The notes under the pieces: generated by a model
The model's database searches: none
Told to the model about the DNA's origin: nothing
What the model saw: the letters and a program-made list of their open reading frames with translations, nothing else
NCBI GenBank assembly: GCA_012735535.1
Contig: JAAYHC010000007.1
Span: 1-39,663, forward strand
Length of the DNA stretch: 39,663 nucleotides
Origin: Bacillota bacterium
Lineage (GTDB): Bacteria; Bacillota; UBA5301
Direction: 5' to 3'
Made by a program: the position numbers and the translations under genes
Part shown: positions 1-39,663 of the stretch, one piece after another
How the letters are laid out: every line of letters begins with the position of its first letter
Position numbering within the stretch: position 1 is the first letter of the stretch

Positions 1-887
1 ACCAAATCCCATAACTCTGCCAGCGTCTCAGCCGGTTCGGTCCGATGATAATCCGAGCCGGAAATGCGAACATCCGCGGCCGAATCCAACTCCGGCCAGA
101 TCGCTAAGACTCGGCGGTACAACCCGGCCGCCTGTCGACGAGCGCGGAGATTTTCCCGGGCCGCAAATTTTGCGATCGAAGCAATCTCTGCGGCCTCCGA
201 TCTTTGCAGCGCCTCGAGCAAGCGTTGGTCACCGGCTGCCAGATGGTACCGGAAATACTCTTCGATACTAAAGTGGACATTGCCGGCCACGCTTTCGACC
301 CGGTCAATAGCAAACCTATACTTAAACGCGAGATCCGAGAGGGGTAGCGGCAGGGCGTGCAAAGGCTGGCTGAGGTCTTGGAAATAATGTAAAGCCCGGG
401 CTAAAAAGCGAAAAGCCCAGTAGTAGTCGGCCTGCTTGTAGGCATAGACTGCGAGGTCGTAAAAATGATGGGCGCGCTGGGGAGCTTCGCCCAAACCAAC
501 CAATCCCCCGGCCAAGGTATAGCGTTGGTGCCGCCAGCCCGAACTGCCGCCGGTGAACTGTTGTAACGAGCTTAACTCCAGGTTTTCATCCAGGTCCCAA
601 TCGGGTTCAGGGGCATAAGTGATTAAAATGTCGAGAGCAGATACTTGGTCGCCGATCGCCCCAAGCTTATATTGGAGTTCAAAAGCCGGGTTATATACAG
701 ATTGGTCAACCGCCGCATAGGTATAAGGGGTGATTGTGATACTCGTAAACTGCTCCAGATCGCTAAAGCCCGCTAAAGCATACTGCGTAATCAGATCGTG
801 GCCATCCCAAGCTAGGCCGGTTAGCGGCTGCCCGATGAATAAGATTACAAGTAAAGCCGGAAGAGTTCGGCACCATCGTTTGGGCAT
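1..887 (-). CDS. Secreted zinc-dependent phospholipase C / S1-P1 nuclease-like protein, C-terminus cut by window edge
   Basis: The gene runs off the left edge, so only the first 295 codons are visible. Residues 1-26 form a signal peptide with a hydrophobic core ending GLA, and the mature protein would begin with Trp27. In zinc-dependent phospholipase C and P1 nuclease the mature N-terminal Trp is a zinc ligand. The stretch H167-x3-D171-x5-H177 has the spacing of the family's central zinc ligands (His118, Asp122, His128 in the Bacillus cereus enzyme), and H205-x3-E209 matches the later His-x3-Glu pair. The protein is therefore probably an exported three-zinc phosphoesterase acting on lipids or nucleic acid outside the cytoplasm; the substrate cannot be told from sequence. 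The ATG is preceded by AGGAGGGAG at good spacing. It lies downstream of the LysM gene, separated from it by a terminator. Confidence 0.75.
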   Translation of the reverse strand, partial: MPKRWCRTLPALLVILFIGQPLTGLAWDGHDLITQYALAGFSDLEQFTSITITPYTYAAVDQSVYNPAFELQYKLGAIGDQVSALDILITYAPEPDWDLDENLELSSLQQFTGGSSGWRHQRYTLAGGLVGLGEAPQRAHHFYDLAVYAYKQADYYWAFRFLARALHYFQDLSQPLHALPLPLSDLAFKYRFAIDRVESVAGNVHFSIEEYFRYHLAAGDQRLLEALQRSEAAEIASIAKFAARENLRARRQAAGLYRRVLAIWPELDSAADVRISGSDYHRTEPAETLAELWDL

Positions 888-953
888 CGCACTCCCTCCT
901 CATCTGGTCATAAGCATTTATTCATCCGGCAAGCATCCGGCACCTGCTTTGCG

Positions 954-990
954 CAAAAAAGAGCCTCCTCACCTTGGTGGTGAGAAGGCT
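954..990 (-). terminator. Intrinsic terminator of the LysM-SleB gene
   Basis: On the minus strand a 12-bp stem (AGCCTTCTCACC with GGTGAGGAGGCT, one G-T pair) and a five-base loop are followed by CTTTTTTG. It sits 21 bases after the stop codon of the LysM-SleB gene. Confidence 0.85.
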
Positions 991-1011
991 TATACTATGA
1001 AAAGCTGCGGA

Positions 1012-1992
1012 TTAGCTTTTAAAGAAGACGTGATTACCGATGACTACGGTGACCGGTTGAGACCTGACCCACGAGCCGACGGCGGTTTGCGGATTATAGA
1101 AGCCGTTTGCGCCCTTGCTCGGATCATTGCCGGCCAGCGCCTCTTCAACCGCTTTTTTGGCACTTGCGGTCGCCGGCATGTTGATATAGCCGTTTTTCAC
1201 CGGCTCATACTGATAAATTCCGTTGGTAACCTGGTAAATCACGCCGGTAACCGTATTCGGATAACGGGGATCTTTGACCCGGTTGAGGACGGTGGCTGCT
1301 ACTGCGACTTGGCCGATGTACGGTTCACCGCCGGCCTCCGCCGTTACCAGCCGGGCCAACAGGTCGAATTCTTGTGGGGAGAGTTTATAACCCCCGGGAT
1401 TATTTGGATTTGTCGAGCCGGAACCGGACTTGCCCGGTATGACCAGCTGCTGGCCCACATAGAGGTAATCGGTCCAGATATCATTGGCCGTTCGCAAGGC
1501 CGCGACCGTAGTCCCCAAACGCTGGGCAATAAGATACAGGGTATCCCCCGGCCTAACCGTGTAATACATTGGCGCGGGGTTATTCGGATTTACCGGGGCT
1601 GGGCTTGTCCCCTTGCCAGGTATCGTTAGAACCTGGCCAATCATAATCAAATCGCCGGACAAATTGTTTGCTGACCGGAGATCGGCCACGGTAACGCCAA
1701 AACGCTGAGCGATCAAGAACAACGTATCTCCGGAACGGACGGTATAACTCTGACCGGTTTGCACGCTTCCTCCCTGCTTAGACGGTATTTGCACCACCTG
1801 GCCAACCTGCAAATAATCATTGCGTAGTCCGTTGATTTCTTTAAGTTCCTGAATGCTGATGCCATAACGCTGGCTGATTAAATACAACGAATCGCCCGGT
1901 TGAACAATATACGTTGCCGCAAATACAGGTATGGCCAACAAGACTGCCGCCGCTAACAGTAAAGCAGTTAGATAAGGTCGTTGAGGTAAAAT
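1012..1992 (-). CDS. Exported cell-wall hydrolase with three LysM repeats and a SleB/CwlJ domain; probable ATT start
   Basis: A signal peptide is followed by three LysM peptidoglycan-binding repeats (each with PGDxLxLIxQRxG or a close variant) and a C-terminal Hydrolase_2 domain of the SleB/CwlJ spore-cortex lytic family. The hydrolase domain carries the TAEAGGEP motif, whose Glu is the likely catalytic residue. Role: cleavage of peptidoglycan, in spore germination or vegetative wall turnover. The start is unusual. A TAA stop lies in frame just before the strong AAGGAGG site, and the first codon at normal spacing (7 nt) is ATT; no ATG, GTG or TTG precedes the hydrophobic core. Starting at ATT gives 326 residues with a well-formed signal peptide (basic N-region, Leu/Ala core, VFA cleavage site). 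A TTG start 17 codons later would remove most of the signal peptide. Confidence 0.85.
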   Translation of the reverse strand: MLPQRPYLTALLLAAAVLLAIPVFAATYIVQPGDSLYLISQRYGISIQELKEINGLRNDYLQVGQVVQIPSKQGGSVQTGQSYTVRSGDTLFLIAQRFGVTVADLRSANNLSGDLIMIGQVLTIPGKGTSPAPVNPNNPAPMYYTVRPGDTLYLIAQRLGTTVAALRTANDIWTDYLYVGQQLVIPGKSGSGSTNPNNPGGYKLSPQEFDLLARLVTAEAGGEPYIGQVAVAATVLNRVKDPRYPNTVTGVIYQVTNGIYQYEPVKNGYINMPATASAKKAVEEALAGNDPSKGANGFYNPQTAVGSWVRSQPVTVVIGNHVFFKS

Positions 1993-1999
1993 AGTAATA

Positions 2000-2006
2000 C
2001 CTCCTT
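2000..2006 (-). promoter_or_regulatory. Strong ribosome-binding site that decides the ATT start
   Basis: AAGGAGG ends seven bases before the ATT codon at 1992-1990. An in-frame TAA overlaps it, which rules out any start further upstream. Confidence 0.7.
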
Positions 2007-2033
2007 AACATGGTTTTTTCCCCGGGTGTTACT

Positions 2034-2063
2034 ATTGTAGCAAGAAAGCGGCGGGCTTGTCAG
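2034..2063 (-). promoter_or_regulatory. Promoter of the LysM-SleB gene (sigma-A type)
   Basis: On the minus strand CTGACA (-35, 5 of 6 bases) and TACAAT (-10, 5 of 6 bases) are separated by 18 bases. The predicted transcript start gives a leader of about 35 bases ending in the AAGGAGG site. A sporulation-type promoter is not obvious. Confidence 0.6.
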
Positions 2064-2210
2064 CCTTGTCTAGCTGGCCTTTTGCTGGTTTTCCACCGAT
2101 TTGGCGGGCTTGTCCGGCGCTTGCAGCACCTTGATAACTCTTTCAATAGTCGAGGGAGTTGAATGGCAAACAAAGACAGCAGGGGATGATTGCGGCAAGA
2201 CTTTTGTCCC

Positions 2211-2831
2211 CTATTTCATCCTTCTTTCAGTTAACACCCGCCAAAGATCGTCATTGCCGACCTGACCGGCCTCGAGCAAGACGAGCAGGTGATATAACAA
2301 ATCGGCGGACTCCTGAGCCAACTCTTGCGGATCGCGGTTCTTGGCGGCGATGATCACCTCTGCCGCTTCTTCCCCGATCTTTTTACAGATTTTATCGAGT
2401 CCCTTGGCGAAGAGATAAGTTGTATACGATCCCTCAACCGGGTTCTGCCTGCGCTCGGCGATCACCTCTCTGAGCTGATCCAAGATCGCCGCCCGCGCCG
2501 GCTGCCCTTGCCCGGAGAGCTGTCGGGTAAAGCAGCTCCAACTGCCCTGGTGACAGGCCCCGCTACCGTGTTGCACGACCTGGATGAGCAGGGTGTCGCG
2601 ATCACAGTCGGTCGTGATCGCAACGACCTCCTGAAAGTTACCGGAAGTGGCGCCTTTATGCCACAACTCCCGGCGGCTCCGGCTGTAGAACCATGTCTGC
2701 CCGGTCTCCAGGGTTTTGGCCAGCGACTCCTGGTTCATGTATGCCAGCATCAGCACCTCACCTGTCCGGACATCCTGCACAATGGCCGGAATCAAACCAT
2801 CGACAAATTTGAGCTCCGTTAGATCAAGCAT
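2211..2831 (-). CDS. hisIE: HisIE, phosphoribosyl-AMP cyclohydrolase / phosphoribosyl-ATP pyrophosphatase
   Basis: This bifunctional cytoplasmic enzyme performs steps 2 and 3 of histidine synthesis. The N-terminal HisI part has [34 protein letters not shown] and the metal-binding CDRDTLL...[11 protein letters not shown] cysteines and histidine. The C-terminal HisE part, from about residue 115, has [16 protein letters not shown] followed by [13 protein letters not shown] and the [12 protein letters not shown] helix. The length of 206 residues is usual for the fusion. It is the last gene of the his operon, four bases after hisF, with GGCGGAG as ribosome-binding site. After the TAG stop the same frame stays open for 46 codons up to a second TAG; see the findings. 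Confidence 0.97.
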
Positions 2832-2835
2832 CGGT

Positions 2836-3612
2836 CTATTTCTCCGCCTCCACCGGCCGCACCGGAATTCCGGCCGCCGCCAGATATTCTTTGGCCTCGG
2901 CGATGGTCACCTCACGGAAGTGAAAAAGTGATGCCGCCAAGACCGCATCAACCTGTCCAAGCAGAAAGGCATCCTTAAAATGGGCGAGCTCCCCCGCGCC
3001 GCCCGAAGCAATCACGGGGATCCCGACCTGGCCGGCCACAGCTCGGTTCAGCTCATTGTCATAACCGTTCTTGGTCCCGTCCCGATCCATACTGGTCAAG
3101 AGGATCTCACCAGCCCCAAGCTTTTCAACTTGCTTGGCCCAGTCAATCGCATCCAAGCCGGTGGCAACGCGGCCACCATTGATGACAACCTCCCAGCCGG
3201 CACCGCCCGGACGCTCCTTAACATCGATGGCCACAACGATCCGCTCACCGCCGAACTCAGCCGCGCTTGCAGCAATCAAGTCCGGCTCCTTGACCGCCGC
3301 GGTGTTGATCGATACTTTGGCCGCTCCGGCCTGGAGGACAGCCCGCATATCATCGAGTGAGGCGATTCCCCCGCCGACCGTCAAGGGAATGGTGATCTGC
3401 TCGGCCGTGCGTCGCACCAAATCGATCAAGGTCTTGCGTTTCTCATTCGTGGCGGTAATATCGAGAAAGACCAGTTCATCCGCGCCAGCCCGGTCATACC
3501 AGGCAGCAAGCTCCACCGGATCGCCGGCATCACGCAGACCCTCAAAATTGACCCCTTTAACCACCCGACCATCTTTGACGTCCAGACATGGAATAATGCG
3601 TTTAAACCGCAT
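2836..3612 (-). CDS. hisF: HisF, imidazole glycerol phosphate synthase cyclase subunit (operon copy)
   Basis: The (beta-alpha)8-barrel cyclase subunit converts PRFAR plus ammonia to imidazole glycerol phosphate and AICAR. The catalytic aspartates are seen in [16 protein letters not shown] (Asp11 type) and VVAIDVK (Asp130 type), and the phosphate loops VGGGI and ASGGAG are intact. The ATG overlaps the hisA stop by one base (TGATG), with GGAGGT eight to nine bases upstream; a GTG one codon earlier is less likely. Its normal partner HisH is not encoded beside it: hisB runs straight into hisA. The only hisH in the window is about 8 kb away beside a second HisF, which is roughly half identical by eye. 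Confidence 0.96.
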
Positions 3613-4346
3613 CACTTGCCACCTCCAAATTGCTTCACTGCGTGAGCCAGGTCGATTGCCCCGGTATACAAGGCTTTACCGATGATTGCGCCGACAATCC
3701 GCGGATTATCGGCCGCCTCCGCGGCAATTGCCTCGAGGTCACCGTAAGTTGAAACTCCGCCGGAAACAATCACGTTCAGCCCGGTTTTCGCGCTGAGTTC
3801 CACCGAGGCAGCAAGGTTGGGGCCGGAGAGCATTCCATCTCTGGAGATATCGGTAAAGATGACGGTTTCCACCCCGCACTCCTTCACCACGCGGCCAAGT
3901 TCAGCCGGGCTCGTCGCTACCGTCTCCAGCCACCCTTGAACAGCCACTCGGCCGTCGCGGGCATCAATACCGACCAGGATCGCCTCTCCGAAGCGATAAA
4001 CCGCCTGCTCGACCAGGTCCGGGTTGGTATAAGCGGCACTGCCGATAATCGCATAATCGGCACCGGCTGCCAAGATCTCGTCGATATCGGCCAGCGAGCG
4101 CAGTCCCCCGCCGACCTCGATTGCAATCTCCAGCTCCGCCGCGATCCGTTTAATCACTCCCCGATTGTCGCCACTCCCACGGGCAGCATCCAAATCGACC
4201 AGGTGCAGGCGTGTGCTCCCCTGCGCCGCCCAGTGATGGGCCATCTCCAACGGGTCCTCTCCATAGATCGTTTCTTGGGCGAAGTCGCCCTGGCGTAGGC
4301 GCACGCACCGTCCATTAACCAGATCAATTGCCGGAATGATCAGCAT
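3612..4346 (-). CDS. hisA: HisA, ProFAR isomerase
   Basis: HisA opens the ribose ring of ProFAR by an Amadori rearrangement to give PRFAR, the substrate of HisF/HisH. The barrel begins [15 protein letters not shown] with the catalytic Asp8. The second catalytic Asp is in [15 protein letters not shown], and the phosphate-binding VGGGLR and VSGGVS loops are present. The length (244 residues) is typical. A 28-base gap separates it from hisB, the position where hisH stands in many operons, and there is no room for a gene there. GAGGAG lies nine bases before the ATG. Confidence 0.96.
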
Positions 4347-4374
4347 TGTTTACCGCTCCTCAGTAAAAATAGCC

Positions 4375-4968
4375 TCACGCCAACACCCCTTTGGTAGATG
4401 GAACCCCGCTCATCCGCGGATCAAACTCGACCGCCATCCGCAATGCGCGGCCCAGCGCCTTGAAGATCGCTTCGATCATATGGTGGCTGTTCGCCCCGTA
4501 GACTTCGACGTGCAGCGTAATGCCGGCCGCCGTGCAGAAGGCTTGCAAAAACTCCTTGACCAGACAGGTGTCGAACCAACCCACCCGTTCTTGGGGAAAC
4601 TCGGCCTTGAGCACCAGATATGGCCGGCCGCTCAAGTCGAGGGCTACCCTGGCCAAGGCTTCATCCATTGGCAAATCACAGCTCCCATAGCGCCTGATCC
4701 CCACTTTATCGCCTAGCGCTTCCTTGAAGGCCTGGCCGAGGGTAATCCCGACATCTTCAACGGTATGGTGGCCGTCAACCTCCAAATCGCCCTGGGCTCG
4801 GATAACCAGACTAAAGAGCCCATGTTTACCGATTTGCTCGAGCAAGTGGTCAAAAAATCCGATCGCCGTTTCGATCTGTGCCGGTCCGGACTCATCGAGG
4901 TTTAACTGAACCTCAATCGCCGTTTCGCCGGTCTCCCGTTGAACATGCGCAGTTCGCGGTGTCTGCAT
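4375..4968 (-). CDS. hisB: HisB, imidazoleglycerol-phosphate dehydratase (monofunctional)
   Basis: The enzyme dehydrates imidazole glycerol phosphate to imidazole acetol phosphate and needs two Mn ions. The duplicated metal motifs are clear: DGHHTVEDVGITLG in the first half and ANSHHMIEAIFKALGRAL in the second, with FFDHLLEQ near the N-terminus. There is no fused histidinol phosphatase domain. Three consecutive ATG codons lie at the start. The AAGGAGG site inside the end of hisD is 1, 4 and 7 bases from them, so the third ATG is chosen here; the first would overlap hisD by four bases. Confidence 0.95.
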   Translation of the reverse strand: MQTPRTAHVQRETGETAIEVQLNLDESGPAQIETAIGFFDHLLEQIGKHGLFSLVIRAQGDLEVDGHHTVEDVGITLGQAFKEALGDKVGIRRYGSCDLPMDEALARVALDLSGRPYLVLKAEFPQERVGWFDTCLVKEFLQAFCTAAGITLHVEVYGANSHHMIEAIFKALGRALRMAVEFDPRMSGVPSTKGVLA

Positions 4969-4970
4969 CA

Positions 4971-6287
4971 TCATTCCTCCTTCTGCAGGCGAAGGCGCAC
5001 CGCATTGGCATGGGCGGTGAAACCTTCGATCTCAGCTAAGGTTAAAACACTATCAGCTATCTTGCCAAGCGCCTCATAATCATAGCTGGAGACGCTGACC
5101 CGTTTGAGGAAATCATCAACACCGAGACCCGAAGCGAAGCGGGCGGTGCCGTGGGTAGGCAAAACATGATTGGTGCCGGAGGCATAATCACCTAATGGCT
5201 CCGGGGTATAGCCGCCGAGAAAGATCGTGCCGGCCGACCGAACGAGCGGCAGGTACCGCTCCGGTTCGCCGAGATACAGCTCCAGATGTTCGGGGGCCAG
5301 TATATTCACTAGGGCAATCGCATCCTCGACGGAATCAACCAGGATGCAGCGCCCCCACCTGGACAGGGCGGTAGCAGCTGTCTCACTCCGGGGCAACCGA
5401 GCCAGTTGCTTGGCCAACTCCACCTCTACCGCCTGAGCCAAGCTCGGGCTGGTGGTAAATAAAAAGGCGCCGGCCTCCGGATCGTGCTCGGCCTGGGAGA
5501 GCAGATCCGCAGCCACAAAAGCCGGGTCAGCCTCGGCATCGGCAACCACCGCAATCTCCGACGGTCCGGCGAGCATATCGATGCCGACATCCCCATAAAC
5601 CAGCTTTTTCGCTAAAGTCACATAGATATTGCCCGGACCGCAGATCTTATCCACCCGGCGAATCGTCTCGGTCCCGTAGGCCAAAGCAGCGATGGCTTGG
5701 GCGCCGCCGACCTTGTAAATCTCGGTTACGCCCAAGAGCTTGGCCACCGCCAAAACATGGGGATTAACCACCCCACCCGGCCCTGCCGGCGTGACCAGGC
5801 AAATCTCCCTGACCCCGGCCACTTGCGGTGGAATCACATTCATCAGTACCGTAGACGGATAGGGGGCCCGCCCCCCGGGCACATAGACGCCTACTCGGTC
5901 GAGGGGGATATAGCGGCGTCCTAGCCGCGCCCCGGTCTCTTCGTCTATATAAGACCAGTCCTGCGGCTTTTGTTTCAAATGGTACCGCTCAATCCGCCGT
6001 GCAGCGACACGGGCCGCCGCCAGGAATTCCCTGCTGACCTGCTCATAGGCCGTCTCGATTTCCTCCGGGCTTACCCGTAAGGCCTCGGGGGTCAGTTCTA
6101 CCCCGTCAAAACGAGCGGTTAACTCACAGAGAGCACGATCGCCATCTCGGCGCACCTGCCGGATGATCTCCCGGACCGCGGCTTCCTTGGCCTGGTCGAA
6201 CTCGAGTCCCCGGTCCAGCAGGGACCGGTCAAACGCGGCCAGATCACCGTCAAAACGCACTACCTGCCAACCGACCTGATAACTCAT
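4971..6287 (-). CDS. hisD: HisD, histidinol dehydrogenase
   Basis: HisD carries out the last two oxidations of histidine synthesis (L-histidinol to L-histidine, NAD and zinc dependent). The diagnostic GPGNIYVTLAKKLVYG and DMLAGPSE motifs are present, as are the zinc and catalytic residues in DLLSQAEHDPEA, APEHLEL and GTNHVLPT. It has 438 residues, a typical length. The ATG overlaps the hisG stop as ATGA, so the two genes are translationally coupled. hisC, which normally provides the aminotransferase upstream of this step, is not in the operon. Confidence 0.97.
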   Translation of the reverse strand: MSYQVGWQVVRFDGDLAAFDRSLLDRGLEFDQAKEAAVREIIRQVRRDGDRALCELTARFDGVELTPEALRVSPEEIETAYEQVSREFLAAARVAARRIERYHLKQKPQDWSYIDEETGARLGRRYIPLDRVGVYVPGGRAPYPSTVLMNVIPPQVAGVREICLVTPAGPGGVVNPHVLAVAKLLGVTEIYKVGGAQAIAALAYGTETIRRVDKICGPGNIYVTLAKKLVYGDVGIDMLAGPSEIAVVADAEADPAFVAADLLSQAEHDPEAGAFLFTTSPSLAQAVEVELAKQLARLPRSETAATALSRWGRCILVDSVEDAIALVNILAPEHLELYLGEPERYLPLVRSAGTIFLGGYTPEPLGDYASGTNHVLPTHGTARFASGLGVDDFLKRVSVSSYDYEALGKIADSVLTLAEIEGFTAHANAVRLRLQKEE

Positions 6288-6934
6288 CTTTTGGAAACCT
6301 CCACTGCCTGAAGTCCCCGCACCAACTCTTGGATCAACGGATAGCGAACCTTATAGCTGATCCGGTTGCAGATCAAGCGGGCACTCACCGACATGATCTC
6401 TTCAACAATCCGCAGTTGATTCTGGGCTAAAGTTCTTCCCGTCTCCGTAATATCGACAATCGCCGAGGCGAGTCCGGCTTTGGGAGCCAACTCGATACTG
6501 CCATTGAGTTTCACGATATCTACTTGAATCCCATGGGAGGAAAAGTATTCCTGCGCAAGGCGGGGAAATTTGGTCGCAACGCGCGAGCCCGGGATCAGAT
6601 CGGTGGCCTTGCGAATCGGAGAATCCTCGGGTACCGCCATAATCAAGCGACACCGGCCGACCCCCAAATCATAAAGCTCACAGAGTTCCCGCCGCGCCTC
6701 CAAAAGGACATCCTTACCCGCCACCCCCAAATCGGCGGCGCCGTACTCAACATATATCGGCACATCTGCCGGCTTGACCAGCAACAACTCCCAGCGGCCG
6801 TCCGCAGTTTTAACGGTCAAGCGGCGCTCGAGGTCAACCTCCGGTCCGAGGTCGAAAAGACCGGCCCGGGAGAATAGCTCAACAAGCGGCGCAAAAAGCC
6901 GCCCCTTCGGCATCGCAATCGTAACTGGACGCAT
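6284..6934 (-). CDS. hisG: HisG, ATP phosphoribosyltransferase catalytic subunit (short form)
   Basis: This is the first committed enzyme of histidine synthesis (ATP plus PRPP to phosphoribosyl-ATP). At 216 residues it is the short HisG form, which lacks the C-terminal regulatory domain and depends on HisZ, encoded just upstream. The PRPP-binding segment AIVDITETGRTLAQN and the N-terminal MPKGRLFAPLVELFSRAG are characteristic. An AGAGGT site lies before the ATG. The 85 bases between hisZ and hisG hold a TTGACA promoter and a long inverted repeat, so hisG and downstream genes may have their own regulated transcript. Confidence 0.96.
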   Translation of the reverse strand: MRPVTIAMPKGRLFAPLVELFSRAGLFDLGPEVDLERRLTVKTADGRWELLLVKPADVPIYVEYGAADLGVAGKDVLLEARRELCELYDLGVGRCRLIMAVPEDSPIRKATDLIPGSRVATKFPRLAQEYFSSHGIQVDIVKLNGSIELAPKAGLASAIVDITETGRTLAQNQLRIVEEIMSVSARLICNRISYKVRYPLIQELVRGLQAVEVSKR

Positions 6935-6948
6935 GGCAAACCTCTTTC

Positions 6949-6978
6949 TTAATTTAACAAGCTAAAGTGTTAAATTAA
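6949..6978. promoter_or_regulatory. 30-bp inverted repeat before hisG, probable operator
   Basis: Perfect 11-bp arms TTAATTTAACA and TGTTAAATTAA flank an 8-bp spacer. The repeat lies just downstream of the -10 box of the hisG promoter and ends 14 bases before the hisG ATG, where a bound repressor would block transcription. The YerC (TrpR-superfamily) protein encoded at the head of the operon is the natural candidate to bind it, by inference only. The arms are AT-rich and not followed by a T run, so a terminator is unlikely. Confidence 0.6.
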
Positions 6979-6990
6979 TAAATTACACTT

Positions 6991-7019
6991 ATGCTACCAC
7001 AGGAATTGCCTGCTGTCAA
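6991..7019 (-). promoter_or_regulatory. Internal promoter before hisG
   Basis: A consensus TTGACA -35 box starts immediately after the hisZ stop codon. A TAGCAT -10 box (4 of 6) follows at 17-bp spacing. The start point would fall just before the inverted repeat. Confidence 0.6.
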
Positions 7020-8249
7020 TCAGTTTTTTGCTTTGAGGTACGCGGAAACTTCAGCGGGCGAAGCGAAAACGACGACCCGGTCACCATCGGTTAACCGGAA
7101 CTCGTTTGGGGCGAGAACCTCCACGTGCAGGGCAGCGGACTGCGCTTCGTTAGCTAACTGCCAAATCGTCGGAATCTGCTGACCGCGGAGCAGCTCGGCC
7201 AGCCGATGGGCCTCCCCCCGCAATCCGGAAGCATAACTGAGATAAACGGGGACGCGGCCGGCATCAGGCCACCGCACCAGCTCCAACAGGCGCTCCAAGC
7301 CAAAGGCAAACCCGGTCGCCGGCCGATCGGGGCCGAAGCGGCCGATTAAGCGATCATACCGACCGCCGGTGCAGACGGTATAGCCTAATTCGGCCACATA
7401 GCCTTCGAAGATCACGCCGGTATAATAATCGAGGTCTTTGAGCATGGCCAAATCCAACTGGACCGAGCGCAAGACCTCCGGATTAAGCAGATCGCAGACC
7501 TGCTCTAAACGGTCTAAAGCCGCATGGGCCTGTTTGTTCCGGGTTAACTCTCTTGCTTCGGCGATCACCTCAACTCCGCCGCGCAACCGGCTGATGCTGA
7601 TGAGTTGCTGCTTAGCGTGGTCCGGAATCGCAGCTTGGGCCAGGATCTCTCCGAACGCAACAAAATCCTTATTGAGCAAGGCCAAGCGGACTGCGCGTTG
7701 CTCTTTGGCCGACAATCCGGAGTCGGCCAAGACCCCCTGGATAAAGCTGACCTCACCCAGATCAAGGCGGTAATCAGGAATCTCCAAGGCGGAAAAAACC
7801 TCAGCCGCCAGTTGAATAACCTCGGCATCAGCTTCCGGTCGGGCGGAACCGATCAGTTCCACCCCGGCTTGGTGAAACTCCCGTTCACGTCCCATACCTG
7901 GATCGACATAGCGAAAAATGTTAGTCAAGTAAGCCAAACGGAGAATTGAGTCGGATTCGGCAAAGCGCGTAGCGGCCAACCGTGCAATCGGGGTCGTCGC
8001 ATCGGAACGCAGGCCGAGGGTGTGCCCCTCCCGGTCGAAAAAGCGAAAGATCACCTCGTCGGATTCGGGGCCGGTGCCCTGCCGTAAGACATCAATATGC
8101 TCAAAAGTCGGGGTGATGACCTCAGCATAGCCCCACAGCTGAAAAGTCGTCCTGATTCGCTCCTCGATCGCTCTAATCACCCGGGTCTCCTGCGGCAGAT
8201 AATCTTTGGTGCCTCGGGGACGTTGTAAACGCAAGTCTGCTTTAATCAA
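7020..8249 (-). CDS. hisZ: HisZ, ATP phosphoribosyltransferase regulatory subunit
   Basis: HisZ is a catalytically dead relative of histidyl-tRNA synthetase that forms a hetero-octamer with short HisG and gives histidine feedback control. The start (LQRPRGTKDYLPQE) and the class II synthetase-like core are recognisable. Motif 3-like GFAFGLERLLEL and the HisS-like CTGGRYDRLIGRFG are retained, and a degenerate anticodon-binding-like C-terminal domain completes 409 residues. Adjacency to a short HisG supports HisZ over HisS. The chosen TTG start has AGGAGA eight bases upstream and overlaps yerC by eight bases. A longer reading frame would run far into yerC and is rejected. Confidence 0.92.
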   Translation of the reverse strand: MIKADLRLQRPRGTKDYLPQETRVIRAIEERIRTTFQLWGYAEVITPTFEHIDVLRQGTGPESDEVIFRFFDREGHTLGLRSDATTPIARLAATRFAESDSILRLAYLTNIFRYVDPGMGREREFHQAGVELIGSARPEADAEVIQLAAEVFSALEIPDYRLDLGEVSFIQGVLADSGLSAKEQRAVRLALLNKDFVAFGEILAQAAIPDHAKQQLISISRLRGGVEVIAEARELTRNKQAHAALDRLEQVCDLLNPEVLRSVQLDLAMLKDLDYYTGVIFEGYVAELGYTVCTGGRYDRLIGRFGPDRPATGFAFGLERLLELVRWPDAGRVPVYLSYASGLRGEAHRLAELLRGQQIPTIWQLANEAQSAALHVEVLAPNEFRLTDGDRVVVFASPAEVSAYLKAKN

Positions 8250-8553
8250 GTTTGATCTCTCCTGCCTTGGCGAGCTTCTCCAAAACGAGGGTATAACCAT
8301 CAGCGCCATAATTGAGACAACGTTTGACCCGGCTGACCGTAGCCGTACTAGCCCCGGTCTCATCGACAATTTCCTGGTATTTGCGGCCTTGCTGAAGCAT
8401 GATCGCGACCTTCAGCCGCTGGCTCATCGCTTCGAGCTCGGAGACGGTACAAACATCTTCAAAGAACCGGTAGCACTCAGCCAAATCTTCTAAAGACAAG
8501 ATGGCTTTAAAAAACAGGTCGAGCTCGTCACTTTTTAGTTTATCAAGAGCCAC
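8242..8553 (-). CDS. yerC: YerC/YecD family TrpR-related DNA-binding protein, likely his regulator
   Basis: This small helical protein (103 residues) of the TrpR superfamily begins with a GTG codon preceded by AGAGGTG. The helix-turn-helix is in the second half: KYQEIVDETGASTATVSRVKRCL, with a preceding SELEAMSQRLKVAIML helix typical of the YerC/YecD family. It is the first gene of the his operon and overlaps hisZ by eight bases. Comparative-genomic work on Gram-positive bacteria has, to my recollection, linked YerC-type proteins with histidine control (HisR); that and the operon position suggest a histidine-responsive repressor. Direct evidence for the ligand is not visible in the sequence. 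Confidence 0.85.
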   Translation of the reverse strand: MALDKLKSDELDLFFKAILSLEDLAECYRFFEDVCTVSELEAMSQRLKVAIMLQQGRKYQEIVDETGASTATVSRVKRCLNYGADGYTLVLEKLAKAGEIKLD

Positions 8554-8569
8554 AAAAACACCTCTTTTC

Positions 8570-8583
8570 CGAACCGGCGTTCG
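8570..8583. promoter_or_regulatory. LexA (SOS) box-like palindrome upstream of yerC
   Basis: CGAAC-CGGC-GTTCG is a perfect palindrome of the Gram-positive LexA/DinR form CGAAC-N4-GTTCG. It sits between the predicted yerC promoter and its ribosome-binding site. No lexA or repair gene is in the window, so function is unproven. Confidence 0.45.
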
Positions 8584-8595
8584 CTTTTACCTATT

Positions 8596-8624
8596 ACCAT
8601 ACTAAAAAAAGTTAGGAATAGCAA
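8596..8624 (-). promoter_or_regulatory. Candidate promoter of the yerC-his operon
   Basis: TTGCTA and TATGGT are separated by 17 bases on the minus strand, each matching 4 of 6 consensus bases. The location just upstream of the LexA-like box is right for operon control. This is a moderate match. Confidence 0.4.
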
Positions 8625-8643
8625 GCGAAAGAATAAAACGAAA

Positions 8644-8678
8644 GCAGCCGCTCCAAGTTAGCGTCTTGGAACGGCTGC
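8644..8678 (-). terminator. Terminator after the purine permease gene
   Basis: The arms GCAGCCG-C-TCCAAG and CTTGGA-A-CGGCTGC form a 14-position stem with one mismatch and a seven-base loop. A T-rich tract follows on the minus strand. It separates the permease gene from the yerC-his operon. Confidence 0.7.
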
Positions 8679-8707
8679 CATATCACGTTATCGCAATCTC
8701 CGGAATC

Positions 8708-10003
8708 TTAGAGCCAAATGAATCTGATGATGAACAAGATCGACAGTACCCAGACCAGCCAACTGACCTCTTTCCCTTTACCGGCTAAAGCCTTCACGAA
8801 GGGATACAGGGCAAAGGAGAGGGCTATACCCGTAGCAATACTGTAGGTCAACGGCATAGCAATGATCCCGATAAAGGCAGGGATCGCATCGGAGAAATCC
8901 TCCCAGTTGATCTTGGTAATGCCGGTAATCATCATGGCACCCACGATGATTAAGGCCGGAGCGGTGGCTGCACCAGGAACGATCCCGATAATCGGGGTAA
9001 AGAAGAGGGCCAATAAGAAGAGAACCGCTACCGTAGCCGCCGTTAAACCGGTACGTCCGCCGGCTGCAACACCGCTGGCTGATTCGACATAGGTGGTAAC
9101 GGTCGGCGTTCCGAAGAACGACCCAACAATCGTACCGATGGAGTCGGATAGCAAGGCCTGGTTCGCCCGCGGCAGCTTATTGTCGACCAAGAAACCGCCC
9201 CGTTCGGATACGCCGACTAAGGTGCCGACAGTATCAAACATATCCACGAATAAGAAGGCGAAGATAATGTTAAACAAGCCCAGAGACAGCGCACCCTTGA
9301 TGTCCAGCTTACCAAAGATCGGCGCCCACTCGCTAAATCTGGGCAAAGCCATAAAGCCTTGCGGAGCCTTGGTGACGCCGAAGAAAAAGCCGATGATGGT
9401 CGTGATAACGATGCCCAATAAGATGGCTCCCCGCACGCCACGAGCCAAGAGTACGGCGGTAATTACCAAACCGATAACGGCCAACAAAGTACTTGGTTCA
9501 AGTAGGTTGCCGAGGCCAACCAGGGTTGCCGGGTTATCAACAACAATCCCTGCATTCTGCAGACCGATAAAGGCGATGAAAAGACCAATTCCTGCGCTAA
9601 TCGCCAATTTAAGCGTATTCGGAATGGCATTGATAATCATTTCCCGCACTTTGGTCAAGGACAAGATCAAAAAGACAACACCGGAAATAAAGACCGCGCC
9701 CAAAGCAGTTTGCCAGGAGATGCCCATACCCAAGACAACTGAGTAGGTGAAGTAAGCATTTAGACCCATACCGGGCGCCAAAGCAAATGGATAGTTAGCC
9801 AAGAAAGCCATTAAGAACGTGGAAAGTGCCGCTGAGAAGCAGGTAGCCATCAACACCGCATTGAACGGCATGCCGGTCTCAGACACGATGCTTGGATTAA
9901 CAAAGATAATGTAGGCCATGGTCATAAATGTGGTGAGGCCGGCTAGAATCTCTGTGCGAACATTTGTTTTGTTTTCGGACAGTTTAAACAGGTTCTCGAG
10001 CAT
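8708..10003 (-). CDS. AzgA/PbuG-type purine permease (NCS2 family)
   Basis: This polytopic inner-membrane protein of 431 residues should take up hypoxanthine, guanine or adenine with protons. Diagnostic stretches are the N-terminal RTEILAGLTTFMTMAYIIFVNP, the APGMGLNAYF motif of the third membrane segment, DMFDTVGTLVGVSERGG, and the TPTVTTYVESASGVAAGGRTG region, all typical of the AzgA-like branch rather than the UraA/xanthine branch. AAGGAGG lies before the ATG. It is a single-gene unit with its own terminator. Purine salvage genes (guaA, hpt) lie 3 kb away. No purine riboswitch aptamer could be recognised in its leader. Confidence 0.93.
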   Translation of the reverse strand: MLENLFKLSENKTNVRTEILAGLTTFMTMAYIIFVNPSIVSETGMPFNAVLMATCFSAALSTFLMAFLANYPFALAPGMGLNAYFTYSVVLGMGISWQTALGAVFISGVVFLILSLTKVREMIINAIPNTLKLAISAGIGLFIAFIGLQNAGIVVDNPATLVGLGNLLEPSTLLAVIGLVITAVLLARGVRGAILLGIVITTIIGFFFGVTKAPQGFMALPRFSEWAPIFGKLDIKGALSLGLFNIIFAFLFVDMFDTVGTLVGVSERGGFLVDNKLPRANQALLSDSIGTIVGSFFGTPTVTTYVESASGVAAGGRTGLTAATVAVLFLLALFFTPIIGIVPGAATAPALIIVGAMMITGITKINWEDFSDAIPAFIGIIAMPLTYSIATGIALSFALYPFVKALAGKGKEVSWLVWVLSILFIIRFIWL

Positions 10004-10102
10004 CTGAATACCTCCTTAAATATCAATCCCTCTGCCCACCCTCCCGGAATCTCCGGGCACTCATAATTTTGCTTACTTCGCACGCACCTCCGAATTAAAA
10101 TC

Positions 10103-10136
10103 GGCAAAATCCTATAACAAAAAGTAGGATTTTGCC
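10103..10136. repeat. 12-bp perfect inverted repeat in the permease leader
   Basis: GGCAAAATCCTA and TAGGATTTTGCC flank a ten-base loop. On the minus strand it is followed by GATTTTAATT, a weak T tract, so it could be a transcription attenuator or an operator of the permease gene. Confidence 0.55.
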
Positions 10137-10245
10137 ATATCACCAAATACGGTATTGTTCTTCTACATCACGAAAAATTATCCTGCTGTAGATAGAGAAT
10201 ATTCCCAGCCTGCTATTTCCCTCCTTGACCCTGATAATGCCCTTA

Positions 10246-10275
10246 TTGAAAGGAACAATAGAAATGTGTTACAAT
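10246..10275 (+). promoter_or_regulatory. Promoter of the methyltransferase-hisH-hisF2 operon
   Basis: TTGAAA and TACAAT (each 5 of 6) are separated by 18 bases, about 40 bases before the first gene of the plus-strand operon. Confidence 0.65.
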
Positions 10276-10312
10276 CAGCGCACAAAACAGTCTCGGGCAA
10301 AAGGTGGCCGCG

Positions 10313-11542
10313 ATGAAACAGCAACGGCAGTATCCCAAAGTCATGATCTCCCCCAAAGCAGAGCGCAGTATCAGGAATGGTCATCCCTGGATTTACGGAG
10401 AAGAGATTCGCCAAATAGACGGGGCGCCGCTAAACGGCGGCCTGGTCGATGTCTTTGCCGGAAAGGCCTTTCTGGGTACGGGCTTTTACAATAGTAGAAG
10501 CAAAATCACCATCCGACTTATCTCCCGCAACGCCAACGATGTATTTGACGCGCGCTTTTGGCGCCGCCGGGTGGAATATGCCGTTCAATACCGTAAAACC
10601 GTCATGCCTGGGGCAGACTTTGCCTGTTGCCGCCTAATTCATAGTGAGGCTGACCAGCTGCCGGGACTGACCGTGGATCGCTATGGTCCGCTTTTGTCCG
10701 TGCAGATTACCTGCCTCGGCATGGAACTGATCAAGGATACGGTTTACCGCGCCTTATGGGATGTGCTGACCGAGATGGGTGAAACCGTCACCGGTATTTA
10801 TGAGCGCAACGATGTCGCCGTCCGTGCCCTGGAAGGACTAGCGGAGTTTAAAGGCTGGTACAGGTTTGACGGCATACCGGAACCGGAATCCGCCGTAACG
10901 GAGATCTGCGAAAACGGCGTGCGATATCTGGTCGATGTGGAAAACGGGCAGAAGACCGGCTTTTTCCTCGACCAGAAGTATAACCGCGCCGCTGTCGCCC
11001 GGATTGCTCGAGGCAAGCGGGTCCTGGACTGCTTCACCCATACCGGCTCCTTCGGCCTTAATGCAGCGCTAGGTGGGGCCGAACGTGTGACCTGCGTGGA
11101 TATCTCAGAGTCAGCCGTCGCGATGGCCAAAGCAAATGCCGTCCGCAACGGACTTGACCAAAAGATGGATTTCCTGTGCGCGGATGTCTTTGACCTGCTG
11201 ACCAGGCTGGTAGATCAGAAATGTCGGGACTATGATTTTGTCATCCTTGATCCGCCGGCCTTTACCAAATCGCGTAAGGCTGTGCCCGACGCCGCCCGCG
11301 GATATAAAGAGATTAACCTGAAGGCCATGAAGCTGCTGCCCCGGGGCGGATATCTGGCCACTTGCAGTTGCAGCCACTATATGACAGATGACTTCTTCCG
11401 TCAAATACTGTCCAGCGCTGCAAGGGATGCCTCCGTATCTCTCAGGCAGATTGAAGCCCGCCAACAGGCTCCGGACCATCCCATCCTCTGGCAGGTCCCG
11501 GAGACGGAGTACTTGAAGTTTTATCTCTTTCAAGTTGTCTGA
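10313..11542 (+). CDS. RlmI/RlmK-like class I SAM-dependent rRNA methyltransferase
   Basis: The protein has an N-terminal PUA-like RNA-binding domain (MISPKAERSIRNGHPWIYGEEI), a middle EEHEE-like segment and a C-terminal Rossmann methyltransferase domain. Motif I is in VLDCFTHTGSFGLNAALGG, motif IV in DFVILDPPAFTKS, and a Cys pair in LATCSCSHYM, as in the RlmI family of m5C rRNA methyltransferases. It probably modifies a cytosine of 23S rRNA; the exact position is unknown. The ATG at 10313 is favoured by AAGGTGG five bases upstream over a GTG three codons earlier. It is the first gene of a plus-strand operon with hisH and hisF2, an odd pairing with no clear functional link. Confidence 0.9.
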   Translation: MKQQRQYPKVMISPKAERSIRNGHPWIYGEEIRQIDGAPLNGGLVDVFAGKAFLGTGFYNSRSKITIRLISRNANDVFDARFWRRRVEYAVQYRKTVMPGADFACCRLIHSEADQLPGLTVDRYGPLLSVQITCLGMELIKDTVYRALWDVLTEMGETVTGIYERNDVAVRALEGLAEFKGWYRFDGIPEPESAVTEICENGVRYLVDVENGQKTGFFLDQKYNRAAVARIARGKRVLDCFTHTGSFGLNAALGGAERVTCVDISESAVAMAKANAVRNGLDQKMDFLCADVFDLLTRLVDQKCRDYDFVILDPPAFTKSRKAVPDAARGYKEINLKAMKLLPRGGYLATCSCSHYMTDDFFRQILSSAARDASVSLRQIEARQQAPDHPILWQVPETEYLKFYLFQVV

Positions 11543-11575
11543 GTTGTCATTTTGCTACGCAGGGAGATGTCTGGA

Positions 11576-12187
11576 ATGATTGCTGTTGTTGATTACGGTG
11601 TCGGCAATTTGTTTTCGCTACTCTCAAGTCTCCGCTTTTTGGGATCGGCTTGCCTGGTGACCAAGCAAAAGGAAGATCTGGTCCGCGCTGAACGAATCAT
11701 CCTGCCCGGTGTCGGCGCTTTCGGTGATGCGATGGACAAGCTCAACGACGCTGGTCTGACCGACACCATTCGAGAGTTGGCCCAAGTCAAACCGCTCTTG
11801 GGTATCTGTTTGGGAATGCAGCTTTTGTTTGAAAGAAGCTTTGAACACGGCGAACATGAGGGTTTGGGGCTGATTCCCGGCTCAGTCGAGCCCCTGGCGG
11901 CTGATCTCGAGCAACCCCTGAAAGTTCCGCACATGGGCTGGAATAGGCTCACCATCGTGAGAGATGATCCGATCTTTAAATACTTCACTGATGGTGACTG
12001 GGTCTACTATGTTCACAGTTATTACGCCAAGAACTGCGCCGGAAACACCCTGGGTGTATCCGACTATGGTGTCACGGTTACCGGGCTGGTCCGCTCCGCC
12101 TCCGGTCTAATCTACGGTATGCAGTTTCACCCGGAAAAAAGCGGCCGTGCGGGACTTGGCCTTTTAAAAGCATTCTCTGAAATCTAA
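11576..12187 (+). CDS. hisH: HisH, glutamine amidotransferase subunit of IGP synthase
   Basis: HisH hydrolyses glutamine and passes ammonia to the HisF barrel. The class I glutaminase triad is visible: the nucleophile near residue 78 in LLGICLGMQLLFE, and the His and Glu in MQFHPEKS. The N-terminus IAVVDYGVGNLFSL is typical HisH. The ATG at 11576 follows GGGAG by nine bases, giving 203 residues; a TTG eight codons earlier is possible. It lies 33 bases after the methyltransferase and 19 before a second hisF. Because the main his operon has no hisH, this may be the glutaminase for histidine synthesis in the cell. It may instead serve only the HisF beside it. Confidence 0.93.
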   Translation: MIAVVDYGVGNLFSLLSSLRFLGSACLVTKQKEDLVRAERIILPGVGAFGDAMDKLNDAGLTDTIRELAQVKPLLGICLGMQLLFERSFEHGEHEGLGLIPGSVEPLAADLEQPLKVPHMGWNRLTIVRDDPIFKYFTDGDWVYYVHSYYAKNCAGNTLGVSDYGVTVTGLVRSASGLIYGMQFHPEKSGRAGLGLLKAFSEI

Positions 12188-12206
12188 CTGCTCCGGAGGC
12201 TCTGGT

Positions 12207-12962
12207 ATGATTAGTAAGCGTATTATCCCCTGTCTGGATGTCACCAACGGCCGAGTAGTAAAAGGCGTCAACTTTCAGGATATCCACGATCTGGCCGACC
12301 CGGTAGAACTGGCGCGCTACTATTATGAAACCGGCGCGGATGAACTTGTCTTTTACGATATTACCGCCAGCTACGAAGGGCGGAAACTCTTTACCGATCT
12401 TTTGCGCCGCGTGGCCGCCCAGATTTTCATCCCTCTGACCGTCGGCGGCGGCATCAACTCACTCCACGACTTCGACACCGTCTTGAAATCCGGAGCGGAC
12501 AAAGTCAGCATCAATAGCGGAGCCATCAAGGATCCTTCGTTGATTAGTGCTGCGGCTAAGCGTTACGGCAGCCAATGCGTTGTTCTCAGTATGGACGTTA
12601 AACGGGTCAACGGAGAGTTTCGCGTTTTTGCCAACGGCGGCAGAATCGATACCGGCCTGGATGCTCGCGAGTGGGCCAAACGCGGCGAAGATCTGGGAGC
12701 CGGCGAGATAGTGCTCAACTCGATAGATACCGACGGTGTCCGCCAAGGCTTTGATCTGCCGCTACTTTGCGCGATCGGTGAAATCGTTTCCGTGCCGCTG
12801 ATTGCCAGCGGAGGGGCCGGAAAAATGGCGGATTTTTGGGAGCTGTTTCAATACGACCGGGTTGATGCCGGCCTGGCGGCCAGCGTCTTTCATACCAAAC
12901 AGATCGATATCGGAGAGCTGAAAAAGTATCTGCGGGAGCGCGGGGTCAACGTGCGCTTGTAA
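12207..12962 (+). CDS. hisF: Second HisF, imidazole glycerol phosphate synthase cyclase subunit
   Basis: This is a full-length HisF of 251 residues. The catalytic Asp is retained in [19 protein letters not shown] and in VLSMDVK. The gate residues near the ammonia channel (Arg5, the Glu of ELVFYDI, the Lys of ADKVSIN and the Glu of GAGEIVLNS) are also present. It is therefore a true cyclase by sequence, not one of the diverged HisF-like proteins of surface-sugar loci, in which the CLDV motif is altered. It is clearly distinct from the operon copy (for example AANSLHDF-type versus ASLDDM segments after VGGGI). It sits next to hisH with a CTCCGGAGG ribosome-binding region. Two HisF proteins and one HisH are thus encoded within 10 kb. 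Confidence 0.93.
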
Positions 12963-12983
12963 CACAGTTGATGATCAAAATAA

Positions 12984-13026
12984 AACCCTGCAAACCCTTG
13001 ATTTCTCTCAAGCAGCTTGCAGGGTT
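12984..13026. terminator. Bidirectional terminator between hisF2 and guaA
   Basis: AACCCTGCAA and TTGCAGGGTT form the outer 10-bp stem, with an inner CTTGA/TCAAG stem. On the minus strand, serving guaA, it is followed by TTATTTTG. On the plus strand it is followed by CTTAATT. It stands between two convergent operons. Confidence 0.85.
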
Positions 13027-13036
13027 CTTAATTCCC

Positions 13037-14581
13037 TTATTCCCACTCGATGGTTCCCGGAGGTTTAGAGGTAATATCGTAGACTACACGGTTAATTCCG
13101 GGGACCTCGTTTAAGATTCGTTGTGCGATTTTCTCCAGTACCTCATATGGCAAGCGAGCCCAGTCGGCTGTCATGGCATCTTCGCTGGTTACAGCGCGAA
13201 ACGCGAGAACCCGGGCATAGGTTCGCTGATCGCCTTGCACCCCAACCGTATGGGTATCGGTGAGAATACCGAAGGATTGCCAGATCTGCTGATAGAGACC
13301 TGCGCGCCGAATTTCTTCGGTGATAATGTAATCGGCATCACGCAGGAGGTCACATTTCTCCTGAGTGACCTCGCCCATAACCCGGATGGCCAAGCCCGGT
13401 CCTGGGAAGGGTTGACGCCAGACGATCTCCTCCGGCAGACCAAGCTCGGCGGCCAAGACGCGCACCTCGTCTTTAAACAGGTCGCGAATCGGCTCAAGCA
13501 AGGCCAGTTTCATATCCTCAGGCAGCCCACCAACGTTGTGGTGCGATTTGATCACCGCCGCCTTATCCGTACCGCTCTCAATAACATCCGGGTAGATGGT
13601 TCCTTGGACTAAAAAGGAGATTTCTCCGAGTTTAGCTGCTTCTTCCTCAAAGACACGAATAAACTCGTTGCCGATAATTTTGCGCTTCTGTTCCGGATCA
13701 ACAACTCCGGCCAGTTTGGCCAGAAAACGATCAGCGGCATTTACATGGATTAAATTCATCTGAAATTGATCGCGGAAAGTCTTTTCCACCTGCTCCGGTT
13801 CGTACTTACGCATCAAACCGTGGTTAACAAAGATGCAGGTTAATTGGTTGCCGATCGCCTTGTGCACCAGGGTGGCGGCAACCGCCGAGTCAATGCCTCC
13901 GCTCAAAGCGCAGACCGCTCGCTTATTACCGACAATCTGCCGAATCTCCTCAACCTTGGCTTGGACATAGGACTGCATCGTCCAAGATCCCGAGCAACCG
14001 CAAATGCGCAGTAAGAAGTTGCGCATCAGCTCTTTGCCCCAGGGAGTGTGGTGAACCTCCGGATGAAACTGGACCGCAAAAAGGCGACGCTCCGGGTCGC
14101 TCATAGCCGCTATCGGGGAATTCGCCGTGTAGGCGTTGACTACGAATCCCGCCGGGACTTCGGTGACCAAATCACCATGGCTCATCCAAGCCGGCAATGG
14201 TTCCGGTGAGTCGCCCAGGCCTTGAAACAACTCCGAGCGGCCGGAGAGGAAAAGGTCCACATGGCCGTACTCCTGTTTCTCGCCCCGGGCAACTTTACCG
14301 CCGAGCATCTTGGCCATCAACTGCATCCCATAGCAGATGCCCAAGATCGGGATACCGAGCCGGTACAACTCCGGATCGCAGTTCGGTGCCTCCGGAGAGT
14401 TCACGCTGCTTGGCCCGCCGGAGAAGATAATACCTTTAGGGCTAAGCTGTCTGACCTCGTCGGCGGAAATATCATACGGAACGACTTCGCAATAGACATT
14501 TAGTTCCCGGACTCTCCTGGCGATGAGCTGATTGTACTGCCCGCCGAAATCGAGCACGAGTACCAACTCGTCCGGTCTCAT
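13037..14581 (-). CDS. guaA: GuaA, GMP synthase (glutamine-hydrolysing)
   Basis: GuaA converts XMP, ATP and glutamine to GMP. The N-terminal class I amidotransferase domain has [11 protein letters not shown] (nucleophile Cys) and [13 protein letters not shown]. The ATP pyrophosphatase domain carries the P-loop [15 protein letters not shown], and the C-terminal dimerisation domain ends [14 protein letters not shown], as in nearly all GuaA proteins. It has 514 residues, the usual length. The start codon overlaps the hpt stop as ATGA, so guaA is translated with hpt as a purine salvage unit. Confidence 0.98.
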
Positions 14582-15153
14582 CCCTCGATCAACTCCTGCT
14601 TGAGGACTCCGATATACGGCAAATTGCGGTAGCGTTCGGCATAATCCAATCCATAGCCGACCACAAACTGATCGGGGATTTCAAAGCCTACGTAGTCGAC
14701 TTGAACATCAGTGACTCGTCTGGCCGGCTTGCTCAAAAAAGTACAGACCCGAAGGGAATTTGGCCGCCGTGAACTAAGATTTTGGACCAGGTACTTTAGG
14801 GTCAGACCGGAATCGACGATATCCTCAACGATTAAGACATCTTTGCCTTCCAAACTCTGCTCCAAATCTTTCAGGATTCTGACCACTCCGGAAGATTCAA
14901 CGGCATCGCCATAACTGGAAACCGCCATAAAATCCAACCGGAGCTTCAGATCGATCGAGCGCAAGAGGTCGGCCAAGAAAACGATCGCACCTTTGAGGAT
15001 ACCGACTACCAGCAGATTTTTGTCGGCGTAATCTTTGGTGATCTGGGCGCCGAGCTCGTGCACTCTGGCCTGAATCTCGTCTTCTTCAAAGAGAATCTGG
15101 GCCATATCATTACGCAAATTATCCATCAGTCCACCTTCCCCCAACCTTATCAT
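14578..15153 (-). CDS. hpt: Hpt, hypoxanthine phosphoribosyltransferase
   Basis: Hpt salvages hypoxanthine and guanine to IMP and GMP using PRPP. The PRPP loop is seen in [17 protein letters not shown], and the [19 protein letters not shown] and [20 protein letters not shown] segments are typical. Two starts are possible. The ATG at 15153 has AGGAG at six-base spacing. The ATG nine codons later, at 15126, has AAGGTGG at four bases and gives 182 residues, closer to the usual length. The gene is first in a two-gene operon with guaA and follows a TTGAAT-TATTAT promoter. Confidence 0.96.
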
Positions 15154-15178
15154 CTGAATCTCCTGGTGTTATAGACGG

Positions 15179-15207
15179 ATAATAACACAACTGCTTGGCA
15201 AATTCAA
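15179..15207 (-). promoter_or_regulatory. Promoter of hpt-guaA
   Basis: TTGAAT (4 of 6) and TATTAT (5 of 6) are separated by 17 bases on the minus strand, leaving only a very short leader before the first hpt ATG. No riboswitch fits in this space. Confidence 0.55.
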
Positions 15208-15249
15208 CAGACACCAACACTTGCCGGGGGACCAAAAGACAGAAAAAGT

Positions 15250-15280
15250 AAAAAAAAAGACCTGCCCAAAAAGGCAGGTC
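15250..15280 (-). terminator. Intrinsic terminator of groES-groEL
   Basis: On the minus strand GACCTGCC and GGCAGGTC form an 8-bp GC-rich stem with a six-base loop. It is followed by nine consecutive T bases, a textbook terminator. Confidence 0.95.
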
Positions 15281-15306
15281 CGAACCGGTTGGGTTTGAGT
15301 TTTATC

Positions 15307-16938
<1,632 letters not shown>

Positions 16939-16970
16939 TCACACGATAAAATTATACAAACTACAAAACT

Positions 16971-17252
16971 TTATAAGGTCGCCAGGATATCGCTTTCCCG
17001 GAGAATCAGGTACTCTTCCCCGTCTAACTTGATCTCGGTACCGGCATACTTGGCAAATACGACTGTATCGCCGACTTTAACGGTAGTCGGAACCAAGTTG
17101 CCATTCTCGTACTTGCCCGGACCAACGGCTAAAACTTTCCCCTGTTGAGGCTTTTCTTTGGCGGTGTCCGGTAGAACAATACCGCTTTTCGTCTTCTCCT
17201 CGCTTTCTAAAACTTTGACCACAACCCTGTCAGCCAGTGGTTTGATCTGCAT
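16971..17252 (-). CDS. groES: GroES co-chaperonin (10 kDa)
   Basis: This heptameric lid caps GroEL. The N-terminus [19 protein letters not shown], the mobile-loop region [19 protein letters not shown] and the C-terminal [16 protein letters not shown] are diagnostic. It has 93 residues, and GAGGAGG lies before the ATG. The gene is the first of the bicistronic heat-shock operon, about 50 bases downstream of a perfect CIRCE operator. Confidence 0.99.
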
Positions 17253-17300
17253 AGACGCTTACCTCCTCTGTAATTTCCCGGCTAGGTACCCGGTCTATTG

Positions 17301-17327
17301 TTAGCACTCACTTGAGGCGAGTGCTAA
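17301..17327. promoter_or_regulatory. CIRCE element, HrcA operator of groES-groEL
   Basis: TTAGCACTC-N9-GAGTGCTAA matches the CIRCE consensus at every position. HrcA bound here represses groES-groEL in the absence of heat stress. hrcA itself is not in this window. Confidence 0.97.
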
Positions 17328-17338
17328 TCACACCATAA

Positions 17339-17368
17339 ATAATAAAGAACCCGTGTGACTTGTGGCAA
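17339..17368 (-). promoter_or_regulatory. Promoter of groES-groEL
   Basis: TTGCCA and TATTAT are separated by 18 bases on the minus strand. The CIRCE element begins 11 bases downstream of the -10 box, the usual arrangement for HrcA control of a vegetative promoter. Confidence 0.7.
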
Positions 17369-17378
17369 GTCATCCTAG

Positions 17379-17405
17379 AAGCGGAAATTGGGGAAATTTC
17401 CGCTT
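17379..17405. repeat. 11-bp inverted repeat between deoC and the groES promoter
   Basis: AAGCGGAAATT and AATTTCCGCTT flank a five-base spacer. It lies downstream of deoC and just upstream of the groES -35 box. It has no T run on either strand, so a factor-independent terminator is not certain; it may be a weak terminator or a protein-binding site. Confidence 0.5.
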
Positions 17406-17462
17406 AAATTGATGATATGTCTGGATTACTCTCATTTTCTAGCAATCTTTCCAATGCAGGGT

Positions 17463-18137
17463 TTACCTTTCTAAAGAAACGAACTCATTCATAATCTGCA
17501 GCCCGGCAGAGGTGCCGATCCGCGTAGCACCGGCCGCCACCATCGCCTGCAGCGTCGCCAGGTCACGGATACCTCCGGAGGCTTTTACGCCGACCTGATC
17601 ACCGACGGTTTGCCGCATGAGCCGAACATCCTCCGGCGTAGCACCCCCTTTGGCAAACCCGGTCGAAGTCTTGACGAAAGCAGCTCCCGCAGCCACCGCC
17701 AACCGACAAGCGATCACCTTCTCCTCTTCGGTCAAGAGCGCGGTTTCAATGATCACCTTGACCGGCCGTCCCTCGACGGCCTTGACCACCTGAGCAATCT
17801 CTGCGCGCACATACTCGTGATCACTGGCTTTGAGCCGCCCGAGATTGAGCACCAGATCCAGCTCATCCGCCCCGCCGGAGACGGCTTCGACAGCCTCAGC
17901 AACCTTAACCTCCGGGGTGGTGGCGCCCAGCGGGAACCCGACGACGGTAGCAACCAAGACCCCGGTCCGGTCAAGCTCGGCGGCGGCCAGCCGAACATAG
18001 CATGGATTGATGCAGACCGCCTTAAAAGAGTGTGCAACCGCTTCACGGCAGAGCGCTTTGATTTGCTCAGGGGTCGCCTCCGGTTTAAGCAGGGTGTGAT
18101 CGATTAAAGCGGCGAGCTCAGCTGCGCTCCGGATCAT
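17463..18137 (-). CDS. deoC: DeoC, deoxyribose-phosphate aldolase
   Basis: DeoC splits 2-deoxyribose 5-phosphate to acetaldehyde and glyceraldehyde 3-phosphate in deoxynucleoside catabolism. The barrel starts LAALIDHTLLKPEAT. The Schiff-base lysine is in AAFVKTSTGF and the proton-relay lysine in VGVKASGGIRD. It has 224 residues. The ATG overlaps the end of the MoeA-PBP gene by 20 bases and has GGAGAGG at good spacing, so it is the last gene of a long minus-strand run. No other nucleoside catabolic gene accompanies it, so its membership of the run may be incidental. Confidence 0.97.
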   Translation of the reverse strand: MIRSAAELAALIDHTLLKPEATPEQIKALCREAVAHSFKAVCINPCYVRLAAAELDRTGVLVATVVGFPLGATTPEVKVAEAVEAVSGGADELDLVLNLGRLKASDHEYVRAEIAQVVKAVEGRPVKVIIETALLTEEEKVIACRLAVAAGAAFVKTSTGFAKGGATPEDVRLMRQTVGDQVGVKASGGIRDLATLQAMVAAGATRIGTSAGLQIMNEFVSLER

Positions 18138-20049
18138 CTAGTTCCTCTCCCATCTGACGGGGATCATACCCAGGGATAGTCGCGATGAACTCGCGGAAAG
18201 CCGGATCCTGTAAAGCCTGCAAGACCCGCTGCACCTTCGGGGTTTCTAAGAATTCACACGGCACAATCAGGTCATAGCGTTCCTCGGCAACCGGAATGAA
18301 GTCCAAGCCCAAAGCCGTGGCGGCGGCTTTAATCCCTAGACCGACATCGGCAACCCCGGCCGAGACCGCTACGGCAACCCCGGTGTGGGTGTACTCCTCG
18401 CGATCATAACCCTTGACCGCGGTCGGATCAATGCCGAGTTCAGCCAGTTTACTATCCAACAGAATCCTGGTACCCGCTCCCCGCTGTCGATTGACGATAG
18501 TCACATCTGCTCGGGCATAATCCTCGAAGCCGGTAATGTTCTTTGGGTTGCCCGGCGGCACAATAAAGCCTTGCATCCGGTAAACTAAGTTAAAAACCTT
18601 AACCGGCACGTTGCGTAGGTATCTGCGAATGAATGGCCAGTTATACTCACCTGAGTCTGGATCCAACAGGTGGGCGCCGGCCAAGTGCGCCTCCCCCTTG
18701 GCCAGGGCTAATATCCCGCCCAAACTGCCGATCGAAGCGATGGACAACCTGGTTCGACTGCCATAACCGCGCAAAAAGCTGTCCAGCTCATCGAGGACCA
18801 GGTCATGGCTGCCGGCGAGCAAGACCGTATCCGCCACCTCTTCGGGGGTGCAGAAAAGCTCCACCTCCACCGTTTCCCCGGAGGCATAGCCCTGACTTAG
18901 GCGCGGCACTCTGACCATACCGTCGGCCTTGACCATCGACATAATCAAGCCGGCACCACGGGCGATCGGGGTGGCCATCACCTTGTCCCCGACCTGTCCA
19001 ACCCGGACCCGGACAAATTCCTCAGCCCCCGGCGCAGAGACGAGTTTCTTGGTCAAGGTAGCCTTTATCTTCGGACTGCTCGGCGGCTCCCAGTTCTGCA
19101 GAGCGCCCACCGCAGCCTTAATAAAGATTTCGGCGGCGACAATTGCAGAGACAGGATAACCCGGCAGGCCAACCACGCCAACCCCCTGAACCATACCGAG
19201 GATCACCGGTTTGCCCGGTTTGATCGCCGCACCGTGAGCTAAGAGCTCACCCAACTCCTCAATCACATCGGCAGTGAAATCTTTCGAGCCGGCCGAAGAG
19301 CCGGCATTAATAATCACCAAGTCGTTCTCGGCAATGGCCTCCAGTAAGGCCTGCTTGATCAAGTCCGGCTCATCCGGGACCACCGGATAAACCTTGCTCG
19401 TACAACCCCACTCGTGTAGCATGCCGGTAATCACCTGGGAGTTGAACTCCACAATCTCGCCCGGGGCTAGCTCCACTTTGTCGGGATTCCGGGTGATATC
19501 GATGATCTCCGAGCCGGAGGGGATAAAGCCGACGCGGGGACGCGCAAAAACCGGCACCCGCAAGATCCCGGAGGCAAGCAGTGCCCCCAGATCCACCGGA
19601 GTAATCCGGTGGTGCTGCGGCAAGACCATCTCGCCCAAAACGATATCTTCGCCAACCGGTCGGACATTCTCCCAGGGCGCCACCGCTTTGATGATCACAT
19701 AACCCTCGTCCGTCTCATGGACATCCTCGATCATCACCACCGCATCCTTCCCTTTGGGCAGCGGATAGCCGGTATTGACCGGAATCGCTTCTGCCTTGGG
19801 GAGCACAACGGGGTTACTCTCGGAGGCGCCAAAGGTCATTTCGGAGCGCACCGCATACCCATCCATCGCCGAAGCGTGGTAATGCGGGGAACTGATTCTG
19901 GCCCGCAGGGCTTCGGCGGTAATTCGCCCCAAGGCCTCAGTCGTCGGAATAACCTCCACACCCAGCCGCGCCGATTCGCGAATCCGGGCGACAAAGAGCG
20001 ATTGTAACTCCTCCCAGGGGCGCTGGGTTAAATATACTCGTCTCGTCAT
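18118..20049 (-). CDS. MoeA-type molybdopterin molybdenumtransferase fused to a PBP-like domain
   Basis: This 643-residue protein has a MoeA part (about residues 1-410) and a C-terminal periplasmic-binding-protein-like domain (about 415-635). MoeA features are HYHASAMDGYAV near the start, the VNTGYPLPKGKDAVVMIED segment, the NAGSSAGSKDFT motif and PGKPVILG...GLPGYPVSA. The second domain has AGSHDLVLDELDSFL and later VNRQRGAGTRILLD, the pattern of the COG1910-type ligand-binding domain found fused to MoeA or to LysR-like ModE proteins. It inserts Mo (or W) into molybdopterin; the fused domain may sense or bind an oxyanion. There is no signal peptide, so it is cytoplasmic. It overlaps the second moeA as ATGA. 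Confidence 0.92.
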   Translation of the reverse strand: MTRRVYLTQRPWEELQSLFVARIRESARLGVEVIPTTEALGRITAEALRARISSPHYHASAMDGYAVRSEMTFGASESNPVVLPKAEAIPVNTGYPLPKGKDAVVMIEDVHETDEGYVIIKAVAPWENVRPVGEDIVLGEMVLPQHHRITPVDLGALLASGILRVPVFARPRVGFIPSGSEIIDITRNPDKVELAPGEIVEFNSQVITGMLHEWGCTSKVYPVVPDEPDLIKQALLEAIAENDLVIINAGSSAGSKDFTADVIEELGELLAHGAAIKPGKPVILGMVQGVGVVGLPGYPVSAIVAAEIFIKAAVGALQNWEPPSSPKIKATLTKKLVSAPGAEEFVRVRVGQVGDKVMATPIARGAGLIMSMVKADGMVRVPRLSQGYASGETVEVELFCTPEEVADTVLLAGSHDLVLDELDSFLRGYGSRTRLSIASIGSLGGILALAKGEAHLAGAHLLDPDSGEYNWPFIRRYLRNVPVKVFNLVYRMQGFIVPPGNPKNITGFEDYARADVTIVNRQRGAGTRILLDSKLAELGIDPTAVKGYDREEYTHTGVAVAVSAGVADVGLGIKAAATALGLDFIPVAEERYDLIVPCEFLETPKVQRVLQALQDPAFREFIATIPGYDPRQMGEELDDPERS

Positions 20050-21305
20050 CGTATCTCTCCCTCATCCCAGGCTAATAGCTCCACAAGCTCGCCGGCTTTA
20101 ACCCCTTCGCTGCCCAGCGGGATGCAGGCCAAAGCCTGACCTCTGAGGAGCGTCGAAACCAATCCGGATTTGCCGAGCACCGGATCGGCCCAAAAAGCGC
20201 CATCTTGTTCGATGATCCGTACCCGCACGTATTCCTCGCGTCCGGCAGGTGAAGCGAGACTGCGGGTGATCGGCAAGCGCAGAATCCTGCGGGGGTGGAT
20301 CTGAGTCTCCCCTTGCAGATAACGGATGATCGGTTCCACCAACACCTTATATACCACCAGCGCACTCGCCGGATGGCCCGGCAGACCGATCACCGGAACC
20401 CGGCCGACAACCCCGGCCAAGGTAGGCTTGCCAGGTTTGAGCGTCACCCCGTGAAAGATCACACCGGGGGAGCCGAGCTGCTCGATTACATCAATGGTGT
20501 GGTCGCGCACCCCTACCGAACTGCCGCCGGAGAGCAAAACCACATCGGTTGCCTCCACCAATTCCCGCACTGCGGTAACCAGGCGATCAAAATTATCAGG
20601 CATGATCCCGCCCAAGACGACCTCGCACCCTAAATGACGGAGATTGGCGGCCAAGGCCCACGAGTTCACATCTCTGATCTGACCGGGTTTGAGCGGATCG
20701 GTTTCGATCGGCACGATCTCATCACCGGTCGAAAGCAGTCCCACCTTGAGGCGGCGGTAGACCTTCACCGTTGTAATACCGCAGGCAGCTAAAGCCCCGA
20801 TATCCTGGGCCCGCACCCGCGACCCCAACGGCAAGATCACCTCGCCACGGCGCAGGTCTTCGTCGGGAGCGACCATATTTTCGCCGGGGGAGACCCCTTC
20901 ATAAACCTCTAAGAGTTCGCCGGTTCGTTCAACATGCTCGACCATGACCACACTATCGGCACCGGCGGGAAGCATGGCACCCGTTGGGACTTCCACCGCT
21001 TCACCGGGCCCGATGGTCAGTGTGTTGACCTCGCCCATCGCCACACTGCCGATGACAGTAAAAAGGCCAGGAATACTCTGGGAGGCCCCGAAGCTATCCT
21101 TGGCCCGAATCGCATAACCGTCAACCGTGGACCGGGCGAACCCCGGAATATCTTCTTTAGCCGTAATCTCTGCGGCGACGATCCGTCCCAGCGCGTCTAA
21201 GAGGGACACCTCTTCGGTCTCGGTGAGACGGCTGAGCAACTTGAACAAGCTCTCACCGGCATCAGCAACGGTTAACAGATCATAAAACTCACGTGAAGTG
21301 ACCAT
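20046..21305 (-). CDS. moeA: MoeA, molybdopterin molybdenumtransferase
   Basis: This is a stand-alone MoeA of 419 residues. The active-site region is GFARSTVDGYAIRA, followed by PTGAMLPAGADSVVMVEH, LLSTGDEIV, LLSGGSSVGVRDHT and the PGKPTLAG...GLPGHPASALV loop. It catalyses insertion of molybdate into MPT-AMP. The ATG at 21305 has AGGGG six bases upstream; a TTG two codons earlier is less likely. Two MoeA proteins encoded in tandem are seen in anaerobes using both Mo and W enzymes, where each may load one metal; here that is inference. No molybdoenzyme gene is in the window. Confidence 0.95.
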   Translation of the reverse strand: MVTSREFYDLLTVADAGESLFKLLSRLTETEEVSLLDALGRIVAAEITAKEDIPGFARSTVDGYAIRAKDSFGASQSIPGLFTVIGSVAMGEVNTLTIGPGEAVEVPTGAMLPAGADSVVMVEHVERTGELLEVYEGVSPGENMVAPDEDLRRGEVILPLGSRVRAQDIGALAACGITTVKVYRRLKVGLLSTGDEIVPIETDPLKPGQIRDVNSWALAANLRHLGCEVVLGGIMPDNFDRLVTAVRELVEATDVVLLSGGSSVGVRDHTIDVIEQLGSPGVIFHGVTLKPGKPTLAGVVGRVPVIGLPGHPASALVVYKVLVEPIIRYLQGETQIHPRRILRLPITRSLASPAGREEYVRVRIIEQDGAFWADPVLGKSGLVSTLLRGQALACIPLGSEGVKAGELVELLAWDEGEIR

Positions 21306-21314
21306 CGGCAACCC

Positions 21315-21497
21315 CTATTTGAAACAGCCGAGTTGACAACCGGCAATTTTAATCTTCAACTCGTTCGCCGCATCCCCGACTTTGCGCGGCGGTACCTCAA
21401 ACTCTTCGGCGATCTGAAAAGCAACCCGACAGGCAAGTTTGCCGTCTTTCGCCATCTCTTTTACCCGCTCTTTGAGCTTGTCAACCTCAACGGTCAT
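21315..21497 (-). CDS. Small three-cysteine protein upstream of moeA, function unknown
   Basis: A 60-residue protein has AAAGGAGG six bases before its ATG and its stop nine bases before the moeA start, so it is a real, well-expressed gene coupled to moeA. The N-terminal half is a charged helix (VDKLKERVKEMAKDGK). A middle section (CRVAFQIAEEFEVPPRKVGDAANEL) looks like a small helix-turn-helix, and the tail ends IAGCQLGCFK. Cys23 and the final CxxxC pair could bind a metal or iron-sulfur cluster. I believe similar short proteins occur beside moeA in other anaerobes but cannot name the family. A role in molybdenum or tungsten cofactor handling is inferred only from position. Confidence 0.8.
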   Translation of the reverse strand: MTVEVDKLKERVKEMAKDGKLACRVAFQIAEEFEVPPRKVGDAANELKIKIAGCQLGCFK

Positions 21498-21520
21498 AAA
21501 AATCCTCCTTTACCCATTAT

Positions 21521-22516
21521 TTACATATTCAGCGCCATCGATACGGTCGCCCGCCAGGCATCGGCTTGGTTGGCGGCGGCCAGATTGAGGCTCAAGGCTC
21601 CCAGCCGCAAACTAAACCCGCCGGTATACGTCGGCTCCGCCTCCGGTTCGATAATACCGCCAACTCTCACCGTAAAAACTCTCCAGAAATCTTTGGCTAG
21701 GCCGATCCGGTAACGGCGCAAATCATCTTCATTCCATTCCCAATCAAAAGCAGCTCTGAGGTTTCGGCCGTCCCAACCGATGCCGGCCTGATAGGTCGGG
21801 GTGACCGGTTGGACGAAACTCACCAGATCATCCTGATCCCACTTGAAATTGCCCCTAATGTTGCGAGCGACACACCCCACACGCAAGTTGCCGGCTAAAT
21901 CAATTTGGGCGCCGACATCCAACGAACGACCGGTACCGGCCGGGTTAAAGCGATAATCCAGACAGGCAAAGTCGCGATCGAGCCGGGCCTCGTACTTTTG
22001 AGCGGCGTAATAATTGAACGTCGTCCCCACCGCCAACGTACGTCCTAAAATCGGCAGCGGCAGAGCCATGCTAATCTTCGAATTGTAGACCAAAACCCCT
22101 TCCGCATGATACGACGCTGCCTCGGCCGACGGAGTTTTGAATCCCAGGGCCTGTCCCCCCATATTGATCGCAAAACGCGGGGTGGCGAACCCCGCCATCC
22201 CACCGGCCTCAAAATGCAAGGGCTCTGTCGGCAACTCGGCACCAGAGAAATGATTATCGACGAGATCCCGGAGAACTGCGGGCTGATCGGTATAATCGGT
22301 ATAAAAAGAAAGGTTTGGCTCAATCGAAAAGCGATTTACTCGCGCCAGGCCGGCCGGGTTCCACACCGCGGCGTAGACATCCTTGGTCAGAGCAACCCCG
22401 GCACCGCCCATGCCGGTCATTTCGGTGCCAAAACTTAAGTTGGCCGCGTAAAGCGGAACAGCTACCAGCAATGAGCAGAGAATACCTAGTACGAGTACGC
22501 ACCGCAAAACCATCAT
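21521..22516 (-). CDS. PorV/TraF-like outer-membrane beta-barrel protein
   Basis: The protein has a signal peptide (hydrophobic core ending PLYA) and then the hallmark start of PorV/TraF/UPF0164 barrels: GTEMTGMGGAGVALTKD followed by AVWNPAGLAR. The remainder alternates short amphipathic strands (for example LRAAFDWEWNE, FTVRVGGIIE, YTGGFSLRLGALSLNLAA), as expected for an outer-membrane barrel of 331 residues. The C-terminal residue is Met rather than the usual aromatic. It implies an outer membrane, unusual in Bacillota but known for diderm lineages. AAGGTGG precedes two adjacent ATGs. It lies between tsaD and the molybdenum genes with no obvious link to either. Confidence 0.75.
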   Translation of the reverse strand: MMVLRCVLVLGILCSLLVAVPLYAANLSFGTEMTGMGGAGVALTKDVYAAVWNPAGLARVNRFSIEPNLSFYTDYTDQPAVLRDLVDNHFSGAELPTEPLHFEAGGMAGFATPRFAINMGGQALGFKTPSAEAASYHAEGVLVYNSKISMALPLPILGRTLAVGTTFNYYAAQKYEARLDRDFACLDYRFNPAGTGRSLDVGAQIDLAGNLRVGCVARNIRGNFKWDQDDLVSFVQPVTPTYQAGIGWDGRNLRAAFDWEWNEDDLRRYRIGLAKDFWRVFTVRVGGIIEPEAEPTYTGGFSLRLGALSLNLAAANQADAWRATVSMALNM

Positions 22517-22591
22517 TATCCACCTTATCCAGATCTCGCTAACTTAAAGGCGATTCGACGAGTGAGGCTGAGAATCCTGTAGTCGATATTC

Positions 22592-23635
22592 TTATTTGCC
22601 GAATTGTAACCCGGGTACCGCATTAAGCGATAGCTCGGAGCATTCCCCCGCCAACAGACGGTGAAAGCCCGCAGCGGCAATCATCGCCGCATTATCCGTT
22701 GTGTACTCAAGCGGCGGTGCATAGAACCGAGCACCGCGCTGCTCGATAGATTGCTGCAGGCGTTCACGCAAAGCGCGATTGGCCGCTACCCCGCCGGAGA
22801 GGGCGACCTGGTTGATGCCGGTCCGTTCCAGGGCCAAGAGCACCTTCTCCTCCAAAGCATCGATGATTGCTGCCTGGAACGAGGCGGCGATATCCGCTAA
22901 TTCGCCGGGATCCAGATCGGCCGTCCCGCTCTTTTGGCGGCGTTGGTTGAGGTGATTCAGCACCGCCGTTTTCAACCCGCTGAAACTGAAATCCAGGGTC
23001 GCCTCGGACTGTAAGGCCCGGGGGAAGTCGTAGGCGGTCGGGTCACCCGTGCGCGCCACCCGCTCCACTTGAGGACCGCCCGGATAACCGAGGCCGAGGA
23101 CCCGGGCAATCTTGTCAAAAGCCTCCCCGGCAGCATCATCCCTCGTCTGGCCGAGCAATTCGTACCGGCCGAGCTCGCGCACGGCAAAAAGCGCGGTATG
23201 TCCTCCGGAAACGGTCAAACAGAGCAAAGGCGGCTGCAACTGGGGAAAGGCCAAGAAATTGGCATAAATGTGGCCTTCGATATGGTTGACCCCGATCAGC
23301 GGGATCTGCCGGGCAAACGCGATCGCCTTGGCGACGGATACGCCCACCAAGAGACTGCCGACGAGGCCCGGCCCATACGTCACCGCCACCGCATCGATTT
23401 CCGCTAACTCCACCCCGGCCGCAGCGATAGCCTCATCGATCACCGGTAAGATCCGTTCCAGATGGTTCCGCGAGGCTACCTCCGGCACCACTCCCCCGTA
23501 CTTTTGGTGCAGAGCGACTTGGGAGGAGATGATGCTGGAGAGCACTTCTCGGCCACCTTTGACTAGGGCCGCCGCGGTTTCATCGCAGCTGGTTTCGATC
23601 CCCAAAACTAGTGCATCCGGAGTAATACCACTCAT
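22592..23635 (-). CDS. tsaD: TsaD, tRNA N6-threonylcarbamoyladenosine transferase subunit
   Basis: TsaD with TsaB and TsaE transfers the threonylcarbamoyl group to A37 of ANN-decoding tRNAs. The ASKHA fold is evident from VLGIETSCDETAAAL at the start, the metal-binding HIEGHIYANF histidines, TVSGGHTALFAV and ALSGGVAANRALRERL. It has 347 residues. The ATG overlaps the rimI stop in TAATG, with GAAGGA nine bases upstream; an ATG six codons earlier is possible. It is followed by the outer-membrane gene after 75 bases. Confidence 0.96.
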   Translation of the reverse strand: MSGITPDALVLGIETSCDETAAALVKGGREVLSSIISSQVALHQKYGGVVPEVASRNHLERILPVIDEAIAAAGVELAEIDAVAVTYGPGLVGSLLVGVSVAKAIAFARQIPLIGVNHIEGHIYANFLAFPQLQPPLLCLTVSGGHTALFAVRELGRYELLGQTRDDAAGEAFDKIARVLGLGYPGGPQVERVARTGDPTAYDFPRALQSEATLDFSFSGLKTAVLNHLNQRRQKSGTADLDPGELADIAASFQAAIIDALEEKVLLALERTGINQVALSGGVAANRALRERLQQSIEQRGARFYAPPLEYTTDNAAMIAAAGFHRLLAGECSELSLNAVPGLQFGK

Positions 23636-24102
23636 TATAACTGATCCTTCCACATAATGATCGCATCTTCGTTGTTATCACGGTAATATCCCGGGCGGAT
23701 CCCCACAGGCACAAAGCCTTCGCTACGATAAAGCAAATAGGCCTGGTGGTTGGATTTGCGCACCTCAAGGGTCATCCGGCTGATCCCGCGGCTTTTGGCG
23801 ATTTCGGTCAGTTTTCGCAAGAGCATTCGGCCCACCCCTTTGCGCCGCTCGCCAGGATCCACTGCTAAGGTAGTGATATGGGCCTCGTCAAAAACCAACC
23901 ACATCCCGGTGTAGCCGATCACCCGCTCGCCCCGCTTGGCCACGATATAGACCGCCTTGTCATTCTCGGAGATCTCCGACAGGTAGGCCAAGCGCGACCA
24001 CGGGCTGGGAAAAGACTGCCGTTCGATCTCGATGACCTGGGAAATATCATCGGTCCGCATTGGTAAAAAGACTAGGTCGGACTCATCTAACCTGGCACTC
24101 AT
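23635..24102 (-). CDS. rimI: RimI, ribosomal protein S18-alanine N-acetyltransferase
   Basis: This is a GNAT-fold N-acetyltransferase. It shows IEIERQSFPSPWS near the start, ITTLAVDPGERRKGVGRMLL as the acetyl-CoA pyrophosphate loop, and the RSEGFVPVGIRPGYY...DAIIMWK tail shared by RimI proteins. It should acetylate the N-terminus of S18 and possibly other proteins. Its position between tsaB and tsaD is a classic arrangement. The ATG at 24102 has GGAG nine bases upstream. The ATG five codons earlier directly abuts the tsaB stop but has no clear ribosome-binding site. Confidence 0.94.
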   Translation of the reverse strand: MSARLDESDLVFLPMRTDDISQVIEIERQSFPSPWSRLAYLSEISENDKAVYIVAKRGERVIGYTGMWLVFDEAHITTLAVDPGERRKGVGRMLLRKLTEIAKSRGISRMTLEVRKSNHQAYLLYRSEGFVPVGIRPGYYRDNNEDAIIMWKDQL

Positions 24103-24117
24103 CAACGTCAGCTCCAT

Positions 24118-24795
24118 CTACTCGACATAAGGACGCCGCAGGTACAATGGCTTTAAATTCAAGGCCTGCCGCTGGTGGCCCAAAGCCAACTTGGCGGCGG
24201 ACAAAACCGCTAAGTTGGCCGGCTGCGGATGAGCCAATTCAGACGGGGCAAACCGCGCCGTCTGGCCGAGAAGATCGGTGAGGGCCGCTTGATGCTTCAC
24301 CGCACCATCACCGACGAGGATGGCCTCTTCTGTTCCTAAGATGGCCGGCAACTCCGCCAGCCGGGCCACGCGGAGCTCGGTAAGCTGCTCCAAATAAGGC
24401 GGCTCCGCCAGACAGCGATAGCTGCCGAGGTAGACCTCATCCTGGCGGGCCGGCTGGAGGGCTACAACCCGCAGAGTGGTCGGCCAGACCCCCATCGCAA
24501 TAATCTCCAACGAGGGAACCGGGATCACCGGCAAGTGCAGGGCATAGCCCAGTCCCATCGCCGTCCCAACAGCAATCCTGATCCCAGTATATGAGCCTGG
24601 TCCAATCCCGACCCCCACCGCTGAGAGATCCGCCGGTTGAAGCCCGGCTAATTCTAATACTAGGGCTATCGCCGGCATTAGGTGTTCGGAATGGGTCCGG
24701 CGGACACTCAGCGTCAACTCCGCCTTGACCTGCCCGTCGCTATAAACCGCGATACAACCGACCGCGGTTGAACTGTCAAATGCTAGTAGATTCAA
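24118..24795 (-). CDS. tsaB: TsaB, tRNA threonylcarbamoylation scaffold subunit
   Basis: TsaB is an inactive TsaD paralogue that dimerises with TsaD. The N-terminus is LLAFDSSTAVGCIAVY, followed by RRTHSEHLMPAIALVL and the GVGIGPGSYTGIRIAVGTAMGL loop. A TTG start preceded by GGAGGAGG gives 225 residues and overlaps tsaE by 20 bases. An ATG further upstream would add 17 unrelated residues and lie inside tsaE, so it is rejected. Confidence 0.94.
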   Translation of the reverse strand: MNLLAFDSSTAVGCIAVYSDGQVKAELTLSVRRTHSEHLMPAIALVLELAGLQPADLSAVGVGIGPGSYTGIRIAVGTAMGLGYALHLPVIPVPSLEIIAMGVWPTTLRVVALQPARQDEVYLGSYRCLAEPPYLEQLTELRVARLAELPAILGTEEAILVGDGAVKHQAALTDLLGQTARFAPSELAHPQPANLAVLSAAKLALGHQRQALNLKPLYLRRPYVE

Positions 24796-25273
24796 CTGGT
24801 AACGGTCCTCCTCCAACCAGCTCTTCAGCCAGCCGAGCATAGGCACTTCCGTGTGCCGCCACCGTGATGCGGCGTTCTGCGGGGCCGAGATAGTCGAGCC
24901 TGAGTTCCAAATACTCCGGCGGTCGTAGCTCCCCTAGTTGATCAGGCCACTCAATCACCACAACCCCGCCGCGCTCAAAATATTCCTCAAATCCGAGCTC
25001 CGCCAGCTCCGAAGGGTCGCCGATCCGGTACAGATCGGCGTGAATCAGCGGCAAGCGTCCCGAGGCATACTCCTGGACGATCGTGAAAGTCGGGCTGGTA
25101 ATCGGCTCACTAACCCCTAGTCCCGCGCCGATACCCTGCGTTAACGCCGTCTTCCCCGCACCCAAGTCCCCGGAGAGCAAAACCACCGCCCCCGGAAACA
25201 ACAGGGAGGCGAGGTGACGACCGAATTCCTGCGTAGCTTGGGCACTATCTGCCCGCAACCGGTACTGCGTCAT
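24776..25273 (-). CDS. tsaE: TsaE, tRNA threonylcarbamoylation ATPase
   Basis: TsaE is a small P-loop ATPase that energises the TsaB-TsaD complex. The Walker A motif is LLSGDLGAGKTALTQGIG, and SPTFTIVQEY plus LIHADLYRI follow as in the family. FEEYFERGGVVVIEWPDQL is the Walker B and Trp region. The ATG shares bases with the dedA stop (TGATG) and has GAGGGTG seven bases upstream. Confidence 0.96.
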   Translation of the reverse strand: MTQYRLRADSAQATQEFGRHLASLLFPGAVVLLSGDLGAGKTALTQGIGAGLGVSEPITSPTFTIVQEYASGRLPLIHADLYRIGDPSELAELGFEEYFERGGVVVIEWPDQLGELRPPEYLELRLDYLGPAERRITVAAHGSAYARLAEELVGGGPLPVESTSI

Positions 25274-25902
25274 CAATTAGCACCCTCTTTTACTCTACGG
25301 CCGACCCAGAGACGATAACCGAACCAGAGTCCGAAGATGACCAGGCCCACCAGGATGACCGTCGCCACCCCCTGGAGATAAGGGGTGATCGCCTGCCAGT
25401 GACTGCCCAGCCGGTAACCCAAATAAGCGATGAAAGTCGCCCACGGGACAAAACCGAACAAGGTGTACAGAAAGAACTTCAGCGGATTCATCAACGATAA
25501 CCCGGCCGGCAGAGTAACGACATTGCGCAGCACCGGAAGCGGCCTCGTCAACAAGACCGCTACATCTCCGAACTTTTCGAACCAGCGCTGCACCCTGCGG
25601 ATGCGCCGCGGCCGCAGGTTAACGTACTTGCCGAAGCGAAACAGCAGCGGTAAACCGCCATAACGGAGAATCATAAAGGGCACCAAGGAACCCAAAGCAA
25701 ACCCGCCCGCCGCAGCAAAGACGATCCCCCAAAAGTCAAATCGGCCCTGTAAAACCAGGAAGCCGCCGAACAACAAAAAGATCTCACTAGTTATCGGCAA
25801 CCAAGATCCTTCGGCAAAGTGCGCGACAAATATTCCGGTATAGCCAAGAGTAGCGACCAATTGCCTGATGAGCTCGATTAATAATTCAAGCCAGTGAGCC
25901 AA
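25273..25902 (-). CDS. DedA-family membrane protein
   Basis: This polytopic inner-membrane protein of 209 residues belongs to the DedA (SNARE-associated/VTT) family, recently linked to flipping of phospholipids and undecaprenyl phosphate. The conserved core is FEKFGDVAVLLTRPLPVLRNVVTLPAG, then LMNPLKFFLYTLFGFVPWATFIAYLGYRLG. Two re-entrant-like hydrophobic segments and two or three further membrane segments can be seen. A TTG start with GAGAGGAG seven bases upstream overlaps the lipid kinase gene by 17 bases. Its association with a lipid kinase suggests a membrane-lipid role. Confidence 0.9.
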   Translation of the reverse strand: MAHWLELLIELIRQLVATLGYTGIFVAHFAEGSWLPITSEIFLLFGGFLVLQGRFDFWGIVFAAAGGFALGSLVPFMILRYGGLPLLFRFGKYVNLRPRRIRRVQRWFEKFGDVAVLLTRPLPVLRNVVTLPAGLSLMNPLKFFLYTLFGFVPWATFIAYLGYRLGSHWQAITPYLQGVATVILVGLVIFGLWFGYRLWVGRRVKEGAN

Positions 25903-26824
25903 GAGCCAGCTCCTCTCGCATCTGCCGCCGGGCCGCCACTACCTCCGCCGGAGCCAGTACTTGGCAGGCTGCCGGTATGATGCTGAACTCTTTCGGGGCA
26001 TTGCCGATAAAATTACCCTCAGCTTGCGAGGGCACCACACCCGCCTCGGACCCGGGTCTGATCACCACTTTCCGCGCCCGAAAGACTTTGATCTTCGGAT
26101 GAGTAAGGTGCTCTCCCCGGTAGACACTGGGAAAGGCGCGCAAAAAAGCGGGCACGCTCAGGTCCTCCAAGACGACGACATCAAAATATCCGTCGTCAAC
26201 CTCCGCCGTCGGAGCGATATACATCCCGCCGCCAAAATACTTACCGTTGGCGACCACGACCAGAATCGTCTCGAAGTAATACTCTACGCCGTCCAAGACC
26301 AGTTGCACCGGGATTGGTCTCAAGGTCAAGAGCGATCTGAGCATAGCATAGACATAGGCAGCCGACCCGCGCAACCATTTAGCCTTCTCCACCATCGTCC
26401 GGGCTACGATGGCATCAAAGCCGACCCCGGCGACATTGATAAAGAAAGCATCCCCGACTTTACCCAGATCAACCGCGAAACTCCGGGCTTCGGCCAAGAC
26501 CTGCACGGCCCGGGTCAGATCATCACTGGGTATTTGCAGACTGCGGGCAAAGTCGTTACCCGAGCCGACCGGGATGAGGCCAACACGGACCGGTGAGAGG
26601 GCCAGCCCATTGATCACCTCGGTTAAAGTCCCGTCGCCGCCGACTGCGACCACCACCTGATGGCCGGCCGCCACAGCCTGCCTGGCCAACTCGGTAGCAT
26701 GTCCGGGATGGGCGGTAAAACCAACCGTGTATGACAAACCTTTTTCTTGCAGCAGCGCTTCGATCTGGGGCCACGCCGCCCGGCCCCGGCCACGACCGGC
26801 CACCGGATTGACGATTAAATACAA
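25886..26824 (-). CDS. YegS/DagK-type lipid kinase (diacylglycerol kinase family)
   Basis: This is a soluble lipid kinase of the DAGK catalytic family, 312 residues. It opens YLIVNPVAGRGRG, has the nucleotide-binding VVAVGGDGTLTEVINGL and IPVGSGNDFARSL motifs, and a C-terminal beta-sandwich with GGGMYIAPTAEVDDGYFDVVVL. It likely recycles diacylglycerol to phosphatidic acid (DgkB role), though substrate is not proven. A TTG start is used, with GGGGAGG upstream. The dedA gene follows with overlap. Confidence 0.92.
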   Translation of the reverse strand: MYLIVNPVAGRGRGRAAWPQIEALLQEKGLSYTVGFTAHPGHATELARQAVAAGHQVVVAVGGDGTLTEVINGLALSPVRVGLIPVGSGNDFARSLQIPSDDLTRAVQVLAEARSFAVDLGKVGDAFFINVAGVGFDAIVARTMVEKAKWLRGSAAYVYAMLRSLLTLRPIPVQLVLDGVEYYFETILVVVANGKYFGGGMYIAPTAEVDDGYFDVVVLEDLSVPAFLRAFPSVYRGEHLTHPKIKVFRARKVVIRPGSEAGVVPSQAEGNFIGNAPKEFSIIPAACQVLAPAEVVAARRQMREELALGSLA

Positions 26825-26846
26825 GTTATTTCCTCCCCGCCTACGC

Positions 26847-27209
26847 TTAGATAACTGTTAACCCTAGGCTGATCTCTAGTGCATCATTTACTTTTTCCAT
26901 ATACTCTAAATCGAGTTTGCATACCTTCTCTTTTAACCGGTGTTTATCAATTGTTCTGATCTGTTCCAGCAAAACCAGCGAATCTTTCTCGAGCCCATAG
27001 CGTGCCGCCGGCAAGACGACATGAGTCGGGAGTTTGGCCTTATGAATCCGCGAGGTTACGGCCGCCACAATCGTAGTCGGGCTATAGAGGTTGCCCACAT
27101 CGTTTTGTAACACCAATACCGGGCGCGTCCCGCCTTGTTCCGAGCCTTGGACCGGGCTGAGATCGGCAAAGTATACTTCACCGCGCACGACCTTGAGCTG
27201 CTCACGCAT
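26847..27209 (-). CDS. ndoA: MazF/EndoA-type mRNA interferase toxin
   Basis: This 120-residue endoribonuclease of the MazF/PemK family starts [21 protein letters not shown], with [13 protein letters not shown], the [10 protein letters not shown] segment and [17 protein letters not shown], all close to Bacillus EndoA. It cleaves mRNA, probably at a UACAU-like site. The ATG overlaps the antitoxin stop by eight bases, and GGAGGAG is seven bases upstream. An upstream extension of the frame lies in the antitoxin and is not used. The chromosomal position beside housekeeping genes resembles the ndoAI-ndoA locus of Bacillus. Confidence 0.95.
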
Positions 27210-27483
27210 CAGCGTTCTCCTCCAGGAGAAAACGTTCATACAGCGCCCAGGATTCGTCAAGGTTTTCGGCGGCCATTTCCAGATTGAGTGCTCCCATCTC
27301 CAGATAGCCTTGCTGCATCTGCAGCAAGGTTTCGCGGTGGCGCCTCACCCGCATATAACAGCGCATCGCAGCCCGGACAAACTCGCTGCGATTACCGTTA
27401 TGGGCTTTGACCATCGCATCAACTTCGGCCAAAAGACTCTCCGGCAGCGAAATCGCAATTCTGGTTACGGTAGAGGTCGTCAA
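27202..27483 (-). CDS. EndoAI/MazE-type ribbon-helix-helix antitoxin
   Basis: This is a 93-residue partner of the toxin. The N-terminal ribbon-helix-helix ([20 protein letters not shown], then [15 protein letters not shown]) binds DNA and dimerises, and the acidic C-terminal helix ([20 protein letters not shown]) would wrap the toxin. A TTG start with AGGATG upstream is used. It is more like Bacillus EndoAI (RHH) than E. coli MazE (AbrB fold). The pair is probably autoregulated. Confidence 0.92.
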
Positions 27484-27500
27484 GCCACATTCATCCTTTC

Positions 27501-28013
27501 TTATACTTTGGATTTATAGTGGCTCAACTTGTTGACGATAATACCGGTCAAACTGCCGGTTAATAATGATACCGCCAGTAGCGGGGGTAATAAATAAAAG
27601 ACCCCGGCCGAACTCACCACCAGCGCATAGACGCCTAGTTGGGCCAGGTTATGGCCGGCCGCTCCGGCGATGCTGATGCCCAGGAGTCCAAAGCCGGGCA
27701 ACCGGAGCAAAACAGCCATCACCAGCAAGGCTGCTGCGGCCCCCGCCGCCGAGAGCCAGAAACCAAGCCCGAACAAGGTCCCCGTAAAGATCGCGGTCAG
27801 TACAACGCGCAAGCCGACCAGCAGCGCCGCCTCCCGCAAACTCAGCCAAAGTAAAGCCAAGAGACTGACGATATTGGCCAGCCCCCACTTCGCCCCCGGC
27901 ACACCCAATGGCGGCAGAAAGACCGACTCGACCAGGCTAAGCGCCAGGGCCAAGGCCAAGAGCATTGCTAGCTGCACCATTTTCCCCACACCGTTACCAG
28001 GTAACCGCATCAT
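27501..28013 (-). CDS. Gx transporter family membrane protein (heptaprenyl diphosphate synthase component I-like)
   Basis: This is a very hydrophobic protein of 170 residues with about five membrane segments. The stretch VFLPPLGVPGAKWGLANIVSLLAL, then FTGTLFGLGFWLSAAGA, is characteristic of the Gx/HepS-component-I-like family (related to ECF transporter S components). Its gene overlaps the NusG-domain-II gene by 20 bases. This pair recurs in anaerobic Firmicutes, often near electron-transfer or flavin genes (recollection). The transported substrate is not established. Confidence 0.85.
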   Translation of the reverse strand: MMRLPGNGVGKMVQLAMLLALALALSLVESVFLPPLGVPGAKWGLANIVSLLALLWLSLREAALLVGLRVVLTAIFTGTLFGLGFWLSAAGAAAALLVMAVLLRLPGFGLLGISIAGAAGHNLAQLGVYALVVSSAGVFYLLPPLLAVSLLTGSLTGIIVNKLSHYKSKV

Positions 28014-28398
28014 AGCGAGCCCTCTCTTGTACCGCCGTGATCAAGACTCCGTTTGGCACACAAATAATCGCCATCGTCTCGCTCGGGAGTCGGCCGGAAT
28101 TAACGCAGATCTGATCAGGACAACCGGCAGCAGTAATGCGGATTGTCCCATCAACCACCACGGCTGTGAGCGAACCGAGCCGGCCAGGAATCGACAGCTC
28201 CTGGTTTTGGGTTAAGTCGACGGTAAACGCCTCCCCGCTCGCCAGGCGCACCACCGCCACCGGCGCCAACGACAGACGCGCCTGGAGCAGCCAGCCGCCG
28301 GCCGCCAAGAAAAGCAGAAAAAGGGAAAGGCCTAAGTCCCGGCAGGTAAAGAGACGCCGCCGCTTAGGCCCGTATAGATTTTCCTTTGCCCCCTGCAT
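27994..28398 (-). CDS. NusG domain II-containing membrane-anchored protein
   Basis: The protein of 134 residues has a basic N-terminus, one membrane anchor (about residues 22-40) and an extracytoplasmic beta-rich domain. The NusG domain II pattern is seen in VVVDGTIRITAAGCPDQICVNSG followed by AIICVPNGVLI, including the CxxxxC pair. The function of this family is unknown, despite the name it has no transcription role here. It lies 16 bases after hemL and overlaps the Gx transporter gene, so it may be co-transcribed with the heme genes. Confidence 0.88.
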   Translation of the reverse strand: MQGAKENLYGPKRRRLFTCRDLGLSLFLLFLAAGGWLLQARLSLAPVAVVRLASGEAFTVDLTQNQELSIPGRLGSLTAVVVDGTIRITAAGCPDQICVNSGRLPSETMAIICVPNGVLITAVQERARYDAVTW

Positions 28399-28414
28399 AC
28401 TGCCTCACATATTT

Positions 28415-29716
28415 CTACTTGCTAATCTGAGAAAAGACCTTGCGAGCCGCAGACAGGGTCTGTTCGATCACCTCGTCGGTATGGGCCAAGGAGAGAAAGA
28501 TCGCCTCGTAGGAGGAGGGAGCGAGGTAAATCCCGTGAGCCAGCATGGCCCGGAAATACCTGCCAAACAGATCCTGGTCGACCGTGGCTGCCGAGGCAAA
28601 ATCAACAACCTCTTGATCGGTGAAGAAGATGCTGAACATCGCACCGACCCGATTGGTCTGCATCGGCAGGCCCGCTTCGGTAGCTGCAGCGTGGAGTCCG
28701 TCGGCCAACCGCTTGCTCAATTCCTCCAAACGTTCGTACGTCCCGGCCTCGCTGAGGATTTCCAAGGTCGTAATACCTGCGGTCATCGCCAAGGGGTTGC
28801 CGGAGAGGGTCCCGGCCTGATAAACCGGTCCGGCCGGCGAGACCTGACTCATAATCTCCGCCTTACCACCGTAGGCGCCCACCGGCAAACCGCCGCCGAT
28901 AACCTTACCGAAGGTGGTCAGATCGGCCTCGATCCCAAACCGCACACCGGCGCCGCCCCAGGCAACCCGGAAGCCGGTCATCACCTCATCAAAGATTAAC
29001 AAGGCCCCGTACTCCTTGGTCACTTCACGCAGCCCCTCTAAGAAACCGGGTTTGGGCGGTACAACTCCCATATTGCCCGCCACCGGTTCCACGATCACGG
29101 CTGCGATCTCCTCGCCAAACTGACGAAAAACCTCTTTGACCGCCGCCAAGTCGTTATAGGGCACGCTCACGGTGTCTTGGGCCGCATTCGGCGTAACCCC
29201 CGGACTATCCGGTACGCCGAAGGTGGTCGCGCCGGATCCGGCCTTGATCAGCAAGCTATCGGCATGCCCGTGATAACAGCCGATAAATTTGACAATTTTC
29301 GGACGTCCGGTATAGCCCCTGGCCAGGCGGAGCGCGCTCATCGTCGCTTCGGTACCGGAGTTGACCATCCGGACCATTTCCACCGACGGGACCGCTGCAC
29401 AGATCAATTTGGCCAGTTTGATTTCGAGCTCGGTTGGGGCGCCAAAACTCACCCCGCGCTCGACCGCGTGCTTCAAGGCGGCCACCACCTCGGGGTGCGC
29501 ATGACCTAAGATCAACGGCCCCCAGGAACCGACATAGTCAATGTAGCGATTGCCATCCGCATCCCAGATATAGCAGCCGGAACCTTTTTCGATAAAGACG
29601 GGATTGCGCCCGACTGAGCGAAAAGCGCGCACCGGACTATTGACCCCGCCCGGGATCACCTTTTGCGCTTCGGCGAACAGCCGATCGGATTTGTCCGTAC
29701 GTAGAGCGTTGACCAT
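28415..29716 (-). CDS. hemL: HemL, glutamate-1-semialdehyde 2,1-aminomutase
   Basis: HemL converts glutamate-1-semialdehyde to 5-aminolevulinate with PLP. The signature is complete: [13 protein letters not shown] near the start, [15 protein letters not shown], the PLP lysine in [19 protein letters not shown], and [15 protein letters not shown]. It has 433 residues. Its ATG overlaps the ahbA-ahbB stop by one base (TAATG) with AAGGAGGG upstream. It is the last gene of the heme operon although it acts second, and together with HemA it shows the C5 route from glutamyl-tRNA. Confidence 0.98.
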
Positions 29717-30744
29717 TACGAGTCCCTCCTTGGGGCACGATAAATCATTCTCTCTTTTTTCAGCTCTTTCACCGTAAAGAGCAGGTGGTAATCGCTGATT
29801 TGCGCGGCTTGGGCGATCTCAGCGGCAATCTGTTCGCACTCCTCGTGCGAGGAGGCATGCAGCATCGTATACAAATTGTACGGCCACTCGGCGTAGGTCG
29901 GACGGGCATAACAATGGCTGACCGCTTTGAAGGTCGCCATAATCCGCCCAACTTCTTCCTCGCGCTCCGCCGGTACCGCCCACACCCCCATCGCGTTCGC
30001 ACTCAGGCCGACCGCATAGTGTTTGAGGGTGGCCCCAAACCGCCGGATCACCCCGGCGGCGATCAGCTCCTGCAAACGCTGGAGCAGGGTTTCGATACTG
30101 AGATTGAGCTTGGCCGCAAAGGGCGCAAACGGGCTGGTCTCTGCCGCCAATTCCGTCTGGAAAGCCTCGATCAACTGCCAATCCTGCTCCGAAAGCGCCA
30201 CCGGCCCGGCCGCGTGCTGGGCCTGGCTTTGCCCGGGTGCATCCCGCAAGGCGGCGTCCGCACCTTCTAAATCAAACTGCACCTTGATCTTATACAACCG
30301 ACGGGCAGGTAACGGCAGCAAATCCGTAATCCCCGTCTTGGCCTTGATCTCGGCCAGCGTTGCCTCGACCTCGGCCTGGGTCGGCGCGGTGAGGGTGAAC
30401 CACAGGTTATACCGCAGCTCGAACCCGTCACGAGCCTCCCGCAAATAGTTATGGGTTACCCCCTCATAGCTGTTGATCAGCTCCACCGCTCGCTCTAGCT
30501 CAGCCTCGGGACAGGCGGCCGCCACCAACAAACTCCGGTACCCGATACTCTTGCTATCGAAGACCGGACCTAAACGGCGCACCAGCCCGCCGGCCTGCCA
30601 GGCTGCGACCTTCGCGATGACCTCGTCCTCGGAGAGCCCGACCTGTTCGGCTAGGATCGCAAAAGGGCGCTCGACAAGTGGAAAAGACCTTTGTAACAGA
30701 TCCAGCAACCGTTTATCCGCTGCTGACAGGGGTTGGCCCGACAT
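29716..30744 (-). CDS. AhbA-AhbB fusion, siroheme decarboxylase
   Basis: This 342-residue protein has two Lrp/AsnC-like siroheme decarboxylase units that are usually separate subunits. The first (about residues 5-165) has [21 protein letters not shown] and GVTHNYLRE...YNLWFTL, as in AhbA. The second (about 185-342) has [23 protein letters not shown] and [21 protein letters not shown], as in AhbB. Together they remove the two acetate carboxyls of siroheme to give 12,18-didecarboxysiroheme. Both helix-turn-helix and ligand domains are present in each half. The ATG overlaps the ahbD stop by one base (TAATG). The order of subunits in the fusion is my assignment from motif similarity. Confidence 0.9.
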
Positions 30745-31754
30745 TAAGCTCCCGCTCCCGCAGCTGTAGCTCCGGCCCGATAGAGGCACCACGGATCTTC
30801 AGCCATATAGTCTCCGTCGGTGGCGTAGTATGCCCTGGCCCGACAACCGCCGCAGACATCCTTATGGTCACAGGTTCCGCACCGACCGCCCCATTCCATC
30901 GTCCGCAGATCCTTGAAGATCGGTGATTCGGCCCAGATCTTGTCAAAGGGGGTCTCAAGGACATTGCCCACCTTAAGCGGCAGGTACGGACAGGGGTTAA
31001 CATCGCCGTTCGGCGTAATTACGCAGTAGGATGTGCCGGCCAAGCAGCCGCGGGTGAAGCGCATCTCCATCCCCTTCATCCGGGCAATCCGCATGAACTG
31101 CGGGGCACAGGTGGGTTTGAGCTCGATATCCACCATTTTCTGCTTATCCAGAATCCGGTGGAGCAAGCGTTCGTAATGGGCCGCGGTCAGCATCTCGCCG
31201 ACCAATTCTTTGCCCCGACCGGTCGGTACGAGGAAAAAGACATGGTGCGCTTCGGCCCCTAATTCAACCGCCAAATCGGTGATATTCTCCACATCGTCAT
31301 AATTGGGCTCGGTGACGGTCGTATGCAGCTGAACCCCGAGGCCAACCTCGAGACAGTTCTTGACGCCTTCAATCGCTGCCGCCCAGGACCCCGGGACCTG
31401 ATGCAACTCATCGTGATGATCAGGGGTTGAGCTGTGGATAGAAATACCCATCCGCAGAGCTCCGGCATCCTTGAGTTTTTGCGCCACCTCTTTGGTGATC
31501 AGGGTGCCGTTGGAGCCGAAAACCGGCCGCATCCCTAACTCTCTGGCGTAAGCAACCAAATCATAAATGTCATCCCGCAGCATCGGCTCACCGCCGCTGA
31601 AGACCATGATCTTGAAGCCCGAACGAGCAATCTCCTCCAGCAACTTCATCCCTTCGGCGGTCGTCAGCTCCCGCTGCTCTTTAGCGCCGGCATCCCGATA
31701 ACAGTGTTTACACTTGAGATTGCAGGCCCGCGTCGTATTCCAAGAAATGATCAT
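30744..31754 (-). CDS. ahbD: AhbD-type radical SAM heme synthase (NirJ2-like)
   Basis: This is a radical SAM enzyme of 336 residues that oxidatively decarboxylates the two propionates of Fe-coproporphyrin III to the vinyls of heme. The 4Fe-4S ligands are C11, C15 and C18 in [24 protein letters not shown]-like C-terminal region holds GCLAGTSYC, NPCPYLPL and CGTCDHKDVCGGCRARA. The short N-terminus before the cluster motif is typical of AhbD/NirJ2 and distinguishes it from AhbC in the same operon. The ATG overlaps the hemB stop (TAATG), and GGAGGAG lies upstream. Assignment to AhbD rather than AhbC rests on family-level resemblance. Confidence 0.87.
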   Translation of the reverse strand: MIISWNTTRACNLKCKHCYRDAGAKEQRELTTAEGMKLLEEIARSGFKIMVFSGGEPMLRDDIYDLVAYARELGMRPVFGSNGTLITKEVAQKLKDAGALRMGISIHSSTPDHHDELHQVPGSWAAAIEGVKNCLEVGLGVQLHTTVTEPNYDDVENITDLAVELGAEAHHVFFLVPTGRGKELVGEMLTAAHYERLLHRILDKQKMVDIELKPTCAPQFMRIARMKGMEMRFTRGCLAGTSYCVITPNGDVNPCPYLPLKVGNVLETPFDKIWAESPIFKDLRTMEWGGRCGTCDHKDVCGGCRARAYYATDGDYMAEDPWCLYRAGATAAGAGA

Positions 31755-32737
31755 TAATGCTCCTCCTTTAACCATTTAGCCGCATCTTTAGCCCAATAGG
31801 TCAAGATCAGGTCTGCACCTGCCCGCTTCATACTGAGCAACATTTCCAAAGCTACGGCTTTTTCATCAATCCAGCCTTTAGCGGCTGCAGCTTTAACCAT
31901 TGAATATTCCCCGCTGACATTGTAGGCGGCTATCGGCACCGGAAACTCATCCGCGACAAGTTTAATAACGTCGAGATAAGCCAAGGCCGGTTTGACCATG
32001 ATGATATCCGCACCTTCAGCGAGGTCCAGTTGCGCTTCCCGGAGCGCTTCGCGGCTATTGGCCGGATCCATTTGGTAGCTTCGCCGATCGCCGAAGACCG
32101 GCGTCGAATCCAAAGCCTCCCGAAATGGGCCATACATCGCCGAGGCGTATTTAACCGCGTAGGAGATTATGCCGACGTGGGTCAGGCCCTCACTATCCAG
32201 TCGCTGCCGAATGGCTCCGACCCGACCGTCCATCATATCCGATGGAGCAACATAGTCGGCACCGGCCTCTGCATGGGAATAAGCGATCCGGGCCAAGTAT
32301 TCCAGGCTGGGGTCATTGAGAATCTCCTGCCCGGAAACCACGCCACAATGGCCATGATCGGTATAATCACAGAGACAGACATCGGTGATCAGGACCAGCT
32401 CGGGAACGGCAGCCTTGATCGCTCTCAGAGCCTCTTGCACCGGGCCGTCCGCCTGCCATCCGGCAGAACCCACCGCATCTTTGTACTCCGGGATCCCAAA
32501 GAGGAGAATGGCCGGTACACCTAACCGATAAACTGCTTCCGCCTCTTTGACAATCTCGTCGACCGATAGATGATAGTTCCCCGGCATCGCCGCAATCTCC
32601 TTGCGCACCCCTTGGCCCGGACAAACAAACATTGGATAAATGAAGTCTGCCGGGTCCAACCGGGTTTCAGCGATCATGCGCCGGATCTCGGAACTGCGCC
32701 GGTTGCGCCGCAGCCGGGTGATGGGATAATGTGCCAC
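31754..32737 (-). CDS. hemB: HemB, delta-aminolevulinic acid dehydratase (zinc-type)
   Basis: HemB condenses two 5-aminolevulinates to porphobilinogen. It has [18 protein letters not shown] at the start and the zinc-cysteine motif [15 protein letters not shown], so it is the zinc-dependent rather than the Mg-dependent form. The two Schiff-base lysines are in [17 protein letters not shown] and [10 protein letters not shown]. It has 327 residues. A GTG start with GAGGGGAG upstream is used, 15 bases after ahbC. It sits between the two radical SAM genes, an arrangement that ties early and late heme steps in one transcript. Confidence 0.97.
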
Positions 32738-32752
32738 GATCTCCCCTCCCGA

Positions 32753-33955
32753 TTAGCCAACTTTCTCCGCCGATTCGACAATCCCGATCTCTTCATCGGT
32801 GAGATAACAGGCCGGGTCCTCAGCCCACATATCACCATGGACAACCTCAGCCCTGATCCGGCAGCCACCACAAATGGAGGTGTATTTGCACGCAGCGCAG
32901 CGCCCTTTGACATGGGCAGCTTTATCCCGCATCATGACCAGGAACTCGTCTTGGGAATTCCGCCAGATCTCGCTGAATTTCTGTTCTTTCACATTGCCCA
33001 GGGTCCGGTGGCCCCAGAATTGGCAGGCATGCACGTTACCAAAGGGGTCAACATTGGACATTTTCACTCCGGCCGAACAACCGCCGTGCATCTTGAGGAG
33101 CTGCCAGACCTCCTCCGCCCGTTCGGGCAGATGTTTCAGCACATACTGATAGATGTACACGCCATCGGCGTGGTTGTCGGTGGTCAGAATTTCGATCTCG
33201 AGCCCTTTATCCTTAAGTTCAAATGATTTCCGCACCAAGAACTCGATGATCTCCCGCTTCTGAGCATGGGTGGTATCCAGTTCAAGCATCTCCTTGCCGC
33301 GACCGGCGTACACCAGATGATACATACAGAACCTCGGAATCCGCTCCCGCTCAACCAGTTCCATCACTACCGGCAGGTCGTCAATGTTCTTGGCATTGAC
33401 CGTAAAGCGGACGCCGGCCTTCACCCCGGCTTCCAGCGAGTTCTTAATCCCGGTGATCGCTTTCTGGAAAGCTCCGGGAACCCCGCGAAACTCGTCGTGT
33501 TTCTTCTCGGCACCGTCGATACTCACCCCAACATACTGGAAGCCGGCCTCTTTAATCGCTTTGGCCTTCTCCGGAGTGATCAAGGTGCCGTTGGTGGAAA
33601 TGACCGGGCGCAGCCCCTTCTCTGCCGCCATCCGGCCAAGGTCAAAGAGTTCTTTACGCAACAACGGCTCACCGCCGGAAAAAAGTAGCACCGGAATCTG
33701 CATCTCGCCGAGGTCTTCGATGAAGCTGATCGCCTCTTCGGTCGTCAATTCTCCGGAATAGTCGCGGTCTTCGGCATTGATGTAACAATGTTCACAAAGC
33801 AAGTTGCAGCGATTGGTGGTATTCCAGACCACGAGCGGACGGGCATCCGATGAGAACTGTAACAAGTGTGGCGGCAACTTTCTGGTATCCCGGCCATAAT
33901 TGAGGGCCTCCGAAACCGTCGCCTGTCCGCAAAGTAACTTTGTGCACCCAATCAT
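32753..33955 (-). CDS. ahbC: AhbC-type radical SAM didecarboxysiroheme deacetylase (NirJ1-like)
   Basis: AhbC removes the acetate side chains of 12,18-didecarboxysiroheme to give Fe-coproporphyrin III. It begins MIGCTKLLCGQ, as do AhbC/NirJ1 proteins. The radical SAM ligands are C50, C54 and C57 in WNTTNRCNLLCEHC, and a SPASM auxiliary cluster is indicated by GGCSAGVKMSNVD, HACQFWGH and CAACKYTSICGGC. It has 400 residues. The ATG at 33955 has AAGGGG eight bases upstream; an ATG two codons earlier has only two bases of spacing. Part of the ten-gene heme operon. Confidence 0.88.
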   Translation of the reverse strand: MIGCTKLLCGQATVSEALNYGRDTRKLPPHLLQFSSDARPLVVWNTTNRCNLLCEHCYINAEDRDYSGELTTEEAISFIEDLGEMQIPVLLFSGGEPLLRKELFDLGRMAAEKGLRPVISTNGTLITPEKAKAIKEAGFQYVGVSIDGAEKKHDEFRGVPGAFQKAITGIKNSLEAGVKAGVRFTVNAKNIDDLPVVMELVERERIPRFCMYHLVYAGRGKEMLELDTTHAQKREIIEFLVRKSFELKDKGLEIEILTTDNHADGVYIYQYVLKHLPERAEEVWQLLKMHGGCSAGVKMSNVDPFGNVHACQFWGHRTLGNVKEQKFSEIWRNSQDEFLVMMRDKAAHVKGRCAACKYTSICGGCRIRAEVVHGDMWAEDPACYLTDEEIGIVESAEKVG

Positions 33956-33976
33956 TCTCATTTCCCCTTTATCTTG

Positions 33977-35518
33977 TTAGTGAGTATAAAAAGAGACTAA
34001 GGCCTGAACCAGCCCGTCAATGGTGTATTCCGCAGCTTCGATATCGACTTTAATACCGGCTTCAAGGGCTGTCTGCTTGGTAATCGGGCCAATACAGGCA
34101 ATAGTCACATCTTTGAGCAACTCAAGCCCGCCTCCGCTCCGGGTGAGCAGAGCGAGAAAGTTTTTCACGGTAGATGAACTGGTGAAGGTGACACAATCCA
34201 CCGTGCCCTCGGCTAGCTCGGCCAGGAGACTCTCACCGGCCGAATCATCGCGAATCGTTTTGTAAACCGGGACTTCGAGGACCTGGGCTCCCCGTTTCCG
34301 GAGTTCGTCCGGTAAAACTGTCCGCGCCTCCAGCGCCCGGGGAATCAATACCTTGCGGCCGCGCACCTCCGCCTCCGGGAAACCGCTCAATAAAGACTCG
34401 GCGACAAACTCATCCGGGACGAAATCGACTCTGAGACCGCGCGCCCACAGGCTATCTGCGGTCGCTTTGCCGATCGCCGCGAGCTTGGCCCGGCCGAGAG
34501 AGCGAATATCATGGCCGGTAGCAAAGAGGCGCTCAATAAAAGCGTTGACCCCATTCACACTTGTAAAAACAATCCAATCAAAGCCTGCAGCCAGTTGCTC
34601 AATCGCCGCATCGACCGGAGCATAAGAATCCGGCTCGACAATCTTGATCGCCGGATACTCCAGCGGCTCAGCGCCAAGCGCGGCTAACCGCTCGGTTAGT
34701 TCGCTGGCTTGGGCTCTGGCCCGGGTGACAATGATTCGCTTGCCGAAAAGCGGCTTGTCTTCGAACCAGCGCAGGGTCGGCCGGAGGGAGACCACCTCGC
34801 CAACCACGATGATCGCCGGCGCCTTAAAGTTGGCCGCTTGAACCTTGTCCACGATATCGGCCAAAGTCCCTTCGAGAACTTCCTGCCTGGGTGTGGTCCC
34901 CCAGCGCACCAAAGCCACCGGGGTCTCCGGCATCCGCCCGTGGGCCACCAGTTCGGCAACGATCTGCGGTAGATTGCTCACACCCATTAAAAAAACCAAG
35001 GTATCGGTAGCGGTAGCAAGCTTCTCCCAATTAATCGCAGAGGTCTCCTTGGTCGGATCCTCGTGTCCGGTGACGATGGAAACCGAAGAAGCGATGCCGC
35101 GATGGGTCACCGGAATCCCGGCATAGGCCGGGGCACTGATCGCCGAGGTCACGCCGGGGACCACTTCGAATTTGATCCCATGGCGCAAGCAGTATTCGGC
35201 TTCTTCGCCGCCCCGTCCGAAAACGTATGGATCCCCGCCCTTGAGACGGCAGACCAGCTTGCCGGCGAGCGCCTTTTCCACCAAGACTTGGTTGATCTCA
35301 TCCTGAGTCAGGGTATGCCGGTTGGCCATTTTGCCGACATAGATCAGTTCGGCATCAGGACGGGCATAAGCCAAGAGTTTCCGGTTGGCCAAATAATCAT
35401 AAACCACCACATCAGCCTGTTCGATACACTCTTTACCCTTAACCGTGATCAGTCCGGGATCTCCGGCGCCGGCTCCCACTAAAAAAACCTTGCCTACCCC
35501 TGGAGTATACTCAAGCAT
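33977..35518 (-). CDS. CobA-HemD fusion, uroporphyrinogen III methyltransferase / synthase
   Basis: This is a bifunctional protein of 513 residues. Residues 1-245 are the SUMT domain with KVFLVGAGAGDPGLITVKG, CRLKGGDPYVFGRG and GVTSAISAPAYAGIPVTHRG. Residues 255-513 are uroporphyrinogen III synthase with RIIVTRARAQASELTERL, FTSVNGVNAF and FTSSSTVKNF. It closes the tetrapyrrole ring with the correct D-ring inversion and then methylates it to precorrin-2. The fusion commits flux toward siroheme, consistent with the Ahb route. The ATG overlaps hemC by eight bases with GGAGAGGG three bases upstream. Confidence 0.96.
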   Translation of the reverse strand: MLEYTPGVGKVFLVGAGAGDPGLITVKGKECIEQADVVVYDYLANRKLLAYARPDAELIYVGKMANRHTLTQDEINQVLVEKALAGKLVCRLKGGDPYVFGRGGEEAEYCLRHGIKFEVVPGVTSAISAPAYAGIPVTHRGIASSVSIVTGHEDPTKETSAINWEKLATATDTLVFLMGVSNLPQIVAELVAHGRMPETPVALVRWGTTPRQEVLEGTLADIVDKVQAANFKAPAIIVVGEVVSLRPTLRWFEDKPLFGKRIIVTRARAQASELTERLAALGAEPLEYPAIKIVEPDSYAPVDAAIEQLAAGFDWIVFTSVNGVNAFIERLFATGHDIRSLGRAKLAAIGKATADSLWARGLRVDFVPDEFVAESLLSGFPEAEVRGRKVLIPRALEARTVLPDELRKRGAQVLEVPVYKTIRDDSAGESLLAELAEGTVDCVTFTSSSTVKNFLALLTRSGGGLELLKDVTIACIGPITKQTALEAGIKVDIEAAEYTIDGLVQALVSFYTH

Positions 35519-36452
35519 CGTCCCTCTCCTTTAACTGGCGTAATTCATCCAAGACCGACTGGGCCCCCTCCTGCCGCAGCTTACGCCCGAGGGCCTCGCC
35601 CACCCGGGCGGCTTCAGCAACCGGACCCCGCTCATAACCACGAAAGACCCGCGCACCATCAACACTGGCAATCACCCCGGCGAGGTGGACCTCATCCCCA
35701 TCCACTTGGGCTAGGGCACCGATGGGTACTTGACAACCTCCTTCAAGCTGAGCAAGAAAAGCCCGTTCAGCTTCGACACAAGCGGCAGTCGCCGGATCGT
35801 GCAGAGTTTGGACGAGTTCGATAATCCGCTCATCGTCCGCCCTGGTTTCAATGCCCAGGGCGCCTTGTCCGACGGCCGGCAACGAAACTTCAAAAGGCAA
35901 GTATTCCGTAATTTGGTCGGCCAAACCTAAGCGAAGTACCCCGGCAGCAGCCAGGATGACTGCATCCAGCTCAAGTTCGCTCAGCTTGCGCAGCCTGGTA
36001 CCGATATTCCCCCGAATCGGCTCGAAGACCAAGTCCGGCCGGACTGCTTTTAACTGGGCGATCCGCCGCAAGCTGCTCGTACCCACCCGGGCACCGGGGG
36101 GCAAATCAAAAAGGCCGCGCCATTTCGCGGAAATTAAAACATCCCGCGGATCTTCGCGGCGAGTAATTGCACTGATCTTTAATTTGGGCGGGAGGCTGGT
36201 CGGCACATCCTTCATGCTGTGGACAGCCAGATCAATTTCGCCATTTTCCAAGGCAAGCTCGATCTCTTTGACAAAGAGGCCGCGGTCACCGATGGCGGCC
36301 AAGGGACTATCTAAGATCTTGTCTCCGGTCGTACTGATCCGCTTTTGTGAAAAGATAATCTCGGGAAAACGGGCGCTCAGCTCGGCTTGTACCCAGTCGG
36401 CCTGCCATAATGCCAACTGACTGCCCCGCGTGCCGATTACAACCTGCTGCAA
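35511..36452 (-). CDS. hemC: HemC, porphobilinogen deaminase
   Basis: HemC polymerises four porphobilinogens to hydroxymethylbilane. Typical stretches are VVIGTRGSQLALWQADWV, VHSMKDVPTSLPP, GTSSLRRIAQL, the DAVILAAAGVLRLGL segment and the dipyrromethane-attachment cysteine in LEGGCQVPIGALAQ. It has 313 residues. A TTG start with GGGAGG eight bases upstream is used. The 40-base gap upstream of it is the largest inside the middle of the heme operon, yet no convincing promoter was seen. Confidence 0.97.
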   Translation of the reverse strand: MQQVVIGTRGSQLALWQADWVQAELSARFPEIIFSQKRISTTGDKILDSPLAAIGDRGLFVKEIELALENGEIDLAVHSMKDVPTSLPPKLKISAITRREDPRDVLISAKWRGLFDLPPGARVGTSSLRRIAQLKAVRPDLVFEPIRGNIGTRLRKLSELELDAVILAAAGVLRLGLADQITEYLPFEVSLPAVGQGALGIETRADDERIIELVQTLHDPATAACVEAERAFLAQLEGGCQVPIGALAQVDGDEVHLAGVIASVDGARVFRGYERGPVAEAARVGEALGRKLRQEGAQSVLDELRQLKERDDA

Positions 36453-36492
36453 ACCGATAACCTCCCAACTAGACTAGTACCAGATAATAATA

Positions 36493-37167
36493 TCAACGAA
36501 AAAAGCGGGAAACTAGTTGCGCGAAATCAGAGGAAAGTGGAATTTTTAACAACTGTGCTAGCTCCTGACGCAGCTCTTCCGGTGTGGCGGCTGTGCGGCA
36601 CAGCTCGGGCAAGCACTCTGCCAGGCGGCCAAAGACGGCTTGACGGTCTGCTTCCGGGATAGCTTCGATAATTAGCGGACGCAAAAAAGCCTCAACCGCC
36701 AAAACCAGGTCATACTCCGGACCGAAATACTCTTCGAGCTGGCGGCGAATTCTTTTGGCCAGCGCCGGACCGGCCCCTTGGGTCGAGATGGCGATTTGCA
36801 GGCGCTCCCGGTTCACGACCGCCGGGACAAAAAAAGAAGAAAGCCCCGGGCTGTCGGCCACATTGACCAGTGCTCCCGCGGCAGTTGCCGCTTGCGCGAG
36901 AGCCTGATTGGCCGCGGGATCATCGGTGGCACAAAAGACCAACCGAAAACCATGGACATCGTCAGGCTCGGCCCGGCGCCGTTTGAGCGTAATGCGAGCG
37001 GCTTCAGCCCACGCAAGCAGTTCCTCCGTGCAGGCGGGACTGATCACCGTTACCTCGGCACCGGCGGCGAGGAGACTCTGCACCTTGCGAGTGGCCACAG
37101 CCCCACCCCCAACAACCAAACACGGCACCCCGGTTAATTTCAGAAAAATCGGATATAGTCTGTCCAC
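36493..37167 (-). CDS. SirC/Met8-like precorrin-2 dehydrogenase (possible ferrochelatase)
   Basis: This is the NAD-dependent enzyme that oxidises precorrin-2 to sirohydrochlorin. The Rossmann motif CLVVGGGAVATRKVQSLLAAGA, NVADSPGLSSFFVPAVVNR and AISTQGAGPALAKRIRRQLE are the CysG/Met8/SirC signature. It has 224 residues. In Met8 and CysG the same protein also chelates iron; in SirC it does not. No separate SirB or CbiX chelatase is in the window, so this protein may do both or the chelatase may be elsewhere. A GTG start is assigned, but its ribosome-binding site is weak, so the exact start is uncertain. Confidence 0.92.
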   Translation of the reverse strand: MDRLYPIFLKLTGVPCLVVGGGAVATRKVQSLLAAGAEVTVISPACTEELLAWAEAARITLKRRRAEPDDVHGFRLVFCATDDPAANQALAQAATAAGALVNVADSPGLSSFFVPAVVNRERLQIAISTQGAGPALAKRIRRQLEEYFGPEYDLVLAVEAFLRPLIIEAIPEADRQAVFGRLAECLPELCRTAATPEELRQELAQLLKIPLSSDFAQLVSRFFR

Positions 37168-37193
37168 CTAGCGACTCGGACCCCCGAAAAACT

Positions 37194-38021
37194 CTACCGC
37201 AAAAAGCGGTGTTCGGTAGCCAAATTCAAGCTAACCCCAAAGTAGTTAAATAACACCGCACCAAAGCCGATCAGCACCAGGATCATCGCGCGTTTGCCGC
37301 GCCAACCCCGCACATAGCGCAGGTGCATATAGACGGCATAGACCAGCCAAGTGATTAAAGACCAGGTTTCTTTGGGTTCCCAGTGCCAAAAAGAATCCCA
37401 GGCCGTTTTGGCATAGATCGAGCCGAAAACAATGCCCATGGTCAACAAGGGAAAACCGATGCTCACCAAGGTATGAGCGAATTTTTCTAGCGTCTCCAGT
37501 CCGGGCAGGATGTAGTATAAAGGCGTGATTTTCTTCTTTTTCAGCTGGTACTCCTGGCCCAGATACATCAACCCCAAAATAAAGGAGAGAAAAAAAGCAC
37601 CATAAGCGGAAAAATTGAGGGTAATGTGCACGATCAAGAGCCGGCTCTGCAGGATCGGCAGCAACGGTCTGATATCCCTTTCAAGAGTCAGCGAAAAAGT
37701 GCTCGTCGCCGCCAAAGCGGCGAAAACCACCACCCCAAGAATCGGCCAGCCTTGTTTCCACTCGAAATAACTGTAAATGCTCAAGATCACCCAGGACAGA
37801 AGCAACAAGGTATCAAAGAGAGTATGATAGGTGAGATGTCCCAAAGCGATCGTCCGCGCCAACAAGCTCAAGGTCAAGGTCACCCAGGCACAGCGCGAGG
37901 AGATATGCGCCATCCGGGTGAGTTGGAGAGATTTGCTGCTGACCCGGAAAATGTTGCTAACCAGGGCCAGCCAAATAAACCCGGCGGCCAGGCGCAGCAA
38001 GACCTCGGACCAGACGAGCAT
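37194..38021 (-). CDS. CcsA/ResC/HemX-family heme-handling membrane protein
   Basis: This is a protein of 275 residues with about eight membrane segments and the tryptophan-rich WWD-type motif FWHWEPKETWSLITWLVYAVYMHLRY, which binds or presents heme in cytochrome c maturation proteins (CcsA, CcmC). Conserved flanking histidines appear in VHITLNFSAYGAFFLSF and HTLFDTL. It follows hemA by two bases with GGAGGAGG upstream, the position of hemX in Bacillus hemA operons. HemX belongs to the same family and lowers HemA level. It could therefore be a heme exporter for cytochrome c assembly or a HemX-like regulator of HemA; the motif favours true heme handling. Confidence 0.88.
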   Translation of the reverse strand: MLVWSEVLLRLAAGFIWLALVSNIFRVSSKSLQLTRMAHISSRCAWVTLTLSLLARTIALGHLTYHTLFDTLLLLSWVILSIYSYFEWKQGWPILGVVVFAALAATSTFSLTLERDIRPLLPILQSRLLIVHITLNFSAYGAFFLSFILGLMYLGQEYQLKKKKITPLYYILPGLETLEKFAHTLVSIGFPLLTMGIVFGSIYAKTAWDSFWHWEPKETWSLITWLVYAVYMHLRYVRGWRGKRAMILVLIGFGAVLFNYFGVSLNLATEHRFLR

Positions 38022-38023
38022 CG

Positions 38024-39355
38024 TTAGACCTCCTCCGGCCCGGGGGAAGCAACCCGTCTGCCTACTTGCGTCTCCGACTCCGCAGCCAGATTTAAATTAA
38101 AGAGCCGTTCGATTAGGGAGGCATAAAACTGGCCGTCATGCCGGTTATCGCAGGCCAATTGCTTCAGCGAGACCACCGGAGAATGCAAGAGTTTATTAAT
38201 CATCAGATTGGTGGCGGAGGCGATACACTCCCGCTCCCGCTCGCTCAAATTAGGCAATTTATTGAACAGTCGGGCCAGTTCCTGCTCTTTAATGTTATGC
38301 CCGTAGCTCTTCAAGGCCTTGATCACCGGAACCATCTGGCGAGCGGACCACCATTGGCCGAACCGCTCAACCTCCTCGGCGATGATAATCTCAGCCTTGC
38401 CGACTTGAGCTTCGCGTTTAGCTAGGTTGGCCTCGACGACATTTTGCAAGTCGTCAATATTGTAGAGGTAGACATTGTCCAAATGATGAATCGACTCCTC
38501 GATATCACGCGGAACCGCAATATCGATCAAAAACAAAGGGCGATTGCGCCGCAGCTGCATGGCCTTTTTGACCATGTCTTGGGTTAAGACGGCATGCGGA
38601 GCACCCGTAGAACTGATAATGATGTCGGCCAGCGCCAGATTCTCGGTGAGCCGCTCATAGTCCACGGCACGCCCGTTGAAGGCTTGGGCCAACTCCTGGG
38701 CCCGCCGGAAGGTGCGATTGGCCACCAGTACCGAGCTGACACCATGGGCGGCGAGGGTCTTCACCGCCAGCTCGCTCATCTCGCCGGCCCCGATGATCAA
38801 GACCGTCCGTCCGGTCAACTCGCCAAAAATCTTGCGTGCCAGTTCAACCGCCGCATAACTGATCGAAACCGCACTTTCACCGATTTCGGTCTCGGTGCGA
38901 ATCCGTTTGCCCACCTCGATCGCTTGGCGGAAGAGTTTGGTCAAGTGGGTGGAGATCGTGTTATGCTCCAACGCAAAATGAAACGCGGTTTTAACTTGCC
39001 CCAAAATCTGGGCCTCACCCAAGATCATCGAATCCAGGCTGGAGACGACCCGAAAGAGATGGTGCACTACCTCCAGATCGATGAGGGTATACAGGTATTT
39101 GTCTACTTGAATGTTGGCGTCAACAAACGATTGGAGAAACTGTTTGAGCTGGGCTAAGCCCTCCTGTGCCGGGCCTTGGCACAAGACATATACTTCGGTG
39201 CGGTTACAAGTGGAGAGAATTACGGCTTCGGTTAGCTGCTCCAGGTCCAAAATCCTGTTGAGGGCTGAGGCGAGTTTTTCACCTGAAAAGGCCAATTTCT
39301 CACGGACTTCGACCGGTGCGGTCTTATGGTTCAAACCTACAGCCAAAAAATGCAT
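38024..39355 (-). CDS. hemA: HemA, glutamyl-tRNA reductase
   Basis: HemA reduces glutamyl-tRNA to glutamate-1-semialdehyde, the regulated entry of the C5 pathway. The N-terminus MHFLAVGLNHKTAPVEVREKL, the catalytic Cys50 in ILSTCNRTEVYVL, the VVSSLDSMILGEAQILGQVK motif, the NADPH site VLIIGAGEMSELAVKTL and the C-terminal dimerisation helix are all present. It has 443 residues. It is the first gene of the heme operon, and its leader of about 110 bases after the cytochrome terminator has no clear riboswitch. GAGGTG precedes the ATG. Confidence 0.97.
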   Translation of the reverse strand: MHFLAVGLNHKTAPVEVREKLAFSGEKLASALNRILDLEQLTEAVILSTCNRTEVYVLCQGPAQEGLAQLKQFLQSFVDANIQVDKYLYTLIDLEVVHHLFRVVSSLDSMILGEAQILGQVKTAFHFALEHNTISTHLTKLFRQAIEVGKRIRTETEIGESAVSISYAAVELARKIFGELTGRTVLIIGAGEMSELAVKTLAAHGVSSVLVANRTFRRAQELAQAFNGRAVDYERLTENLALADIIISSTGAPHAVLTQDMVKKAMQLRRNRPLFLIDIAVPRDIEESIHHLDNVYLYNIDDLQNVVEANLAKREAQVGKAEIIIAEEVERFGQWWSARQMVPVIKALKSYGHNIKEQELARLFNKLPNLSERERECIASATNLMINKLLHSPVVSLKQLACDNRHDGQFYASLIERLFNLNLAAESETQVGRRVASPGPEEV

Positions 39356-39466
39356 ATTAATAACACCTCGGGTGAAGTTCGGCTCGTAACCTTAAATACT
39401 TTTCGTTACAAAACCTGGGTTTCCTTTGTCCAGTTTTATCCCCAAGAGCCGCTTTATCGCAAAAAT

Positions 39467-39493
39467 GCGGCCTCAGAATCCTCCTGAGGCCGC
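39467..39493 (-). terminator. Intrinsic terminator after the multiheme cytochrome gene
   Basis: GCGGCCTCAG and CTGAGGCCGC form a perfect 10-bp stem with a seven-base loop. On the minus strand it is followed by ATTTTTG. It separates the cytochrome gene from hemA, so the heme operon must have its own promoter. Confidence 0.9.
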
Positions 39494-39517
39494 AAATCCG
39501 TCCAATTCCCTAAGCTA

Positions 39518-39663
39518 TTACCATTTATGGCAGTTGGTACAATTCATGAAGTCGTCGGTATCGTGGCAGGTATTGCAGGAATCGTGGCTGATCCATACTT
39601 CACCCTCACCGCTATGGCCGTGAACCATACCGGCATGGCAACCCATACAATCGATCTCGAGAT
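39518..39663 (-). CDS. Multiheme c-type cytochrome, C-terminal fragment
   Basis: Only the last 48 codons are inside the window, so the reading frame starts beyond the right edge. Three CxxCH heme-binding motifs (CMGCH, CNTCH, CTNCH) are seen in this stretch, with extra histidines between them that could be distal ligands. The full protein is probably a periplasmic or extracellular multiheme cytochrome of a respiratory chain. The family (for example NapC/NrfH partner, OmcA-like or Ccp-like) cannot be decided from the tail. It is directly upstream of the heme operon and ends with its own terminator. Confidence 0.85.
   Translation of the reverse strand, partial: LEIDCMGCHAGMVHGHSGEGEVWISHDSCNTCHDTDDFMNCTNCHKW

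Follow-up and report, generated by a model that had tools for sequence, protein, structure and literature searches.

Comparison with related genomes makes it highly probable that the gap between hisZ and hisG in a Bacillota histidine cluster carries an operator for the TrpR-family repressor HisR (YerC), placed at an internal sigma-A-type promoter that would drive hisG-D-B-A-F-IE and be repressed by histidine-bound dimers, probably side by side. The cluster lies in the window, by which we mean the whole 39,663-nucleotide stretch of DNA that was analyzed. A sequence-only reading had pointed to an inverted repeat in this gap, which is very probably one component of the DNA switch that the histidine-sensing repressor would occupy. 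For histidine biosynthesis promoters more widely, we lean toward the view that HisR normally acts on half-sites in tandem, spaced with an 8-bp period, that accommodate two to four dimers and extend toward the -10 box, and that the site at yerC is a single palindrome.

YerC is the protein named HisR by Ashniev et al. in 2022, a histidine-dependent TrpR-family repressor of Firmicutes his genes with the operator cacTTTAnnnnnnTAAAgtg (PMC9413887). In that survey HisR is the commonest his regulator in Firmicutes, and PDB entry 3G1C is described as HisR; the Ruminococcus gnavus protein, the sole orthologue for which binding was shown, binds its hisX site with histidine present (PMC9413887). Since by 2022 HisR already had its name and one orthologue had been assayed in vitro, the idea of a YerC operator is not new, and the regulator, the effector, and the motif core are already known. 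The 8-bp-period arrays are apparently new as HisR operators, and no report of tandem HisR binding was found in the literature searched.

The yerC-his cluster and its internal promoter

All genes of the cluster lie on the minus strand. As the sequence-only reading had it, yerC (8242 to 8553) is a TrpR-superfamily gene: its product matched PF01371 (E = 1.2e-30) and TIGR02531, "YerC/YecD family TrpR-related protein" (E = 5e-41; 139 bits against a cut-off of 42.2), as well as the solved structures 3G1C, 3KOR, and 3FRW (E of about 1e-29). A predicted intrinsic terminator of the upstream gene (8643 to 8679, minus strand) separates that gene from yerC. Next comes hisZ, encoding the ATP-PRT regulatory subunit (7020 to 8369; TIGR00443), whose reading frame is open to 8369 with the true start further in. 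The first gene past the operator is hisG (6284 to 6934; TIGR00070), followed by the reading frames of hisD, hisB, hisA, hisF, and hisIE (2211 to 6287), with hisD, hisF, and hisIE assigned by profile match; for hisA and hisB the names come solely from the translation and the order of the genes. This operon has its own hisF and is without hisH; away from it, at 11552 to 12962 on the plus strand, lie hisH and another hisF, each exceeding its NCBIfam cut-off, and no HisR-like site was found before this separate pair.

Read along the minus strand, the hisZ-hisG gap opens directly 3′ of the hisZ stop codon TGA (7022 to 7020) with the -35 box TTGACA (7019 to 7014). After a spacer of 17 bases comes the -10 box TAGCAT (6991 to 6996), with an extended TGG in front of it, then an A+T-rich leader containing the repeat, the ribosome-binding site AAGAAAGAGG (6941 to 6950), and the hisG ATG at 6934. 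The promoter boxes are thus exactly as first described. A terminator was looked for in the hisZ-hisG interval, and none was found. The -35 box recurs at the matching place in both other genomes of the same family (G001 and G002), which also retain the ribosome-binding site.

The -10 box is closely followed, at 6950 to 6969 on the minus strand, by a canonical 20-bp HisR site, CACTTTAGCTTGTTAAATTA, which begins 35 bp ahead of the hisG start. It matches the published motif (PMC9413887) at 12 of 14 positions and its core at 8 of 8, with the outer bases of one half off consensus (tta for gtg). The conserved element is TTTA-N6-TAAA, centered at 6959.5. Four other sites in the same genome also scored 12/14 and were rejected, all of them being within open reading frames.

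HisR sites in related genomes

Both same-family genomes keep the promoter and the full HisR core (8/8) close before hisG, and in G003, which belongs to a different family, hisG is preceded by a separate TTGACA promoter and by CGCTTTAACGCGATAAAC, with a motif score of 10/14. To place these sites in a wider setting, we surveyed 150 genomes and tabulated 107 that bear yerC (G001 included), 68 of them having hisG downstream of yerC in the same orientation. A site was present in 73 of 99 HisR-bearing genomes (control, 10/99), compared with 2 of 20 genomes without a detected HisR, where it was sought upstream of hisG (control, 1/20). The motif was found conserved before hisG in YerC-bearing relatives; the refuting outcome named in the sequence-only reading, a lack of such conservation, was therefore not observed. 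This, together with the published motif, supports the proposal of a putative YerC operator at the internal promoter.

The promoter geometry recurred as well. A TTG-type -35 box with a -10 box (pair score of at least 9/12), the latter starting 6 to 27 bp upstream, accompanied all 42 full-core sites and 1 of 42 shuffled ones. Because of this, the arrangement that had been taken for that of a repressor operator appears to be general for HisR promoters in these genomes.

Among the 68 linked loci (L131 to L198), the operator was found at either hisZ or hisG but hardly ever at both: with a cut-off of at least 11/14, 22 genomes had a site in the yerC-hisZ interval and 24 had one before hisG (0 and 2, respectively, with the reversed motif as a control), and only 2 genomes had both positions occupied. 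Every one of the 24 hisG sites was located after hisZ. The operator has therefore shifted its position on one or more occasions within the phylum, and the difference between families amounts to a natural experiment on whether HisZ must be repressed together with HisG. At the cut-off used, 24 of the 68 linked genomes had no site before hisZ or hisG; perhaps the motif has drifted in this third or so of them, as is suggested by the divergent palindrome that G006 has upstream of yerC (below), and in line with the 10/14 score of G003.

Two further loci were recorded in the survey. One (L135, G006:C33:22839-24808) has a near-perfect palindrome, TAGTATGTTAGCATGTTAACATACTA, before yerC-hisZ-hisG; it reads TAGTATGTTA-GCATGT-TAACATACTA and is HisR-like, with the core TTA-N6-TAA instead of TTTA-N6-TAAA. 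The other (L046, G090:C24) has a near-consensus HisR palindrome, TACTTTATCACGTTAAAGTG, in three identical copies on a single contig, two of which are separated by about 350 bp, and that genome has no site at its his operon at the cut-off used. Single-palindrome searches of the 150 genomes allowing one mismatch were set aside as too unspecific alone, with many matches outside his loci that lacked an array.

Half-sites recur every 8 bp

The HisR site of the window forms part of a longer array of half-sites with an 8-bp period, TTTATTAA TTTAACAC TTTAGCTT GTTAAATT (6951 to 6982, minus strand). The strict four-unit pattern occurs once in its own genome, at the hisG site, and once in G001, before hisG. 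A typical example from another genome (G101) reads TTTAACGT ATTAGCAC TTTAACGT ATTAAAGAG.

We tested for the array with bases outside those that had selected the sites, taking one site per family from 24 families of a single phylum. Counted from the left half-site already known, the triplet TTA stood at -8, -16, and -24 in 15, 11, and 6 of the 24 families, respectively, and at -32 in 4, whereas any offset that was not a multiple of 8 had it in at most 3. The sum over -8, -16, and -24 was 32, against a mean of 3.1 and a maximum of 12 in 5,000 shuffles, none of which reached 32. An independent set of 14 genomes with yerC unlinked to hisG gave 21 (shuffle mean, 2.3; maximum, 9). The -8 unit was present at 32 of 42 his sites, and its three bases carried 1.34, 0.96, and 1.5 bits of information, a conservation that matches much of the known site. 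No array was found at the sites upstream of yerC (7 families), nor, as judged by eye, at most chance motif matches elsewhere. In about 100 related genomes, then, operators usually appear to be half-sites every 8 bases and not a single 20-base palindrome, which suggests TrpR-like tandem dimers.

Other readings of the repeat and the array

The periodicity could also be read without tandem binding, as a single HisR dimer on the 20-bp palindrome with the extra TTA units reflecting promoter layout and an A+T-rich leader. The array-free sites upstream of yerC indicate that a lone palindrome is possible, the motif given in the published main text is 20 bp only (PMC9413887), and the -16 unit is often contiguous with the -10 box; as a portion of the upstream array adjoins that box, some of the periodicity at -16 and -24 may indeed come from promoter spacing. 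Against this, the -8 TTA, whose conservation is on a par with much of the known site, falls downstream of the -10 box in almost every genome, TTA is scarce at offsets that are not multiples of 8, and the -8 unit was found in 55 of 99 HisR-bearing genomes versus 1 of 20 lacking HisR. We therefore consider the single-dimer reading unlikely.

The inverted repeat as it was originally described, spanning 6949 to 6978 downstream of the promoter, is real: its arms, TTAATTTAACA and TGTTAAATTAA, pair perfectly over 11 bp around an 8-nt spacer (15 nt at 93% when extended), it is a single copy in the 1.94-Mb genome with 3 mismatches allowed, and such arms arose in 1 of 1,000 dinucleotide shuffles of the 85-bp hisZ-hisG gap. 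This rarity speaks for the repeat itself, TTTA-N14-TAAA centered at 6963.5, as the operator. However, its center is 4 bp off that of the HisR site, and in both G001 and G002 its arms fall to 8/11 pairing whereas the HisR core keeps 8/8, so that they are perfect only here among the family's three genomes. The N14 pair is also the known N6 pair plus one 8-bp unit; the right half-site is an inverted copy of the -8 half-site, and this gives rise to the palindrome, making it a by-product of the array. We consider it very unlikely that this palindrome is the operator; the predicted operator stands, with the conserved palindrome offset by 4 bp and part of the array. Still less probable is a function as RNA, be it an attenuator, a T-box, or a hairpin hiding the hisG ribosome-binding site. 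Such a role would suit a repeat that lies in the predicted leader adjoining the ribosome-binding site, and T-boxes or attenuators do control his genes in some Firmicutes. Yet neither a T-box nor a his leader attenuator was found by Rfam match within the window, and conservation tracks the DNA motif and the presence of yerC, with the pairing arms incompletely kept in relatives. An intrinsic terminator was ruled out, as the stem of the repeat is nearly all A+T and is absent from the list of predicted terminators.

A model for the control of yerC-hisZ and hisG

A weaker HisR-like site, TTTTTTTAGTATGGTAATAG (8591 to 8610, minus strand), lies over the yerC promoter, whose -35 box is TTGCTA (8624 to 8619) and -10 box TATGGT (8601 to 8596). 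It has one core mismatch in the window and falls below the score cut-off; G001 and G002 have an equivalent layout with the full core TTTA-N6-TAAA. Mild autoregulation of yerC by HisR is thus likely on comparative grounds. The sequence-only reading had proposed that, if YerC binds here, hisG-D-B-A-F-IE would be controlled separately from hisZ. Such separation is likely only in part, given that the weaker site overlaps the promoter of yerC-hisZ and that no terminator was found between hisZ and hisG. Some control probably extends to hisZ too, though a less tight one than for hisG.

From the promoter and site conservation, the dependence on yerC, and the 8-bp array computed here, we infer binding by the YerC of the window, tandem dimers, and repression, as follows. 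Histidine-bound HisR dimers would occupy the 20-bp site that closely follows the -10 box, with further dimers, most likely, on the neighboring half-sites in 8-bp steps. Jointly they would obstruct RNA polymerase, spanning the DNA roughly from the start site through +35. A drop in histidine would release HisR and let the hisG promoter fire, and yerC-hisZ would be transcribed from its own promoter with the weaker HisR-like site. If the tandem array is indeed the normal operator, a steep, cooperative, histidine-dependent shut-off of the his genes may be expected along with milder autoregulation, as with TrpR tandem binding.

Comparison with known systems

Other his-gene controls in Bacillota, the His T-box and the his attenuators, are RNA-based. 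The closest likeness is to the HisR regulon of Bacillota, with which the present case shares the regulator family, the 20-bp motif core, the his operon as a target, and a hisR gene adjoining the his genes, an arrangement reported for Peptococcaceae among others (PMC9413887). It differs from that regulon in that the operator and promoter are internal to the cluster, lying in the hisZ-hisG gap, and in the 8-bp-period array, the main text of the survey giving only the 20-bp palindrome and no tandem sites (PMC9413887). The HisR operator has so far been modeled as one short palindrome; if the arrays hold, present motif models underestimate the operators, and scoring the 8-bp period would sharpen the specificity of regulon searches.

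The operator of E. coli trpEDCBA, whose sequence we confirmed in 5,391 E. coli genomes, is alike in the fold family of its repressor and in half-sites with an 8-bp repeat (ACTAGTTA ACTAGTAC). TrpR binds its operator as tandem dimers, and HisR, should its arrays be bound in the same manner, would become a second TrpR-family case for studying cooperative tandem binding. The predicted HisR arrays differ from the TrpR operator in that the half-site core is TTTA and not GNACT, the effector is histidine, and the arrays often have three to four units.
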